NCBI GenBank assembly: GCA_021738565.1
Contig: JAIPBT010000016.1
Location: forward strand, 1-64,000
DNA from: Bacteroidales bacterium
Lineage (GTDB): Bacteria; Bacteroidota; Bacteroidia; Bacteroidales; GCA-2748055
DNA length: 64,000 bases
Direction: 5' to 3'
This document shows, piece by piece, positions 1-64,000 of the stretch. Under the pieces are notes generated by a model. That model was given only the letters and a program-made list of their open reading frames with translations. It had not been told where the DNA came from and did no database searches. Each line of letters begins with the position of its first letter. Within the stretch, counting starts at the first letter, position 1. Both the position numbers and the translations under genes were made by a program.

Positions 1-12
1 TTAAATCAATAA

Positions 13-44
13 TTTGACGAACTATTGGTTTATTAGTATTTTTG
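13..44 (+). promoter_or_regulatory. Bacteroidota-type promoter upstream of a terminator hairpin
   Basis: TTTG at 13-16, a 20-base spacer and TATTTTTG at 37-44 match the Bacteroidota primary sigma consensus (TTTG, about 19-21 bases, TAnnTTTG). Transcription would begin near 51, just before the hairpin at 53-110. No start codon lies between the promoter and the terminator, so it should drive a very short RNA rather than a gene. Confidence 0.6.
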
Positions 45-52
45 TTTCTTCG

Positions 53-117
53 GAACAGTCCCATACGATTAGGTTTTGGTGAAGCTTAACCAAAAGTATG
101 GGTTCTGTTCTTTTTTT
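53..117 (+). terminator. Long three-part hairpin with U-tract; possible short hairpin RNA
   Basis: GAACAG (53-58) pairs with CTGTTC (105-110), CCCATAC (60-66) with GTATGGG (96-102) and TTTTGGT (74-80) with ACCAAAA (89-95). Seven T follow at 111-117. It is a strong rho-independent terminator. Because a consensus promoter ends at 44, the product may be an RNA of about 65-70 nt that is almost entirely this hairpin. It could also simply end an unseen gene to the left. Confidence 0.75.
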
Positions 118-189
118 CAAAGTTTCGGATAGTTGTGATTGATTATATAATAAATGGTTCCAAAACTTTTGACTTTTAAACAAATTCAC

Positions 190-197
190 TATTTTTG
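190..197 (+). promoter_or_regulatory. rpmH promoter, -7 element TATTTTTG
   Basis: TATTTTTG matches TAnnTTTG exactly. TTTTGA at 167-172 lies where a -33 element is expected. It sits 50 bases ahead of the rpmH start codon. Confidence 0.6.
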
Positions 198-246
198 CAG
201 CCCGATTTGACGCGGAACGGAATAATAATTCAAAATACATCAGGAT

Positions 247-408
247 ATGCCTAAAAGAACATTTCAGCCATCGAACAGAAAGCGCAAGAACAAGCATGGC
301 TTCAGGAAAAGGATGAAAACTGTCAGTGGGAAGAATCTTCTCAACATGAGGAGAAAGAAGGGACGCAAGAAACTATCGGTCTCCGATGAAGCAAAACACA
401 AAAAATGA
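247..408 (+). CDS. rpmH: 50S ribosomal protein L34
   Basis: This 53-residue, extremely basic protein begins [20 protein letters not shown] and continues with the invariant L34 segment ([11 protein letters not shown], then an Arg/Lys-rich patch). L34 is a small protein of the large ribosomal subunit. The length is slightly above the usual 44-50 residues because of an extra tail ([10 protein letters not shown]), which is common in Bacteroidota. It has its own promoter (190-197) and terminator (431-459), so it appears monocistronic. The ATG at 247 is the only reasonable start. Function is certain from sequence identity. Confidence 0.97.
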
Positions 409-430
409 TCTGTAATGATCCATTATAACA

Positions 431-459
431 AGCCAGCCCAGCAGGGTTGGCTTTTTTTT
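431..459 (+). terminator. rpmH terminator
   Basis: AGCCAGCCC (431-439) pairs with GGGTTGGCT (444-452) through one G-U pair, and an eight-T run follows. It lies 23 bases after the rpmH stop codon. Confidence 0.85.
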
Positions 460-497
460 GCAGGAAATATTTATCTTTATTAAACATATTCCTACAC

Positions 498-1937
498 ATG
501 AAAATTGCCGTGATCGGAGCCGGACCAGCAGGATTGACAGCCGCCTACCAGGTATCAAAGCGCCTGGGGGAAAAGGTCTCCTTGCTGGATGTTTATGAAG
601 CTTCGTCCGTTCCCGGCGGAATGTCCAGGTCAGTGAAATTGTGGGATCAGACCGTAGATCTCGGACCACACCGGTTTTTCAGCAAAGACAAAAAAATAAA
701 TGAACTCTGGCTGGAGGTGGTCGGTAAAGATTACAGCATTGTAAACAGGAAGACCAGGATCTTTTACAACAAGAAGTTCTTTGACTATCCAATAAAAGCA
801 TACAATGCACTGAAAGGATTGGGCATCAGGGAAGCTGTATTGTGCATGCTGAGTTATCTGAAACAAAAGGTCCGCCCCGAAAAAGACACTTCAACTTTTG
901 AAGGCTGGGTTACCAATCGCTTTGGAAAAAGACTGTACAGTATATTTTTTAAAACATACTCGGAAAAACTGTGGGGGATAAAGTGCTCCCAGTTGGACAG
1001 CGACTTCGCATCGCAAAGGATAAAAAAGCTGTCGCTTTCTGAAGCCATTAAGAATGCTCTTTTACATACCAGGAGAAACAAACATGCTACGCTTGTGGAA
1101 CAGTTTGCCTATCCCACTTCCGGCACAGGCTCCGTTTACTGGAAAATGATGAAGAAAATAGAGGAAAGGGGCGGCAATATTCACCTGGAAGAGCCTGTAA
1201 ACAGGGTTGTTGTTTATGATGGCAAAGCTTCCTCAGTTTTTCTCGAAAGCGGAAAACAAATTGAATATGATCACATCATCTCCTCGATGCCCATTACCCA
1301 TCTCGTTGAGCGACTTGACAACATACCGGAAGGAGTAAAAAAAGAGGCAAAATCGCTGAAATTCAGGAATACCATTCTGGTATACCTCCTTGTCAGCCGT
1401 CCGGATCTGTTTCCCGACCAATGGTTGTATATTCATGACCCGGATGTCAGGACCGGCAGGATCACCAATTTCAGAAACTGGGTCCCGGAACTATATGGGA
1501 ACAGTCAAAATTCCATCCTCTGCATGGAATACTGGTGTGATTTTGAAAACGAACTGTGGAGAAGTCCGGATGAGGAGATCCACCAGGCTGCCATACATGA
1601 AATCAACCGCATAGGTCTGGCTGACAGAAAAGAGGTGCTGGATGCCTCTGTGTTCAGGATCCCAAGATGCTATCCAGTCTATTTCAAGGGATACCAGGAT
1701 AAGATAAAACATGTCCGGGATCACCTCAAAACCATCAGGAACCTGCACGTTATCGGCAGGTACGGTGCATACAAATACAACAACCAGGACCACAGCATTC
1801 TAATGGGGCTGAGGGCCGCTGAAAATATCCTGGAAGATCAGCAACACGATCTCTGGCAGATCAATACCGATTATGAGGTTTACCAGGAAGCTACAACGAT
1901 TACAAAAACAGGACTTTCCGGGTTAAAGAGCAATTAG
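498..1937 (+). CDS. FAD-dependent amine-oxidase/UDP-galactopyranose-mutase-like oxidoreductase
   Basis: The 479-residue protein starts with a dinucleotide-binding motif (VIGAGPAGLTAAY, residues 4-16) followed by the second FAD contact typical of the NAD(P)-binding Rossmann/amino-oxidase superfamily (GGMSRS, then DLGPHRF). A C-terminal segment (RYGAYKYNNQDHSILMGL) closes the FAD site as in protoporphyrinogen-oxidase-like and UDP-galactopyranose-mutase-like enzymes. Relatives are often found with polysaccharide biosynthesis, but the substrate cannot be read from the sequence. An in-frame upstream ATG at 447 lies inside the rpmH terminator, so ATG 498 (MKIAVIGAG) is preferred. The stop codon TAG (1935-1937) coincides with the left end of a dispersed repeat, so the last residues may come from that insertion. 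Confidence 0.8.
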   Translation: MKIAVIGAGPAGLTAAYQVSKRLGEKVSLLDVYEASSVPGGMSRSVKLWDQTVDLGPHRFFSKDKKINELWLEVVGKDYSIVNRKTRIFYNKKFFDYPIKAYNALKGLGIREAVLCMLSYLKQKVRPEKDTSTFEGWVTNRFGKRLYSIFFKTYSEKLWGIKCSQLDSDFASQRIKKLSLSEAIKNALLHTRRNKHATLVEQFAYPTSGTGSVYWKMMKKIEERGGNIHLEEPVNRVVVYDGKASSVFLESGKQIEYDHIISSMPITHLVERLDNIPEGVKKEAKSLKFRNTILVYLLVSRPDLFPDQWLYIHDPDVRTGRITNFRNWVPELYGNSQNSILCMEYWCDFENELWRSPDEEIHQAAIHEINRIGLADRKEVLDASVFRIPRCYPVYFKGYQDKIKHVRDHLKTIRNLHVIGRYGAYKYNNQDHSILMGLRAAENILEDQQHDLWQINTDYEVYQEATTITKTGLSGLKSN

Positions 1938-2079
1938 AGACTGTCAATACAGTCCTGTGGCTGGATCATAATGTTCGAGAACAAAGCACGCAAAAATCTT
2001 AAACCGCAGTATACTACCGTATTCGAGGATTTAAGATTTTTGCAGTAATGCAGTTATCGGACATTATGGACAGACACTA
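1935..2079. repeat. Short dispersed element, copy 1 (conserved ends, palindromic core)
   Basis: The left end TAGAGACTGTCAATACAGTC and the right end (reverse complement TAGTGTCTGTCCATAATGTC) are imperfect inverted repeats. Both ends recur around 52965-53124, and single ends recur at 17698 and 59622. The core is private to this copy and holds a perfect 14-base inverted repeat: GCAAAAATCTTAAA at 1990-2003 and its complement at 2030-2043. There is no coding capacity. It resembles a MITE or palindromic intergenic element. Confidence 0.65.
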
Positions 2080-2119
2080 TTTAATTTACCAAAGAATACT
2101 GTATTACAAGCTGGTTAAT

Positions 2120-2127
2120 TATCTTTG
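2120..2127 (+). promoter_or_regulatory. -7 element TATCTTTG for the PASTA gene cluster
   Basis: An exact TAnnTTTG match. Transcription would start near 2134, downstream of the upstream in-frame TTG (2125), so translation should start at ATG 2149. Confidence 0.6.
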
Positions 2128-2148
2128 CATATCAAGAAACCCAAGGCT

Positions 2149-2973
2149 ATGGACTTTTTAAGATTCCTGATCTCGAAAATATTTCTTAAGCATTTGCTTC
2201 TGGCAGTGGCCATATCACTGATCATTCTGCTTGGTGTGCTCGTTTGGCTCAAATTTTATACACACCACGGACAGAAAATATCCGTCCCTAATTTAACAGG
2301 CCTTACCATCGAAGAAGTTAAGGACGTTGTAAAATCCAGGAAACTGAATTTTCATGTAATCGACTCCATCTATGCAGATGAAATGCCGCGGGGTACAGTT
2401 GTAAAACAAAATCCCAAGCCCAATTCAAAAGTAAAAGTAAGGCGCAGGATATTCATAACAATGAATGCCGTTAATCCTGAGAAAGTCACGATGCCCAACC
2501 TGGTCTCCCTTTCATTGAGACAGGCCATGCTTGCACTTGAAAATTCCGGATTCGAACTCGGGGAGATAAGCTACCGTCCGGATTATGCTGTGAACAGTGT
2601 CCTGCAACAAAACTTCAATGGCTCCGTTATTAAGGAAGGAACAAGAATTGAAAAAGGAACAAAAATAGACCTGGTGCTTGGTATGGGACTCAGCAACGAA
2701 ACAACCACCATACCCCGTCTCGGGGGACTGAACCTGGAGGAGGCAAAATCTGAAATATCTAGAAAATACCTCAATTTCGGAGTTGCAACCTATGATGAAT
2801 CGGTGCGTACAGGGGATGACAGCCTCAGGGCATGGGTGTACAAACAATACCCGGACTACGCATTTAATGCAAAAGTCAATAAAGGCACAGAAGTTTTTAT
2901 TTGGCTCACTGCCGATTCAACACTTCTTCCGGCTTCTGACGCACTGCTTTTGAACAATTATGGAGGAGAGTAA
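2149..2973 (+). CDS. PASTA-domain membrane protein
   Basis: The 274-residue protein has a short cytoplasmic N-terminus, one membrane segment (about residues 12-36, rich in Leu/Ile/Val) and then three extracytoplasmic PASTA repeats beginning near SVPNLTGLTIEEV, TMPNLVSLSLRQA and TIPRLGGLNLEEA. PASTA domains bind peptidoglycan fragments or muropeptide-like ligands. No kinase or transpeptidase domain is fused, so this is a stand-alone PASTA protein of the Bacteroidota type, probably acting at the cell wall. It heads a cluster with an RluA-type enzyme and Ddl, a gene neighbourhood common in the phylum. The exact role is unknown. Confidence 0.85.
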   Translation: MDFLRFLISKIFLKHLLLAVAISLIILLGVLVWLKFYTHHGQKISVPNLTGLTIEEVKDVVKSRKLNFHVIDSIYADEMPRGTVVKQNPKPNSKVKVRRRIFITMNAVNPEKVTMPNLVSLSLRQAMLALENSGFELGEISYRPDYAVNSVLQQNFNGSVIKEGTRIEKGTKIDLVLGMGLSNETTTIPRLGGLNLEEAKSEISRKYLNFGVATYDESVRTGDDSLRAWVYKQYPDYAFNAKVNKGTEVFIWLTADSTLLPASDALLLNNYGGE

Positions 2974-2979
2974 ACAATC

Positions 2980-4836
2980 ATGATCTTCAACCGGTTATTC
3001 ATCTGCTTGATAATTGCCGCTGCACCGCTATCAATTGCAGCACAGGAATATGTTATGCCCCTCAGCAGCGATCCGGGCAGGGAGATGAACATTTCAAAAC
3101 ACTCCAAAAAAAACATCTCAAATGAATTGTATGAACTGCCCTTTGTAGATGATTTTTCATACAACTCAAACCTTCCTGACGAAACCAGATGGACAGATAA
3201 TTATGCATATGTTAACCGGACCTATGCTGTTGGCCCGCCTACAATCGGAACAGCAACCCTTGATGCCCTTGATCAAAACGGTGCTGTTTACCCTTTTGCA
3301 ACGATCAATCCGGAGACATTTGATGCCGACTACCTTACTTCTGTTCCTATCAATCTCAATTATGAGGCATCCGACAGCATTTACCTGAGTTTTTACTACC
3401 AACCCATGGGAAATGGACTTGAGCCCAGGCCATACGATTCCCTCTGCCTTGATTTCTATGATCCTGTGAATGATGCATGGATCAATGTATGGCAAACAGA
3501 AGGAGATACCCTTGCCCCCTTCAGGCAGGTAATGATACCGATAACAGAGGAACGGTTCCTTAAAGAAGGCTTCAGGTTCGGATTCAGAAACAGGGCAAGT
3601 CTGCCTCAGAACACAGATTACAAAGACAAGCGTGGAAATGTTGATCACTGGAATATAGATTATGTCAAACTTGATCACAGCAGAAACGTCAATGATACAA
3701 TACACAGGGACGTGGCATTCATTAAACCATTGTCATCCATGCTGAAAGGACATGAATCAATCCCATGGGATCATTTTAACGCCGCCTACAATTCCACCTA
3801 CCTTTCCTACTTCAGGATCGAATACCGTAACAACGACACAGCAACCAGGAACGTTACACGAAGCATCCAGGTCCTGGATGAAATAGACGGGGAATTGTAC
3901 AAACCCGGCAATGCATCTGCCCAGGATATCTTTCAGAACAGTGCTGTAGCCTTCGAGATCGGAAGTATTTATCCATTCCAGTTCGGGAACGGTGATACAG
4001 CCAGTTTCCTTATTAAATCCTGGTTAAGAACCGATGATTTCGATTACAAGCAAAACGATACCATTACAAGAAGACAGGTGTTCAGGGATTATTTTGCCTA
4101 CGACGATGGTTCCGCAGAACGTGCCTATGGCTTAAGGGGACAGGGCACAAACAACGGCTTGATCGCCGTAAGGTTCAACAGCTTCATCGCTGATGAATTG
4201 GGTGGTGTGGATATCTATTTCACCCAACTCCTGGACTCTCTTAACCTGGGGTATTATTTCAAATTCATGGTGTGGGATGATTTCCAGGGAGCTCCGGGCA
4301 ATCTGATTTATGACGGCAGTACGGATCATACCGTGGTTTATTCGGATGTCCTTAATAAATACCAGCGCTTTGAATTTGACAGAACAGTGCCGGTGAACGG
4401 CACCTTCTACGTGGGTTTGCTTCAATACAACCAGTTTCTGCTGAACATTGGAATGGACATCAATACAGATCCAAACAACAACCTGCTGTATAACCTGGGA
4501 ACTGATTGGAAGATATCGTCAGCGCCTGGATCGCTGATGATAAGGCCTTTCGTAAAACGCCACTATTCATCTGGAGATGCCATAATTCCCGATCGAAAAG
4601 AATTCATGATCTGGCCCAATCCTGCCACGGATAAGATAACCATCGAACCTGGCCATTTGTTGGATCACACCTTCAATCACTACAGGATATTCGACTTAAC
4701 CGGGAAATTAGTACTGGAAGCTGAACTGCATTCCAGTGTTATAGCTACAGGATCTCTTCCGGAAGGAATGTATTTTATAACGCTCACCGGAACGAACGAT
4801 GACAAAGCAACATCAAAATTTATTATCCGGCGGTAA
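2980..4836 (+). CDS. Secreted protein with type IX secretion C-terminal sorting domain
   Basis: The 618-residue protein has a signal peptide (residues 1-21, cleavage after IAAQ) and a C-terminal sorting domain. The latter begins at MIWPNPATDKITI, includes YRIFDLTGKLV and ends GMYFITL...KFIIRR, the arrangement seen in cargo of the type IX system (TIGR04183-like). The middle is rich in aromatic/Asp beta-strand motifs without a catalytic signature I recognise. It follows the PASTA gene by 6 bases with a good ribosome site (GGAGGAG, 2962-2968) and precedes the pseudouridine synthase by 2 bases, so it is co-transcribed. It is likely surface-exposed or anchored; function unknown. Confidence 0.82.
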   Translation: MIFNRLFICLIIAAAPLSIAAQEYVMPLSSDPGREMNISKHSKKNISNELYELPFVDDFSYNSNLPDETRWTDNYAYVNRTYAVGPPTIGTATLDALDQNGAVYPFATINPETFDADYLTSVPINLNYEASDSIYLSFYYQPMGNGLEPRPYDSLCLDFYDPVNDAWINVWQTEGDTLAPFRQVMIPITEERFLKEGFRFGFRNRASLPQNTDYKDKRGNVDHWNIDYVKLDHSRNVNDTIHRDVAFIKPLSSMLKGHESIPWDHFNAAYNSTYLSYFRIEYRNNDTATRNVTRSIQVLDEIDGELYKPGNASAQDIFQNSAVAFEIGSIYPFQFGNGDTASFLIKSWLRTDDFDYKQNDTITRRQVFRDYFAYDDGSAERAYGLRGQGTNNGLIAVRFNSFIADELGGVDIYFTQLLDSLNLGYYFKFMVWDDFQGAPGNLIYDGSTDHTVVYSDVLNKYQRFEFDRTVPVNGTFYVGLLQYNQFLLNIGMDINTDPNNNLLYNLGTDWKISSAPGSLMIRPFVKRHYSSGDAIIPDRKEFMIWPNPATDKITIEPGHLLDHTFNHYRIFDLTGKLVLEAELHSSVIATGSLPEGMYFITLTGTNDDKATSKFIIRR

Positions 4837-4838
4837 GC

Positions 4839-5864
4839 ATGTCTGAGGAAACCATTGAAAGCAATGAGCTTTACGAGCACTTCAGGTTTGTGGCAGATAA
4901 GGGACAAGCCCCGCTTCGGATTGATAAATTCCTTATCAATAAGCTTGAAGGAACATCAAGGAACAGGATCCAGGCAGCAGCTGCGGCGGGCAACATACTT
5001 GTCAATGAAAAGGCAGTAAAATCAAATTACAGGGTTAAGCCGCTGGATACAATTACAATCGTTCTTCCACACCCGCCGATAAAGTTCGAACTGATTCCCG
5101 AAGACATCCCTTTGAATATTGTATATGAGGACCATCAACTGTTGGTGATAAACAAAGCTCCGGGAATGGTGGTCCATCCGGGTCATGGTAATTATACCGG
5201 CACCATGGTAAATGCACTGATGCACCACCTGAAGGACAACCCCCTGTTTCAATCGGGACAGGAACGACCAGGACTGGTGCACAGAATCGACAAGAACACT
5301 TCAGGGCTCCTTGTGGTTGCAAAAACTGAAAACGCAATGACCAACCTGGCCCTGCAGTTTTTCAACAAAACTACAAAACGGACCTACATGGGACTGGTAT
5401 GGGGAAATATCAATGAAGACGAAGGTACCATAACCGGTTACCTCGGAAGAAATCCCAAAGACCGGAAAAAGATCATGGTAATCCAGGATGGTTCAGGCGG
5501 GAAACATTCCGTAACACATTACCGGGTTATTGAACGCCTGGGTTATGTGACACTGGTGGAATGTAAACTGGAAACAGGAAGGACCCATCAGATACGGGTC
5601 CATTTCCAACATTTGAAACACCCGCTTTTCGGCGACATTGAGTACGGAGGGGATAAGATACTCCGGGGAACCACTTTCAGCAACTACAGGCAATTCGTTA
5701 ACAACTGTTTTAAAATATTGCCCAGGCAGGCGCTTCACGCAAGCTCCCTGGGCTTCTGTCATCCTGAAAAGGGTGATGAAATGCTGTTCACATCAGAACT
5801 GCCCGGGGACATGAACACTGTAATTGAGAAATGGCGCAACTATATTTCCCGAAGAAACACATAA
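4839..5864 (+). CDS. rluD: RluA/RluD-family 23S rRNA pseudouridine synthase
   Basis: The 341-residue protein has an N-terminal S4 RNA-binding domain (LRIDKFLINKL..., about residues 25-85) and the RluA catalytic domain. The signature is HRIDKNTSGLLVVAKT with the catalytic Asp at residue 151, and the later GRTHQIRVHF motif is present. These enzymes convert specific uridines in large-subunit rRNA to pseudouridine. The family assignment is certain; RluD rather than RluC/RluA is inferred from the S4 domain and from linkage with PASTA and ddl genes. Only 2 bases separate it from the preceding gene. Confidence 0.88.
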   Translation: MSEETIESNELYEHFRFVADKGQAPLRIDKFLINKLEGTSRNRIQAAAAAGNILVNEKAVKSNYRVKPLDTITIVLPHPPIKFELIPEDIPLNIVYEDHQLLVINKAPGMVVHPGHGNYTGTMVNALMHHLKDNPLFQSGQERPGLVHRIDKNTSGLLVVAKTENAMTNLALQFFNKTTKRTYMGLVWGNINEDEGTITGYLGRNPKDRKKIMVIQDGSGGKHSVTHYRVIERLGYVTLVECKLETGRTHQIRVHFQHLKHPLFGDIEYGGDKILRGTTFSNYRQFVNNCFKILPRQALHASSLGFCHPEKGDEMLFTSELPGDMNTVIEKWRNYISRRNT

Positions 5865-5930
5865 AGAAAGAGAACTGTCCGCAATCAATTAACCTCAGTT
5901 TATAAACTAAAAATAAACTTTCATGTAAAT

Positions 5931-5942
5931 GAGTATTCACTC
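5931..5942. promoter_or_regulatory. Short inverted repeat upstream of ddl (weak operator candidate)
   Basis: GAGT-ATTC-ACTC is a 4+4 base palindrome in the 160-base gap before ddl. The shape resembles TetR-type half sites, but it is short and flanked by imperfect symmetry. A possible -7 element with one mismatch (TATATTTA) lies downstream at 5990-5997. Confidence 0.2.
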
Positions 5943-6024
5943 GTCAAAAAAATGAACCCCCCCGGGTGAAAATTTCGTTAAAAAGGTAGTATATTTAATA
6001 TAGGATTGAACACATTTTTTTCAA

Positions 6025-6990
6025 ATGGAAATCGCAATACTGACAGGGGGAGATTCTTCAGAATATTCGGTATCACTTAAAAGCGGTGCAGAAATAAGCA
6101 AATGGCTGACCAAGGCTGGTTTCTCAACCCACTTTATTAAGTTGAAGGGGGCAGACTGGATCGTAAAGAACGGGAAAGAAAAATATCCTGTCAATAAAGA
6201 CAATTTCAGCTACAGGATAGGTAACAAGGAAATAAAATTCGATTACGCCTGGAATATCATCCATGGAACACCCGGAGAGAACGGGCTTCTCCAGGGATAC
6301 CTTGATATGCTGAACATCCCCTATTCATGCTCAAATAGTTTTTCATCTGCACTTACTTTCAATAAATTCGCAACCAAAATCTACCTGAAACAATTTGGGG
6401 TCATGACCTCTGAAGCTGAATTAATATCCCGCAAAAAAACCTATGATACCGACCAGATCATTGAAAAAGTCGGACTTCCATGCTTTATTAAACCCAACAA
6501 CGGTGGATCAAGCTTCGGCACTACGAAAGTTACGCAGGCAGAAAATATTAAAACCGCTATATCCGCAGCATTCAGAAAGGATTCTGAAGTCATAATAGAA
6601 TCATTTGTAAAAGGTACTGAAGTAACATGCGGACTCTTAAAAACTTCAAAGGAAGAGCTGATATTTCCCTTAACAGAAATAGTCCCGAAAAAGGATTTTT
6701 TTGATTTCAATGCAAAGTATAAAGGTGAAGCTGATGAAATAACACCCGCCAGGATAGATGAAGAAATTGCAAAAAGGTGCGGTCATTTGGCTTCAGAGAT
6801 TTATGACCTGACCTTCTGCAAGGGAATTGTCAGAGTCGACTTTATCCTGAAAGGGAACCAGCTTTACTTCCTCGAGATCAATACCATTCCCGGCATGTCA
6901 AGGGAAAGTATACTGCCACAGCAAATACGTGCAGCTGGATTGAATGTGGAGGATGTCCTTAAAAAAGTTATCGAAGATGCCTATAGATAA
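6025..6990 (+). CDS. ddl: D-alanine--D-alanine ligase
   Basis: The 321-residue ATP-grasp enzyme joins two D-alanines for peptidoglycan precursors. Visible signatures include GDSSEYSVSLKSG near the N-terminus, NGLLQGYLDMLNIPY, the ATP-binding FIKPNNGGSSFGTTKV, EVTCGLL, FFDFNAKYKGEADEI and the C-terminal FLEINTIPGMSRESILPQQ containing the Mg-binding Glu/Asn pair. The length is normal for bacterial Ddl. It sits downstream of the PASTA/rluD block but behind a 160-base gap with its own possible promoter. Confidence 0.95.
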   Translation: MEIAILTGGDSSEYSVSLKSGAEISKWLTKAGFSTHFIKLKGADWIVKNGKEKYPVNKDNFSYRIGNKEIKFDYAWNIIHGTPGENGLLQGYLDMLNIPYSCSNSFSSALTFNKFATKIYLKQFGVMTSEAELISRKKTYDTDQIIEKVGLPCFIKPNNGGSSFGTTKVTQAENIKTAISAAFRKDSEVIIESFVKGTEVTCGLLKTSKEELIFPLTEIVPKKDFFDFNAKYKGEADEITPARIDEEIAKRCGHLASEIYDLTFCKGIVRVDFILKGNQLYFLEINTIPGMSRESILPQQIRAAGLNVEDVLKKVIEDAYR

Positions 6991-7073
6991 AGATTCGGGG
7001 CATACAAGGGCAACATTTTGATCCCGCTCATAAGTCAACCCCTAAATATTCAGTAAAGAGTACCATTTTTTAT

Positions 7074-7081
7074 TAAATTTG
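7074..7081 (+). promoter_or_regulatory. -7 element TAAATTTG
   Basis: An exact TAnnTTTG match overlapping an upstream in-frame TTG. It places the transcript start near 7088 and favours ATG 7103 as the start of the lipoprotein gene. Confidence 0.5.
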
Positions 7082-7102
7082 ACTCGGGAAAAGATTCCGG
7101 AT

Positions 7103-7528
7103 ATGAGGAAATCATTATTTGTTATTCTGCTGTTGTTCTCGGTCAGATCTTGTTTTTATGTGGATACACAGGAATTTGAAACAGAGATTTACCTTGATTT
7201 TGAACCGGAAGTTACCATATCATCAAATTTTGATCAGCTGGACAACATCCGGATAACTGACAGTATTTATTTCAGTTATGAAATTCAAATTGATACAGGC
7301 AAACTCTATTTTTCTGACCTTTATCTTGACAACTATTTGATCTACAGGTCTTCTTCAACTGCTGACAGCATCTGGATATTTCCTTATTATATAGAAGAAG
7401 ACGGGGATTATGACCTTACAATACTTGCATATTACAAGAGTTTAACGGGCAGCCTTGCAGATGTTCTGGATGCTGAACCCTATGTAGAGGATACCACCTG
7501 GGTAATTACCATCAGTAGAACAAACTGA
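7103..7528 (+). CDS. Small lipoprotein-like exported protein, unknown function
   Basis: The 141-residue product has a hydrophobic signal (MRKSLFVILLLFSV) followed by a lipobox-like RSC, so Cys near residue 17 may be lipidated. The rest is acidic and aromatic (Asp, Tyr, Ser), suggesting a beta-rich periplasmic or surface domain. I do not recognise a family. The next gene, an outer-membrane barrel, starts 1 base after its stop codon, so the two are almost certainly one transcript and may work together at the outer membrane. The lipobox is non-canonical because of Arg at -2. Confidence 0.6.
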   Translation: MRKSLFVILLLFSVRSCFYVDTQEFETEIYLDFEPEVTISSNFDQLDNIRITDSIYFSYEIQIDTGKLYFSDLYLDNYLIYRSSSTADSIWIFPYYIEEDGDYDLTILAYYKSLTGSLADVLDAEPYVEDTTWVITISRTN

Positions 7529-7529
7529 C

Positions 7530-8246
7530 ATGAAAAGATCAATCATCATCCTGCTGGTTTGCCTGCCTTTTGCGCTGTCTGGTCAAAGAACCGGCTTTTC
7601 AGTTACGGGGGGTGTTGGCACGTATGAACTTTCAGAACTGAAGAATTACCACAATGAACTTCTGGAAAGACTGCCCGTGGATATCAATGCAGGAAATTAT
7701 TTCCCTCCTTATTCGAATTTCAGGTTGAGCCTGTTCCGCGAAATGGCGAATGGTGTCAGGTACGGACTTGTTTACGGGTATTCAACATCTGGTGCACATG
7801 CCAATTACAAAGACTATTCCGGTTACCTCAACCTTGATCAGACCGTTACTGCTTATCAATTGGGCATCAGTGGCAGCTATAATTTGTTGAAATCATACTT
7901 TTTCAATTTCTATGTCTATGGGGACCTGAGACTTGGATATATCAGGGATGATGTCAACCTCAACATACTTACATCCTATTATTTTGACAACAGCAGCCTT
8001 TTGCTTCATGCGTTCTCTCCAATGGGTGAACTCGGATTTGAAGTGCTTTTCAACCTAAAAAAATTATCGATCGGTGGAGAAGTCGGATACCTTTATGATA
8101 CCGGCTTTAAATTCAACACTGGCAATGCAAATGAACTTGAAGCGACAATCGACCTTGGTCCGTCTGAAGCGATTCATTCCGGAATGTCAGGATTCAGAGC
8201 AGGGATAAAAGCGATCCTCTGGCTGACACCTATGGATGTTGAATGA
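7530..8246 (+). CDS. Outer-membrane beta-barrel protein
   Basis: The 238-residue protein has a Sec signal (MKRSIIILLVCLPFALSGQ). Its body alternates polar and aromatic residues with frequent turn Gly/Asn/Asp, as in a barrel of about 8-10 strands (for example VRYGLVYGYSTSG and FNFYVYGDLRLGYI). No enzymatic motif is seen. It is coupled to the lipoprotein gene upstream. Its last 17 bases overlap the 3' end of trpA on the opposite strand, so the two transcripts converge and overlap. Confidence 0.65.
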   Translation: MKRSIIILLVCLPFALSGQRTGFSVTGGVGTYELSELKNYHNELLERLPVDINAGNYFPPYSNFRLSLFREMANGVRYGLVYGYSTSGAHANYKDYSGYLNLDQTVTAYQLGISGSYNLLKSYFFNFYVYGDLRLGYIRDDVNLNILTSYYFDNSSLLLHAFSPMGELGFEVLFNLKKLSIGGEVGYLYDTGFKFNTGNANELEATIDLGPSEAIHSGMSGFRAGIKAILWLTPMDVE

Positions 8247-9015
8247 TTGAAGCAACAAATTCTTCCACTTTATCGGCTATTGGCTGTTTCTTTTCATCTC
8301 CAAGTGCGCTGATAAATGCACTTCCTATAATTGCCCCGTTTGCAAATGATGATGCCCGGTTAAAAGTTTCAGCATTCGAAATACCAAAACCAATCAGGCG
8401 GGGAATATGAAGTTTCATGGCTCCTACCCTCCTGAAATATTCAACCTGGGCACCGGTAATCTCATTTCGTGCCCCGGTTGTTGCTGAATCGGCAACCATG
8501 TATAGAAATCCACCGGAATTACCCACAATCTCCCTTATGCGGTTTTCAGAAGTCTGGGGAGTAATTAACATGATGTATTTCATACCTGAATCCTCCAAAT
8601 CCTCCCTGAAGCTCTCCCTGTATATTTCCAGTGGAAGATCCGGAAGGATCAATCCGTCAATGCCCACCCTGACAGCATCCTCAATGAATTTTCTAAAACC
8701 ATATGCCAGCACAGGGTTGAGGTATCCCATCAATACCAGGGGAGTGTTCACAAAACTGCGTATGCCCTTCAGCTGGCTGAACAGCAATTTAAGACTCATA
8801 CCGTTTTCAAGGGCCTGCTGACTGCTTTTTTGAATAACCTCTCCGTCTGCAAGCGGGTCGGAGAAAGGTATACCTATTTCAATCATATCGACACCTGATG
8901 ATTCCAGGGCTTTAATGATCTCCACCGTATCTCCGATCCGGGGATATCCTGCTGTCATATAAACAGATAATATCCTATTGTTTTTCCTTCTGAATAATTG
9001 GTCTATCCGGTTCAT
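8230..9015 (-). CDS. trpA: Tryptophan synthase alpha subunit
   Basis: The 261-residue TIM-barrel enzyme cleaves indole-3-glycerol phosphate to indole and glyceraldehyde-3-phosphate. The signature MIEIGIPFSDPLADGEVIQ carries the catalytic Glu and the PFSDP loop, and the phosphate-binding region (GFGISNAE) is intact. It is the last gene of trpEGDCFBA, 12 bases after trpB. Its 3' end overlaps the convergent barrel gene. Confidence 0.97.
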   Translation of the reverse strand: MNRIDQLFRRKNNRILSVYMTAGYPRIGDTVEIIKALESSGVDMIEIGIPFSDPLADGEVIQKSSQQALENGMSLKLLFSQLKGIRSFVNTPLVLMGYLNPVLAYGFRKFIEDAVRVGIDGLILPDLPLEIYRESFREDLEDSGMKYIMLITPQTSENRIREIVGNSGGFLYMVADSATTGARNEITGAQVEYFRRVGAMKLHIPRLIGFGISNAETFNRASSFANGAIIGSAFISALGDEKKQPIADKVEEFVASIIQHP

Positions 9016-9027
9016 TGCTTCCTTGAT

Positions 9028-10224
9028 TTAAATTTTATTCGGCAGGTTTTCAGTATAGGCTTCCATGTCCTTGTCTCCCCTTCCTGAAAGATTGATAACA
9101 ATGTTCTGTTCCGGATCCGGTTTGACATGATCCAGGGCAGCAACGGCATGAGCAGTCTCCAGCGCCGGAATAATGCCTTCAAGTTTTGACAGCAAATACG
9201 CTGCATGAAGCGCTTCATCATCCGTAACATTTATAATTTCAGCCCGTCCGCTCATTTTTAGCCATGCATGGATGGGTCCCACCCCGGGATAATCAAGCCC
9301 TGCACTGATTGAATAGGGCTCGGTGATCTGTCCGTCCACATCCTGCATCAGCAATGTCCTGCTCCCGTGAATGATGCCATCCGAACCAAGCGTGCTGGTT
9401 GCAGCAGATTCTCCGGAATCAACACCTTTTCCTGCTGCCTCTACCGAAAGAAGCCTGACCTGTTCATTATGCAGATAATGGTAATATGCCCCGGCTGCGT
9501 TGCTTCCCCCTCCGACACAGGCCATGATCACATCAGGATAATCCCTGCCCGTTTTTTCAGTGAGCTGAACTTTCATCTCCTCGCTTATAACAGACTGGAA
9601 ACGTGTTACCATATCGGGATAAGGATGTGGCCCCACTACAGATCCAATGATGTAATGCGTATCCACCGGATTATTTATCCAGTCCCTTATTGCCTGGTTG
9701 GTGGCATCCTTCAGGGTTTTATTGCCGGAATGGACCGGGATCACTTCTGCTCCGAGCATCTGCATTTTTCTTACATTGGGGGCCTGTCGTTCAACATCAA
9801 GTGCCCCCATGTAAACGATACAATTCAATCCGGCACGCGCACAAACAGTCGCTGTGGCAACTCCATGCTGCCCGGCACCGGTTTCAGCGATAATCCGGTG
9901 TTTTCCAAGGTGCCTTGCAAGAATGATCTGACCCACCGTGTTGTTGATCTTGTGTGCACCGGTATGGTTGAGGTCCTCCCTCTTAAGAAAAATGTTGCTG
10001 CCATAGCGATCAGACAACCGTTTGGCAAAGTACAAAGGTGTGGGTCTTCCCACGTAATCCCGTAGTAAATAATGAAACTCTGTCCTGAATGATTCCGATT
10101 CTATGATTCCCAGGTACTTCTCTTCGAGTTCCTTTATATTCGGATACAACATCTCAGGAATATATGCCCCGCCATAGGGGCCGTAGAACCCCTTTTTATC
10201 AACATTATAGGATGTTTTATTCAT
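9028..10224 (-). CDS. trpB: Tryptophan synthase beta subunit
   Basis: The 398-residue PLP enzyme condenses indole with serine to give tryptophan. The PLP lysine is Lys92 in HTGAHKINNTVGQ, and the phosphate-binding loop GGGSNAAG is present. The length and the N-terminal GPYGGAYIPE segment are those of the standard TrpB1 type. The start overlaps the end of trpF by 8 bases, implying translational coupling. Confidence 0.98.
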   Translation of the reverse strand: MNKTSYNVDKKGFYGPYGGAYIPEMLYPNIKELEEKYLGIIESESFRTEFHYLLRDYVGRPTPLYFAKRLSDRYGSNIFLKREDLNHTGAHKINNTVGQIILARHLGKHRIIAETGAGQHGVATATVCARAGLNCIVYMGALDVERQAPNVRKMQMLGAEVIPVHSGNKTLKDATNQAIRDWINNPVDTHYIIGSVVGPHPYPDMVTRFQSVISEEMKVQLTEKTGRDYPDVIMACVGGGSNAAGAYYHYLHNEQVRLLSVEAAGKGVDSGESAATSTLGSDGIIHGSRTLLMQDVDGQITEPYSISAGLDYPGVGPIHAWLKMSGRAEIINVTDDEALHAAYLLSKLEGIIPALETAHAVAALDHVKPDPEQNIVINLSGRGDKDMEAYTENLPNKI

Positions 10225-10852
10225 TTCTGATCTTTTTTAAAAATTCACTTACCATATCAAATGATTTGATGCCTGGTTCGGTTTCAAAACGCGAATTAAT
10301 ATCCACACCTGCCATCGAGGGCAGATCAAGTGATAAAATACGATCCGGATCTTCAGGAGATATCCCGCCACTTAAAAAGAAAGGCACGGATGTCAGAGAC
10401 CCGGGCAACTCCGACCAATTAAATTTCCTGCCACTCCCCCCATATGATCTGACAGGTGTATCAAAAAGGAAATAATCAACCGATCCTGCATAATCCTTTT
10501 GCAACTGACCGTTTGCTGATTCATTGCCAGGAAAAACCTTAATAACGGTTTTGCCCCTCGATCTCAGTGCATGACAGGTCCCCGGGGCTTCAACACCATG
10601 TAGCTGAAGGGTATTTATCTTGTATTTTTCAGTAAGTTCCAGCATTTTTTCATATTTCTCATTGACAAAAACACCAACTTTTTCAATAGCATCAGGAACG
10701 ATTGAAAATACTGCAGGGTCGGGGTGACGGCCCACATATCGGACCGATCTTGAGTAGAAGATAAAGCCCAGAAGATCAGGTTTACAGGCGCATATCGCTT
10801 CTACATTCAGTGGGTCGGTCATTCCGCATACCTTAACCAAAAGTCTATCCAT
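10217..10852 (-). CDS. trpF: Phosphoribosylanthranilate isomerase
   Basis: The 211-residue TIM barrel isomerises N-(5-phosphoribosyl)anthranilate. Motifs seen are VCGMTDPLNVEAI at the N-terminus with the catalytic Cys, FLFDTPVRSYGGSG with the catalytic Asp, and FFLSGGISPED, the phosphate-binding turn. It is a separate gene rather than a trpC fusion. It follows trpC with 1 base between them. Confidence 0.96.
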   Translation of the reverse strand: MDRLLVKVCGMTDPLNVEAICACKPDLLGFIFYSRSVRYVGRHPDPAVFSIVPDAIEKVGVFVNEKYEKMLELTEKYKINTLQLHGVEAPGTCHALRSRGKTVIKVFPGNESANGQLQKDYAGSVDYFLFDTPVRSYGGSGRKFNWSELPGSLTSVPFFLSGGISPEDPDRILSLDLPSMAGVDINSRFETEPGIKSFDMVSEFLKKIRNE

Positions 10853-10853
10853 A

Positions 10854-11645
10854 TCAATCTGTATTCAATTGTTTTAAGAATTCTCCAAGCGCCCGGCCGG
10901 GATCCGGTTCTTTCATAAATCGCTCTCCCATGAGAAATCCCCTGTAACCTGCATCAAACAACATCCTGATATCTTTAATGTCCTTCAGTCCGCTTTCAGA
11001 TATTTTCAATGCCTCTTCAGGAAGATATCCGAATAGTTCAACGGAGTGATCCAGGCTGACACTGAAACTATTCAGATCCCGGTTGTTCACGCCGATAAAA
11101 TTGATGCCCGGCAGCCATTTATCAGTGTCCTCCTTCGAATGTACTTCAAGCAAAACTGTTAATCCAAGGTCATCTGCAACACGGGTCATTTCCCTTACTT
11201 GTGAGCCGGTCAGTACAGCTGAAATAAGCAGGATCATATCGGCTCCGTATGCCTTTGCTTCGTGCACCTGGTAGGGATCTATCATAAAATCTTTTCGCAA
11301 CAAAGGGAAACCCTGCATCGCTTGTTTTACATCTTCCAGGTCTCTGAATGACCCGCCAAAAAAATCCCTGTCGGTAAGGATACTTGAACAAACAGCTCCT
11401 CCATCCCTGTAAGATTTTACAACATCTACCGGGTCTGCATGTTCTTTAAACTGACCGGCAGAGGGTGATCTGCGCTTGAATTCAGCAATGATACCCGGCT
11501 GGCCCAGCTTGAAATGATCCATAGGATTAAGACATGCTTTAGGGTAGAATGGTTTCTTCATCAATTCCTTCAAAGGTTTTCTTCCTTTCCTCTTCAGGAC
11601 TTCCATCCTTTTGTGTTCCACTATGGTATCAAGTATCGTCTTCAT
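10854..11645 (-). CDS. trpC: Indole-3-glycerol phosphate synthase
   Basis: The enzyme closes the indole ring in tryptophan synthesis. The signature IAEFKRRSPSAG with catalytic Lys is near residue 52, and LLRKDFMIDPYQ, VNNRDLNSF and SESGL follow in family order. The start at ATG 11645 (MKTILDTIVEHK) aligns with known TrpC N-termini; an ATG three codons earlier (11654) is also possible and would nearly abut the trpD stop. It is separate from trpF. Confidence 0.95.
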   Translation of the reverse strand: MKTILDTIVEHKRMEVLKRKGRKPLKELMKKPFYPKACLNPMDHFKLGQPGIIAEFKRRSPSAGQFKEHADPVDVVKSYRDGGAVCSSILTDRDFFGGSFRDLEDVKQAMQGFPLLRKDFMIDPYQVHEAKAYGADMILLISAVLTGSQVREMTRVADDLGLTVLLEVHSKEDTDKWLPGINFIGVNNRDLNSFSVSLDHSVELFGYLPEEALKISESGLKDIKDIRMLFDAGYRGFLMGERFMKEPDPGRALGEFLKQLNTD

Positions 11646-11655
11646 TTTAAACATT

Positions 11656-12648
11656 TTATTGCAGGTCGATCAATTTCCTGAATACTTCATACGCACTGCC
11701 CGATTCCAATGATTCAGTTGCAGCCAGCACCCCGTCTTCAATATTCATACCTGGATCAATGGTCTGCAATGCAAATGCCGCATTTGCAATAACAACATTC
11801 TTCTGCGCCCGTGTTCCCTTCTCTTCAAGCACATTCAAAAAGACCTTGCCTGACGCTTCTACAGAGTCCCCGCCAAAAATCTCATCCGGATTAACTTTCA
11901 TCAATCCTGTTTCACCGGGAGAAATCGTCCGTTCCCATTTTTCAGTAAAAGCTTTAAAAGGCCCTGTGAGTGAAATCTCATCGTAGCCATCCAGTGAATG
12001 GATAATGGTGAAATTAGATCCTGATTCCTGGTAAATATAGTTATACAACCTCGCCACATCAAGACTGAAAACACCCACAAGCTGGTTGCGCGGGAAAGAA
12101 GGATTTACCATTGGTCCGAGCATATTGAAAAAAGTTTTCATGCGAAGGCTTTTTCGCACAGGGGCAACATTTTTCATGGCAGGATTGAAAAGAGGTGCAT
12201 GTAAAAAGCAGATGCCAGTCCGGTCCATCTCCTTTTTCAGTTTGTCGCCATCGCTGGAAAAAACGTATCCAAAATATTCCATCACATTGGATGACCCGCA
12301 GTTTGAGGAGACACTGTAATTGCCATGCTTTGATACATGATAGCCTGCACCGGCAACAGCAAAGGCCGTAAGGGTAGATATGTTGAATGTGTTTTTCCCA
12401 TCCCCTCCCGTTCCACAAACATCAATTGTATTGAAATCCGACAGGTCCAGCGGTACGCATAATTCAAGCAATGCATCCCTGAATCCTGTTAATTCTTCAA
12501 CAGTTATGTTGCGCATGAGGTAAACAGAAACAAAAGCGGCAATTTCAGGTTCGTTATAGGCGCCCCTGGCAATCTTGGTAAGAACCTGTTTGGCATCCTC
12601 CTTTGTCAGTGTTTTGTGGTCAAAGAGATAACTCAATATTTCCTTCAT
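11656..12648 (-). CDS. trpD: Anthranilate phosphoribosyltransferase
   Basis: The 330-residue enzyme transfers phosphoribose from PRPP to anthranilate. The diagnostic stretch VCGTGGDGKNTFNIST is followed by SKHGNYSVSSNCGSS, which forms the PRPP and anthranilate sites. The helical N-terminal domain is complete. It lies between trpG (47-base gap) and trpC. Confidence 0.97.
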   Translation of the reverse strand: MKEILSYLFDHKTLTKEDAKQVLTKIARGAYNEPEIAAFVSVYLMRNITVEELTGFRDALLELCVPLDLSDFNTIDVCGTGGDGKNTFNISTLTAFAVAGAGYHVSKHGNYSVSSNCGSSNVMEYFGYVFSSDGDKLKKEMDRTGICFLHAPLFNPAMKNVAPVRKSLRMKTFFNMLGPMVNPSFPRNQLVGVFSLDVARLYNYIYQESGSNFTIIHSLDGYDEISLTGPFKAFTEKWERTISPGETGLMKVNPDEIFGGDSVEASGKVFLNVLEEKGTRAQKNVVIANAAFALQTIDPGMNIEDGVLAATESLESGSAYEVFRKLIDLQ

Positions 12649-12695
12649 TCGTCTGTAATTTTTCGATGCAAATGCATGTTTTTATCAAATCGCAA

Positions 12696-13274
12696 TTATA
12701 TATTTTTCCCATCCAGCCAGTTTTTGATGATCATTCCACCATATTCTGTCAAAACAGATTCAGGATGGAACTGCACGCCCCTCACATCAAAGTCCCTGTG
12801 CCGCAAAGCCATTATCTCACCGGCCCCGTTCCTGACAGTTATCTCCAAACATGGCGGCAGCGTTTCCTCCTCAACGATCCAGGAATGGTACCTTCCCGCA
12901 TCAAAAACTTCCGGCAGACCATGGAACAAATAATCATCCCCAACGACCTGATGCATCTTGTCCGATACTCCATGATATACCTTATCAAGGTTCCTGATGC
13001 TGCCTCCGTAAACTTCCGCGATGGCCTGATGACCGAGGCATACCCCCAGGATGCTCTTTTTTTCTCCATGGGATGCGATCACTGACTTGCTGATCCCTGC
13101 TTCCTCGGGAATGCCCGGGCCCGGAGATATGACGATCTTATCAAAGGATGCAATCTCTTTGATTAGTATTTTATCATTCCTCGCTACAAACACTTTCATA
13201 CCCCTGATCCTTTCAATATACTGCACCAGGTTATATGTAAATGAATCGTAGTTATCTATTACCAAAACTTTCAT
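12696..13274 (-). CDS. trpG: Anthranilate synthase component II (glutamine amidotransferase)
   Basis: The 192-residue class I amidotransferase supplies ammonia from glutamine to TrpE. The nucleophile is Cys79 in LGVCLGHQAIAEVYGG, the oxyanion strand is ISPGPGIPEEAG, and the catalytic His/Glu lie in GVQFHPESVLTEYG. It starts 10 bases after trpE and is a separate polypeptide. Linkage to trp makes TrpG more likely than PabA, though dual use is possible. Confidence 0.95.
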   Translation of the reverse strand: MKVLVIDNYDSFTYNLVQYIERIRGMKVFVARNDKILIKEIASFDKIVISPGPGIPEEAGISKSVIASHGEKKSILGVCLGHQAIAEVYGGSIRNLDKVYHGVSDKMHQVVGDDYLFHGLPEVFDAGRYHSWIVEEETLPPCLEITVRNGAGEIMALRHRDFDVRGVQFHPESVLTEYGGMIIKNWLDGKNI

Positions 13275-13284
13275 TAGTCTGTTA

Positions 13285-14691
13285 TTAAATATGTTGCGCC
13301 ATTTGAATGGCAGATGTCAATGCTGCAAGTTTGTTTTTTACCTCCTTCAGTTCAGATTCTCTTTTTGATTCTGATACAATGCCGGCCCCGGCCTGGTAAA
13401 ACAGACGGTTGTTCTTCGACATGAAAGACCGAATCATTATGGCATGGTTGATGTCTCCGTTCAGCCTGATATTCCCAATGGTGCCCCCGTAAAAACCCCT
13501 TCTTTTTCCTTCGTAGGCATCGATCAGTTCCATGGCTCTGTATTTCGGAGCTCCGGACAATGTACCAGCAGGGAAGGACTCTGCCATGATCTCTATCGTA
13601 TTGGCCCCTGGTTTCAATTGTCCGGACACCTTAGAAACCATATGTATCACGTGTGAATAGAATTGAATTTCCCGGTATTTCTCCACGGTTACCCTGGATG
13701 TGGTCCGGCTGAGATCATTCCGGGCAAGGTCAACAAGCATGATGTGTTCTGCATTCTCTTTTTCATCATCAGCCAGCCTTTTCGCCAATTCCTGGTCATC
13801 ATCATCATTCCCTGTTCTGCGGAATGTGCCGGCGATCGGATTGATGTATGCCTTGCCCCCGCTTACCTCAATCTGGGTCTCCGGTGAAGAACCGAATAAC
13901 CTGAAACTGCCGTAATCAAAATAGAAAAGATAGGGTGAAGGGTTGATCGATCTGAGCGACCTGTAAACGTTGAAATCATCTCCCCTGAATCCCTGGGAGA
14001 ATTGTCGGGAAAGTACGATCTGAAAGACATCCCCCCTGTAACAGTGCTCTTTACCCCGGTCTACAATCTCCATGTACTGCTCATCGGTCATGTTTGTTTG
14101 CTCCCCGCCGACAGTCTTAAAGTGATAAGTGGCTATGTTCCTGTTCTGTATCAGGTCTCCAATGTATTGCAGTTCAGATTTCTCTCCATCAACCAGGTTT
14201 TCTATGATCTGAAGCTCATTCTTCAGGTGGTTGATCGCTATGATGTATTTGTAAAATCCGTATTTAATGTCAGGGATCTGTTCTTCGCTGTCAATCCCGG
14301 CTTCCAGTTTGATGTCTTCAAAATACATGACAGAATCGTATGCAGAATACCCGAAAATGCCATCAATTACAAGATCACTTTTCTGCCGTTCCGGTTGAAA
14401 AGTGTGAACAAATTCATCCAGCTTCTCAACCACCTCCCGCCGGTTGGTTATTTTCTGCTCATGCTTTCCGTATCCCGGCAATTGCACCACCAGGTTGTCG
14501 TTGATTACCTCAAAATCTGCCAGGGGCCGGAGACATATAAACGAAAAGGAGTTCTGGTTGCTGTGATAATCAGAACTTTCCAACAACAAAGCCCCCGGAA
14601 ATACATCCCGCACCTTAAGATAGATACTAACAGGCGTTATGATGTCTGCAAGGATCGTTTTTGATTCAGTTTTAATCTTGATCTTTTCCAT
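13285..14691 (-). CDS. trpE: Anthranilate synthase component I
   Basis: The 468-residue chorismate-binding enzyme makes anthranilate with TrpG. The N-terminal LLLESSDYHSNQ corresponds to the feedback tryptophan-binding LLES motif, so allosteric inhibition is expected. The catalytic domain shows PSPYLFYFDYG, PIAGTFRRTG, FPAGTLSGAPK and GFYGGTIG. It is the first structural gene of the operon. Its start lies 8 bases after the attenuator U-tract, so its expression depends directly on readthrough of that terminator. Confidence 0.97.
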   Translation of the reverse strand: MEKIKIKTESKTILADIITPVSIYLKVRDVFPGALLLESSDYHSNQNSFSFICLRPLADFEVINDNLVVQLPGYGKHEQKITNRREVVEKLDEFVHTFQPERQKSDLVIDGIFGYSAYDSVMYFEDIKLEAGIDSEEQIPDIKYGFYKYIIAINHLKNELQIIENLVDGEKSELQYIGDLIQNRNIATYHFKTVGGEQTNMTDEQYMEIVDRGKEHCYRGDVFQIVLSRQFSQGFRGDDFNVYRSLRSINPSPYLFYFDYGSFRLFGSSPETQIEVSGGKAYINPIAGTFRRTGNDDDDQELAKRLADDEKENAEHIMLVDLARNDLSRTTSRVTVEKYREIQFYSHVIHMVSKVSGQLKPGANTIEIMAESFPAGTLSGAPKYRAMELIDAYEGKRRGFYGGTIGNIRLNGDINHAIMIRSFMSKNNRLFYQAGAGIVSESKRESELKEVKNKLAALTSAIQMAQHI

Positions 14692-14699
14692 AATTGTTC

Positions 14700-14738
14700 A
14701 AAAAAAAACTCAGGGCCCGCCGAATGACGAGCCCTGAG
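14700..14738 (-). terminator. trp operon attenuator terminator
   Basis: On the minus strand CTCAGGGC (from 14738-14731) pairs with GCCCTGAG (14716-14709), and nine U follow (14708-14700). The hairpin stands between the leader peptide and trpE. The loop carries GTCATTCGG (14728-14720), which can pair with CCGAAGTTGAC upstream (14773-14763). That alternative pairing would occupy the loop and compete with terminator formation. Confidence 0.9.
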
Positions 14739-14760
14739 CTTAATATTATCTAATATTGAC

Positions 14761-14797
14761 TGGTCAACTTCGGTTAACAGGTATCGAAGTTCCACCA
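14761..14797 (-). promoter_or_regulatory. trp leader pause hairpin and antiterminator arm
   Basis: AACTTCG (14791-14785) pairs with CGAAGTT (14772-14766), and TGGT (14797-14794) with ACCA (14764-14761), forming a 1:2 hairpin that overlaps the Trp codons and stop codon of the leader. The second strand (14773-14763) can instead pair with 14728-14720 in the terminator loop. A ribosome stalled on the Trp codons would mask strand 1 and favour antitermination. Confidence 0.75.
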
Positions 14798-14827
14798 CCA
14801 GTTGTTATTTGTATTTCTCAGTAACAT
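14774..14827 (-). CDS. trpL: trp leader peptide (MLLRNTNNNWWWNFDTC)
   Basis: This is a 17-codon ORF on the minus strand, 82 bases upstream of trpE, with ATG at 14827-14825 and TAA at 14776-14774. Codons 10-12 are three consecutive TGG (Trp). An AGGA-like ribosome site lies about 9 bases ahead. Three adjacent Trp codons in such a short ORF, directly before mutually exclusive hairpins and a terminator, are the hallmark of ribosome-mediated attenuation. The peptide itself should have no other role. Confidence 0.88.
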   Translation of the reverse strand: MLLRNTNNNWWWNFDTC

Positions 14828-14964
14828 ATTTTGATTTCCTGGTGGTAAAAATAGAACATTTTTAAGAAAAAAAAGAAATCTTTTAAAAAATTGATACTTC
14901 CCTTTGTCTCCTGATTGGTATCTGTCACTAAATCATAGATTTACATCATAAAAAATGAATTGAG

Positions 14965-14994
14965 TTGAACCGGGCAAAATAAATGTTATTTTCG
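14965..14994 (+). promoter_or_regulatory. Promoter for the LspA-like gene
   Basis: TTG at 14965-14967, a 19-base spacer and TATTTTCG at 14987-14994 match the Bacteroidota promoter pattern with one change (TTCG instead of TTTG). It lies 23 bases upstream of the ATG at 15018. Confidence 0.45.
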
Positions 14995-15017
14995 CATCAC
15001 AATAAAATCACAGCACA

Positions 15018-15785
15018 ATGAAGCTTATCCTTAGAAATGGCGGACTGTTCCTTGGTATCTGGATCGCTGTAATGATCATCTATGCAATAGCAAATGGAGT
15101 TTCCAGTTTCGAGTACCTGTGGAAATTCTCACTGCTTCCCGGACTGGTGCTGGCATCAGTAGCTGTCGTGGGAACGTTGCTACAAAAATATGTTCCTGTA
15201 AAGAAAGGGATCAACTGGATTTTTCTGATCATTGCGCTGGGACTGGATCAGGGTATTAAGATTTATTTGTTTTCGCTGGACTGGGAAAGTCTGTCAATAC
15301 CTTTAATCAAACCTGTTTTTTATTTGGAACCGACACAGAACACACTTGGCTCATACCTGTGGGTGCTGCTCAATTTTAAAAAAGGCTCCCATCTTTTCAA
15401 TATCCTGTTGTTTTCCATCATAGGATTTCTATTTGTGGAGATCTGGAGATTCTACACATCACGCAAACGAAATAGTTTTTGGATCAACGGCTTCATACAT
15501 CTATTTCTTGCAGGATTGCTTGCAAATATTATTGACAATGCCTACTGGGGAGGCTCACTGGATTACATAACCATCAAGCCATTTTATACATTCGACCTGA
15601 AGGATATGTACATCACCCTCTGTGAACTTTTCCTGGTAACAGAACTGGTCGACAACCGGCTATTAAAACACCTGTTGAAAATGCCGAAAGATGAAAGCAA
15701 AAGGTTGAATAATGATTTCTATGCCTTTATAAAGAAGGATTTAAAATCGCTAAGGCATGTTTTTAAAAGAAGAAAAAACAGGTGA
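15018..15785 (+). CDS. Signal peptidase II (LspA)-like membrane protein
   Basis: The 255-residue protein has six or so hydrophobic segments. It keeps divergent versions of the LspA signatures: LGLDQGIKI (Asp77; LspA usually DxxxK), ANIIDNAYWGGSLDYI (catalytic-type Asp173 in an Nxx-D context) and FDLKDMYI (Asp196). Both catalytic aspartates of an aspartyl lipoprotein signal peptidase are therefore present, while surrounding residues differ from housekeeping LspA and the protein is about 90 residues longer, with an extra N-terminal membrane pair and a basic C-tail. It may be a specialised or inactive paralogue. No operon partner. Confidence 0.65.
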   Translation: MKLILRNGGLFLGIWIAVMIIYAIANGVSSFEYLWKFSLLPGLVLASVAVVGTLLQKYVPVKKGINWIFLIIALGLDQGIKIYLFSLDWESLSIPLIKPVFYLEPTQNTLGSYLWVLLNFKKGSHLFNILLFSIIGFLFVEIWRFYTSRKRNSFWINGFIHLFLAGLLANIIDNAYWGGSLDYITIKPFYTFDLKDMYITLCELFLVTELVDNRLLKHLLKMPKDESKRLNNDFYAFIKKDLKSLRHVFKRRKNR

Positions 15786-15813
15786 TCTGAGTCAGGAATT
15801 GAAATAAAAAGAA

Positions 15814-15896
15814 GCGGAGAAACTTGCGATGTTGCCTGATGGTTGTTCCATCTATCTAACCCTTAACTCTCATGAAATGCATCGAAGTCTCTCCGC
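15814..15896. repeat. Inverted repeat between convergent genes
   Basis: GCGGAGAAACTTGCGATG (15814-15831) matches the reverse complement of 15880-15896 with one mismatch and one extra base, leaving a 48-base loop. It sits between the LspA-like gene and the DUF4136 gene. No long T-run follows on either strand, so it is not a typical terminator. Confidence 0.5.
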
Positions 15897-15930
15897 CATT
15901 TGAACCACTTGGGTTCTGTCAAACCAGACA

Positions 15931-16425
15931 TTATGTTTTGCTGTTGCCAGGGTATTTTTCAAGCATCTTCTCTACCTGTTCCGGTAATTCTTCTGCCCTG
16001 ATCTCCGGTGTCCTCCCCACTTCACCTACAGCAGCGCTGTGCCAGATGTGTTTCCTGGTTGCAGTTTCAAAAATATCAACAGCCAGCGCCCGCTCAATGT
16101 ACTTGTAGGAATGCGGGTAATAATAACCGTACATGTAATTCTGCTTCTCCCTGAAATAGACTGTGATCTTGACCTGCAGGTCTGCACTGTCCTGGTTATA
16201 TTCCAGTCCTTTATTCTCGAGTTCACGTGCAAAAGCAGTCCTTATCCGCTCCAGTTCCATCCCTGTAATTGTATTTTTATTCCCTTCTGTCCAGTCAAGG
16301 AATGAATATGTGGAATATTTGTCAAATCCCGCTTCCGGATCTTGGTCGTGATACACCCTGAAGGCATTTCCGCATCCGGATAAAACAAGCAAAGTCGGTA
16401 TCAGTAAAAAAGCCAGTCGCTTCAT
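15931..16425 (-). CDS. DUF4136 family lipoprotein
   Basis: The 164-residue protein has a clear lipoprotein signal (MKRLAFLLIPTLLVLSGC, Cys18) and the DUF4136 fold pattern: D-x-FDKYSTYSFLDW near the start, RIRTAFARELENKGL, DLQVKITVYF, and a late AVDIFETATRKHIWHSAA. DUF4136 proteins are periplasmic or outer-membrane lipoproteins of unknown function. It appears monocistronic. Confidence 0.82.
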   Translation of the reverse strand: MKRLAFLLIPTLLVLSGCGNAFRVYHDQDPEAGFDKYSTYSFLDWTEGNKNTITGMELERIRTAFARELENKGLEYNQDSADLQVKITVYFREKQNYMYGYYYPHSYKYIERALAVDIFETATRKHIWHSAAVGEVGRTPEIRAEELPEQVEKMLEKYPGNSKT

Positions 16426-16724
16426 GGTTCCAATCTTTAAATTTTCACTACTTTATAAAACCTCAAATTCTGTGCCAATTGTATTTTTTAACAGCAAATT
16501 ACATTGCCTTTAACGGGTGCGTAACCCCGAATCAGGGGGATAACGAATTTGTGTTCAAAAGGTGTAAAGCAAGTTGTTCTCCATGAGTCGGCAGACCATT
16601 GAAAATGATCCGGCAGTCCGGATGGTGTCAATTGATGAAAATTCTGTGAAATGCAAAACTGCAACCGGCCGTTATTCATCAACAACCCGGGATGCTGCCA
16701 TCCGAAACGATATGGAATGACCGG
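16426..16724. other. Intergenic stretch with no recognised feature
   Basis: These 299 bases lie between the SDR gene and the DUF4136 gene, both on the minus strand. I see no convincing promoter, terminator or RNA. A 65-codon minus-strand ORF (16488-16685) lacks any family resemblance and is probably not a gene. Confidence 0.4.
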
Positions 16725-17651
16725 TCATCTGTCAATTTTAAATTCTACACCTGTAAGTGATTCTGAAATTTTCCATAATTTCAGCTGGTCTTGTTTGTTT
16801 ACCTTTCCACGCTTTGGATAGGTCCTTACGGGATAACCTTTCATCTCGGCAAAACCTCCCGGTCCGTAATATCCCTTGTTCTTTGCATCAGGTGATACAG
16901 CAGCATAAAGGGTTGGCAGCGCACCCATGTAAGAGCTTTGAGCAACGATGCGGTTAACCACGCGCACGGCAGATACCATAAGGCGATTCCCTTTCATGGC
17001 CGGACCTTTTTCAAGGAGTTTGGAATCGGCATAACCGGGATGTGCAGCCACCGATAACATTTCCAGTCCATTTTCATTTATCCTGTCTGCCATTTCCCAG
17101 GTGAAAAGCAGGTTTGCAAGTTTGCTCATCCCGTATGCCTTCCACTTGCTGTGTTTCTTTTCCCAGTGAATATCGTGGAACCTCAATTCTCCCCTGCCGT
17201 GTGCTGCACTGGATACGTTAACAATGCGTGAGCCCCTCGCTTTCTTCAACGCGGGGAACAAATGTCCTGAAAGGGCAAAATGACCCAGGTGATTTACTCC
17301 AAACTGCATCTCAAATCCGTCAACAGTATTGCGTTTAGGTATCGCCATCAAACCTGCATTATTGATCAACAGGTCAAGTTTATTGAATTTATCAAGAAAC
17401 TCAATGGCAAATAATTTCACGGACGAAAGATCTGCCAGGTCAAGTTTCATTACATGAACTTTCGCATCCGGCAACGATGCTTCGAGTTCCTTTTTTGCCA
17501 TCCCTGCACTCTCCATATTGCGGCAGGCCATTACCACTTCACACCCTTTTTCTGCCAATCCAAGCGTGGTGTAATAACCGATGCCGCTGTTTGCACCTGT
17601 TACTATAGCTGTTTTTCCCTGCTGGGATGGTATATGATCATAATTCCACAT
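16725..17651 (-). CDS. Short-chain dehydrogenase/reductase
   Basis: The 308-residue Rossmann enzyme has the SDR cofactor motif TGANSGIGYYTT (about residues 19-30), NNAGLM, the catalytic Ser in VNVSSAAHGRG and YGMSKLANLL with the Tyr-x3-Lys pair. Arg in ACRN after beta-2 suggests NADP(H). The overall layout is that of retinol-dehydrogenase/protochlorophyllide-reductase-like SDRs; the substrate is unknown. A near-consensus -7 element (TATCTTTA on the minus strand, 17673-17666) lies upstream. Confidence 0.85.
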   Translation of the reverse strand: MWNYDHIPSQQGKTAIVTGANSGIGYYTTLGLAEKGCEVVMACRNMESAGMAKKELEASLPDAKVHVMKLDLADLSSVKLFAIEFLDKFNKLDLLINNAGLMAIPKRNTVDGFEMQFGVNHLGHFALSGHLFPALKKARGSRIVNVSSAAHGRGELRFHDIHWEKKHSKWKAYGMSKLANLLFTWEMADRINENGLEMLSVAAHPGYADSKLLEKGPAMKGNRLMVSAVRVVNRIVAQSSYMGALPTLYAAVSPDAKNKGYYGPGGFAEMKGYPVRTYPKRGKVNKQDQLKLWKISESLTGVEFKIDR

Positions 17652-17697
17652 TGATTAATGTATTTTAAAGATAAATTAAATGAGTTTTCTTTCTGTC

Positions 17698-17750
17698 ACT
17701 AATTAGTGTCTGTCCATAAAGTGCAGTGGCTGGATCCAATAGAACACTAA
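17698..17750. repeat. Dispersed element, copy 3 (end-only derivative)
   Basis: CACTAATTAGTGTCTGTCC followed by CAGTGGCTGGATCC repeats the left-end signature of the elements at 1935 and 52965 (GTGGCTGGATC in all three). The expected second end is missing; instead ACACTAA (17744-17750) mirrors TTAGTGT (17703-17709). It looks like a deletion derivative. Confidence 0.55.
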
Positions 17751-17868
17751 CAATTCAACATACAAATTGGTTTAAAAAATATGAGAAACAGGATAGGGTA
17801 TGTTCCAGGTTGTGCATCTTTATAAGTGAGGGAAGAAATGTAATAATAAACATTAAAAAATAAATCCT

Positions 17869-19161
17869 ATGAAAACGATAAAGAATTTTACCCTGATCCT
17901 GGCAGCCATTCTAATGGCAAATACAGGGATAAGCTCCTATGCTTCTGTTGATGAAGAAGACCAGGCTGTTGATACTGTTAAATACACCATTTATTCAGGA
18001 ATTATAATGGACGCAGAGGATAAAACGCCCCTGCCTTTTGCAACCATTGAAAGCGTTGGACTGAACATTGCCACCGTGACCAATATAGATGGTGAATTTA
18101 TCCTCAAGATCCCGCGGGATAAAAACCTGGAGCAAATTAAGATCTCTTATATAGGCTACAACAACACAACAGAGGATGTCGGCCGCTTCGAAAATGCCTC
18201 CGGGGAAGAAATTTTGCTTAAGCCACGTTCGGTAAATCTTCAGGAGGTTACCATCAGGGCTGAAGATGCAGAGGGGCTCATCGAAGACATGCTGGCAAAT
18301 ATTCGCGACAATTACCCGGATCACGACATGATGATGCAGGCATTCTACCGGGAAACAATTAAAAAGCGCAGAAGGTATGTTTCCATATCAGAAGCGGTAG
18401 TGGATATTTTCAAATCTGCCTATGCAAATGATTTTAAGTACGACCAGGTAAAACTTGTCCACGGAAGGAAAAGCGCTGATGTTGATAAAATGGACACAAT
18501 CCTCTTTAAAGTACAGGGAGGACCCGTTACAACACTGTTGCTTGATGTGGTTAAAAATCCATATATTCTTCTCTCTGAGCATTATAAAAAAGTGTATACT
18601 TTCATGATCAGTGGAGTGATCAGTATGAACGACCGGCTTCATTACATAATTTCATTCAAGCAAAAACCGCACGTGACAACCCCGTATTATTTTGGTAAAC
18701 TTTACGTAGACATTGACAAACTTGCCATTACTGAAGCAGAATTCGAACTGAATATGGAGAATGAGATTGAAGTAGCCGATATGTTTATAAGGAAAAAACC
18801 CATCGGGCTCTCGGTAATACCTGAAAAAGCAGTGTACCGTACAAAATACACCATAGAGGATGACACATGGTATTTCAGTTATGCCCGCGCAGAAGTCAAG
18901 TTCGATGTCAAATGGGACAAGAAACTCTTCAAAACAGCATATACAACAATGTCTGAAATCGCCATTACCAACAGAAGTGAATCGGCAGTTGAGAAATTTG
19001 CGATGAAGGAAAGATTCAAAAAATCCCATGTGCTCGATGAACTGGTTTATGTTTTCTTTGACCAGGATTTCTGGGGAAGTTACAATGTGATCGAGCCCGA
19101 TCAGTCCATCGAAAGTGCGATCGAAAGACTGAACAGGAAATTTGTCAGGAATGAAGATTAA
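17869..19161 (+). CDS. CarboxypepD_reg-like exported protein, paralogue of the STN protein downstream
   Basis: The 430-residue protein has a signal peptide (residues 1-25) and a carboxypeptidase-regulatory-like beta sandwich (YSGIIMDAEDKTPLPFATI to LQEVTIRAED, about residues 43-138). A 280-residue C-terminal domain follows, with the pattern AFYRETI...SEAVVDIFKS...GRK. The same domain, in the same order, ends the protein at 20848, including the closing DxFWGxYN motif, so the two are paralogues. The role is unknown; it is expected in the periplasm or at the outer membrane. It sits directly upstream of an ECF sigma/FecR pair, which suggests it belongs to the regulated response. Confidence 0.75.
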   Translation: MKTIKNFTLILAAILMANTGISSYASVDEEDQAVDTVKYTIYSGIIMDAEDKTPLPFATIESVGLNIATVTNIDGEFILKIPRDKNLEQIKISYIGYNNTTEDVGRFENASGEEILLKPRSVNLQEVTIRAEDAEGLIEDMLANIRDNYPDHDMMMQAFYRETIKKRRRYVSISEAVVDIFKSAYANDFKYDQVKLVHGRKSADVDKMDTILFKVQGGPVTTLLLDVVKNPYILLSEHYKKVYTFMISGVISMNDRLHYIISFKQKPHVTTPYYFGKLYVDIDKLAITEAEFELNMENEIEVADMFIRKKPIGLSVIPEKAVYRTKYTIEDDTWYFSYARAEVKFDVKWDKKLFKTAYTTMSEIAITNRSESAVEKFAMKERFKKSHVLDELVYVFFDQDFWGSYNVIEPDQSIESAIERLNRKFVRNED

Positions 19162-19204
19162 AATACAACTCCTTAAAAATTTCTTATAAAGACCGTGAAA
19201 CGGG

Positions 19205-19274
19205 AAAGTGCTGCCTTAAAAAATGTAATTTTGAATTCAAGGGTTATATTATTCAACACCAAAGGCAGCACTTT
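19205..19274. repeat. Perfect 13-base inverted repeat bracketing the sigma-gene promoter
   Basis: AAAGTGCTGCCTT (19205-19217) and its exact complement AAGGCAGCACTTT (19262-19274) flank the -7 element at 19226-19233. The left arm occupies the -33 region and the right arm lies in the 5' leader. It could be an operator pair or an RNA-level structure. Confidence 0.6.
19226..19233 (+). promoter_or_regulatory. -7 element TAATTTTG of the sigma/FecR operon
   Basis: An exact TAnnTTTG match 60 bases upstream of the ECF sigma start. No TTG is found at -33; that position is taken by the left arm of the inverted repeat, which suggests an activator-dependent or repressed promoter. Confidence 0.5.
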
Positions 19275-19292
19275 TAAAAATTCCTGCAGAAA

Positions 19293-19844
19293 ATGAATCT
19301 CAAGGACAGAAATGCACTGAGAAGGATAGGGAACGGTGACATACAGGCATTTGAAGACCTGTTCCACACCTACTATCCCGGGATGTGCAGTTACGCGGAA
19401 AGCCTTGTAAAAAAACAGGAAGTTGCCGAAGAAATTACGCAGGATGTATTTTATAATATCTGGAAAAACAAAGGAGAATTAAAGATCACGATCAGTGTGC
19501 AAAATTACCTGTACAGGTCGGTTTTTAACAATTCCATGATGCACCTCAGAAAAATACGAAAAGAATTGTCGCTCGATGACCAATGGGCAGCAAATACGCT
19601 CAGGGCAGAGGAACAGACAACAGACGGGATTGACGTAAGGGAACTGAATGCAATCATTGTTTATACGTTGCAACGGCTCCCTGCAAGAACACAGGAAATA
19701 TTCAACATGAGCAGGTTTGAAGGATTAAAATACCAGGAGATCGCAACCAGGCTATCCATTTCCATCAAAACTGTGGAGGCCAATATGGGAAAAGCGCTTA
19801 AAGCCCTGAGAGCATCTCTTGAAGATTACAGAAATACGGCTTGA
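19293..19844 (+). CDS. ECF RNA polymerase sigma factor (Bacteroidota FecI-like)
   Basis: The 183-residue protein has sigma region 2 (AFEDLFHTYYPGMCSYA to EEITQDVFYNIWKN, about residues 17-62) and region 4 with a helix-turn-helix (LPARTQEIFNMSRFEGLKY to IKTVEANMGKALKAL, about residues 127-172). It is of the Bacteroidota sigma-70 family that pairs with FecR. It would direct RNA polymerase to its target promoters when released by the FecR protein encoded 1 base downstream. Confidence 0.93.
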   Translation: MNLKDRNALRRIGNGDIQAFEDLFHTYYPGMCSYAESLVKKQEVAEEITQDVFYNIWKNKGELKITISVQNYLYRSVFNNSMMHLRKIRKELSLDDQWAANTLRAEEQTTDGIDVRELNAIIVYTLQRLPARTQEIFNMSRFEGLKYQEIATRLSISIKTVEANMGKALKALRASLEDYRNTA

Positions 19845-19845
19845 C

Positions 19846-20841
19846 ATGAAAAGAAACAACAAATACTGGAGCAATATTGCAGGATTTATCACCGGGGAAA
19901 TGAGCCGGCAGCAACAAGAATTATTTCTCCGTGACCTTGAAGCAAACGGGCAATTAAAAAAAGATTTTGAACTGATGCAAAGAACATGGAATGAGTTCGA
20001 CTCGAACCCGGCAGAAAAATATACCCGTACAGCTGAAGCATGGCAGTCGCTGAAGTCCAGGCTGGATAGGGATGGTATGCTTGAAGAGGAGAAACCGGTC
20101 ATAAGAATGAGAAACCTGCGGTATGCTGTCAGGATAGCAGCCGTTTTGATCCTGATCCTTGCTGTTGGCGTTCCAACCATTTACTTTTCATTAAAAGAAT
20201 TGAATGATTCCGGATCGATGATCGAACACACCTCCGAAAGCGGAACATTAACTGTTGACCTCCCCGACGGCAGCAGGGTTTTTCTCAATAAAGGTGCGAA
20301 CCTGAAATACAACAATACATATGAAGAGGAAAGGGAGGTTGTCCTGGAAGGAGAGGGATATTTTGATGTGATGTCAAGTCCTGAACAACCATTCAGGGTA
20401 AATGCCGGTAAAGTGGTTATATCTGTTATGGGAACTTCTTTTAATGTAAAGGGATCCGGCGAACGGAATGTTGAAGTTTACGTTGAATCCGGTAAAGTGA
20501 AAGTATCCATTGTCAAATCTGAAGAAACCATGGTTCTGGAGCCAGGCCAGCTGGTCATGGCGGGAGATCATCTTGTTGCAGCGGATCAAACCGACGCAAA
20601 CTACCTTTCCTGGAAAACAAAGGAATTCAAATTTGTGGATGAACCGGTGGATGACATACTTCAGGTTCTTAAGAATGCCTACCATGTCGAAGTCAGGACC
20701 GGGAATATCGATCTGAAAGATCTCAGGCTCACCACAGTGTATGAAGATCAGACTTTCGATGCAATACTAAACACCATCTGCACCGCCCATAATATCAATT
20801 TCAAAAAGGAGGGGAAAGTTTATATATTGTATTCAAATTAA
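19846..20841 (+). CDS. FecR-family anti-sigma factor
   Basis: The 331-residue protein has a cytoplasmic N-terminus, one membrane helix (about residues 92-115) and the periplasmic FecR domain (TLTVDLPDGSRVFLNKGANL to FNVKGSGERNVEVYVESGKV). It ends in the DUF4974-type domain (KFVDEPVDDILQVLKNAY...). FecR proteins hold the ECF sigma at the membrane and receive a signal from a partner with an STN domain. ATG 19846 directly follows the sigma stop; an in-frame ATG at 19819 inside the sigma gene is less likely. Confidence 0.92.
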   Translation: MKRNNKYWSNIAGFITGEMSRQQQELFLRDLEANGQLKKDFELMQRTWNEFDSNPAEKYTRTAEAWQSLKSRLDRDGMLEEEKPVIRMRNLRYAVRIAAVLILILAVGVPTIYFSLKELNDSGSMIEHTSESGTLTVDLPDGSRVFLNKGANLKYNNTYEEEREVVLEGEGYFDVMSSPEQPFRVNAGKVVISVMGTSFNVKGSGERNVEVYVESGKVKVSIVKSEETMVLEPGQLVMAGDHLVAADQTDANYLSWKTKEFKFVDEPVDDILQVLKNAYHVEVRTGNIDLKDLRLTTVYEDQTFDAILNTICTAHNINFKKEGKVYILYSN

Positions 20842-20847
20842 TGCGGA

Positions 20848-22401
20848 ATGATTTCAAGGACAAAAAGAGGTTTCCCGGTGGCTTTCATGGTATCGGTGTT
20901 CCTTCTTGTCGGACCGGGAATTGTCCAGGGACAGGATCTTTCTGAACTAAAAGTCGGGATAAGATCTTCCGGTAAGCTTTTGCACATGGTTCTTGATGAC
21001 CTGTCGAAACAAACAGGGTACAATTTTACTTTCGATTCCAGACTGGCAGAAAGCAGGAAGAGCATTAACATGGAGTTGAAAGATATATCCATTCAGGATG
21101 CGATCGATACACTTTTTGAAGATCACACACTCACCTACAGGATCATTCATAAAAATATTGTCATCATCCCTTCAGGCAAGATACGCAACCTTGCCTCCCG
21201 TGATACGGTCTCGAAAAGATACAATATGGTTGCAGTGTCCGGGATCATCAGGGACAGCAAATCAGAGAAGCCTCTCCCCTATGCCACCGTTTCGCTTGTA
21301 AATTCAAACATAGGAACGATCTCCAATGAAAACGGGTCATTTGTGCTCAGGTTGCCTGATACTTTGACACAACCCGTGCTTGTAACCTCCTACATCGGTT
21401 TTAAAAATCAATATGTTCCTGTAACGGTTGCCTCCGATGAACCCATTGAAATTTATATGAACAAAAATGTCATATCCCTCCAGGAGGTGATCATCCGTTA
21501 CCAGGACCCTGCAGGATTGCTGACCGAGGCCATAAAAAAGATCCCTGTTAATTACCTCAATGAACCAAGCGGTATGAAGGCATACTACAGGGAAAAGGTC
21601 AGGAAAGACAACAAATGCATGATCTTCAGTGAAGCAGTGGTTGACATTGCAAAATCACCATATGTCAGCTCTTTTACCGCCGAACGATCCAGGATCCTGA
21701 AAGGACGAAAGCTCACAAATATTGATATACAGGATACTGTTGTACTGAAAATACGTTCCGGAATCAATACCATGCTTCAGCTGGACATTGTAAAACATCC
21801 GCCTGATTTTCTGACACCGGATTTTCACCTGCATTATAACCTGCATTTCTCTGATCTGGTAAGTTACAGGGACAAACTCGTGTATGTCATCTCATTCAGT
21901 CAGAAAGAGACAGTCCAGGAAACCCTGTTCAAAGGGGCCCTCTATATGGACCGGGAATCGCTTGCGATCATCGCCGCTGATTTTGAATATGATCCAACGC
22001 GCATCGGACGTGAACAGGATCTTTTCGTGGCGAAAAAAAGCAGAAACCTCAGAATCCGGCCTGTTGCAGCAAAGTACCACGTTGAATATGCTGAAACAGA
22101 CGACAGGTACGGATTGAGCCAGGTAAAAGGAGAAGTTGTATTTAAGGTCAGGAAAAGGCGGCAATGGATCGCCTCAAAATACCAGATCAACCTGGAACTG
22201 GCAGTAACCGATATTGAACCAGGCAACCCTCCCCGGATCAGGATCGGTGAACAGGTTAAGTCCTCTTCGATCATGGCAGAGGAGACATTTGAATACGATC
22301 CTGAATTCTGGGGCGATTACAACACCATCGCACCGGAAACCAGTCTGACCGAAGCATTGAAAAGAATTGAAAATTCCATCCGGGAAATAACTTCCGAATA
22401 A
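20848..22401 (+). CDS. STN and CarboxypepD_reg domain protein (possible FecR signalling partner)
   Basis: The 517-residue protein has a signal peptide (residues 1-28) and an STN domain (about residues 36-105; LHMVLDDLSKQTGYNFTFD and ISIQDAIDTLF). A CarboxypepD_reg domain follows (VSGIIRDSKSEKPLPYATV to LQEVIIRYQD), then the same C-terminal domain as the protein at 17869 (YYREKVRKDN, FSEAVVDIAKS, DPEFWGDYN). STN domains normally form the periplasmic signalling end of TonB receptors that contact FecR. Here no plug or 22-strand barrel follows, so the usual receptor architecture is replaced. It starts 6 bases after fecR, so the three genes form one operon. Confidence 0.82.
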   Translation: MISRTKRGFPVAFMVSVFLLVGPGIVQGQDLSELKVGIRSSGKLLHMVLDDLSKQTGYNFTFDSRLAESRKSINMELKDISIQDAIDTLFEDHTLTYRIIHKNIVIIPSGKIRNLASRDTVSKRYNMVAVSGIIRDSKSEKPLPYATVSLVNSNIGTISNENGSFVLRLPDTLTQPVLVTSYIGFKNQYVPVTVASDEPIEIYMNKNVISLQEVIIRYQDPAGLLTEAIKKIPVNYLNEPSGMKAYYREKVRKDNKCMIFSEAVVDIAKSPYVSSFTAERSRILKGRKLTNIDIQDTVVLKIRSGINTMLQLDIVKHPPDFLTPDFHLHYNLHFSDLVSYRDKLVYVISFSQKETVQETLFKGALYMDRESLAIIAADFEYDPTRIGREQDLFVAKKSRNLRIRPVAAKYHVEYAETDDRYGLSQVKGEVVFKVRKRRQWIASKYQINLELAVTDIEPGNPPRIRIGEQVKSSSIMAEETFEYDPEFWGDYNTIAPETSLTEALKRIENSIREITSE

Positions 22402-22421
22402 ATATCTTTTTTAAGTTTGAT

Positions 22422-22439
22422 GTCAGGTAAAAACCTGAC
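22422..22439 (+). terminator. Weak hairpin after the STN gene
   Basis: GTCAGGT-AAAA-ACCTGAC forms a 7-base stem 20 bases after the stop codon. A T-rich run begins only some 20 bases later, so terminator function is uncertain. Confidence 0.35.
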
Positions 22440-22476
22440 TGACATGAAAAAACTTGCCTTTTTTATTTTGATTCCC

Positions 22477-22545
22477 TTGATGTTCTATAAATAATAACTC
22501 AGCGAATCCCGATAATTATCGGGACAGCGAAAAGTTTCACGCCTC
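22477..22545. repeat. Direct repeat module A, copy 1
   Basis: A 69-base module ending in a block that contains CCCGATAATTATCGGG (22508-22523), then ACAGCGAAAAGTTTCACG and CCTC. It recurs at 22760-22828 with changes only in the first third. Confidence 0.8.
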
Positions 22546-22582
22546 TGTTATTCCTCCGCGGTTAAATTCTGCAATTTAAAAA

Positions 22583-22721
22583 TTTACCGCAGAGGTTAAA
22601 TTCGTAAAACTCATTTGAGTCGCTGCGCTTATGCGCGGAGTTTCGCTGAGTTTTTATTTTCAGGACGTTTTAGGGAGGTTTAGCGGAGTTGGAAATAAAT
22701 TTCCTGAGTTCCACGCCTCCA
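22583..22721. repeat. Dispersed repeat module B, copy 1
   Basis: About 139 bases from TTTACCGCAGAGG to CCACGCCTCCA. It recurs at 59684-59821 with roughly seven mismatches by eye. It has no ORF of interest and is rich in CGCAGAG/CGCGGAGTTT-like words. Confidence 0.85.
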
Positions 22722-22759
22722 GGCAACTCCCCGGGCGAAGCCCCCTCCGTAAAACTCCT

Positions 22760-22828
22760 TTGATGTTCCGGGAATAAAAACTCCGCGAATCCCGATAATT
22801 ATCGGGACAGCGAAAAGTTTCACGCCTC
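22760..22828. repeat. Direct repeat module A, copy 2
   Basis: Second copy of the 69-base module, with the same palindrome CCCGATAATTATCGGG at 22791-22806. It is followed by CCAATTAACTCTGCGGTTAAA, which resembles the sequence after module B at 59820, so modules are shuffled among copies. Confidence 0.8.
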
Positions 22829-23212
22829 CAATTAACTCTGCGGTTAAATGTTGCGGTTAAATTCTTCGTTTAAACAGTATCCGTGTTTTTATCGTTTATC
22901 CCTTCACAAATCTCTAAAACTTCGGCCCAGCCTACAAAACAGAAATATCAAAGAAGAATATCGGGGGAAGTCCAATGTTATCCGCCGAAACAGTCGGCGG
23001 ACTTACCGGAGTCATCCCGGGTATGTTCGCCTCCTCCCATGGAAATCTTAAATGAAAGATGTTTTTAACTTTACAATGCCAAGGGAATTTCTGTTGGTTA
23101 TTATCTATACCAAATGAATTCCGGCAATTGCCCCTGATGCCATTACAATTTTTGTAAGCGTGGATGGCTTTCAGGAAACACAACATATAAAACGATCATA
23201 AATTTTGCAGAC
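22829..23212. other. Non-coding remainder before the sulfatase gene
   Basis: No gene is supported here. The stretch includes GGTTAAAT repeats (22850s) and CCGCCGAAACAGTCGGCGG (about 22982-23000), a small palindrome. No clear consensus promoter for the sulfatase is visible; AAATTTTG 11 bases before the ATG is one base off the -7 pattern but is too close to the start codon. Confidence 0.4.
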
Positions 23213-24739
23213 ATGAAATATTCCTTTTATCTCATTATTTTTCTGCTCATTTTTTGGGGTTGTGATAAAAACACCGGCACAGAAAACCAACCCAACATCA
23301 TTCTTATACTGGCCGATGATCTTGGGTGGTCCGACATTGGTTGTTACGGCAGTGAAATTGAAACACCGCATCTCGATCAGCTGGCAGCAGGAGGAATGCG
23401 CTTCACAAATATGCACAATACCTCGAAATGTTTCCCTTCAAGGGCATGTCTCCTGACCGGGTTGTATGCACAACAGAATGGCTATGATAAGGATTTCAAC
23501 CAACCTTTTCTTCATGCAGTGACCCTTGGAGAAGTATTAAGGAGCCGCGGATACCGTACATTATGGTCTGGAAAGCACCATGGAATTGAAAATCCTGTTT
23601 ACATGGGATTTGACAGGTATTATGGCTTGAAGGATGGTGCAACGAATTATTTCAACCCCGGTCACCAGCGCCCGGGTGAAGGTAAGCCTGCCCAGAAAAG
23701 AAACAACAGGAAGTGGTGTATCGACAGCATCACATATGCCCCTTATACACCAGAATCGAAGGACTTTTATACTACAGACTATTTTACAAATTATGCCCTT
23801 CAATGGCTGGAAGAATACAAGGATGAGAAAAGGCCGTATTTTCTCTTCCTGGCTTACAATGCCCCACACGATCCGCTTCAGGCATGGCCTCAGGATATTG
23901 AAAAATACCGGGGCAAATACATGAAGGGATATGAGGCGATTCGCAGGGAACGATACGAAAAGCAACTGAAAACAGGACTTATAGACACCATCTACAGGCT
24001 TTCAGAATCCACCTACAATAAATGGACCGGCTACTCTGATTCCATGAAAATTAAAGAAGACCTGAAGATGGCTGTTTACGCTGCAATGATCGACAGGATG
24101 GATCAGAACATTGGAAGAATTCTGGACAAAGTCAATGAACTTGGTGAAGAGGAAAATACAATGATCATATTTGTTTCCGATAACGGAGCATCAGCAGAGG
24201 TTGTAAATATCCCTGGTAGTGGCCCGACAGGGTCAATGACACGCTGGACCTCGCTGGGGCCTGACTGGGCCAATGTTAGCAATACGCCTTTTCGCTATTT
24301 TAAGAACTGGAGCTATGAAGGAGGCATCAGAACCCCGATGATCGTTCACTGGCCCGGACAAATATCAGAACCTGGAAGCACCTGTGACTTTCCCTGCCAT
24401 TTCATTGATTTTATGGCAACATTCGTGGATATGACAAATGCTGTCTACCCGGATTCTGCAAATGGCTCATTTATTTATCCCTTGGCCGGTGAAAGCCTGA
24501 TCCCGGTAATTGAAAAGAAAAAAACAGAACGGGAAAAACCATTGTTCTGGAACTGGCGCAATGGAAGCGCTGTCTTGGAGGGAGAATGGAAAATAGTAAG
24601 ACATGGCCTTGAAAAACCATGGGAACTATACAACCTGGTGAGTGATCCTTCAGAGACAAACAACCTGGCAGATCAACATCCCGGGCAAGTATCAAGGCTC
24701 AGCACTCTTTACGAAAACTGGAAATCACAGTTTGAATAA
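23213..24739 (+). CDS. Sulfatase (arylsulfatase family, lipoprotein)
   Basis: The 508-residue protein has a lipoprotein signal (MKYSFYLIIFLLIFWGC). The sulfatase metal site is NIILILADDLGW, and the catalytic signature is CFPSRACLLTG, where Cys73 would be converted to formylglycine. Further conserved parts are GKHHG, PYFLFLAYNAPHDP and FVSDNGA (metal ligands). The family hydrolyses sulfate esters, typically on glycans in Bacteroidota. No maturase (anSME/FGE) lies in the window. The convergent neighbour is a glycoside hydrolase, which suggests use on a sulfated polysaccharide, but there are no SusC/SusD genes here. Confidence 0.92.
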   Translation: MKYSFYLIIFLLIFWGCDKNTGTENQPNIILILADDLGWSDIGCYGSEIETPHLDQLAAGGMRFTNMHNTSKCFPSRACLLTGLYAQQNGYDKDFNQPFLHAVTLGEVLRSRGYRTLWSGKHHGIENPVYMGFDRYYGLKDGATNYFNPGHQRPGEGKPAQKRNNRKWCIDSITYAPYTPESKDFYTTDYFTNYALQWLEEYKDEKRPYFLFLAYNAPHDPLQAWPQDIEKYRGKYMKGYEAIRRERYEKQLKTGLIDTIYRLSESTYNKWTGYSDSMKIKEDLKMAVYAAMIDRMDQNIGRILDKVNELGEEENTMIIFVSDNGASAEVVNIPGSGPTGSMTRWTSLGPDWANVSNTPFRYFKNWSYEGGIRTPMIVHWPGQISEPGSTCDFPCHFIDFMATFVDMTNAVYPDSANGSFIYPLAGESLIPVIEKKKTEREKPLFWNWRNGSAVLEGEWKIVRHGLEKPWELYNLVSDPSETNNLADQHPGQVSRLSTLYENWKSQFE

Positions 24740-24786
24740 TTAAACGGATTATCGGGATGACTGTTTTGAAGTCGAGCATAACGCAG

Positions 24787-27039
24787 CTATTGGCGTTTTT
24801 TTGCAAGCACTACATACAGGCTTTCCGGGGGAAGCTTTAATTTTACACCCTCCGGCAACTTCCTGAGATCAATTTCACGCACCGGGTATCCTGCAAGGTC
24901 CAGCAAATAAGCCTTTTCAATATTCTTATTGTTCACCGTCAATTGCACCATTGTGGGTTCTGCCAGCCAGGGCATCCTTCCGGTATCCCTGATTTTGAAT
25001 CCCTGCAATGTATCTCCGTTGTTGATAAATTCGAAAGGCTCCTGCTCCCACCCTGTCGGACGATACGTAGTACCCGTCTGCACAAGTATTTTATTGCTTT
25101 CAGAAAGGGGGAGGTCATCCATGGATATCAAACCAACAGTGATGTAATCATTGTAAGTTTCCAGTGAAAAATCTTTCAGGTCATAATTACCTTCATGACC
25201 GAGAAAACCGGATATTCCTGCTGCCTTTGGGCTTTCGAAGCGGAAGATTCCATTCCTGTGGTCCAGAAAAAGTTCTCCTGTTACGCTCTCAACGGTACCT
25301 TCTTCCATATCAATAAGCCCGGGAAGCTTTTTGCTTACATAGGTTTCTGAAGGGTCACCCCCGTAAGTTGCTTTAACAGGGCCCGTAAGGAATGCGTAAG
25401 GATTGATCTTTGAATCGGCTTTCCCCGTTGTAATGTCATCCAGTTGATCCCGGTTTGGATCAAAGCTTGTCTCTTCACTGATCAGTGGAAGCTTTCTTTC
25501 CCACATATCATCCAGTCTCCTGATTTCATGAACCACGGTCTCTCCCTGAGAAATATATCCCATCCTGAACAGCAATGCATAGGCAGGAAACTGGGCGATA
25601 CCGCCGGGTGTGGAATAGGTCCACCTGTTCATGGCATGCCTTCCAAGGCTGTCCCTGGTAAATTCAAAATAGGGAAATTCCATATAGTTCACTGATGTGA
25701 TGTAGAACCAGTAATAAGCGTCATGGCCGGTTAATGACTGGTATGCGGAGATCAATGCCGGAGCTTCGGATTGATAAACATGGGGCAGGTTCCATCCGCT
25801 TTCAGTCACTATAAATGGTGCCCCTGCTGTCTGTTTTACATTCACCGGCAATTTAAGTGGATTTTTCAGACAGGACCGGCCCTGGTAGAAATGTCCGGGA
25901 TCAATCCTCCATCCGTTGTTCTCACCATAGTGACCAGGATCGAAATAACGATTGACAGCAGGCACTTCGCAACCAAGGTAGGTATACCTTTCCAGGTCAT
26001 TCATCTTTGCCGGACTGGCAGTTTTCCAGTTGTTCGGATTGATCAATTGACTGCATCCAAGTTCGTTCCTGTAATAATCATGTATCTCATCATAGAATTT
26101 TCGCTGCCGGTAGGCAAAGAACTCGGTCTGGTCCGCCATCCTTGCAGCAGTTCCTCCGGATACATCCTGCAACAGGTTCCAGGTAGGATAAATATCGAGA
26201 ATTCCATCGCGGGGATCATCACCCTCCATATGTAAGTCATCCCAGGCACGATATGCCTTTTCAATGGACCCGTATTTGTCGGCAGCCCAATCGGCAAATA
26301 ATTCACCAACCAAACGCTTTAGTTCAGGTTTGATCCCCTGCATGGTCCAGAAAAAAACACCGTCTTCGTTCTTTATCTGAATCAAGCCAACGGCAGGCTC
26401 ATCTTTGAGCGCAATACCCGTGTAAGGATTTTCTTTGGTATATAAATATTTTACCCACTGTTTGTAAGCATCTTTTAGCCTGTCGTTAAAGTACATAACC
26501 TCCCACAGGGCATCATTACCGGAATATCCCTCTATCCCCCACTCTTCCGGAACCCAGCCACCCATGTGACCATTGTGCGCCCAGAAGGGTGAAATGGTGG
26601 AATAGATGCCCTCTTTTTTCATTGCAGCGACAAATCTCCAAATGGCCTCAACCTCCGCAGTATCAAGTTCAAAAAGTTCTGTACCCTTCCCTGAAGGATT
26701 AATCGACCCGTGCCAACGGTTCATGTTCACTCCCTGCTTTGCAAGGAAGCGGGCGTGCCATGCGAGTTCCTCATCGGACATTCCACGGGTAGAACCTCCC
26801 CCGTTTACAGGCCAGAAGCGGATGAATTCACCATCCCCCCTTATAAAGCTTTCACCGTCTTCTGACAATCCAATAAAACCGTGCATCCCGGCCTCATCCT
26901 CATTCAGATAACGCAGGTCAAGCAGTGCATTGTCCTTAAAGTCATCTCCCGGGTAATTGAATTCCCATGGCTCAGGCTGAACATTACACGATTGAACAAA
27001 AAAAGTGACCATCAATAATGGCAGGAAACCGGATTTCAT
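24787..27039 (-). CDS. Glycoside hydrolase, clan-A (GH5/GH42-like) lipoprotein
   Basis: The 750-residue protein has a lipoprotein signal ending FFVQSC. The catalytic (beta/alpha)8 region carries a likely acid/base Glu in GLIQIKNEDG (about residue 225) and a nucleophile in FIVTESGWNLP (about residue 400), the spacing expected of clan GH-A enzymes. A C-terminal beta-sandwich region follows, ending with PPESLYVVLAKK. Start chosen at ATG 27039; an in-frame ATG at 27066 would put nine polar residues ahead of the signal. Substrate specificity cannot be read. It is convergent with the sulfatase (47-base gap). Confidence 0.75.
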   Translation of the reverse strand: MKSGFLPLLMVTFFVQSCNVQPEPWEFNYPGDDFKDNALLDLRYLNEDEAGMHGFIGLSEDGESFIRGDGEFIRFWPVNGGGSTRGMSDEELAWHARFLAKQGVNMNRWHGSINPSGKGTELFELDTAEVEAIWRFVAAMKKEGIYSTISPFWAHNGHMGGWVPEEWGIEGYSGNDALWEVMYFNDRLKDAYKQWVKYLYTKENPYTGIALKDEPAVGLIQIKNEDGVFFWTMQGIKPELKRLVGELFADWAADKYGSIEKAYRAWDDLHMEGDDPRDGILDIYPTWNLLQDVSGGTAARMADQTEFFAYRQRKFYDEIHDYYRNELGCSQLINPNNWKTASPAKMNDLERYTYLGCEVPAVNRYFDPGHYGENNGWRIDPGHFYQGRSCLKNPLKLPVNVKQTAGAPFIVTESGWNLPHVYQSEAPALISAYQSLTGHDAYYWFYITSVNYMEFPYFEFTRDSLGRHAMNRWTYSTPGGIAQFPAYALLFRMGYISQGETVVHEIRRLDDMWERKLPLISEETSFDPNRDQLDDITTGKADSKINPYAFLTGPVKATYGGDPSETYVSKKLPGLIDMEEGTVESVTGELFLDHRNGIFRFESPKAAGISGFLGHEGNYDLKDFSLETYNDYITVGLISMDDLPLSESNKILVQTGTTYRPTGWEQEPFEFINNGDTLQGFKIRDTGRMPWLAEPTMVQLTVNNKNIEKAYLLDLAGYPVREIDLRKLPEGVKLKLPPESLYVVLAKKRQ

Positions 27040-27246
27040 TTTGAAAGATTTAAATGTAAAATACATATTAATGAATATTGGTTAGTTATCCGTAAAAGTA
27101 AAGAAAAGACCTTATAAAACGATCCCTGTTCCCCAGAATGTTTGAAAAAACCTGCACTGTGACTGCCCCTTGAAAAAAGATTTTAATAAATGAGTGATGG
27201 TACATGCTATCTTTCAGGACAGGGAATATGCTGCCTGATCCCATTA
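27040..27246. other. Intergenic stretch upstream of the glycoside hydrolase
   Basis: AT-rich. It contains the presumed minus-strand promoter region of the hydrolase gene, but I find no exact TAnnTTTG match. Nothing else is recognised. Confidence 0.35.
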
Positions 27247-27488
27247 TAATAGGGCCTGCTGAAAAACAAGAAATAATCTTATAATAAGCATCATAGGCAG
27301 ATTATTTATTTATCAAATGCAGGGTTTTCAGTCAATATCTGAAAAACCCTTGCATTTTTCGAACAATATTTCTTTAGTCTGTAGCACATCATCTGCCGCG
27401 TTGGCTGCGGCTCGCAGTATTGGTATACAGCTTCGCCTTGCCGGCCTTGTAGCTGATGCACTACAGACTTTTTCAGCAAGCCCTATAA
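27247..27488. mobile_element. MITE-like element with 20-base terminal inverted repeats
   Basis: The ends TAATAGGGCCTGCTGAAAAA (27247-27266) and the reverse complement of 27469-27488 (TTATAGGGCTTGCTGAAAAA) differ at two positions. The 242-base body holds a terminator-like hairpin (27316-27359) and a second inverted repeat (GTCTGTAGCACATCA near 27375, mirrored by TGATGCACTACAGAC at 27454-27468). No transposase ORF is present; a 70-codon minus-strand ORF is probably incidental. Confidence 0.7.
27316..27359 (+). terminator. Hairpin with U-tract inside the MITE-like element
   Basis: AATGCAGGGTTTTCAG pairs with CTGAAAAACCCTTGCATT across a 7-base loop, with five T at the 3' end. It would terminate transcription entering the element from the left. 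Confidence 0.7.
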
Positions 27489-27557
27489 TATGTGATGTAA
27501 AAACGGCATAAGATAATATTTTCAGTATTTTTACATCCACTCCAAAAGTATTGACGT

Positions 27558-28853
27558 ATGATTAGATTTCTTTCTGTTATTTTCCTGGCGCTGGCAACCT
27601 TGAATGCTTTTACTCAAGATAATGAGATTGTTGACCTGACATCCCATTTCATGGTATTCAGCGACCCCCATTATTATGACCCGTCACTGGGAACTGAAGG
27701 AGAAGCATTTAAAAAATACCTCGATGGTGACCGGAAACTGCTTAAGGAAAGCAAGGAACTTCTTGCCGAAGCCATTGGAATTGTTCAGGCTACAGATGCC
27801 GAATTCATCCTCATACCCGGGGACCTTACAAAAGACGGCACAAAGACCTCTCATGAGAATTTTGCATCCATGATACAATCAATAGAAGATTCGGGAAAAC
27901 CGGTCTTCGTGATTCCCGGAAATCATGACATCTCAAATGGTGAATCAAACGCCTACCAGGGAGATAAGGTAATACCTGTTGAGAACGTGGATCCCAATGA
28001 TTTTGAAAAGATTTATTGGGATTATGGATATGGAGATGCTATTTACAGGGATTCAAATTCTTTAAGTTATGTCATTGAACCTGTAAACGGATTGTGGGTA
28101 TTTGCACTGGATGCATCTCTTTACAGGGAAAATGAACCAGGTCATCACCCTGAAACAGATGGAGAGTTCCACAGGGAAACCATAAAATGGATAGAAGGCA
28201 TAGCTGATAAAGGAAGGGAGAAGAATAAATTAATGTTTGCATTCATGCACCATGGCATAATAGAACACTACCAGAAGCAGGACAGGTTCTTCGGTGAATA
28301 TGTGGTAAATAAATACAAAAGGGTATCGCGGCGATTTGCCGATGCAGGGATCAATGTTGTTTTCACCGGACACTATCATTCACAGGATGTTACCATCAAA
28401 AAATGGAGAGACGGTGACTTTGTCGTTGATGTGGAAACAGGATCACTTGTAACCTATCCATGTCCGCTGCGGGAAGTCCGCCTCAAAAACAATGAATTGC
28501 ACATCAGTTCCATGTTTATTGAAAATATTCCATCAATGCCTGAGGGGTTTGTCGATTTCAGCCGGGAATATGTTCATTCCGGAATAGCCGGCATTGCTGA
28601 AAAAGTAATGATATCGATGTGGCTCAGGAAGGAAGATGCCAGGAAACTTTCCGGGCAGATCGGTGACGCTTTCATTGAACATTATGAAGGAGATGAACCG
28701 AGTGTTGACCGCTACCTTGATCTTTCAGGTGTTGGATTGTTCGGAAAATTGATGATCCTGACAAAGCGCAGACTTATCAAAGAACTGTATTCGGACCTTC
28801 ATCCTGCTGACAATGAAGTCATCATCGATCTGGAAACAGGCAATGCAAGGTAA
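27558..28853 (+). CDS. Exported calcineurin-like metallophosphoesterase
   Basis: The 431-residue protein has a signal peptide (MIRFLSVIFLALATLNAFTQ). All five metallophosphatase motifs are present in order: FSDPHY (D-x-H), IPGDLTKDG, VIPGNHD, FAFMHHG and FTGHYHSQD. The dinuclear-metal fold hydrolyses phosphoester bonds; the substrate is unknown. A C-terminal segment of about 130 residues follows. It appears monocistronic, behind the MITE-like element. Confidence 0.87.
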   Translation: MIRFLSVIFLALATLNAFTQDNEIVDLTSHFMVFSDPHYYDPSLGTEGEAFKKYLDGDRKLLKESKELLAEAIGIVQATDAEFILIPGDLTKDGTKTSHENFASMIQSIEDSGKPVFVIPGNHDISNGESNAYQGDKVIPVENVDPNDFEKIYWDYGYGDAIYRDSNSLSYVIEPVNGLWVFALDASLYRENEPGHHPETDGEFHRETIKWIEGIADKGREKNKLMFAFMHHGIIEHYQKQDRFFGEYVVNKYKRVSRRFADAGINVVFTGHYHSQDVTIKKWRDGDFVVDVETGSLVTYPCPLREVRLKNNELHISSMFIENIPSMPEGFVDFSREYVHSGIAGIAEKVMISMWLRKEDARKLSGQIGDAFIEHYEGDEPSVDRYLDLSGVGLFGKLMILTKRRLIKELYSDLHPADNEVIIDLETGNAR

Positions 28854-28968
28854 TCCGGTTCTGAATCGGTTCATTCATTATTGAGCTTTACTTTTCCCGA
28901 TTATTTATTGATGGAAAAAATAATTTTACTTCGTGGTTTTTTACTTTTCACATTTAACTTTTTACTTA

Positions 28969-28976
28969 TAACTTTA
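28969..28976 (+). promoter_or_regulatory. Near-consensus -7 element TAACTTTA for the Crp/Fnr gene
   Basis: One mismatch to TAnnTTTG. It is only 4 bases before ATG 28981, which would give a nearly leaderless transcript, so the assignment is tentative. Confidence 0.25.
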
Positions 28977-28980
28977 TCGA

Positions 28981-29631
28981 ATGATCCATGAAGAAATAGT
29001 TAAGAAGAGCTTTCCGTTCTTTGAATCGGAACTGCGGGAAGTGATCGCTGATGAAGGAATTCTTAAATCAGTGGATGAGGGCGAAACGCTCATCAAGGAG
29101 GACCAGTACATAAGGTCCTTCCCCATCGTTCTCAACGGAATTATCAGGGTTACACGCATGGATATTGACGGCAATGAATTGCTGCTTTACTACATAAAAA
29201 AAGGTGAAATATGCACCGTGTCACTGAGTTGTTGTGTTGAAAGGTCACGCAGCCGCATCAGGGCTGTTGCTGAAGAAGACGCGGAGGTAATTGTGCTGCC
29301 CGTGGAACTTCTTGACAGCTGGATGTCGAGGTACCAGACATGGAAAGAGTTTGTAATGGTATCCATGAGAAAAAGGTTTGACGAACTCCTCAATACACTC
29401 GACAGTGTGGCATTTCTAAAAATGGACGAACGACTCGAAAGGTTCTTTATTGATCGCTACAGGAATACAAAATCATTAGAATTTACCGGATCGCACCAGG
29501 ACATCGCCTCTTCGCTGGGTACATCCAGGGAAGTCGTTTCAAGGCTCCTGAAACAAATGGAGAGAAAAGGCATGGTAAGCCTCAACAGGAACCGTATCAA
29601 CTATTCCAGTATGATTGAAAACAAAGCCTGA
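28981..29631 (+). CDS. Crp/Fnr family transcriptional regulator
   Basis: The 216-residue regulator has a cyclic-nucleotide-binding-like jelly roll (residues about 15-130, with GETLIKEDQYIRSFPIVLNG and YYIKKGEICTVSLSCC) and a C-terminal winged helix (TGSHQDIASSLGTSREVVSRLLKQME, about residues 165-195). A cluster of cysteines (CTVSLSCC) lies in the sensor domain, but an Fnr-type N-terminal cysteine set is absent. The ligand is unknown. It is single-gene, between the phosphoesterase and the M3 peptidase. Confidence 0.88.
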   Translation: MIHEEIVKKSFPFFESELREVIADEGILKSVDEGETLIKEDQYIRSFPIVLNGIIRVTRMDIDGNELLLYYIKKGEICTVSLSCCVERSRSRIRAVAEEDAEVIVLPVELLDSWMSRYQTWKEFVMVSMRKRFDELLNTLDSVAFLKMDERLERFFIDRYRNTKSLEFTGSHQDIASSLGTSREVVSRLLKQMERKGMVSLNRNRINYSSMIENKA

Positions 29632-29715
29632 TCCCACGAGGCTTCCGCAAACCACGTAAATACTGCCTTTCGCTTTAAGACAATAGTTACTGTCAGGAAT
29701 GTTCTCCCCTCTTAT

Positions 29716-29767
29716 CCTGAATTATTCACGAATTGATCTGTTACGAAAAACTCATGAATAATTCAGG
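29716..29767. repeat. Perfect 13-base inverted repeat
   Basis: CCTGAATTATTCA (29716-29728) and TGAATAATTCAGG (29755-29767) with a 26-base loop, in the gap before the M3 peptidase. There is no T-tract. It could be a regulatory hairpin or the remnant of a small palindromic element. Confidence 0.55.
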
Positions 29768-29781
29768 TTAGTTTCCGTGAT

Positions 29782-29812
29782 TTTGATTCTGTCCGCAATT
29801 CTGTTAATTTCG
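29782..29812 (+). promoter_or_regulatory. Promoter for the M3 peptidase gene
   Basis: TTTG at 29782-29785, a 19-base spacer and TAATTTCG at 29805-29812 (one mismatch, TTCG for TTTG). It lies 30 bases ahead of the GTG start. Confidence 0.5.
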
Positions 29813-29841
29813 CATTTCATATTAATAAAAACTTACACATC

Positions 29842-31947
29842 GTGAAAAAGTCATTAATAATTATTACTGCAATGTCTTTACTGGCTGCAGGATGCAATAC
29901 AAATAAAAAAGAGATGAATCCCCTATTGGCCGAATTCAAAACCACTTTCGAAGTACCCCCTTTCCACCTTATTGAGTATGATCATTATTTACCGGCCTTT
30001 AATAAGGCAATGGAATTGCAGAACCGGGAAATTGATGACATCGTCAGCAACAGTGAGGAACCTACATTCGAAAACACCATTGCTGCCCTGGATTACAGCG
30101 GCAACAAACTTAACCAGGTGTCAAGTATATTCTATAACATCCGGTCGGCCAACACAAGCGACGAGATGCAGGAGATAGCGAAAGAACTTGTACCGCTTAT
30201 GTCTGCTCACAGGAGCAACATTAATCTCAATCCTGAGCTGTTTGAAAGAATAAAACATGTTTATAATAAGCAGGAAGAGCTCGATCTGGACCAGGAGCAA
30301 TCAATGTTACTTGACAAAATATACAAACGCTTTGTAAGAAGCGGTGCCAACCTCAGTGAAGGTGAGAAGGAAAAGATGCGAAAGATCGATGAGCAACTCT
30401 CAATGCTGTCCCTGCAGTTTGGTGACAATTTATTAATGGAAACAAACAGCTACCTGCTGGTAATTGATAACGAAGAGGATCTATCTGGGTTGCCTGAAGG
30501 CGTTGTGGCACAGGCTGCCGAAACAGCTGCTGAAAATGACCTTGACGGGAAATGGGTTTTCACATTGCAGAAACCAAGCTGGATCCCGTTCTTAACCTAT
30601 TCCGACAAAAGGGAATTCCGGGAACAGATCTACAAAGCCATGTACAACCGGGGTAACAATGACAATGAGTTTGACAACAAGGAAAACATAGCCGAGATGG
30701 TCAGACTCCGGACAGAGAGAGCGCATCTGCTTGGTTACAAAAGTCATGCTGAATACGTCCTTGAAGAAAGGATGGCAAAAAATAGCGGCAATGTAAATGA
30801 ATTGCTTATGAAGTTATGGGAACCTGCACTTGAGATGGCTAAGAATGAAGCCAGTATGATGCAGGAGATGATCAATAAGGATGGTGGAGAATTTAAACTC
30901 GCTTCATGGGACTGGTGGTATTATGCTGAAAAGATCAGGAAAGAAAAATATGCCTTGAACGAAGAGGAAGTTCGGGAATATTTCAGTCTTGAATCAGTTA
31001 CAGAAGGAGTATTCAATGTGGTCGAAAACCTATACGGGGTTACTTTTGAGCACAGGGATGACCTTCCTGTGTATCATGAAGATGTAATTGCCTATGAGTT
31101 AAAGAATCCTGATGGTTCCCATCTGGGAGTTCAATATCTGGATTTCCATCCAAGGGCCGGCAAAAGGGCAGGTGCGTGGAGCACAAGTTACAGGAAACAA
31201 CATGTCAGAAACGGCGAAAACATCAGTACCGTGGGATCCATTGTATGCAATTTTTCCAAACCTTCCGGCGATAAGCCAGCATTGCTGAGCTTCGATGAAG
31301 CACTTACTCTCTTTCATGAAATGGGACATGCCATCCACGGTCAGTTCTCCGACTGCACCTATCCGGGAATTTCAGGCACAAGTGTTCCGAGAGACTTCGT
31401 TGAGTTGCCGTCACAGATCATGGAAAATTGGGGCAAGCATCCTGAAGTACTCAGCAAATATGCAAGGCACCATGAAACAGGCAATTCAATACCGGATGAA
31501 TTGCTGGATAAACTTGAAGCAAGCAGTAAATTCAACATGGGCTTTGTTACAACCGAATACCTGGCAGCCTCCATTCTTGATATGCAATACCATTCCCTCA
31601 ACAAGACGATTGATATGGATGTCAATGATTTTGAAGACAAGGCAATGGACAAAGTTGGACTGATAGATGAAATAATTCCCCGCTACAAATCCACCTATTT
31701 CAGTCACATTTTTTCAGGGGGATATTCTGCCGGGTATTACAGCTATATCTGGTCGGAAGTGCTGGACAAAGATGCTTTCATGGCTTTTAAAGAATCAGGA
31801 GACATTTTCAATCCATCGCTGGCCGCTTCGTTCAGGAAAAACATACTGTCCAGGGGAGGCACTATGGAACCCATGGAAATGTACGTTGCATTCAGGGGTA
31901 AGGAACCCGATGTAAATGCTTTACTTGAAGCAAGGGGACTGAATTAA
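29842..31947 (+). CDS. dcp: M3 family peptidyl-dipeptidase (Dcp-like lipoprotein)
   Basis: The 701-residue zinc metallopeptidase has the M3 active site HEMGHAIHG at residues 492-500 (His492, Glu493, His496), followed by the third ligand region (FVELPSQIMENW). The long helical N-terminal part (residues 40-300) matches the oligopeptidase/Dcp group that trims dipeptides from oligopeptides. It starts with GTG; the resulting N-terminus is a good lipoprotein signal (SLLAAGC), so it acts in the periplasm. Dcp versus oligopeptidase F/A is judged from the overall motif set. Confidence 0.88.
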   Translation: MKKSLIIITAMSLLAAGCNTNKKEMNPLLAEFKTTFEVPPFHLIEYDHYLPAFNKAMELQNREIDDIVSNSEEPTFENTIAALDYSGNKLNQVSSIFYNIRSANTSDEMQEIAKELVPLMSAHRSNINLNPELFERIKHVYNKQEELDLDQEQSMLLDKIYKRFVRSGANLSEGEKEKMRKIDEQLSMLSLQFGDNLLMETNSYLLVIDNEEDLSGLPEGVVAQAAETAAENDLDGKWVFTLQKPSWIPFLTYSDKREFREQIYKAMYNRGNNDNEFDNKENIAEMVRLRTERAHLLGYKSHAEYVLEERMAKNSGNVNELLMKLWEPALEMAKNEASMMQEMINKDGGEFKLASWDWWYYAEKIRKEKYALNEEEVREYFSLESVTEGVFNVVENLYGVTFEHRDDLPVYHEDVIAYELKNPDGSHLGVQYLDFHPRAGKRAGAWSTSYRKQHVRNGENISTVGSIVCNFSKPSGDKPALLSFDEALTLFHEMGHAIHGQFSDCTYPGISGTSVPRDFVELPSQIMENWGKHPEVLSKYARHHETGNSIPDELLDKLEASSKFNMGFVTTEYLAASILDMQYHSLNKTIDMDVNDFEDKAMDKVGLIDEIIPRYKSTYFSHIFSGGYSAGYYSYIWSEVLDKDAFMAFKESGDIFNPSLAASFRKNILSRGGTMEPMEMYVAFRGKEPDVNALLEARGLN

Positions 31948-32078
31948 AGGCATGTAAAAAGTCATGCTACAGTCCGTAAAAAATGTGAATAAGAACCGTT
32001 GATCTTCGGGATCGGCCCTGTTTTCTATCGCATGAAAAGTTTTGATTGACGGGGTCCCGTTGCTTCACCATTACAGGA

Positions 32079-33500
32079 TCAGATGCCTGATCCCCTGAAA
32101 ATGGTAACAACGGTATAGAAAAGAATCTTTAAATCGACGAATAGGGACATGTTTTCAATATATAACAGGTCGTACCGAAGTCTCCTGATCATCTGTTCCA
32201 CATTTTCAGCATAACCGTATTTTACCTGGCCCCACGAAGTGATCCCTGGCTTAACCTTTTGAAGGTGTATATAGTGCGGAGCTTCAGAGATGATCTTGTC
32301 AACATAATATTTTCTCTCCGGCCGCGGTCCTACAAGCGACATTTCACCCTTCAATACGTTAATAAAATTCGGGATCTCATCAAACCGGTGCTTCCTCATA
32401 AAATATCCAAACCGGGTGACCCTTGGATCATTTTTTCTGGAAAGCTCCGGCCCATTGTTCTCTGCTTTATCGTACATCGAACGAAATTTATAGATCATGA
32501 AGGGCTTCCCATATCTTCCAACGCGTTCCTGGGTATACAACAAAGGACCCGGAGAAGATAATTTTACCCCAACAATCAGGAATATCTCCACAGGAAAAAG
32601 GATGATGATCGCCACCAATGACAGGAAAATATCAAGCAGCTGTTTTACATTGGATTGCCAGATAGGCATCAGCTCATGACTGACTTCCAACAAAGGAGTT
32701 TCAAAGATGGTGGTTGATTTTACCCGGCCCGACAAAATATCCGTCATGCTGGGTATGGCGCTTATCCTGACATCCATCAGGCTGAGCCTGTTGATAATAT
32801 CACTGATCTCTTCATGCTCTGAAGGTTCGAGGGCTATGATCACCTCCTCGACATTATTCTGCCTGATAATGCTCTCCAGCTTCTGATGTCCTCCAAGATG
32901 TGGAATATGATCCTGCAACTGGTAATGGTCCTTGTAATGTACATGAACAAACCCCTTTATGAAATGACCGCTGGAATTTCTTTCCTGCTGAAGATCCAGA
33001 TAGACTTCCCTTGCATTCTCATTACTTCCGATAAAAATTGTATTGAATCCCAGCCTTCGATCATGGACCAGGCGAATCGAATTATTGGTAAGAATAATCC
33101 GAGGAATTAGCGTAAAGGTGAATTGCAAAAGGAACAAGGTTGAAAATAGTTTGTAATAATGCCTGTAATCAGGAATGACATCATCCAGTATCAACAGGAA
33201 GAATATTACAACCACTCCAAACAATACGGTCAAAAAGGTACGCAGGAAATCATCCAGTCTTGATCTCCTGAATATATTCCTGTAAAAACCAGAGAAATAA
33301 TACAGTATAAGCCAGGCAACGGGCATGACGAATGCACCGAGCCAGAACCTGAGATCGAGATTGATCGGAACATTGTAACCAAAAGTGAGCGGCTCAACGT
33401 TGAGTTTGCGATACAAATAAAACAACACCCAGGCAGCTGAAGCAGCCAGGTAATCAAATAGAATGTATTTAATGCGTTGCGTGGTATGGTTTTTAGCCAT
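32079..33500 (-). CDS. Undecaprenyl-phosphate sugar phosphotransferase (WcaJ/WbaP-like)
   Basis: The 473-residue membrane enzyme has four to five N-terminal transmembrane segments (residues 10-150), a cytosolic nucleotide-binding-like domain (FNTIFIGSNENAREVY...) and one more hydrophobic segment (about residue 285). The C-terminal bacterial sugar transferase domain follows: SSPGPLLYTQERVGRYGK, IYKFRSMY, RKHRFDEIPNFINVLKGEM and SLVGPRPE. It transfers a sugar-1-phosphate to undecaprenyl phosphate and so starts exopolysaccharide or O-unit assembly. No other polysaccharide genes adjoin it. Confidence 0.92.
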   Translation of the reverse strand: MAKNHTTQRIKYILFDYLAASAAWVLFYLYRKLNVEPLTFGYNVPINLDLRFWLGAFVMPVAWLILYYFSGFYRNIFRRSRLDDFLRTFLTVLFGVVVIFFLLILDDVIPDYRHYYKLFSTLFLLQFTFTLIPRIILTNNSIRLVHDRRLGFNTIFIGSNENAREVYLDLQQERNSSGHFIKGFVHVHYKDHYQLQDHIPHLGGHQKLESIIRQNNVEEVIIALEPSEHEEISDIINRLSLMDVRISAIPSMTDILSGRVKSTTIFETPLLEVSHELMPIWQSNVKQLLDIFLSLVAIIILFPVEIFLIVGVKLSSPGPLLYTQERVGRYGKPFMIYKFRSMYDKAENNGPELSRKNDPRVTRFGYFMRKHRFDEIPNFINVLKGEMSLVGPRPERKYYVDKIISEAPHYIHLQKVKPGITSWGQVKYGYAENVEQMIRRLRYDLLYIENMSLFVDLKILFYTVVTIFRGSGI

Positions 33501-33731
33501 TGGAATTGGTCGACTCTAAAGTTAAAACAATTAAATATCAAAAAAATTGCACGAAACTATGAAAAAAATACAAACAAAGCGATTCAGGCAGTTCAAAAGG
33601 AGTTCAGAATCTTTTTATAAATTCCCATACAGTAACATTTTTCAATGCTTTCTTAAAACTCGGCCGATCAATGAAAACAACCATCAATTTTTCTTTTTAT
33701 CATTTTATATTTTCCTGCTAACTTTAACGTC

Positions 33732-34376
33732 ATGAAAGACACTTATCGGCACAAGGGGCTCCGAAAAAAGCTTATTGATTCCATAAGAGAAAAAGGCATT
33801 ACAAATAATGAAGTTCTGGATGCCATGAACAGGATTCCAAGACACCTTTTCATGGACAGCAGCTTTCTTTCTCACAGCTACGCAGATAAAGCATTCCCAA
33901 TTGCTGCCGGTCAGACCATCTCTCAACCCTACACAGTGGCTTTTCAGACGCAGCTCCTTAATCCGGAAAAACACAAAAAGATACTGGAGATAGGAACGGG
34001 CTCAGGCTATCAAACAGCCATTTTACTGGAACTTGGAATGCGTGTTTATACCATAGAACGCATCAGGGAATTATATGAGAAATCCCGCAGCCAGTTGATA
34101 TCATTGGGATACAAACCAAATTTCTATTACGGAGACGGGTATGAAGGATTGCCCTCACTTGCTCCTTTTGACAGGATACTCGTAACTGCCGGAGCCGGGG
34201 AGATCCCTGAAAAACTCCTTCAGCAGCTGGCTGTCAACGGAAGGATGGTCATTCCAGTCGGTGGCCGCCTTGGACAAAAAATGATCCTTGTTGAAAAAAC
34301 TGGTAAAAATGACATCAAAAAGTCCGAACATGGCTACTTTTCGTTTGTTCCATTGGTTCAGGGTAAATCAAATTAG
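33732..34376 (+). CDS. pcm: Protein-L-isoaspartate O-methyltransferase
   Basis: The 214-residue SAM enzyme methylates isoaspartyl residues so that damaged proteins can be repaired. It shows IAAGQTISQPYTVAFQTQLL (substrate loop), the SAM-binding LEIGTGSGYQTAILL, FDRILVTAGAGEIPEKLLQQL and GRMVIPVGG. The length is typical. Two bases separate it from the MBL hydrolase downstream, so the two share a transcript. Confidence 0.94.
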   Translation: MKDTYRHKGLRKKLIDSIREKGITNNEVLDAMNRIPRHLFMDSSFLSHSYADKAFPIAAGQTISQPYTVAFQTQLLNPEKHKKILEIGTGSGYQTAILLELGMRVYTIERIRELYEKSRSQLISLGYKPNFYYGDGYEGLPSLAPFDRILVTAGAGEIPEKLLQQLAVNGRMVIPVGGRLGQKMILVEKTGKNDIKKSEHGYFSFVPLVQGKSN

Positions 34377-34378
34377 AG

Positions 34379-35029
34379 ATGATCAAAATTGACAGGTTGG
34401 TATTTAATTCATTTCAGGTTAACACCTATATCATATATGACAATACCGGGGAATGCCTCATCATTGATCCTGCCTGCTATACCGAAACTGAAAAAGATGC
34501 TTTAAGCAACTTCATCAATGACCACCAGCTGAAACCCGTATCGGTAGTCAATACACATTGCCATGTAGACCATGTTCTTGGCATACAACATATTAAAGAT
34601 ATGTACCATGTGCCATTCCTTGCACATAAACTTGAGGGAGAGATGTTGGAGAATGCCCCGCTTATGGGTGAACTCTTTGGATTTACCATTGATGAATTAT
34701 CCGAACCCGATCAGACGCTCGGGCACGAGGATGCTGTTACATTCGGAGATTCTGAACTGAAGGCGATACATGTCCCGGGTCATTCACAGGGCAGTCTTGC
34801 TTTCTATTCAAAAGAGGGAGGTTTCGTTGTTACAGGTGATGCCCTTTTTGAAGGGAGTATAGGCAGAACCGATTTGCCCGGGGGTGATTACGATACCTTG
34901 ATCAAAAGCATAAAAGACAATCTGTTTTCATTACCGGGGGAAACCAAAATACACCCCGGACACGGAGGAAGCTCCACAATATCAAAAGAAAAGTCGGAGA
35001 ATCCTTTTTTTAATGATTATAAAACATGA
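34379..35029 (+). CDS. MBL-fold metallohydrolase (glyoxalase II-like)
   Basis: The 216-residue protein carries the metallo-beta-lactamase metal motif THCHVDH (His60, His62, Asp64, His65), a second histidine in PGHSQGSLAFY, an Asp in TGDALFEGSIGRTDLPGG and a final HPGHGGSSTISKEK. It is of the YcbL/GloB-like short type lacking the hydroxyacylglutathione C-terminal domain. The probable activity is thioester or related hydrolysis; the substrate is unproven. It is co-transcribed with pcm. Confidence 0.87.
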   Translation: MIKIDRLVFNSFQVNTYIIYDNTGECLIIDPACYTETEKDALSNFINDHQLKPVSVVNTHCHVDHVLGIQHIKDMYHVPFLAHKLEGEMLENAPLMGELFGFTIDELSEPDQTLGHEDAVTFGDSELKAIHVPGHSQGSLAFYSKEGGFVVTGDALFEGSIGRTDLPGGDYDTLIKSIKDNLFSLPGETKIHPGHGGSSTISKEKSENPFFNDYKT

Positions 35030-35061
35030 AATTAAATACATCAACAGAGTACCCTAATAGT

Positions 35062-35069
35062 TATATTTG
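35062..35069 (+). promoter_or_regulatory. gcvP -7 element TATATTTG
   Basis: An exact TAnnTTTG match. It overlaps an in-frame TTG (35067), so the translation start is ATG 35103. Confidence 0.6.
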
Positions 35070-35102
35070 GTTTTCAATTTTTTCAATGCTCAAAGTTTCA
35101 TC

Positions 35103-37973
35103 ATGAGAGAAGATAAATTCAGTACAAGGCATATAGGTCCTGGAAAAGAGGAAGTTGAAGCGATGCTTAAAACCATAGGAGTAGATTCACTGGATGAATT
35201 GATACAAAAGACCATTCCTGCTTCCATACTCAAACCTGAAAAATTTGTATTCGACAGGGGCATGTCCGAATCACAATACCTTGATTACATTACCGGGATC
35301 AGTAAAAAGAACTGGTTGTTCAAATCATATATTGGCCAGGGATATTACAATACTTTAATGCCATCTGTAATTCGCAGGAACATACTTGAGAATCCCAACT
35401 GGTATACCTCTTATACTCCATACCAGGCAGAAATATCCCAGGGAAGGCTGGAGGCCTTGTTGAATTTTCAAACCGTAATTACTGAATTAACAGGATTTGA
35501 GCTCGCCAATGCATCATTACTGGATGAAGCTTCTGCAGCCTCTGAAGCTATGATCATGATGCATAATTCAAGGTCAAGGGCTGATGTCAGGGCAGAAAAA
35601 AATGAATTCTTTGTCGATAGGAATATATTTCCCCAGACCATGGACCTTTTGAAAGGAAAGGCTGCCCCCCTGGGAATAAAAATTGTAACAGGCAGTTTTA
35701 AAGAACCGGCATTTACTGATAAAACGTTTGGCTGCTTCGTTCAGTATCCTGCTGCTGACGGAAAACTTTTTGATTACAGTGCATTTGCCGAAAAAGCCCA
35801 CAATAAGGGAATATTTGTCGGTGCAGCCGCAGATATCATGGGCCTTGTCCTGCTTAAACCACCTGCGGAATGGGGTGCAGATGTGGTGGCAGGATCTACC
35901 CAAAGATTTGGTGTGCCTTTGTTTTACGGAGGCCCCCATGCTGCATATTTTGCTACAAGGGAAAATTTTAAAAGGCAACTGCCCGGGCGCATCATCGGGG
36001 TTTCAGTCGACAAACACGAAAACCCGGCGCTGAGAATGGCCCTGCAGACGCGTGAACAGCATATCAAAAGGGAAAGGGCAACTTCCAATATATGCACGGC
36101 ACAGTCCCTGCTGGCCAATATGGCAGGCATGTACGTGGTTTATCACGGTCCCGGGGGGATCAGGAGAATAGCCGAGGACATACATACAGGAGCGGTGTAC
36201 CTGAGTGAAAAACTAGAAAAACTCGGTTATGAACAGGAAAATGAAATTTTCTTCGATACCATAAAAGTAAACCTTCCCAAAGGTATAAAAGCCGGCACGA
36301 TTCGAAAACTGGCAGAAGATGAGCAAATCAATTTTTATTATCCCGCGGATAATTCGGTACTGATCTCCACGGATGAGACCACCAAGGAGCAGGAATTAAA
36401 TGCAATATTGCATGTATTTGCAGTTGCCGTTAAAAAATCATTTGCTCAATCATCCTCACTGGATAAAAAATCTGTAATCCCCGGTGCATTATTGAAAAAA
36501 GAACCTGTATTGCAGCAGGAAGTCTTCAACAAATATCACTCAGAAACCAACCTTATGCGCTACATAAGGATGCTGGAAAAAAGGGATATTTCTCTTACCC
36601 AGTCAATGATCTCCCTGGGTTCCTGTACAATGAAACTGAATGCGGCAACACAATTATACCCGGTTAGTCTTCCGGAATTTTCCAATATGCATCCATTTGT
36701 ACCCATGAACCAGGCAGAAGGATATTACCAGATGATGAATGAACTTAACCATGACCTGGAGAAAGTTACTGGTTTAGAGACCATATCCCTTCAACCCAAT
36801 TCCGGCGCCACCGGAGAATATACCGGGATGATGGTGATTAAGGCATACCATGACATCAATGGAGAAGGACAAAGGAATATCGTATTGATCCCTGCGTCGG
36901 CACACGGCACCAATCCTGCGAGCGCTGTTATGGCCGGGATGGTTGTTAAAGTAGTGCCTTGTGATGACAAAGGGAATATTGATACAGATTCATTGAATCA
37001 AATGGTTGAGGAAAATGCCGATCGCCTGGCTGCCATAATGATAACCTACCCTTCTACACATGGTGTATTTGAAGAAAACATCATCGAAATAGCAGATAAA
37101 GTACATCAACATGGAGGACAGGTTTACCTGGACGGAGCCAATATGAATGCCCAGGTCGGTCTGACCAATCCCGCGATCATTGGGGCTGATGTCTGTCACC
37201 TGAATCTCCACAAGACATTTGCCATTCCCCATGGCGGTGGAGGTCCGGGTGTGGGCCCCATAGGAGTTGCAAAACACCTGGTTGAATTTCTGCCTGCACA
37301 CCCCGTAGTACAAACCGGTGGTGTAAAAGGCATCAGTGCAATATCCGCTGCACCTTTCGGAAGTGCAGGAATACTGCCCATCTCCCATGCCTATCTGAAA
37401 CTACTTGGCAAAGAAGGACTCACTGAATCAACAAAAGTATCGATACTTAACGCCAATTACCTTGCTGCAAGGCTAAAAAACAAATTTAATATTCTCTACA
37501 CAGGGAAAAACGGTTTTGTTGCTCATGAGATGATCCTGGACTGCAGGAATTTTAAAGCTGATTCTGATGTTACTGAAACAGACATTGCCAAACGCCTGAT
37601 GGATTATGGTTTTCATGCTCCCACCCTCTCTTTTCCCGTTCATGGAACACTCATGGTAGAACCCACGGAAAGCGAATCAAAGGAAGAACTTGACAGGTTC
37701 GCTGATGCCATGATCGACATTGCAAAAGAGATAAGCATGATCGCGGATGGAAAATCTGACAAAACGGACAACCCTTTAAAAAATGCCCCGCATACCCAGG
37801 AAGAGATTGCATCCGACGAATGGCCCCATCCCTATGATCGAATGAAAGCTGCTTTTCCCCTGGAATGGGTGAAAAAAAACAAATTCTGGCCTTATGTTGC
37901 AAGGATCAATGACGGGTATGGGGACCGCAACCTTATTTGCACCTGTGAACCAATAGAAAATTACAATTCATAA
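35103..37973 (+). CDS. gcvP: Glycine dehydrogenase (aminomethyl-transferring), P protein
   Basis: The 956-residue single-chain P protein decarboxylates glycine and passes the methylamine to lipoylated H protein. The N-terminal half begins FSTRHIGPG and keeps LDEASAASEAM and FGVPLFYGGPHAAYFA. The C-terminal half has the PLP lysine Lys704 in LNLHKTFAIPHGGGGPG and GSCTMKLNAATQLYPV. Both halves that are split into GcvPA/GcvPB in many bacteria are fused here, as is usual in Bacteroidota. gcvT, gcvH and lpd are not in the window. Confidence 0.97.
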   Translation: MREDKFSTRHIGPGKEEVEAMLKTIGVDSLDELIQKTIPASILKPEKFVFDRGMSESQYLDYITGISKKNWLFKSYIGQGYYNTLMPSVIRRNILENPNWYTSYTPYQAEISQGRLEALLNFQTVITELTGFELANASLLDEASAASEAMIMMHNSRSRADVRAEKNEFFVDRNIFPQTMDLLKGKAAPLGIKIVTGSFKEPAFTDKTFGCFVQYPAADGKLFDYSAFAEKAHNKGIFVGAAADIMGLVLLKPPAEWGADVVAGSTQRFGVPLFYGGPHAAYFATRENFKRQLPGRIIGVSVDKHENPALRMALQTREQHIKRERATSNICTAQSLLANMAGMYVVYHGPGGIRRIAEDIHTGAVYLSEKLEKLGYEQENEIFFDTIKVNLPKGIKAGTIRKLAEDEQINFYYPADNSVLISTDETTKEQELNAILHVFAVAVKKSFAQSSSLDKKSVIPGALLKKEPVLQQEVFNKYHSETNLMRYIRMLEKRDISLTQSMISLGSCTMKLNAATQLYPVSLPEFSNMHPFVPMNQAEGYYQMMNELNHDLEKVTGLETISLQPNSGATGEYTGMMVIKAYHDINGEGQRNIVLIPASAHGTNPASAVMAGMVVKVVPCDDKGNIDTDSLNQMVEENADRLAAIMITYPSTHGVFEENIIEIADKVHQHGGQVYLDGANMNAQVGLTNPAIIGADVCHLNLHKTFAIPHGGGGPGVGPIGVAKHLVEFLPAHPVVQTGGVKGISAISAAPFGSAGILPISHAYLKLLGKEGLTESTKVSILNANYLAARLKNKFNILYTGKNGFVAHEMILDCRNFKADSDVTETDIAKRLMDYGFHAPTLSFPVHGTLMVEPTESESKEELDRFADAMIDIAKEISMIADGKSDKTDNPLKNAPHTQEEIASDEWPHPYDRMKAAFPLEWVKKNKFWPYVARINDGYGDRNLICTCEPIENYNS

Positions 37974-37996
37974 TTGGGGCTGGTGTTATTAACAGA

Positions 37997-38028
37997 AAGG
38001 CGTTGCAATAACGAAACTGCAACGCCTT
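37997..38028. terminator. Bidirectional hairpin between gcvP and ssb
   Basis: AAGGCGTTGCA (37997-38007) and TGCAACGCCTT (38018-38028) form a perfect 11-base stem between the converging 3' ends. The minus strand continues CTTTCTG; neither side has a long U-tract, so the strength is moderate. Confidence 0.65.
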
Positions 38029-38068
38029 GAACGATCAACTGATTCTGTTTGAACCTAATTACAAAACA

Positions 38069-38419
38069 TCAATTGACAACTGTCTGCTTGGGGCTCAGGA
38101 ACACCAGGTTGTCACACTCTATCTCGGTGCTGTAGTGCTTGTTTCCTTCCTTATCGTCCCAATTGTTGTTCACAATCTTACCTTCGATGTAAAGAAGATC
38201 CCCCTTCTTTACATATTGCTTGATCAGTGAAGCTCTCTTGTTCCATACCTTGATCCGGTGCCATTGTGTAACCTTGACCTCCTCATCATTTTTATCCCTG
38301 TATGTTTCGGAGGTCGCAAATGAAAAGCTTGCAAGAAAAACATCCCCGTCTTTCTCATTGATCCTTGGCTCCTCGCCAACATTACCCAGTAGGGTAGCTT
38401 TGTTAATACCGTACTTCAT
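38069..38419 (-). CDS. ssb: Single-stranded DNA-binding protein (short form)
   Basis: The 116-residue OB-fold protein shows NKATLLGNVGEEPRI, FSFATSETYRDKN, TQWHRIKVWNKRA and KGDLLYIEGKIVNNNWDDKEG, the SSB core. The acidic, disordered tail ending in DDIPF found in housekeeping SSBs is absent; it ends at SPKQTVVN. It may therefore be a secondary SSB that does not recruit the usual SSB partners. It is encoded singly, convergent to gcvP. Confidence 0.88.
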   Translation of the reverse strand: MKYGINKATLLGNVGEEPRINEKDGDVFLASFSFATSETYRDKNDEEVKVTQWHRIKVWNKRASLIKQYVKKGDLLYIEGKIVNNNWDDKEGNKHYSTEIECDNLVFLSPKQTVVN

Positions 38420-38496
38420 ACTTGTAATTTTTTATGATTATGTACAGGTTAATGTGACGAAAGATTGAAATATCGTTTGCAAAATGTGTTTTTTTT

Positions 38497-38504
38497 AGTT
38501 TTGT
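38497..38504 (+). promoter_or_regulatory. Orphan -7 element TAGTTTTG
   Basis: An exact TAnnTTTG match with TTTG at 38477-38480 (16-base spacer, shorter than usual). No gene follows within normal range except a 26-codon ORF at 38571; a terminator stands at 38666-38694. Confidence 0.4.
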
Positions 38505-38570
38505 CGCTTCCACCAAACCCCTTAATGCCCTAAAACCCGCTTGATCACTAATTTAAATCGATTCTAAAAC

Positions 38571-38651
38571 ATGAAAAATCTATTGTTAAACATTTCACGT
38601 TTCAAACATATTTGCTTTCTTGCATTCAAATTGAAAAATGGATTCCATTGA
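38571..38651 (+). CDS. Possible 26-residue peptide (uncertain)
   Basis: ATG 38571 to TGA 38649-38651 gives MKNLLLNISRFKHICFLAFK and six more residues. The ORF lies between an orphan consensus -7 element and a strong terminator, 67 bases after the former, so it may be a small protein or simply part of a small non-coding RNA. No Shine-Dalgarno sequence is evident and no family is recognised. Confidence 0.25.
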   Translation: MKNLLLNISRFKHICFLAFKLKNGFH

Positions 38652-38665
38652 AATGCATTTGAATT

Positions 38666-38694
38666 AAAAAAAACTGATTCAGGTCAGTTTTTTT
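38666..38694. terminator. Symmetric terminator
   Basis: AAAAAAACTGA and TCAGTTTTTTT flank TTCAGG. The A-run/T-run symmetry makes it work in both directions. On the plus strand no annotated gene precedes it, which supports a small transcript starting near 38511. Confidence 0.75.
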
Positions 38695-38742
38695 GGCTAT
38701 CGATATCATTTTTTAAATAGGTAGGAATAATAGATATTTAAA

Positions 38743-38750
38743 TAATTTTG
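38743..38750 (+). promoter_or_regulatory. -7 element TAATTTTG of the cytochrome locus
   Basis: An exact TAnnTTTG match overlapping an in-frame TTG (38748). It sets the translation start at ATG 38760. Confidence 0.55.
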
Positions 38751-38759
38751 AAAACGGCT

Positions 38760-39137
38760 ATGAAAACAACGATCAGAACTCTCACATTGTCTGGAAGAAT
38801 GCTTATTCCGGCAATATCCATTATTTTGATTTTAGGCCTCCAATCCTGTACACAATATGAAATCGTACCCCCGGAGGTGGGTTATGAGTCATTCAGTACA
38901 TCCATACAACCGATCTTCAACAACGATTGCGTCGACTGTCACTCAGGAAACCTTGACCCAAATCTTTCGGAAGGGAATTCCTATTTAGCGCTGACAACAG
39001 GAGGGTACATAGATACGGATGACCCCGGTTCAAGTTTGATCATGACCATGCTTGAAGGATCACATAAATCCTATACATCAGCATCCAATAAAGAATTGAT
39101 CCTTGAATGGATCACTGCAGGTGCACCTAATGACTAA
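38760..39137 (+). CDS. Monoheme c-type cytochrome lipoprotein
   Basis: The 125-residue protein has a signal with lipobox (ILILGLQSC) and one heme c motif, CVDCH. The sequence around it (FNNDCVDCHSGNLDPNLS, later ELILEWITAGAPND) matches the small cytochrome domain often seen in Bacteroidota exported cytochromes. A Met as distal ligand is plausible (LIMTMLEG) but unproven. It begins a cluster of electron-transfer genes and probably sits on the periplasmic face of a membrane. Confidence 0.8.
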   Translation: MKTTIRTLTLSGRMLIPAISIILILGLQSCTQYEIVPPEVGYESFSTSIQPIFNNDCVDCHSGNLDPNLSEGNSYLALTTGGYIDTDDPGSSLIMTMLEGSHKSYTSASNKELILEWITAGAPND

Positions 39138-39251
39138 TCCAAATAAAACATATCATTATGAACCGAGCCATGACAAAATTATTGACACACGCTTATGATC
39201 ATTTCAATTCTTGTGTTACGTTTCTTTGATAATAAATTATCATGGCAAGTT

Positions 39252-39270
39252 CCCCCGATATACTTCGGGG
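39252..39270. repeat. Short palindrome CCCCGATATACTTCGGGG
   Basis: A six-base stem with a six-base loop in the gap between the cytochrome and barrel genes. It belongs with the CCCGATA...TATCGGG palindromes found in other repeats of this window. Confidence 0.5.
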
Positions 39271-39308
39271 CTGGCTATCTGACCTATAAAAACTAAAAAA
39301 ATAAACAG

Positions 39309-40148
39309 ATGAATAACAGAATCATTATCAGCGTTTCAATTTTTGCACTGATGCTTATTTGCGTTCCTGTATTCAGTCAGGAAGAAGAAGACAAACCCAT
39401 CAGGCCACCCTTTGAAACTACCCTTCTTATTGACAACCAGACCACGGTTAATCCTTACAAAGGCGCACTTGGACTTGAGATCCAGCACAGGTTTTCAAAA
39501 ATATCATCAATCAGCGACATCTTTGGCATTTATGGAACAGCCAATACAAGGATGGCATTGTCATACGGTATTACCGATAAATTAATGGTAGGACTGGGAA
39601 CTACCCGAAGCTATAAATTGCAGGACCTTGAATGGAAATACAGCATTTTGACGCAAACCCGTTCAGGAAAGATCCCGGTATCCTTAAGCTACGCAGGTAA
39701 TATGGTCGTGGATGCAAGAGACTCAGAAGCATTCGGAGACCCGGCGCTCTTTAAAGCGGTTCACCGTTTGTCTTACATGAACCAATTGATCGTATCCAGA
39801 AAATTCGGTATGCTTATCAGTGCCCAGGTGGCCCCCACATTTATCTGGATGAACGCTGTGGAAGAAGGGTACAACAATATTAATTTTTCAGTCAATACAG
39901 GCATTCGTGCCATGGTCCTTGGCTTTCATTCGATCATACTTGAATATGAACAGCCCGTAACCCAACCGGACGCGGATGTATATCCAAATCTGGCCCTGGG
40001 TGTGGAAATCGGTACAAGTACCCACTCATTCAGGGTATTTGCATCCAATTACAATGCATTGATCAAGAACTACAATGTTGCTTACAACAGCAATAATCCC
40101 TTTGATCTGAATTATCAGTTTGGCTTTAACATTTCAATCAAATTCTAA
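39309..40148 (+). CDS. DUF5777 family outer-membrane beta-barrel
   Basis: The 279-residue protein has a signal peptide (cleavage after PVFSQ) followed by a full-length barrel-like sequence (TTVNPYKGALGLEIQHRF, GIYGTANTRMALSYGI, LEYEQPVTQP). It ends in an aromatic-hydrophobic strand, FGFNISIKF, as expected for outer-membrane insertion. I assign DUF5777 from these patterns. It is flanked by c-type cytochrome genes, so an outer-membrane role in electron transfer or in cytochrome positioning is a reasonable inference, not a demonstrated function. Confidence 0.75.
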   Translation: MNNRIIISVSIFALMLICVPVFSQEEEDKPIRPPFETTLLIDNQTTVNPYKGALGLEIQHRFSKISSISDIFGIYGTANTRMALSYGITDKLMVGLGTTRSYKLQDLEWKYSILTQTRSGKIPVSLSYAGNMVVDARDSEAFGDPALFKAVHRLSYMNQLIVSRKFGMLISAQVAPTFIWMNAVEEGYNNINFSVNTGIRAMVLGFHSIILEYEQPVTQPDADVYPNLALGVEIGTSTHSFRVFASNYNALIKNYNVAYNSNNPFDLNYQFGFNISIKF

Positions 40149-40228
40149 ACGGCCTGTTGCTTAAATGGATCTATTGAATGTCATACCGTATAAAAAATTA
40201 GGCCAATACAATTATAAACCCAAAACTT

Positions 40229-41212
40229 ATGAAAAAGATCACCCGAATCTTACTGTCGATCTTTCTGGCATTCTCTGCAGGTACGATGGCACAAAGCGAT
40301 TCAGCAACATCTGATCTGAATCTGGATGCATACAGGCAGGTAAATGATTTTGTCGATGAAAATGAAAGCTGTTTTGAATGTCACGCCAATACTAAATATG
40401 TACTTATTGATGAGTTTTTCGGGCGAGAGATAATGCAGTCCATGTGTAAGGATAAAATTGTAACCCGGGATGAATATTACTCAATGGTACACAATAGTTT
40501 CGCCTGCCTTGATTGCCATGCCTATGAATACGAGGAGTTTCCCCATCCCCTTGAAGCCAGGCTTGAACAGCCCTACCAATGCATTGATTGTCATGGATAC
40601 GATGAAAACTATGCACATTTCCGATTTGAGGATATTGAAATGGAGTACATGGAAAGCGTACATGCCAAAGGTATCGAAAACTTTTCCTGCTGGAAGTGTC
40701 ACGATCCACACGCCTACAAACTTACCATAGGCGCTGACGGAACGAGTATTTCCGATGGCATTGCATATAACAACGACATCTGTCTTTCCTGTCATTCTGA
40801 TTTCAGCAGGTTTGAGCTGCTGACCGAAAGGGAAGAGATCAATATTTTGGAAACCCATGACTGGCTTCCAAACCAGGCCACACACTTTGGTAGTGTAAGG
40901 TGTATTGAATGTCACACATCCATTTCTGATAGCACTTTCGTTGCTCATCATGTGCTATCCAGTGATAAAGCAGTCAAAAAGTGCGCAGAATGCCATTCAA
41001 AAAATTCAATCCTGATGGCTTCGCTTTACAAGCACGAAGCGAAAGAAAGCAGAAGAAGATATGGATTTATTAACGGTGTTATCCTGAATGAGGCATATGT
41101 AATTGGTGCCAACAGGAATACATTTCTGAGTACGATCGGCATAATACTTTTCCTGGCGACACTTGGTGGAGTTTCCATTCACATTATTGCGCGTATTATT
41201 TATAAAAAATAG
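40229..41212 (+). CDS. Heptaheme c-type cytochrome with C-terminal membrane anchor
   Basis: The 327-residue protein has a signal peptide (residues 1-21) and seven CxxCH motifs: CFECH (48), CLDCH (93), CIDCH (118), CWKCH (154), CLSCH (185), CIECH (225) and CAECH (252). Many extra histidines suggest bis-His ligation. A single transmembrane helix (about residues 300-320) with a basic end anchors it, leaving the hemes in the periplasm. It is followed 4 bases later by a cytochrome b, so the pair likely takes electrons from the quinone pool. Confidence 0.92.
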   Translation: MKKITRILLSIFLAFSAGTMAQSDSATSDLNLDAYRQVNDFVDENESCFECHANTKYVLIDEFFGREIMQSMCKDKIVTRDEYYSMVHNSFACLDCHAYEYEEFPHPLEARLEQPYQCIDCHGYDENYAHFRFEDIEMEYMESVHAKGIENFSCWKCHDPHAYKLTIGADGTSISDGIAYNNDICLSCHSDFSRFELLTEREEINILETHDWLPNQATHFGSVRCIECHTSISDSTFVAHHVLSSDKAVKKCAECHSKNSILMASLYKHEAKESRRRYGFINGVILNEAYVIGANRNTFLSTIGIILFLATLGGVSIHIIARIIYKK

Positions 41213-41216
41213 AGAA

Positions 41217-41864
41217 ATGGCAAAATTATCATATCACTACCCGCTTTCCATCAGGATCTGGCATGCAATCAATGCGCTGTGTATTCTCCTGTTGATATTG
41301 ACAGGGATCAGTATGTATTATGTGGATCCTGACAGAATACTGATCGAGTTCTCCTGGGCAGTAAAGATCCATAATGTTACCGGTGTCATTTTAAGCTTCA
41401 GCTACCTTTTCTTTTTAATTGCAAATGCTGTTAGTAAAAACCGCAAATATTACAAAATGCCATTGAAAGGATTGATGAACCGGCTGGTGAAACAGTCAGG
41501 TTACTATGCATTTGGTATGTTTAAAGGTGAAAAAAAGCCGTTTCCCCTGACTGAAGAACGAAAATTCAATCCATTGCAAAAATTATTCTATGTCCTTGCT
41601 ATGTATGTAGGTGTTCCTCTGGTGATTATTTCAGGACTTGGCCTGCTTTTTCCAGAATCAGTTATCAAGGCCCTCTTTGGTGTCAGCGGAATACTTATTA
41701 CCGATGTGCTTCATGTAGCGATGGGATTCTTTATATCTTTGTTCCTTGTCATACATATCTATGTCAGCACAATTGGTCATACCAAATCTGCCAACTTTAT
41801 AGCCATCATTTCTGGTTATGGCTGGATCGAAGAAACTGAGAATGAAACCAAATCTGAAGAATAG
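41217..41864 (+). CDS. Cytochrome b561/b6-type integral membrane subunit
   Basis: The 215-residue protein has four predicted membrane helices and histidines placed as in hydrogenase/thiosulfate-reductase type cytochrome b: SIRIWHAINAL (His16), KIHNVTG, VLHVAMGF and LVIHIYVSTIGH. It would bind two b hemes and exchange electrons with menaquinol. ATG 41217 is chosen because upstream in-frame starts lie inside the heptaheme gene. It is the quinone-side partner of the heptaheme protein. Confidence 0.87.
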   Translation: MAKLSYHYPLSIRIWHAINALCILLLILTGISMYYVDPDRILIEFSWAVKIHNVTGVILSFSYLFFLIANAVSKNRKYYKMPLKGLMNRLVKQSGYYAFGMFKGEKKPFPLTEERKFNPLQKLFYVLAMYVGVPLVIISGLGLLFPESVIKALFGVSGILITDVLHVAMGFFISLFLVIHIYVSTIGHTKSANFIAIISGYGWIEETENETKSEE

Positions 41865-41865
41865 A

Positions 41866-41873
41866 TATTTTTG
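41866..41873 (+). promoter_or_regulatory. -7 element TATTTTTG before the last cytochrome gene
   Basis: An exact TAnnTTTG match 2 bases after the cytochrome b stop codon. The monoheme cytochrome downstream may also be transcribed separately. Confidence 0.45.
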
Positions 41874-41917
41874 GTAAGCTTTTTGCATATAATTTTACAA
41901 CACATAAATCTATACAC

Positions 41918-42334
41918 ATGAAAAAACGAATTAGAAATCTATCAGTACTTGGATTGGCTGCTGTTTTATTTACAGCTTTTGCAGCTATGAACATACCACA
42001 GGACCAACCCGAACCCTGGCCGGTGCCTGACGAGTATAAAAATATGGAGAACCCTGTTAAAGGTGATGACCAGGCATTGAAAATGGGTGGCATGCTTTAC
42101 AAGAGACATTGTGCATCCTGTCACGGCAGGGAAGGATTGGGTGACGGACCCAAAGCAAGAGGTCTTGAAACCTTTTCAGGTGACTTCTCAGGTGACTATT
42201 ACCAGAACCAGACAGACGGCGAGCATTTTTACAAAACACTTGTTGGCCGCGATGAAATGCCTGGCTATGAAAACAAATTGTCCGAAGAGGATATCTGGTC
42301 AATCGTAAGTTACATGAGGACATTCAAAAAATAA
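41918..42334 (+). CDS. Monoheme cytochrome c (periplasmic)
   Basis: The 138-residue protein has a signal peptide (residues 1-24) and a class I cytochrome c domain: KMGGMLYKRHCASCHGREGLGDGPKA (heme motif CASCH) and a probable Met ligand in RDEMPGYENKL, ending IWSIVSYMRTFKK. It is the likely soluble electron carrier of the module and is followed by a strong terminator, closing the locus. Confidence 0.92.
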   Translation: MKKRIRNLSVLGLAAVLFTAFAAMNIPQDQPEPWPVPDEYKNMENPVKGDDQALKMGGMLYKRHCASCHGREGLGDGPKARGLETFSGDFSGDYYQNQTDGEHFYKTLVGRDEMPGYENKLSEEDIWSIVSYMRTFKK

Positions 42335-42351
42335 TAGAACACCTAATAATC

Positions 42352-42386
42352 AAAAACCGGCTTGTTTAACGAGCCGGTTTTTTTTT
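42352..42386 (+). terminator. Terminator of the cytochrome locus
   Basis: AACCGGCT (42355-42362) pairs with AGCCGGTT (42372-42379), and T continues to 42386. It lies 18 bases after the cytochrome stop codon. Confidence 0.88.
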
Positions 42387-42672
42387 GATCAAATACCCGT
42401 TATTACCCGGCATTATTGAAATCCGGAATATTTTTCATGGGAGAAGTGAGTTAGGGAGGACCCGGCAACAGCCGCTGACTATTCGAAAAAATAAGTGTGG
42501 ATATATTATTATAATAAATTGCAATTCAATAACATATCCGAATATTGGGAACAAATTCATGTTTCCCGGTCGAAAATAAGATTTTATTTATAGTTTTGCC
42601 TGTGTGAATTTGGCCGATCCGGCAACAATTTAGTTGTTGATTTGTCTGTATATTGATTGATAAGTATTATTC
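42387..42672. promoter_or_regulatory. Leader region of the acyl-CoA carboxylase genes
   Basis: TAGTTTTG at 42591-42598 is an exact -7 match, 75 bases ahead of the carboxylase start. The preceding 200 bases contain GGACCCGGCAACAGCCGC (42457-42474), slightly reminiscent of a riboswitch core but outside the expected transcript. No gene is seen. Confidence 0.45.
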
Positions 42673-44226
42673 ATGGATGTAAACGGAAAAATCTTCAAGA
42701 AATTCCTTGAAAGGCAGCAGATGTTTGAGTCACATTATGACGCCAAAAAACAACATTCCAAAGGAAAACTAACTGCCAGGGAAAGAATTGAAATCCTTTA
42801 CGATGAAGATACCTTTGAAGAAATAGACGCATTTGTCTCTTCAGCAAAATCCGACGGGGAGTTTGGTCGTGTTACAGCAGCCTATGGAGATGGGGTGATC
42901 ATTGGTCACGGACAGGTCCAGGGAAGACTTGTATTTTCATATGCGCAGGATTTCAATGTGATGGGAGGTTCTCTTGGTTCTGTACATGCATCCAAAATAA
43001 TGAAGATCCAGGATATGGCCCTGAAAATGGGAGCCCCCATCATCGGACTCATAGACTCAGGTGGAGCAAGGATCCAGGAAGGGGTTGCCAGCCTGGCAGG
43101 ATATGCAGGCATTTTTTATCGCAATGTACAGGCATCGGGAGTTATTCCTCAAATATCCGTGATATTGGGCCCGGCAGCAGGAGGTGCCGTTTACTCACCC
43201 TCCATTACCGATTATGTTTTTATGACCAACAAAACCAGTTACATGTTTGTAACAGGTCCGAATGTTGTCAAAGAGGTGTTAAACGAGGAGGTAACATTTG
43301 ATGATCTTGGCGGTGCCGAGGTGCATGCCAAGAAAAGCGGGGTCGCCCAGATGATATTTGAGGATGAGGAAAACACGCTTCTCGGAGTAAGACGATTGAT
43401 ATCCTATCTTCCTTCAAACAACCTTGAAAATTCTCCGGAAATTGAACTTTCTGGTGAAGATGAAACCCAGGATGTAGAAGAAAAATTGCGTGATATTGTT
43501 CCGGATGACCCGAACAAACCGTATGATGTTAAAGATGTAATTGAACTGCTGGTCGACAAACGGTCATTTTACGAGATCAGTGAGAGGTATGCGCAAAACC
43601 TTGTTGTGGGTTTTGGCAGATTGGATGGGAAAGTGATAGGTATTGTCGCAAACCAGCCCAAGGTACTGGCAGGCACGCTGGACATAGACAGCTCCGTAAA
43701 AGGAGCAAGATTTGTGAGATTCTGTGATTCGTTCAATATCCCCCTGCTGACACTTGAAGATGTCCCAGGATTTCTGCCTGGAATTGACCAGGAGCACAAT
43801 GGTATAATCAGGCATGGAGCAAAATTGTTGTATGCATATGCCGATGCTACTGTTCCCCGAATTACGGTCATTCTGAGAAAATCATATGGCGGAGCTTACT
43901 GTGTGATGAACAGCAAGAACCTGGGCGGTGATTTTAACTTCGCCTGGCCAACTGCAGAAATTGCTGTCATGGGTCCTGAGGGTGCCGTTGCCATACTTTA
44001 TCGGAAAGAATTGACTGAAGCTGAAGATCCGGTGATGCTGAAAAAGCAACTGGCTGTCAAGTACAGGGATCAAATTGCAAATCCATATATATCCGATGAA
44101 AAAGGGTTCATTGATGAAGTGATCGACCCGGCCATTACACGAAAAAAACTTAAGTCTGCATTCCTTGCACTTGAGAATAAATATATGACCAATCCTTCGC
44201 GTAAGCACGGTAATATACCTCTGTAA
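42673..44226 (+). CDS. Acyl-CoA carboxylase, carboxyltransferase subunit (propionyl/methylmalonyl type)
   Basis: The 517-residue crotonase-fold enzyme carries both carboxyltransferase halves: N-terminal GSLGSVHASKI, LIDSGGARIQEGVASLAGYAG and GPAAGGAVYSP, then C-terminal FLPGIDQEHNGIIRHGAKLLYAYA, KSYGGAYCVMNSKNLGGDF and GPEGAVAILYRKEL. It is of the PccB/MmdA type that moves CO2 between biotin and an acyl-CoA, most often propionyl-CoA or methylmalonyl-CoA. It is followed by the biotin carboxylase and the carrier protein, making a complete three-part carboxylase; the true acyl substrate is inferred only. Confidence 0.92.
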   Translation: MDVNGKIFKKFLERQQMFESHYDAKKQHSKGKLTARERIEILYDEDTFEEIDAFVSSAKSDGEFGRVTAAYGDGVIIGHGQVQGRLVFSYAQDFNVMGGSLGSVHASKIMKIQDMALKMGAPIIGLIDSGGARIQEGVASLAGYAGIFYRNVQASGVIPQISVILGPAAGGAVYSPSITDYVFMTNKTSYMFVTGPNVVKEVLNEEVTFDDLGGAEVHAKKSGVAQMIFEDEENTLLGVRRLISYLPSNNLENSPEIELSGEDETQDVEEKLRDIVPDDPNKPYDVKDVIELLVDKRSFYEISERYAQNLVVGFGRLDGKVIGIVANQPKVLAGTLDIDSSVKGARFVRFCDSFNIPLLTLEDVPGFLPGIDQEHNGIIRHGAKLLYAYADATVPRITVILRKSYGGAYCVMNSKNLGGDFNFAWPTAEIAVMGPEGAVAILYRKELTEAEDPVMLKKQLAVKYRDQIANPYISDEKGFIDEVIDPAITRKKLKSAFLALENKYMTNPSRKHGNIPL

Positions 44227-44235
44227 ACGTATGCT

Positions 44236-45735
44236 ATGAAAATCAAAAGTCTTCTTATTGCAAACCGCGGTGAAATCGCTATCCGTATTATTCGGACAGC
44301 CCGGGAAATGGGAGTTGATACTTACGTTTTGAAAACTTCCAAAGAACCAAATGCATGGTACCTGGAAGAAGCAGACCATATTATTGATTTTACCGAATGT
44401 CTCAGCGACACTCCTGAATTCCTTGATATCGAAAGGATCATTCATACTGTCAAGAAACACCATATAGATGCGGTGCATCCAGGCTATGGTTTTCTTGCCG
44501 AAAACCCGCTATTCGCAAGTCGCTGTGAGGAAGAAAACATAATTTTTGTGGGGCCTTCTTCAGAAGTCATTTACAAGATGGGAAATAAAACCGTCGCAAA
44601 GGAGATTGCCCGGAAAAATGGCATTCCGCTTTTAAAAGGAAGTAAGGGAACTGTGTTGAACGCCGGCTATGCAGCCAGGATGGCAAACATCATCGGTTAC
44701 CCGGTAATATTAAAGGCTTCTGCCGGAGGGGGAGGTAGAGGAATGCGCATTGTACAAAGCGAGGCTGAAATTGAGCGGCTGTTCAATATGGCCTCAAATG
44801 AATCGTTAAAGGCTTTTAACGATCCGTCCATGTTTATTGAAAAATATGCTTCGGAGCCGAGACATATTGAATTTCAAATACTTGCAGACAAACACGGCAA
44901 TGTTGTCCACCTGGGTGAACGCGAATGCTCCATACAAAGAAAACACCAGAAGCTGATTGAAGAATCACCCTCACCGGCATTGGATAAAGAACTCAGGGAA
45001 GAGATGGGGAAAGCAGCCATAAAACTTGCAAAGGCTGTGGGTTATTTCTCTGCAGGAACCGTTGAATTTCTCCTGGATAGCGACCGGAAATTCTATTTTA
45101 TGGAGATGAATACAAGGATACAGGTCGAACACCCGGTGACTGAAATGGTAACAGGTATCGACCTGATTGAGCAAATGATACGGATCGCTCAGGATGAAAA
45201 ACTGAAAGTCTCACAAAAGGATATCAAACTGAAAGGACATGCCATAGAATTCAGGATAAATGCAGAAGATGTTCAGTCGGGATTCTCGCCCAGCCTGGGC
45301 ACCATAGAAAAGATCTCATACCCTGAAAATGAAAACATCAGGGTGGATACCGGTGTTCGTGACGGATCTGTCATCACTCCGTATTTCGATTCCATGATAG
45401 CAAAACTGATCGTTTACGGTGAAGATCGAGATAAAACCTTGCAATATTCAACCAACGCCATCAGAAAATTCTGGATAAAAGGAACAAAAACAACACTGTC
45501 TTTCTGCAGGGCGGTTCTCCAAAACGGCAACTTCAGGAAAGGCAAGTTCAATACATCTTTCCTGACCGAAGAATTAAGGATATATTACCATTCAGAGCCC
45601 GAGGAAGAGATGCTGGCAGCATTTTTTGCAGTATATGATTATGTAAGGGAACTCGATGAAGCAGAAGGAAAAAAACTCAATGTCGATAAAGGAAAAAACA
45701 TCACTCCCTGGCTGTTAAACAAACGACTTCGTTAA
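44236..45735 (+). CDS. Biotin carboxylase subunit of acyl-CoA carboxylase
   Basis: The 499-residue ATP-grasp enzyme carboxylates biotin. It shows IANRGEIAIRIIRTAREMG, VHPGYGFLAENP, the glycine-rich ATP loop KASAGGGGRGMRIV, ERECSIQRKHQKLIEESP, FMEMNTRIQVEHPVTEMVTG and EFRINAED. It lies 9 bases after the carboxyltransferase. In place of a fused carrier domain it ends with a short basic tail, consistent with the separate BCCP gene downstream. Confidence 0.95.
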   Translation: MKIKSLLIANRGEIAIRIIRTAREMGVDTYVLKTSKEPNAWYLEEADHIIDFTECLSDTPEFLDIERIIHTVKKHHIDAVHPGYGFLAENPLFASRCEEENIIFVGPSSEVIYKMGNKTVAKEIARKNGIPLLKGSKGTVLNAGYAARMANIIGYPVILKASAGGGGRGMRIVQSEAEIERLFNMASNESLKAFNDPSMFIEKYASEPRHIEFQILADKHGNVVHLGERECSIQRKHQKLIEESPSPALDKELREEMGKAAIKLAKAVGYFSAGTVEFLLDSDRKFYFMEMNTRIQVEHPVTEMVTGIDLIEQMIRIAQDEKLKVSQKDIKLKGHAIEFRINAEDVQSGFSPSLGTIEKISYPENENIRVDTGVRDGSVITPYFDSMIAKLIVYGEDRDKTLQYSTNAIRKFWIKGTKTTLSFCRAVLQNGNFRKGKFNTSFLTEELRIYYHSEPEEEMLAAFFAVYDYVRELDEAEGKKLNVDKGKNITPWLLNKRLR

Positions 45736-45809
45736 AATATTTCTGTAATGAAAACAAACATAATATTTATTATTTCTTCATTTTCAATCAAATAATAAAT
45801 TTTAAACGA

Positions 45810-46361
45810 ATGAGCGAAAATAAATCAGCAACTAAGAAAGGAAAAAAAACGAAGTTGATTGCTCTCAGCAGCACTGAAAAAGAATACACTTTTAAAAATC
45901 CACTTGAGAAAAAGATCAAATACATGGGGGAAACGGTGAACTTAAAACTCTATGAAGACCCCAATGGTTTTTCCTATGTATTGTGGAAAAACAAAAAATA
46001 TCCCCTTGAAATCATAGAAAAGAACCAGAACAAGTATACAATCATGTTAAATGGTGTGTGGCATACCTTTACCGTCGAAACACCATTCTCGCTGAAAAGA
46101 AAAAAATTCCTTGAGAAACAGGCTGGAGACTCTTCCGTAGTAAATATTGCAGCCCCTATGCCCGGCAAAGTAATTGAAGTTCTTGTTGAAGAGGGAAATG
46201 AAATTAACACCGGGGAACCTGTGATCATCCTCGAAGCAATGAAAATGCAAAATGAAATATCCTGTCATGTTGACGGGGTGATCAGAAAAATTGCTGTTCG
46301 TCAAAATGATTCGGTAATGAAAGACGACCTGCTTATTGAGATCGATAAGAATCCCGGCTGA
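45810..46361 (+). CDS. Biotin carboxyl carrier protein
   Basis: The 183-residue protein ends in a biotinyl domain (AAPMPGKVIEVLVEEGNEIN, then EAMKMQNEI), where Lys145 would carry biotin. The N-terminal 100 residues are Lys-rich and beta-type, a spacer domain typical of Bacteroidota carriers in this operon. Together with the two preceding genes it supplies the complete carboxylase. Its 3' end lies 5 bases from the converging thpR gene. Confidence 0.92.
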   Translation: MSENKSATKKGKKTKLIALSSTEKEYTFKNPLEKKIKYMGETVNLKLYEDPNGFSYVLWKNKKYPLEIIEKNQNKYTIMLNGVWHTFTVETPFSLKRKKFLEKQAGDSSVVNIAAPMPGKVIEVLVEEGNEINTGEPVIILEAMKMQNEISCHVDGVIRKIAVRQNDSVMKDDLLIEIDKNPG

Positions 46362-46366
46362 TAAGG

Positions 46367-46924
46367 TCAGCCAATGGACGACTTTTCAATTATTGAATAT
46401 GCAGGACCTTTATCAGATAATTTACTCTCATAATACACAACACTTTTAATGTCAACATATCCCAGGCGTGTTGTGGCATGCATTGATAAGATCCTTTCGA
46501 TTTTCTCAGGATCTGAAGCATTCCTGATCCTTGCAATGGTCAGATGCGGAGTGAAATTTCCAGGTGAACATGCAATGTCAAGTTCTCTGAAGATATTTAT
46601 AACCTGATCATGCAGAGAAATTAATATGGCATCATCCGCCATACCTGCCCAAAGAACTGAAGGTTTCTCCTTCCTCCCGAAAGTACCCAAACCCTGCAGC
46701 TGAATCCTTTCAGGCTTAACCCCCCGGAATGATCTCCTCATTCGATCAGCTATACGGTTCGCAACAGATGGTTCTGTATTGCCAAGAAAATAAAGGGTGA
46801 CATGCAGCTGTGAAGGGTCCACCCAGCGGATCCTTTCAACGGGCAGGGACCTTTTCAATTCGTTTCTCAAACCTGCCAGTTTAGAGGTCTCAACAACCGG
46901 TACCGCCACAAATGTTCTGATCAT
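46367..46924 (-). CDS. thpR: RNA 2',3'-cyclic phosphodiesterase
   Basis: The 185-residue 2H phosphoesterase has both catalytic motifs, LHVTLYFLGN (first H-x-T) and PHLTIARI (second H-x-T), at the usual spacing of about 80 residues. These enzymes open 2',3'-cyclic phosphate ends of RNA. ATG 46924 (MIRTFVAVPV) matches the family start; the reading frame is open for 68 codons further upstream, across the divergent elbB gene, but that part has no family resemblance. Confidence 0.9.
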   Translation of the reverse strand: MIRTFVAVPVVETSKLAGLRNELKRSLPVERIRWVDPSQLHVTLYFLGNTEPSVANRIADRMRRSFRGVKPERIQLQGLGTFGRKEKPSVLWAGMADDAILISLHDQVINIFRELDIACSPGNFTPHLTIARIRNASDPEKIERILSMHATTRLGYVDIKSVVYYESKLSDKGPAYSIIEKSSIG

Positions 46925-46997
46925 GACTTTACTTTCATAAGAAAATTCAATAAATTGTATCGAACTTAAAAAATCAAAATCATAAAAACATATACAT

Positions 46998-47648
46998 ATG
47001 AAGAAAATTGCAGTAATACTTTCAGGATGCGGTGTTTTTGACGGAACCGAAATACATGAGGCTACAATGAGCATGTATGCCATTGTAAAAAATGGTGCTG
47101 AATACCAGGTATTTGCGCCGGATATCATGCAGCATCACGTGATCAACCACCTTACAGGTGAAGAAATGAACGAGTCGCGGAATGTATTGATCGAGTCAGC
47201 CAGAATAGCCAGGGGAAATATTCAGCCCATTGAAAAATTTTCTGCCGGTGATTATGACGGATTGCTTTTCCCGGGCGGGTTTGGTGCTGCAAAAAACCTG
47301 TCAGACTGGGCATTTAAAGGGAAAGACAGTTCCGTTATTCCGGAAGTGGAAAGAATAATAAAGGAAATGGTTAACGCGGGAAAACCTGTGGGTGCTTTGT
47401 GCATATCACCTGTATTGATTGCCAGGGTATTACAGGATGTGCACCTTACCATCGGCCAGGATGCAGATACCATCGAAGCACTTGAAGCGATCGGTGCAAC
47501 GCATAAGAAAACCGGTCATGGTGAAGTGGTCATTGATGAAAAATTTAATATTCTTACCACCCCCTGCTATATGCTTGATGCAAACATTGCACAGATAGGA
47601 GAAGGTGCAGAAAATATTGTAAAGGCAATGCTCGATATAATTGACTGA
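46998..47648 (+). CDS. elbB: ElbB-type glyoxalase/DJ-1 superfamily protein
   Basis: The 216-residue protein has KKIAVILSGCGVFDGTEIHEA at the N-terminus, MNESRNVLIESARIARGNI, LLFPGGFGAAKNLSDWAFKG and the nucleophile-elbow region KPVGALCISPVLIARVL, all characteristic of ElbB. It belongs to the DJ-1/PfpI superfamily and has glyoxalase activity in E. coli; its earlier link to isoprenoid synthesis is weak. It is divergent from thpR with a 73-base gap. Confidence 0.93.
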   Translation: MKKIAVILSGCGVFDGTEIHEATMSMYAIVKNGAEYQVFAPDIMQHHVINHLTGEEMNESRNVLIESARIARGNIQPIEKFSAGDYDGLLFPGGFGAAKNLSDWAFKGKDSSVIPEVERIIKEMVNAGKPVGALCISPVLIARVLQDVHLTIGQDADTIEALEAIGATHKKTGHGEVVIDEKFNILTTPCYMLDANIAQIGEGAENIVKAMLDIID

Positions 47649-47712
47649 CCGGGAATGTAAAATACCTGTCTTCACCGAACAAAAAAGGCCCGGTTTTTGT
47701 AATTCATATTCC

Positions 47713-48321
47713 ATGATGAAAACAATCAGATTACATACCATACCCGTTTTGATCTCTTTGTTATGCTTGTCATTGCAGGTCAGTGCCCAGCATGAAAACG
47801 AGAAACAGGACCTTTCATACAGTGCTCCACTCGTTTACAGGAGCGATACTTTGCCTGTGATAATACTCCCAGCGGTCAATATCTATGATGTTAATAAATA
47901 CAATTACCTGCATTCGAGAAAATACAGAAGACTTGTGCGCAATGTTAAAAAAGCATATCCCTATGCTTTGGTAGCAAACCAGAGACTTAAGGCGCTGGAC
48001 AGGGAACTTGCCAACATGAAATCTAATAAAGACCGGAAAGCTTATCTCAGAGCTGCAGAGAAGGAGATTATGAAAGAATTTGAGGACGACATGAGAAGGA
48101 TGACCATCAAACAGGGAATCATATTGGTAAAACTCATTGACCGTGAAATCGGCAGAACTTCATACGAAGTTTTGAAGGATATTAAAGGCGGATTCACAGC
48201 TTTTTTCTGGCAGGGCATTGCCAGACTCTTTGGAAACGATCTCAAAATGAACTATGATCCGGATGGAGAGGATAAAACTGTTGAGGACATTATCATGGCC
48301 ATAGAATATGGCTTCATTTGA
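47713..48321 (+). CDS. DUF4294 family exported protein
   Basis: The product (about 202 residues; ATG 47713, with 47716 as alternative) has a signal peptide ending LQVSAQ. The DUF4294 body is strongly helical and charged: YNYLHSRKYRRLVRNVKKAYPYALVA, LRAAEKEIMKEFEDDMRRMT, GIILVKLIDREIGRTSYE and FFWQGIARLFGNDLKMNYDP. The family is nearly confined to Bacteroidota and has no known function. It starts 64 bases after elbB. Confidence 0.88.
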   Translation: MMKTIRLHTIPVLISLLCLSLQVSAQHENEKQDLSYSAPLVYRSDTLPVIILPAVNIYDVNKYNYLHSRKYRRLVRNVKKAYPYALVANQRLKALDRELANMKSNKDRKAYLRAAEKEIMKEFEDDMRRMTIKQGIILVKLIDREIGRTSYEVLKDIKGGFTAFFWQGIARLFGNDLKMNYDPDGEDKTVEDIIMAIEYGFI

Positions 48322-48463
48322 TGTGTTTTCATTCTCTGCGGTTTGATCAGCATTATTCCTTCTCCTTCAGAAAAATTGAATGTTGCACGATACAACAAAA
48401 TTTAACATCAGTACCTAAGTCTGCAAAGCTAAATTTACCTGCTTCCCGCTTCAAACAATAAAT

Positions 48464-48478
48464 AATGTCTGTCCACCC
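48464..48478. repeat. Possible solo end of the dispersed element
   Basis: TAATGTCTGTCCACC resembles the element end TAGTGTCTGTCCATA seen at 2079, 17706, 53118 and 59622. It is short and could be chance. Confidence 0.3.
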
Positions 48479-48525
48479 GACTTTATTGACAAGCACTAAA
48501 TGCAGTGTTATCCGAACAATATCTG

Positions 48526-48573
48526 TTAACATGAACTTAACAGACCGTCATGAATATTAACAGAAACTTAAAA
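48526..48573 (+). promoter_or_regulatory. PHO-box-like repeats upstream of the beta-helix/TonB pair
   Basis: TTAACA (48526-48531), five bases, TTAACA (48537-48542), then TTAACA (48557-48562), five bases, TTAAAA (48568-48573). Two direct repeats with 11-base phasing match the layout of PhoP/PhoB boxes. TAATTTTT (48591-48598), one base off the -7 consensus, follows at activator distance. Confidence 0.5.
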
Positions 48574-48658
48574 ATGTAATAATCTTTACCTAATTTTTAT
48601 TCGTTCTGTATGGCTTTAATTTGAAACATGAAATTAATCATGTAAAACCATTACAGAA

Positions 48659-49828
48659 ATGAAAAAAATTACAGTCTTATTGTTTGCAGCAATTATTGCA
48701 TTTGGATTCTCGTGTGATCCTGAAAATAATAATACCAACGAAATTGTTGGCGGGATTCTCGTAGAGGAAAACATCAGCGGAGATGTTACCTGGGAGACAG
48801 GGAATATTTATGTCTTGGGTGGCCGGATAACAGTTTTAGACGGTGCATCACTTACCATCGAACCTGGCGTTGTGGTAAAAGGTCAGGCCGGAACTGGTTC
48901 CAACGCAACTGCCCTTCTCATTGCCCGCGGAGGCAAGATCATGGCTGAAGGAACTGCTGAATCCCCCATCATTTTTACGTCATGGATCGATGAAATTGAG
49001 CCGGGAGATGTCGCAAGTCCCAACCTTGACCCTGAATATCCCGGACTCTGGGGTGGACTGATCGTACTCGGCAAAGCCCCGATCTCAGCAGATGCTGCTT
49101 CAGTTCAAATTGAAGGAATACCGGCATCTGATGCAAATGGCCTTTACGGAGGCGATGTTGCTGATGATAATTCGGGCGTTATCAAATATATCTCCATCCG
49201 TCACGGCGGCGCCAACATAGGCGAAGGAAATGAGATCAACGGTTTAACCCTGGGTGGTGTCGGATCCGGAACCGTTATTGAAAATGTTGAGGTCGTATCC
49301 AACCAGGACGATGGTATCGAATGGTTTGGCGGAACTGTATCCGTTAAAAATGCAATCATCTGGAATACCGGAGATGACGCAATTGACACAGACCAGGCAT
49401 GGGCCGGCACACTGGACAATTTTGTCATCATCAACCCGGGCGACGAGTGCTTTGAACTGGATGGCGCCGAAGGTACTGCCACTGCAAAGCATACCATTAA
49501 GAACGGACTGGTGCTTGCTGGAAATGCCCAAGGCCTTGCAGACCTCGATAACAAAGGTGCCGACGATCCCGGAAATTCATACCTCGATATGAATAATATT
49601 TACTTTGCCGATGTAAAGTATGGCCAAACTTTCGATGACAATCCCGCAGAACTGACACTTGCTACTATTGAAGTTACAATACCGGATTCCCTCATAGTTA
49701 CAGATTTCTTCCGGGAAGGAACCGATGCAGCTGTAACCCTGGTTGGGGACCGCGCAAATACAGTTGGAGCAAATGTTGCCGCATTCAGCGGGTGGTCATG
49801 GGCTGCAGTAAGCGGAGCAATGGAATAA
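48659..49828 (+). CDS. Beta-helix lipoprotein paired with a TonB-dependent receptor
   Basis: The 389-residue protein has a lipoprotein signal (FGFSC) and a body of repeated right-handed parallel beta-helix turns (for example ITVLDGASLTIEPGVVVKG, KIMAEGTAESPIIFTS, SGVIKYISIRHGGANIG, VIENVEVVSNQDDGIEWFG, VSVKNAIIWNTGDDAID). It ends FSGWSWAAVSGAME. No catalytic motif is evident. It is located directly ahead of a TonB receptor and under PHO-like repeats, so it may act as the surface-exposed binding partner of the receptor, as SusD-type proteins do. That role is inference. Confidence 0.75.
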   Translation: MKKITVLLFAAIIAFGFSCDPENNNTNEIVGGILVEENISGDVTWETGNIYVLGGRITVLDGASLTIEPGVVVKGQAGTGSNATALLIARGGKIMAEGTAESPIIFTSWIDEIEPGDVASPNLDPEYPGLWGGLIVLGKAPISADAASVQIEGIPASDANGLYGGDVADDNSGVIKYISIRHGGANIGEGNEINGLTLGGVGSGTVIENVEVVSNQDDGIEWFGGTVSVKNAIIWNTGDDAIDTDQAWAGTLDNFVIINPGDECFELDGAEGTATAKHTIKNGLVLAGNAQGLADLDNKGADDPGNSYLDMNNIYFADVKYGQTFDDNPAELTLATIEVTIPDSLIVTDFFREGTDAAVTLVGDRANTVGANVAAFSGWSWAAVSGAME

Positions 49829-49862
49829 CATGTATTTACAAGTTAGTTTAGGTTAGAAATAA

Positions 49863-49891
49863 AACACGCGGTTTACTGTCCGCGTGTTTTT
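49863..49891 (+). terminator. Terminator between the beta-helix and TonB receptor genes
   Basis: AACACGCGG (49863-49871) and CCGCGTGTT (49880-49888), then T to 49891. It lies between two genes that appear functionally linked, so it probably reduces receptor expression relative to the lipoprotein by partial termination. Confidence 0.85.
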
Positions 49892-49919
49892 CATGGTTTT
49901 AAAGTTCAGAAATTAAAAA

Positions 49920-52823
49920 ATGCGTATACAATTCTTTTCAGCAATATTGATCTCTTTTCTTATTCAGTCAGTCTATTCCCAGGAAGCAACGATCAGAGGT
50001 ACTGTATTTGATGCAACTACCGGGGAATATTTACCCGGTGTGACCATATATGCCGAAGGCACTGCCTATGGAACAATTACTGACATCGACGGTGAATTCA
50101 GTATGGAAATGGCACCTGGATCATATGACATAAGAGTATCCTTTATTTCCTATGAGACTGTAATTCTTAAGGATATTGAATGCCACAATGGTGAGGCAAC
50201 AGTGCTTGAAGAGATAGGGCTAAAAACTGCAAACATCGATATTGAAGAGGTCGTGATCACTGCACAAACCATTAGAAATACGGAAAATGCACTGATGTCC
50301 ATGAAAAAAAGATCCGTGAATGTCATGGATGGCATTTCGGCTGCCTCACTCCGGAAAATTGGAGATTCCGATGCTGCTGCATCCATTAAAAGGGTGTCCG
50401 GAGTGTCTGTCACCGGTGGTAAATATGTTTACATCAGGGGACTGGGCGACCGGTATACCAAAACCATTATGAATGGACTGGACATTCCGGGACTGGACCC
50501 CGACAGGAATGCCATTCAAATGGATCTATTTCCTACCAGCATCATCGACAACATCATGGTCCACAAAACTTTCAGTGCAGACCTTCCGGCTGATTTTACC
50601 GGAGGAGTTATTGATATAGAGATCAAAGATTTCCCGGCAAAAAAATCAGCATCATTGTCGGCCAGCACAGGTTACAACTCCTCTTTTCATTTCCATCAGG
50701 ATTTCCTTTCATACAAGGGAGGATCAACAGATTTTCTTGGCTTTGATGATGGGTCACGCAGGATCCCTGCAAAAACTGATATACCTGAATTTGCTTATGC
50801 ACTGGGTGATTTCGACGGTCCTACCGGACAAAGATACCGGGACATCCTCAACGGCTTCAATCCCATCATGGCCGCATCGCCGGGCCTTAGCTTTATGGAT
50901 TATGGCTTCAGTGCATCCTATGCCAACCAGGTGAACAAAAAGAAGGCTGATATCGGATATAACTTTGGATTTTCATACAAAAACAATACAGAATTATACA
51001 CAGACGCTATCAATGCCCGGTATGGAATGAATGCCATTCCGGATGTTTATGAACTTGAGGTGAGGGAATATCAAAATGGCGATTTCGGAACCAAAGATGT
51101 ATTCCTGAGTGGACTTGCCGGGTTTGCAAGAAAGACCAATCGCTCAAAAATAAGAACGTATCTGCTTCATCTTCAAAATGGCAAATCCACTGCCGGTATT
51201 TTTGATTTTGAAGGATCAGACCAGGGGTCCAATTTTACATCATTGCAGCATGTACTGGATTTCAGTCAACGATCCCTTACCAACATATTTATCGACGGGA
51301 AGCACAGAAAACCAGATTCTGACTGGGAACTGGTGTGGAAAGCTTCTCCGTCCCTTTCCATTCTCTATGACCCGGACGTACGCTTTTCACGATATGAAAC
51401 CAATGACAACGGAAGCTTTCAGATAGGTACGGAAGTTGGTTTTCCCGAGAGGATATGGAGAAATCTGATGGAAACCGACGTTGCCAGTTCAGCACATGCA
51501 ACCAGGTCATTTCTTTTTCGCGACAGGGAATCAAAACTCAAGCTGGGAGGCGCCTATACTTTCAAGTACAGGACCTATTCCATCATCACATTCAAACTCA
51601 ATGTTCGTGGCGGTGACAATGGGAACCTGTCTTTAACAGGAGATCCCGACGAACTTCTTTCAGAAGCACTTAAGTGGCCGTATAACGGAGATGCCCGATA
51701 TGGTACGGCATTTGAGAACGACCTCAACCCTGCCAACAGTTACAATGCAAATGTAAATTATTTCGCAACATATGCATCAACAGACCTTGCACTGTCGAAC
51801 CGCCTGAAAGCCAGTATAGGCTTACGTGCAGAAGAATTCTACCAGAGGTATACAGGTCAGAACCAATCCGGATCGGAGGTACTCGACAACGAGGTTGTTC
51901 TGAATGACCTGAAACTTTTCCCAACGGTGAACCTGATCCTGAATACATCCCAAAATCAGAACCTAAGGTTGTCCTATTCTAAGACAGTCGCGCGTCCTTC
52001 CCTGAAAGAACTGTCCTACGCGGAGATATATGATCCATTGAGCGGGCGCACATTCATCGGAGGATTGCATGATGATACCGATCCGGTCAGCGGAATCACC
52101 TATTGGAACGGAAACCTTGTAAGTACAGATATTCATAATTTCGATATCAGGTGGGAACACTTCTCAACCAATGCGCAGATGATATCCCTCAGTGGTTTCT
52201 ATAAAAAATTTATCAATCCGATCGAAATGGTGCAGTTCGCAACCCAGACAGGAGCATTTCAGCCAAGAAATGTAGGTAATGGCAATGTTTACGGCGCAGA
52301 AGTCGAATTAAGACAAAACCTCGGTTTTATATCGGAAGTGCTTCAACCAATAAGTATCAATACCAATTTTACCTATACGGAATCAAGTATTGAACTGAGC
52401 AGTACCGAATATGAATCGAGGATCTATAACAAACGAACAGGACAAGAAGTTACAGAAACACGAATTATGGCAGGACAGTCTCCCTACCTTGTAAATGCAG
52501 GAATATCATATAACGGAGGTACCAGTGGCTGGTGGAAAACCGTCGATGCAGGTTTGTATTACAATGTGCAGGGAACCACCCTCCAGTTCGTGGGTATCGC
52601 CGATCGCCCGGATGTATATTCCCTTCCGTTCCACAGTTTAAACTTCAATTCCAACATGAGCTTTGGGAATGACCACCAGTATAAACTGGGGATTAAATTT
52701 TCCAATATCCTTGGCTCGAAAAGGGAAATGGTGTATAAATCCTACCAGGCTGCCGATCAGTATTTTGAATACCGCGATCCGGGCAAGAGCATCTCTGTTA
52801 GCTTTGGCTACACATTCTTCTGA
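49920..52823 (+). CDS. TonB-dependent outer-membrane receptor with CarboxypepD_reg domain
   Basis: The 967-residue protein has a signal peptide (residues 1-20), an N-terminal CarboxypepD_reg domain (ATIRGTVFDATTGEYLPGVTI to IEEVVITAQT, about residues 23-120), a plug (ISAASLRKIGDSDAAASIKR to GGVIDIEIKDFP, about 135-245) and a 22-strand-like barrel ending in the aromatic strand SFGYTFF. It has no SusD partner; the partner gene is the beta-helix lipoprotein. The substrate is unknown, and phosphate- or phosphoester-related uptake is suggested only by the upstream repeats. An STN domain is absent. Confidence 0.92.
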   Translation: MRIQFFSAILISFLIQSVYSQEATIRGTVFDATTGEYLPGVTIYAEGTAYGTITDIDGEFSMEMAPGSYDIRVSFISYETVILKDIECHNGEATVLEEIGLKTANIDIEEVVITAQTIRNTENALMSMKKRSVNVMDGISAASLRKIGDSDAAASIKRVSGVSVTGGKYVYIRGLGDRYTKTIMNGLDIPGLDPDRNAIQMDLFPTSIIDNIMVHKTFSADLPADFTGGVIDIEIKDFPAKKSASLSASTGYNSSFHFHQDFLSYKGGSTDFLGFDDGSRRIPAKTDIPEFAYALGDFDGPTGQRYRDILNGFNPIMAASPGLSFMDYGFSASYANQVNKKKADIGYNFGFSYKNNTELYTDAINARYGMNAIPDVYELEVREYQNGDFGTKDVFLSGLAGFARKTNRSKIRTYLLHLQNGKSTAGIFDFEGSDQGSNFTSLQHVLDFSQRSLTNIFIDGKHRKPDSDWELVWKASPSLSILYDPDVRFSRYETNDNGSFQIGTEVGFPERIWRNLMETDVASSAHATRSFLFRDRESKLKLGGAYTFKYRTYSIITFKLNVRGGDNGNLSLTGDPDELLSEALKWPYNGDARYGTAFENDLNPANSYNANVNYFATYASTDLALSNRLKASIGLRAEEFYQRYTGQNQSGSEVLDNEVVLNDLKLFPTVNLILNTSQNQNLRLSYSKTVARPSLKELSYAEIYDPLSGRTFIGGLHDDTDPVSGITYWNGNLVSTDIHNFDIRWEHFSTNAQMISLSGFYKKFINPIEMVQFATQTGAFQPRNVGNGNVYGAEVELRQNLGFISEVLQPISINTNFTYTESSIELSSTEYESRIYNKRTGQEVTETRIMAGQSPYLVNAGISYNGGTSGWWKTVDAGLYYNVQGTTLQFVGIADRPDVYSLPFHSLNFNSNMSFGNDHQYKLGIKFSNILGSKREMVYKSYQAADQYFEYRDPGKSISVSFGYTFF

Positions 52824-52964
52824 TGCAGCAATAGTAAAATAAAAATGCCGCAATTGAACCTATTCTTAACATAATTCTTTATCTTCAGTTACCAAATAAA
52901 CAATAGAAATCTTAGTTAAAGGTTGAGCATATGTTAGCTTTTTCTTAATTTTTTGAACCGTATA
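52824..52964. other. Non-coding stretch after the TonB receptor
   Basis: AT-rich with no gene, no clear terminator and no recognised regulatory site. It leads into the dispersed element at 52965. Confidence 0.3.
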
Positions 52965-53124
52965 TTAATTAGAGTCTGTCAATACAGTCCAGTGGCTGGA
53001 TCATAATGTTCGTTTGCAAGGCCTGCGAAGTTGGGAAATGCGGAGTCCCGATATATTATCGGGATGAGCAATTTACCGACGAGCGTAACGCAGCAAACGG
53101 ACATTATGGACAGACACTAATTAA
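52965..53124. repeat. Short dispersed element, copy 2
   Basis: The ends TTAATTAGAGTCTGTC (52965-52980) and the complement of 53109-53124 (TTAATTAGTGTCTGTC) form a 16-base terminal inverted repeat with one mismatch. The sub-terminal CAGTGGCTGGATCATAATG is shared with copy 1. The core differs from copy 1 and contains CCCGATATATTATCGGG (53047-53063) plus GTTTGC/GCAAAC and CTGCG/CGCAG inverted pairs. Confidence 0.75.
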
Positions 53125-53194
53125 TTGTTAAACGCGGCCATGTAAGGTTGAACAATAGAAGTTATTCTTTGTTTTTACATTTTGACCAACCCAA

Positions 53195-53701
53195 ATGCGT
53201 ATGGAAGATCCCAGAAACAGACAGTACAGTAATGGAGAGATCACCGTATTCTGGAAGCCCTCAAAATGCATCCATGCAACCACTTGTTTCCGTGAACTGC
53301 TCGAAGTTTTTAATCCCGGCAGGAGACCATGGGTAAATATGCAGGGAGCCCCCACCAGGAAAATAATCGAAGTGGTCAATAAATGTCCTACTCAGGCATT
53401 GGAGTGGAAATACAACCGTGACATGGACCCTGAGATGCTGGCTGTCAATGACAAGGGCAAGGAGGAAGTTACTCCTGAAACCATAAAAGAAGAAAAAAAA
53501 TCAAAAGGGAATGCCAGGATCAATATTATGAAGAACGGTCCGATCGTGGTTGAAGGTAATTTCGAGGTAACAGGGACTGAAGGCAGCAAGCTGAAGAAAA
53601 TGCAGATGACCTCATTTTGCAGGTGCGGAGGTTCAAACAGCATGCCCTATTGCGACGGAACTCATCGAAAAATTGGTTTTATTGATACTGATTCACAATG
53701 A
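53195..53701 (+). CDS. Fer4_19 plus CDGSH iron-sulfur protein
   Basis: The 168-residue protein joins an N-terminal divergent mono-cluster ferredoxin-like domain (KCIHATTCFRELLEVFNPGRRPW and KCPTQALEW; Cys25, Cys31, Cys64) with a C-terminal CDGSH domain (CRCGGSNSMPYCDGTH, the 3Cys-1His 2Fe-2S ligand set). A Lys/Glu-rich linker (about residues 85-110) separates them. The likely function is electron transfer or cluster handling. It overlaps the next CDGSH gene by 4 bases (ATGA), so the two are translationally coupled. Confidence 0.85.
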   Translation: MRMEDPRNRQYSNGEITVFWKPSKCIHATTCFRELLEVFNPGRRPWVNMQGAPTRKIIEVVNKCPTQALEWKYNRDMDPEMLAVNDKGKEEVTPETIKEEKKSKGNARINIMKNGPIVVEGNFEVTGTEGSKLKKMQMTSFCRCGGSNSMPYCDGTHRKIGFIDTDSQ

Positions 53702-53889
53702 AAGTAGATACAGCACAATTTAAAGTTATCCCAAACGGTCCTTTACAGTTATCCGGTGATTTTGAACTCTATGATTCCCAGGGTGAAATAATAACCCGCC
53801 AGGGACCTGTTTTTCTTTGCAGATGCGGGATGAGTTCAGACAAGCCTTTTTGCGACGACTCCCATAAAACTGCAGAATTCAACGGATGA
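53698..53889 (+). CDS. CDGSH iron-sulfur domain protein (small)
   Basis: The 63-residue protein is a single CDGSH domain with ligands in CRCGMSSDKPFCDDSH (three Cys and one His), binding a 2Fe-2S cluster as in mitoNEET relatives. It pairs with the larger CDGSH protein whose stop codon it overlaps. The Asp-Asp in place of Asp-Gly before Ser-His is an allowed family variation. The precise role is unknown. Confidence 0.9.
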   Translation: MKVDTAQFKVIPNGPLQLSGDFELYDSQGEIITRQGPVFLCRCGMSSDKPFCDDSHKTAEFNG

Positions 53890-53912
53890 AATGCTTTTAC
53901 GCATGAAAAGGA

Positions 53913-53920
53913 TATCTTTG
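53913..53920 (+). promoter_or_regulatory. arcA -7 element TATCTTTG
   Basis: An exact TAnnTTTG match, 24 bases after the CDGSH stop codon and 28 bases before the arcA start. arcA probably has its own promoter. Confidence 0.55.
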
Positions 53921-53947
53921 CAAACTGAACACACATAGTTTTTAAGG

Positions 53948-55198
53948 ATGTCAAAAATCAGTATATATTCAGAAACCGATCCGCTTGAGGCTATCATTCT
54001 GCATCCACCTGGCCCGGAGGTTGAGAATATGACTCCAAAAAATGCAGAAAGAGCTTTATACAGTGACATACTCAACCTTGCTGTTGCAAGGAAAGAATAC
54101 AATCAGCTTGAATGCCTTTTACAGCAAATTACCAATACTTACAGGGTGTGTGATCTCCTGAAGGACATCCTGATATCCGTAGAAGTCAAGGAAAAGATCG
54201 TAAAAAAAACCTGCTACAATGAGCGAAGACCTGATCTTGTTAATTTTCTTATGGACCAGGATCCCAGTGAGCTCAGCAGGTTATTGATACAAGGAGTGCC
54301 GCAGGTCAGAGATACCCTAACCAATTATCTCTCCGATGAAAACTTTGCTTTAAGACCCCTTCACAATTTCTTTTTTACGCGGGATGCAGCCATGGCCATC
54401 CACGATAAGGTAATTATTGGCAAAATGGCCAATAAAGTAAGAGACAGGGAAGCATTGATCATGGAATCCATCTTCAGCTACCATCCAAAATTAAAGAGCC
54501 AAACGATCATTGCCGAAGATACTGATCTTTCAGGTGGTAAGATATATATTGAGGGTGGTGATGTACTTGTTGCAAGAGAAGATATATTGCTTATAGGCAT
54601 TGGTTCCAGAACTACAACACAGGGTGTGGATTATATTATGAACCAGATCAGGCAGGAGAAAAGGAATTTCCATATTATTATTCAGGAATTGCCTGTAAAA
54701 CCTGAATCCTTCATTCACCTGGACATGGTTTTTACACTGCTTGATAAACATACTTGCATGTTGTATGAGCCCTTGATCCTTCAACCCAATAAATACGAAA
54801 CAGTACACATGGAACTGGACAACGGAAAGGTTAAATCGATCCGTACTGTTGAAAACATCCCGGAGATCCTGTCAAAACTCGGAATGGAACTCCATCCAAC
54901 TTATTGCGGCGGAAAAAGCGATACCAACATTCAGGAGCGGGAACAATGGCACAGCGGAGCAAACTTTTTTGCTGTAGGACCGGGGAAAATTATTGGATAC
55001 AGCAGAAATATCAATACAATTGAAAATTTAAATCAAAATGGATTTGAAGTATTGAAAGCAAGGGACCTGCTGAACGGTCAATACAATCTGGATGACTATG
55101 ATAGGTATGTTATAACCATTGATGGCTCGGAACTGTCACGTGGTGGGGGCGGTGTCCGCTGCATGACCATGCCTCTTAGCAGAAAATCAGTGAATTAG
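53948..55198 (+). CDS. arcA: Arginine deiminase
   Basis: The 416-residue guanidino-modifying enzyme converts arginine to citrulline and ammonia. Landmarks are the opening SETDPLEAIILHPPGPEV, FFTRDAAMAI (substrate carboxylate and guanidine contacts), EGGDVLV, HLDMVFTLLD with the catalytic His, and GGGGVRCMTMPLSR with the nucleophile Cys405. The arcB and arcC genes of the full pathway are not in the window, so it may serve ammonia release, acid tolerance or citrulline supply rather than a complete fermentative pathway. Confidence 0.95.
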   Translation: MSKISIYSETDPLEAIILHPPGPEVENMTPKNAERALYSDILNLAVARKEYNQLECLLQQITNTYRVCDLLKDILISVEVKEKIVKKTCYNERRPDLVNFLMDQDPSELSRLLIQGVPQVRDTLTNYLSDENFALRPLHNFFFTRDAAMAIHDKVIIGKMANKVRDREALIMESIFSYHPKLKSQTIIAEDTDLSGGKIYIEGGDVLVAREDILLIGIGSRTTTQGVDYIMNQIRQEKRNFHIIIQELPVKPESFIHLDMVFTLLDKHTCMLYEPLILQPNKYETVHMELDNGKVKSIRTVENIPEILSKLGMELHPTYCGGKSDTNIQEREQWHSGANFFAVGPGKIIGYSRNINTIENLNQNGFEVLKARDLLNGQYNLDDYDRYVITIDGSELSRGGGGVRCMTMPLSRKSVN

Positions 55199-55348
55199 AC
55201 TAAGAATTTCATAAGTACATTCATCCCATGTGCGGGGGCCTCTCCCCCATGAATAAATAAAATATTGCCTGCTAAACTCCTCAACAGGGAAATTATTTGC
55301 CTGCAACTTTCGATTTTCTGATTCTTCACCACATATACATAAAAAAAG

Positions 55349-56641
55349 ATGAAGAAAATCAATGAAGAATTTCTGCATTTCCTGTGGAAAAACCAATTTT
55401 TAACAGGCGTAACATTAACATCTCCGGAAAATCAAAAGATCTGTGTGACCGACCCGGGATTTCAGAATAAGAATGCGGGACCGGATTTTTTGAATGCAAG
55501 GATTGAAATTGATGATACTACCTGGGCCGGGAATGTTGAATTGCACATTAATGCATCCGACTGGTTCAGGCACAGGCACCAGGAAGACGATGCATACGAT
55601 TCGGTAATACTTCATGTGGTTTATTTCAATGATGCTGAAGTAAGCCGTTCGACGGGAGAGTTGATTCCAGCTGCAATATTAAGATTTCCTTCACTCATGT
55701 GGGACAACTTCAGGGAACTTCAACTCAAAAAAAAATGGATTCCATGCCAGGACCTTATAAGAAATATTTCTGCATTACAGAAAGCACAATGGACCTCTTC
55801 GCTTATGGCGGAAAAACTTATGAAAATTACAGGGATGATAGCCACAAACATGAAAGACCTGAAAGGTCAGCATGATGCCATCTTCTCAAGAATTATTTTT
55901 AGATCATTTGGTCTGCCGGTGAATACAACTCCTTTTGAAATGCTTTCGCTTACAATACCTTATCCGGTTTTGCTGAGGAATAAAAACTCGGCCTTTACCC
56001 TGGAATCCTTGCTTTTCGGGCAGTCGGGCATGCTTGATTCAGTGATTTCACATGACAAATATACCGAAGGACTTAAGCATGAATTCCAAAGGCACTCAGG
56101 GAAACTTCGGGATATAAATGTTCCGGCACAATCCTGGAAGTTTCTCAGAATGCGGCCTGCATCCTTTCCAACGGTCAGACTGGCCCAGCTGGCTTCGTTT
56201 ATCAGCAAACTGTATCCTCCCCATCAGATCATCGAATCACTGCCGGAAATTAAAGAACTTTATCACCTCCTGAGAGTCAGGGCAGGTGATTACTGGAACA
56301 CCCATTACCTGCCCGGGAAAGAGTCAGCAAGCTCGAGAAAATACCTGGGAAAGCATTTTATCAGCAACTTGCTCATAAATGCCATAGTTCCCTATGTTTT
56401 TTATTACGGTAAAATTTCAGGAAGACAGAAATATTGTGATTACGGTTTATATATACTTGAGCATATATCGGCAGAAGATAATGCGATTACAAAAAAATGG
56501 AATAAATTTGGAATGAATAGCTGCAATGCTTTTGAAAGTCAGGCCCTGCTTTTCCTGTATAAAAATTATTGCAGTTCGGACAGATGCCTTGACTGCCAGT
56601 TCGGTAACAACCTGATTATTCATGGCCCGAATAAAAAATAG
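55349..56641 (+). CDS. DUF2851 family protein
   Basis: The 430-residue protein has the DUF2851 opening EEFLHFLWKNQFL, the conserved DPGFQNKNAGPDFLNARIEID and WAGNVELHINASDWFRHRHQEDDAYDSVILHVVYFND, and a Cys-containing C-terminus (YCSSDRCLDCQFG). The D/E/H pattern NVELHIN...W..H is nuclease-like, but no activity is established. No signal peptide, so it is cytoplasmic. The downstream channel-like gene overlaps its end by 20 bases. Confidence 0.87.
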   Translation: MKKINEEFLHFLWKNQFLTGVTLTSPENQKICVTDPGFQNKNAGPDFLNARIEIDDTTWAGNVELHINASDWFRHRHQEDDAYDSVILHVVYFNDAEVSRSTGELIPAAILRFPSLMWDNFRELQLKKKWIPCQDLIRNISALQKAQWTSSLMAEKLMKITGMIATNMKDLKGQHDAIFSRIIFRSFGLPVNTTPFEMLSLTIPYPVLLRNKNSAFTLESLLFGQSGMLDSVISHDKYTEGLKHEFQRHSGKLRDINVPAQSWKFLRMRPASFPTVRLAQLASFISKLYPPHQIIESLPEIKELYHLLRVRAGDYWNTHYLPGKESASSRKYLGKHFISNLLINAIVPYVFYYGKISGRQKYCDYGLYILEHISAEDNAITKKWNKFGMNSCNAFESQALLFLYKNYCSSDRCLDCQFGNNLIIHGPNKK

Positions 56642-56903
56642 AAATGTCACTTCAATCTATACTGCACTGGTATTGCTCCTTTTTGTCATTTTCATTGGAC
56701 TCGCCGGTTACCGAATCCAGGGATTTACTCTTGTAGAGGCATTTTACCAGACCATTATTACCATTGCCACAGTTGGATTCAAAGAAGTGCATGAACTCTC
56801 CCCTTCTGGAATGATTTTCACTGCATTCCTCATTATATTCTCTTTCGGCATATTCGCATATGCCGTTACAACCCTTACAAGGTATATTGTAAAAGGTGCT
56901 TAA
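56622..56903 (+). CDS. Pore-only potassium-channel-like protein
   Basis: The 93-residue protein has two membrane helices (about residues 12-30 and 63-87) around a pore loop, QTIITIATVGFKEVHELSP. In standard K+ channels the filter reads TVGYGD or TVGFGE; here Lys54 stands where the second filter glycine is expected. The regulatory TrkA-N/RCK domain that normally follows in bacterial channels of this type is absent, as the gene stops after TRYIVKGA. It may be a minimal channel, an altered-selectivity channel or a decaying gene. It overlaps DUF2851. Confidence 0.7.
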   Translation: MARIKNRNVTSIYTALVLLLFVIFIGLAGYRIQGFTLVEAFYQTIITIATVGFKEVHELSPSGMIFTAFLIIFSFGIFAYAVTTLTRYIVKGA

Positions 56904-56951
56904 TACCTTAGAATCTACTGTATATCAGTACAAAATTATTTCTGTTGAATA

Positions 56952-56981
56952 TTGCAATATTGAAAAAAATAAATACCTTTG
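56952..56981 (+). promoter_or_regulatory. rpsO promoter
   Basis: TTG at 56952-56954, a 19-base spacer and TACCTTTG at 56974-56981 fit the Bacteroidota promoter consensus exactly, 39 bases before the rpsO start. Confidence 0.7.
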
Positions 56982-57020
56982 CGTCTCTAAAATTAGAAAC
57001 AGATTTAAAGTATAGCAAGA

Positions 57021-57290
57021 ATGTATTTAACGGCTGAAAAGAAACAGGAAATTTTCAAGAAGTACGGAAAATCAGATACCGATACCGGCTCTGCTGAAGG
57101 TCAGATTGCTCTGTTTACATACAGGATCAACCATCTTACAGATCATTTGAAGCTCAACAAGAAGGATCACAGTACACAGCGGGCACTGCTTCGGTTGGTA
57201 GGTAAACGCAGAAGTCTGCTTGATTATCTGAAAGAAAGAAATATTGAACGCTACAGAACACTTATCAAAGATCTGAAAATCAGGAAATAA
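57021..57290 (+). CDS. rpsO: 30S ribosomal protein S15
   Basis: The 89-residue protein has the S15 signature: KQEIFKKYGKSDTDTGSAEGQIALFTYRI region, NHLTDHLKLNKKDHSTQRALLRLVGKRRSLLDYL and the end YRTLIKDLKIRK. It binds 16S rRNA early in small-subunit assembly. It precedes pnp, an arrangement conserved across many bacteria, with a terminator between them. Confidence 0.98.
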   Translation: MYLTAEKKQEIFKKYGKSDTDTGSAEGQIALFTYRINHLTDHLKLNKKDHSTQRALLRLVGKRRSLLDYLKERNIERYRTLIKDLKIRK

Positions 57291-57310
57291 AATAAATATT
57301 TTATATCGAA

Positions 57311-57340
57311 GAAAGGCAATTTGAAATTGCCTTTCTTTTT
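57311..57340 (+). terminator. rpsO terminator upstream of pnp
   Basis: GAAAGGCAATT and AATTGCCTTTC form an 11-base stem with a tight loop, followed by five T. It stands between rpsO and pnp, so pnp expression would need readthrough or a separate promoter. Confidence 0.85.
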
Positions 57341-57365
57341 ATATAGAATTTTCATTCTAAAAAAT

Positions 57366-59612
57366 ATGTCAAAACCAACACCTATCATCAAGACCATTCC
57401 ATTAGGAGAAGGTCGTGAAATAATAATAGAAACCGGGAAATTAGCCAAACAGGCAGACGGTTCCGTACTTGTAAGAATGGGCAATACCATGTTGCTTGCA
57501 ACAGTGGTTGCTGCAAAAGAGGCAAAAGAAGATGTGGATTTCATGCCACTTTCGGTTGAATACAGGGAAAAATACGCAGCGCACGGTCGTTTCCCGGGAG
57601 GTTTCCTGAAAAGAGAAGCCCGTCCGAGTGATCACGAGATTTTGATATCCCGCCTTATTGACAGAGCATTAAGACCATTGTTCCCGGATGATTTTCATGC
57701 CGATACTTTTGTAAATGTTTCACTGATTTCAGCAGACGGGGAAACCATGCCTGATGCAATGGCCGGTCTGGCTGCATCGGCTGCTTTGGCAGTCTCCGAT
57801 ATTCCTTTCAACGGACCGATTGCTGAAGCCAGGGTAGCAAGAATCAATGGTGCATTTAAGGTCAACCCTACTTTTGAAGAATTAAAATCGGCAAACATCG
57901 ACATTATGGTGGGGGCTACCCATGATAACATTCTGATGGTAGAGGGAGAAATGGATGAGGTCTCTGAAGGAGAAATGCTTGAGGCGATCAAAGCAGCACA
58001 TGATGCCATTCGCCCCATGTGCGACGTCCAGAAAGAACTTGAAAAAGAATGTGGGAAAGTGCAGAAAAGGGAATACAGCCATGAAGAAGCAGATGAAGCT
58101 TTAAAAGAACGTATAATGAAAGAGCTTCGAAGCAGTTGCGAAAAGGTTGCAGCTTCAGCAAATAACGACAAGCATGAGCGTTCCGAAGCATTTTCAAAAA
58201 TAAAGGATGAATTCATTGAAAAACTTACTGAGGAAAAAGGAGAGGAAGAAGTAAATTCTAAGCTCATTGAAAAATATTACCACGACCTTGAAAAAGAGGT
58301 TGTGAGAAACCTCATTCTTGAAAAGGGTACAAGACTCGATGGCAGGAAAACAGATGAGATCAGGGACATTTGGTGTGAAGTGGACTTTTTGCCCGGTGCT
58401 CACGGATCAGCTCTGTTTACGCGCGGTGAAACGCAATCACTTACCACAGTGACCCTGGGAACAAAACTCGACGAAAAACAAATCGACGAAGTACTGACCC
58501 GGGGTTCGGAGAAATTTGTTCTTCATTACAATTTTCCTCCCTTTTCCACAGGCGACGCCAGACCAATGCGGGGAACCAGCCGAAGGGAAGTGGGCCATGG
58601 AAATTTAGCGCACAGGGCACTGAAACGCATGGTTCCACATGAAAATGATTTGCCCTATGCACTCAGGATCGTATCTGATATCCTTGAATCCAACGGATCT
58701 TCCTCCATGGCAACTGTTTGTGCCGGTGCACTGGCCATGATGGATGCCGGAATTCAGATCAAAAAACCTGTTTCCGGGATTGCTATGGGACTTATAACCG
58801 ACACTACATCAGGAAAATACGCCGTGCTTTCGGACATACTGGGTGATGAAGACCACCTCGGAGACATGGACTTTAAGGTTACAGGAACCAGGGATGGCAT
58901 TACGGCAACACAAATGGATATCAAAGTGGGAGGTTTGTCTTATGAAATTTTGGCACAAGCGCTTGAACAGGCAAAACTGGGGAGATTGCATATACTCGAT
59001 GTGATGTCTGAAACCATTGCTGAACCAAATCCCGAACTTAAACCCCATGCCCCGAGAATTGAGCGGCTGGAGATCGACAAGGAATTTATCGGCGCCATCA
59101 TCGGACCTGGCGGAAAGGTCATCCAGGAAATCCAGGCAGAAACGGGTACTACCATTACCATTGAAGAAGAAGGCAACAAAGGTATAGTGGATGTTTTTGC
59201 TGTAAACAAAGAATCTATTGATCAAGCAATGAACAGGATCAAGAGCATTATTGCAGTTCCCGAAATTGATACTGTCTATGACGGGGTTGTTAAAAGTGTT
59301 CAGCCATATGGTGCTTTTGTTGAGGTCCTTCCTGGCAAGGACGGGTTGCTGCACATTTCAGAAATTGAATGGAAAAGGCTTGAAAAGGTGGAGGATGTCC
59401 TGAAAGAAGGCGACAAAGTCCAGGTAAAACTTATTGGAATTGATCCCGGTTCCGGCAAACTGAAGCTTTCTAGACGCGTGCTTCTGCCAAAACCTGAAGG
59501 ATATGTTGAACAGGAACGTCAACCTTCGGGGAACAGAAGAGACCAAAGGGGACGTCATGACAATCGTGACAATCGTGACAGAAGGGATAATCGTGACAGG
59601 AGAAGGAACTGA
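57366..59612 (+). CDS. pnp: Polyribonucleotide nucleotidyltransferase
   Basis: The 748-residue phosphorolytic 3'-5' exoribonuclease contains two RNase PH domains (first from [24 protein letters not shown]; second from [16 protein letters not shown] with [23 protein letters not shown]), a KH domain ([21 protein letters not shown]) and an S1 domain ([30 protein letters not shown]). The tail is a run of Asn-Arg-Asp repeats, as often found in Bacteroidota PNPases. ATG 57366 (MSKPTPIIK) is preferred to an in-frame ATG at 57321 because the latter lies in the rpsO terminator. Confidence 0.97.
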
Positions 59613-59640
59613 TCCATTAAATAGCGTCTGTCCATAATGT
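59613..59640. repeat. Solo end of the dispersed element
   Basis: TAGCGTCTGTCCATAATGT (59622-59640) matches the right-end sequence of the 1935 and 52965 elements with one change. No partner end is nearby. Confidence 0.55.
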
Positions 59641-59683
59641 ATTTCTGTTCCATAATTATGCGTTTTCCGGAAATAAAGTGTTT

Positions 59684-59821
59684 TTTACCGCAGAGGTCAT
59701 ATTCGTAAAACTCATTTGAGTCGCTGCGCTTATGCGCAAAGTTTCGCAGAGTTTTTATTTTCAGGACGTTTTAGGGAGGTTTTGGGGAGTTGGAAATAAA
59801 TTTCCTGAGTTCCACGCCTCC
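59684..59821. repeat. Dispersed repeat module B, copy 2
   Basis: 138 bases nearly identical to 22583-22721 (about seven mismatches by eye). It is followed by CCAATTGACTCTAACAGGTT, similar to the sequence after module A at 22829. It lies just behind a solo end of the other repeat family. Confidence 0.85.
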
Positions 59822-59923
59822 AATTGACTCTAACAGGTTAAACATTTGAAACCACAAAGGTAAAATCTTCAGTATTCATTAGAAAATAATTAAGTTATAC
59901 TATTAATTTTCAGTCTATTATAT

Positions 59924-60029
59924 CTTCCAAAAACAGATGTCTTAATCCTAATGCCGTGGAACCCTCATGTTTTTTTCATTCCCTGTTGTGAACGCTAGTG
60001 CATGAGGGTTTCACAATTATTTTTGGAAG
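59924..60029. repeat. Nested palindromic element
   Basis: An outer 10-base pair CTTCCAAAAA (59924-59933) with TTTTTGGAAG (60020-60029) surrounds an inner 14-base pair GTGGAACCCTCATG (59956-59969) with CATGAGGGTTTCAC (60001-60014, one mismatch). It lies in a 513-base gap before the prolyl oligopeptidase gene and has no ORF. Confidence 0.6.
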
Positions 60030-60067
60030 TTGGTTGAAAAATGGGGTATGTCAAGTATCATTTCCTG

Positions 60068-60098
60068 TTGTACACTAAATTTCAATTGAATATCTTTG
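60068..60098 (+). promoter_or_regulatory. Promoter of the prolyl oligopeptidase gene
   Basis: TTG at 60068-60070, a 20-base spacer and TATCTTTG at 60091-60098, a full consensus match. The in-frame TTG at 60096 lies inside the promoter, so ATG 60126 is the start. Confidence 0.7.
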
Positions 60099-60125
60099 AA
60101 AGATATTAACCCAAATCATACTCCT

Positions 60126-62234
60126 ATGAAAAAATTAGCAGTATTCATTTCAATTGTTTTTTTGATAATGGCATGTACAGGAAAAAATGAAAAACTGGTC
60201 TATCCCGAAACCAAAAAAGTAGACCATACAGATAATTACCACGGAACCGAAGTTGCTGATCCCTACAGGTGGCTCGAAGACGACAATTCCGAAGAAACCA
60301 AAGAATGGGTGATCGCTCAGAACAAAGTTACATTTGATTACCTGGAAAAGATCCCTTTCAGGGACAAATTGAAAGAAAGGCTCACAGAAATTTGGGATTA
60401 CCCCAAAATGGGCAATCCAACCAAACGGCACGGAATTTACTTCTACTCATACAATACGGGCCTTCAGAACCAGAGTGTGATATTCATGAAGAAAAACCTT
60501 AAGGATGAAGGAGAAGTGCTGATCGACCCGAATACTTTTTCTGAAGACGGTACAGTGGCCCTGACTTCGTTTTCGGTATCCAAAGATGCCAGGTATGCAG
60601 GTTACGGGATTTCCAGGGGTGGTTCTGACTGGCAGGAGTTTTTTGTTCGGGACATAAATACAAGAGAAGACCTTGAGGACCATATAAAATGGGTGAAATT
60701 CTCAGGTATGTCATGGTACAAAGATGGCTTTTTTTACAGCAGGTACCCGGAACCGAAAGAAGGTGATGAATTGCAGGCATCCAATGAAAACAACAAAGTA
60801 TATTACCACAAGATCGGCACGTCACAGGAAGATGACAAACTGGTTTACAAAGACACAGAACATCCGCTCAGGGGATTCAATGTCAGAGTTACGGATGACA
60901 ATCAGTACCTTATTATCACTTCAACAGAAAGCACCAGTGGAAATGCATTTGGATTCAGGAAAACAGATGATAAGAAATTCACCTGGCTTGTAAAGAGTTT
61001 TGATAAAGATTATTTCCCGATAGGAAACAATGACAATTTATTGTATGTTCTGACAAATGCGGATGCCCCCAAATACAGGTTGGTGGGTATCGACCTTGAT
61101 AACCCGGGGAAAGAAAACTGGAAAGACATTATTGCTGAATCTGAGAATGTACTTCAATCTTGTTCCTACATTGGCAACCGGCTTATTGCCAGTTACCTCA
61201 AAGATGCCTACGATGTTGTTAAAGTGCATGACAACATGGGAAAATACCTTCATGACATTGAATTCCCGGGCATAGGATCAGTTGGAGGATTTGGCGGCGA
61301 TGTAAAGGATACAGTTACTTTTTACACTTTCACTTCATTCAACTATCCTCCTGTCATATTCAAATACAACATCCCGGAAAACAGGTCAGAAGTATTTTAC
61401 ACAACGGAGGTTGACTTTGACGGAAGTCAGTACAATACGGAACAGGTATTTTATACCAGCAAAGACGGAACGAAGATCCCTATGTTCATAGTTTACCGAA
61501 AGGATGTGAAACGCAACGGGAAAAACCCGACGATCCTTTACGGGTACGGTGGATTTAACATCTCACTCACACCCGGATTCAGGGCATCAAGGGCAGCATG
61601 GCTTGAACAGGGAGGCATCTATGCAATTGCAAACCTCAGGGGCGGAGGCGAATATGGTGAAGAGTGGCACAAAGCCGGCACCATTCTTAACAAACAGAAT
61701 GTTTTTGATGATTTTATTGCCGCAGCAGAATACCTGATAGATAATGATTATACATCCGATAAGAAACTGGGTATACTGGGAGGTTCTAACGGCGGACTGC
61801 TTTTAGGAGCAGTTCTCAACCAGCGACCTGAATTGTTTGCTGCTGCCGTACCTGCTGTAGGCGTAATGGACATGCTCAGGTTCCATAAATTCACCATCGG
61901 CAGATACTGGACCACCGATTATGGTTCTTCTGATGACCCCGCGCAATTTGAATACATATACAAGTATTCTCCACTCCACAATATCAGCAGCGATAAGGAT
62001 TATCCAGCGGTTATGGTCACCACGGCAGATCATGACGACAGGGTGGTTCCGGCGCATTCATTTAAGTACATTGCTACGCTGCAGGAGAAATACAATGGAG
62101 ACAACCCGGTTATCATCAGGATTGAGACAGATGCCGGTCATGGAGGAGGAAAGCCCACTACAAAGTACATCGAGGAATTGACCGATGAATTTGCTTTCTT
62201 CTGGTACAACATGAATTTCAAACCCAGGTTCTAG
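60126..62234 (+). CDS. Prolyl oligopeptidase (S9A family), lipoprotein-like
   Basis: The 702-residue serine peptidase has an N-terminal lipoprotein-like signal (FLIMACTG), the S9A opening VDHTDNYHGTEVADPYRWLEDDNS, a seven-bladed propeller and a C-terminal alpha/beta-hydrolase. The triad can be read: Ser554 in LGGSNGG, Asp637 in ADHDDRVVP and His672 in DAGHGGGK. It cleaves short proline-containing peptides, probably in the periplasm. The dNK gene follows 9 bases later, so the two may be co-transcribed. Confidence 0.94.
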   Translation: MKKLAVFISIVFLIMACTGKNEKLVYPETKKVDHTDNYHGTEVADPYRWLEDDNSEETKEWVIAQNKVTFDYLEKIPFRDKLKERLTEIWDYPKMGNPTKRHGIYFYSYNTGLQNQSVIFMKKNLKDEGEVLIDPNTFSEDGTVALTSFSVSKDARYAGYGISRGGSDWQEFFVRDINTREDLEDHIKWVKFSGMSWYKDGFFYSRYPEPKEGDELQASNENNKVYYHKIGTSQEDDKLVYKDTEHPLRGFNVRVTDDNQYLIITSTESTSGNAFGFRKTDDKKFTWLVKSFDKDYFPIGNNDNLLYVLTNADAPKYRLVGIDLDNPGKENWKDIIAESENVLQSCSYIGNRLIASYLKDAYDVVKVHDNMGKYLHDIEFPGIGSVGGFGGDVKDTVTFYTFTSFNYPPVIFKYNIPENRSEVFYTTEVDFDGSQYNTEQVFYTSKDGTKIPMFIVYRKDVKRNGKNPTILYGYGGFNISLTPGFRASRAAWLEQGGIYAIANLRGGGEYGEEWHKAGTILNKQNVFDDFIAAAEYLIDNDYTSDKKLGILGGSNGGLLLGAVLNQRPELFAAAVPAVGVMDMLRFHKFTIGRYWTTDYGSSDDPAQFEYIYKYSPLHNISSDKDYPAVMVTTADHDDRVVPAHSFKYIATLQEKYNGDNPVIIRIETDAGHGGGKPTTKYIEELTDEFAFFWYNMNFKPRF

Positions 62235-62243
62235 TATCAGCAA

Positions 62244-62879
62244 GTGAACTTCAATTATCTGGTGATCGAAGGAAATATAGGCGCAGGAAAAACTTCCCTG
62301 GCCAGGCAGCTCGCGGCTGATACAAATTCAAAACTGATACTCGAGCAGTTCAAGGAGAATCCGTTTTTACCCCTTTTCTATAAGAATCCGGAAAAATATG
62401 CTTTCCCTGTTGAATTGACATTCCTGGCAGACCGCTACCATCAACTGAACAAAGAGATCTCTGTCAGGGACCTTTTTCAAACCAGAACCATCAGTGATTA
62501 TCACTTCATTAAATCCCTTATCTTTAGCAGAGAAACATTAAAAGACAATGAATACACGCTGTTCAGAAGGCTATTCAACATCATTCAGCAGCAACTTCCC
62601 CAACCCGATATTTATGTATATCTTCATGCTTCATCTGAAAAACTGGTCGATAATATAAAAAACAGGGGACGGGAATATGAAAAGGATATAACACAGGCAT
62701 ATCTTGAAAAGATTCAAAAAGGCTATTTTGAATTCATAAAGACACACCCGGAATGGACTTTTCTTGTCATAGATACAGAAAATCTTGACTTTGTAAATAA
62801 TACAGATGATTACAATAAAATCAAAAAAATGGTGCTTGAAGATGAATTTAAGCCCGGAATGAACATGATTGTCCTGTAG
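62244..62879 (+). CDS. Deoxynucleoside kinase
   Basis: The 211-residue P-loop kinase (GNIGAGKTS, residues 10-18) has the dNK-family ERS/DRY-like segment LADRYHQLN, DYHFIKSLIFS and the lid-region Arg in NIKNRGREYEKDI. It phosphorylates deoxynucleosides for salvage; purine versus pyrimidine preference is not clear from the sequence. It starts with GTG (62244), and the first residues (MNFNYLVIEGNIG) align well with family members. Confidence 0.9.
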   Translation: MNFNYLVIEGNIGAGKTSLARQLAADTNSKLILEQFKENPFLPLFYKNPEKYAFPVELTFLADRYHQLNKEISVRDLFQTRTISDYHFIKSLIFSRETLKDNEYTLFRRLFNIIQQQLPQPDIYVYLHASSEKLVDNIKNRGREYEKDITQAYLEKIQKGYFEFIKTHPEWTFLVIDTENLDFVNNTDDYNKIKKMVLEDEFKPGMNMIVL

Positions 62880-62927
62880 AAATCACCTGTAAACGCTTAT
62901 TTATTTTATTTTTATCAAAAACATTAT

Positions 62928-62935
62928 TAAGTTTG
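62928..62935 (+). promoter_or_regulatory. -7 element TAAGTTTG for the OmpA-type lipoprotein gene
   Basis: An exact TAnnTTTG match 59 bases upstream of ATG 62995; an overlapping TACTTTCG variant lies at 62936-62943. Confidence 0.5.
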
Positions 62936-62994
62936 TACTTTCGAGTAAATACGGAATACAACATTTAAAAGTTAAAACAAATAACCAGATCGCT

Positions 62995-64000
62995 ATGAAA
63001 AAAATTAGAAACTCTGCTCTTATCATTCTTGCAGCAGCTGTTATCAGCAGCTGTGGCGGCCTTAACAAGATGGTTTCGGATGCTGACCAGGTAGCCTATA
63101 AAGTATCTCCCGAAGTGCTTGAAATGCACGGTGGTGAGGTTGAAGTGGCAGTTGATGTGTCTTACCCGCCCAAATACTTTAACAAAAAGGCTGTTCTCAC
63201 ACTGACACCTGTTGTTAAATATGCCGGAGGAGAAACTGAACTTGAAAAAATTGTTGTTCAGGGAGAAGATGTTACTGAAAACAATAAGGTTATAGATTTT
63301 GATGCCGGTGGAAAAGGAAAAGTTACTGATTCATTCGAATACAGTGATGAAATGATGATGTCAGAACTATTTCTTCAGATATCTGCAGATCTAAAAGGAA
63401 AAACTGCTGATTTTGAAGATGTTAAGTTAGCTGATGGAATTATCACTACTGCAAACCTCGTGGAGTTAAATCCCAAAACCCTTACTTTCAGTGACAACTA
63501 CAAAAGGATCATTCCGGATGAATATGTTACAGATATAAAGTATGTGATCAACAGGGCTGATGTACGCCGGTCTGAAACCAACAAAGAAGATGTTGTTGCT
63601 ATGACAGATTTCCTCAAAAAATCCGGTGGCGATGAAAGAACCGAATTTAAGAAAGTTGAGATTTCAGCTTACGCCTCTCCTGACGGTGAGCTTGATTTCA
63701 ATGAAAAACTCTCCGAAAAACGGAAAAGTTCTGCCAACAAATACCTTCAGAGCACACTCAAGAGAGCTGATGTTGAAGTAGCTGAGGAATTGCTTTCACT
63801 GCTTTCTACTGCTGAGGACTGGGAAGGTTTCAAAAAATTAATGGAAGCTTCTGACATACAGGATAAAGAAATGATTCTCCGTGTGCTGAGCATGCATTCC
63901 GATCCGGAAGTCCGCGAACAGGAAATAAGGAACATTTCCGCTGCTTTTGAGGTTATCAAGGAGGAGATCCTTCCGCAGTTAAGAAGGTCAAAATTTACAG
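62995..64000 (+). CDS. OmpA-like outer-membrane lipoprotein, 3' end beyond window
   Basis: The reading frame is open from ATG 62995 to the window edge (335 codons and one base). The signal is a lipoprotein type (ILAAAVISSCGG, Cys20). Residues 30-150 are beta-rich and Lys/Glu-rich; the region around KKVEISAYASPDGELDFNEK followed by LSEKRKSSANKYL is the OmpA-like peptidoglycan-contact motif, with an unusual helical insertion after it (ADVEVAEELLSLLS...). Similar Bacteroidota proteins continue into tetratricopeptide repeats, which may lie beyond the edge. Likely anchored in the outer membrane, tethering it to the wall. Confidence 0.75.
   Translation, partial: MKKIRNSALIILAAAVISSCGGLNKMVSDADQVAYKVSPEVLEMHGGEVEVAVDVSYPPKYFNKKAVLTLTPVVKYAGGETELEKIVVQGEDVTENNKVIDFDAGGKGKVTDSFEYSDEMMMSELFLQISADLKGKTADFEDVKLADGIITTANLVELNPKTLTFSDNYKRIIPDEYVTDIKYVINRADVRRSETNKEDVVAMTDFLKKSGGDERTEFKKVEISAYASPDGELDFNEKLSEKRKSSANKYLQSTLKRADVEVAEELLSLLSTAEDWEGFKKLMEASDIQDKEMILRVLSMHSDPEVREQEIRNISAAFEVIKEEILPQLRRSKFT

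Follow-up and report, generated by a model that had tools for sequence, protein, structure and literature searches.

We identified the region upstream of trpE in an uncultured Bacteroidales bacterium as a probable ribosome-mediated transcription attenuator of the trpEGDCFBA operon, a reading to which, judging from sequence and computed folding, we would give a probability of roughly 0.9. Tryptophan attenuation is a textbook mechanism and has been studied mainly in Proteobacteria and Actinobacteria. The window, by which we mean the whole stretch of DNA that was analysed, comprises positions 1-64,000 of contig JAIPBT010000016.1 (assembly GCA_021738565.1). A preliminary description of this DNA had already proposed ribosome-mediated trp attenuation, and the proposal is now supported by the anatomy of the leader, the conservation of its Trp codons, covariation and a computed folding switch. 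The features concerned are collected in Table 1.

Table 1. Elements of the predicted trp attenuator and of the operon downstream, in window coordinates.
Feature	Position	Strand	Remark
Putative Bacteroidetes-type -7 element, TATTTTTA	14846..14853	-	consensus TAnnTTTG
Leader peptide ORF, MLLRNTNNNWWWNFDTC followed by the stop	14774..14827	-	17 codons; WWW kept in relatives
Three adjacent Trp codons, TGGTGGTGG, sensor	14792..14800	-	invariant columns in family alignment A1
Region 1, AACTTCG	14785..14791	-	pairs with region 2
Region 2, CCGAAGTTGACCAGTC	14758..14773	-	partner is region 1 or the terminator apex
Region 3, GGCTCGTCATTCGG	14720..14733	-	upper 5' arm, loop and first two 3'-arm bases of the terminator
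Intrinsic terminator hairpin	14706..14741	-	16 pairs, loop ATTC
Terminator T-run	14700..14708	-	
trpE, first controlled gene	13285..14691	-	best match TIGR00564, below its curated cut-off
trpG, trpD, trpC, trpF, trpB, trpA, in that order	8230..13274	-	

The earlier coordinates are correct. The 17-codon ORF with three consecutive TGG codons was found, and on the minus strand it runs from an ATG at 14827-14825 to a TAA stop at 14776-14774. A complete trp operon, trpEGDCFBA, lies downstream of it. TGGTGGTGG occurs at 47 sites in the genome from which the window comes; among the 46 of these 47 that were read, only the leader combines a short ORF with a terminator after it. The preliminary description had regarded the adjacency of the Trp codons as unusual, which does not hold, as Bacteroidota leaders normally have three Trp codons side by side. 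A putative promoter motif precedes the ATG by about 26 nt, which would place the leader inside the transcript. Such Bacteroidetes-type motifs, searched for as a -7 type element plus a -33 TTTG with one mismatch allowed in each, precede 102 of 120 leaders (25% in shuffles), some 27 nt ahead of the ATG, and TAYTTTTA is conserved in L003-L005. Transcription starting downstream of 14774 had been named as a finding that would speak against attenuation; the predicted promoter motif lies well upstream of that position. Further upstream, a divergent gene (15018-15785, plus strand) has a weak match to signal peptidase II (LspA), below cut-off. The DNA upstream of trpE looks similar in the sister genus, and the neighbourhood may be conserved.

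Region 2 starts directly after the stop codon, 18 nt past the last Trp codon, and can form a 1:2 hairpin with region 1 (AACTTCG 14791-14785 with CGAAGTT 14772-14766). This hairpin had been thought to cover both the Trp codons and the stop. The stop codon does lie inside its loop, but the Trp codons sit directly 5' of the stem and join only via an outer helix (CTGGT 14801-14797 with ACCAG 14764-14760). The terminator claimed just before trpE is indeed a strong intrinsic one, with 16 pairs and a T-run; trpE starts at 14691, 8 nt past it, and no other terminator-like site was found on either strand between 14600 and 15050. The leader as a whole folds 5.7 s.d. below shuffles. Two other helices were considered and set aside. 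The helix of ACCACCAG (14847-14838) with the Trp codons dominates the lowest-energy fold but is probably outside the mechanism, because it runs into the putative -7 element and start site and L003-L005 lack it. The helix GCACAA:TTGTGC, which brackets the Trp codons of the sister genus, is not retained in the window's genus and offers no two-sided change.

Region 2 has a second potential partner in the apex of the terminator. The alternative pairing of 14773-14763 with 14728-14720 is present as described before (14773-14769 with 14724-14720, and 14766-14763 with 14728-14725) and reaches further, to AGTC 14761-14758 with GGCT 14733-14730. It thereby spans the loop together with 7-8 bases of the upper 5' arm on one side and two 3'-arm bases on the other, which makes the window an intermediate type, and computed pairing probabilities are 0.8-0.98 on the loop and apex and at most 0.42 at the terminator base. 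The idea that the antiterminator uses the loop instead of the 5' arm is therefore only partly upheld: use of the loop is real and conserved, but the window adds the upper 5' arm. Against shuffled versions of region 2 the window's pairing is borderline (p 0.06), and its weight comes from the relatives.

A WWW leader and a terminator stand before trpE in each of the 20 distinct family relatives with upstream DNA, and the WWW leader recurs in about 100 further Bacteroidota leaders. We gathered 123 non-identical leader-terminator units with two or three Trp codons from the order and the class, among them units from named genera such as Salegentibacter, Flavobacterium and Chitinophaga; as the collection demanded a WW-type ORF plus a terminator, this number gauges spread and not frequency. 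At some trpE loci in the order no such unit was found. A comparison of trpE leaders in related genomes, as the preliminary description had suggested, showed both the Trp codons and the alternative pairing to be conserved. The peptide after WWW is variable, with even the reading frame shifting (L016, L018), while the RNA motif CCGGAG is kept, which points to the RNA, and not the C-terminus of the peptide, as the target of selection.

Some leaders depart from this arrangement. Tandem Trp leader ORFs, each with its own terminator, precede trpE in L087 (minus strand; ORFs at about 1175 and about 1338 of the reverse complement) and also in L165 and L168, less clearly in L090 and L112, which suggests double attenuators. 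In L032-L036 (G131, G086, G114, G056 and G037; RF01692-type) about 1.2-1.3 kb separate the leader from trpE, which places a further gene, probably trpB, ahead of trpE in the operon. L035 additionally has a match to the DUF805b RNA motif (RF02914) at 804-842, about 0.7 kb before the trp leader.

Covariation provides a link between region 2 and the terminator apex for which the window by itself is borderline. Across the 123 units, cognate pairs of region 2 and apex average -11.7 kcal/mol compared with -8.2 kcal/mol for non-cognate pairs. Among 17 dissimilar leaders (clusters at 70% identity, a harsh and hence conservative test) the values are -12.4 and -8.0 kcal/mol, and 0 of 10,000 permutations did as well. 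The paired motifs vary by lineage yet stay complementary, as in CCGGAG:CTTCGG, TCGTAAG:CTTACGG, ACCGTGAGT:ACTCACGGT and TTGTGTTAAGC:GCTTAACACAA. The spacing is also held, region 2 starting 17-21 nt past the last Trp codon in most units (interquartile range 18-21 in the 17 dissimilar leaders). A mean pairing of at least 0.5 is seen on the loop in 80% of the Bacteroidota units and on the first 3'-arm bases in 60%. The family alignment alone gave no covariation, because its antiterminator columns are almost invariant. Taken over the phylum, the predicted, mutually exclusive antiterminator is conserved by covariation.

The position of the ribosome could operate this switch. Region 2 is clear of a ribosome at the first Trp codon in 119 of 120 units and falls inside the footprint of a ribosome at the stop codon in 109 of the 120. 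At the stage when 4 nt of the 3' arm have emerged from the polymerase, the median computed probability of the antiterminator is 1.00 for a ribosome at the first Trp codon and 0.01 for one at the stop; for the window the values are 0.98 and 0.02. With the ribosome at the first Trp codon, the antiterminator typically leads up to the point at which 6-9 nt of the 3' arm have emerged. The complete terminator greatly exceeds the antiterminator in stability, and antitermination must therefore be kinetic, presumably decided by which structure is first to form during passage of the polymerase over the T-run. For 9 of the 123 units, folding gave no stretch in which the antiterminator wins.

Regulation might then proceed as follows. 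When charged tRNA-Trp is ample, the ribosome would reach the stop codon (14776-14774) and mask region 2, and the terminator would form before trpE. When Trp is scarce, the ribosome would stall on the Trp codons and leave region 2 free to grip the apex of the nascent terminator, that is the upper 5' arm, the loop and the first 3'-arm bases. This pairing would precede the exit of the remaining 3' arm from the polymerase and lead to readthrough into trpE. In the absence of translation, the 1:2 hairpin would compete for region 2. From this arrangement we infer that the ribosome stalls, that the terminator is blocked kinetically and that expression responds to Trp.

Several known systems resemble the leader. 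E. coli trpL (RF00513) shares a leader peptide with adjacent Trp codons, the 1:2, 2:3 and 3:4 alternatives and the masking of region 2 by a ribosome at the stop; unlike in the window, its region 2 pairs, in the same analysis, with the basal 5' arm (0.8-1.0), hardly with the loop (about 0) and not with the 3' arm. The Trp_leader covariance model (RF00513) has no match in the window. A sub-threshold match to RF00513 was seen at the right place in L115 (1218-1315; 31.9 bits, E 0.01). RcsR1 (RF02552), which we take to be the rhizobial trp leader RNA, has the lowest E-value among the window's sub-threshold Rfam matches (19.3 bits, E 0.23). The Trp codons, the CCAG partner and the terminator of this alphaproteobacterial rnTrpL align with those of the window, although the score is far under the gathering score of 60 and the phylum is another one. 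There is no Rfam match to a T-box in the window. Actinobacterial trp attenuators (PMC1262725) resemble the window in having UGG codons repeated two or three times and a GC-rich terminator with a poly-U tract, and differ from it in their shared complementary pattern, gGCC-rGCy-GGCC.

The closest system is RF01692, 'Bacteroid-trp' or 'Bacteroidete tryptophan peptide leader RNA' (Weinberg et al., 2010; PMC2864571), which in the main text of that paper is represented by a table row only, apparently as 'probably cis-regulatory'; the preliminary description had not taken this RNA into account. It shares with the window the phylum, the order, the site before trp genes, a Trp-rich leader ORF, the 1:2 hairpin and the terminator. 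Its model does not match the window, even to E = 10 (gathering cut-off 49 bits), and matches occur in 11 of 149 genomes of the order, 7 of them above the cut-off. Among the relatives, scores range from 37.7 in a member of the family (L022) through 37-44 in others to 67.2 in Flavobacterium (L064), grading into RF01692, and the window is thus outside the model but apparently not outside its kind. The model stops within the 5' arm of the terminator, so that the antiterminator partner falls outside it and loop pairing cannot be shown by it. In members of RF01692, region 2 is complementary to the terminator loop (e.g. GTCGTAAG:CTTGCGGC in L163 and GTCGTGAG:CTCACGAC in L103).

Food for debate is which part of the terminator is decisive. 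The trp attenuators of Bacteroidota could work 'loop-first', region 2 capturing the loop and the apical 3' arm during their exit from the polymerase and blocking nucleation of the hairpin at the loop rather than sequestering the base of the 5' arm; we consider the odds of this about even. Alternatively, attenuation may be real but work through a classical antiterminator, in which region 2 pairs with the 5' arm, the match to the loop being incidental. The upper 5'-arm bases in the window's own pairing fit this view, as do L075, L117 and L173, among others, which pair mostly the 5' arm and the loop. We nevertheless think it rather unlikely, since in many relatives (e.g. L061-L069, L103 and L110) the core helix consists of loop and 3' arm only, mean computed pairing peaks on the loop (0.72, compared with 0.60 on the basal 5' arm), and the E. 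coli control gave the 5' arm only.

Other explanations would do without stalling at codons, or without regulation. The leader peptide or its RNA could sense free tryptophan or act in trans, as do TnaC and the rhizobial peTrpL. Trp leaders with a role in trans are known (PMC7298713) and the RcsR1 match would agree with one, but the residues past WWW are unconserved and shift frame while the RNA motif is kept, which leaves this option very improbable. That the leader is a chance short ORF beside the ordinary terminator of an upstream transcript, with no regulation at all, is scarcely credible: the borderline value of the window's alternative pairing taken alone would allow it, but conservation and covariation throughout the phylum contradict it, and the upstream gene is divergent, so that there is no annotated upstream transcript to terminate. 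Ribosome-mediated attenuation is the reading that we retain.

An attenuator in Bacteroidota is already predicted, and the window is a further member of that predicted class. Our literature search, which covered the main text of PMC2864571, returned nothing on trp attenuators of Bacteroidota beyond that 2010 table entry and no description of an antiterminator that pairs with the apex or loop of the terminator. The conserved apex-targeting antiterminator is the distinctive part and is worth testing by specialists, as it constitutes a clear and testable difference in design. In the genomes compared, predicted trp attenuators are widespread before the trp genes of Bacteroidota, well past the reach of the Rfam model. 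A region 2 that can pair with the terminator loop and lies 17-21 nt past the Trp codons could serve as a search rule for more leader-peptide attenuators in this phylum. If the loop-first mode proves true, it would represent a phylum-wide, previously undescribed attenuator design, possibly operating via a transient pseudoknot with the basal stem.
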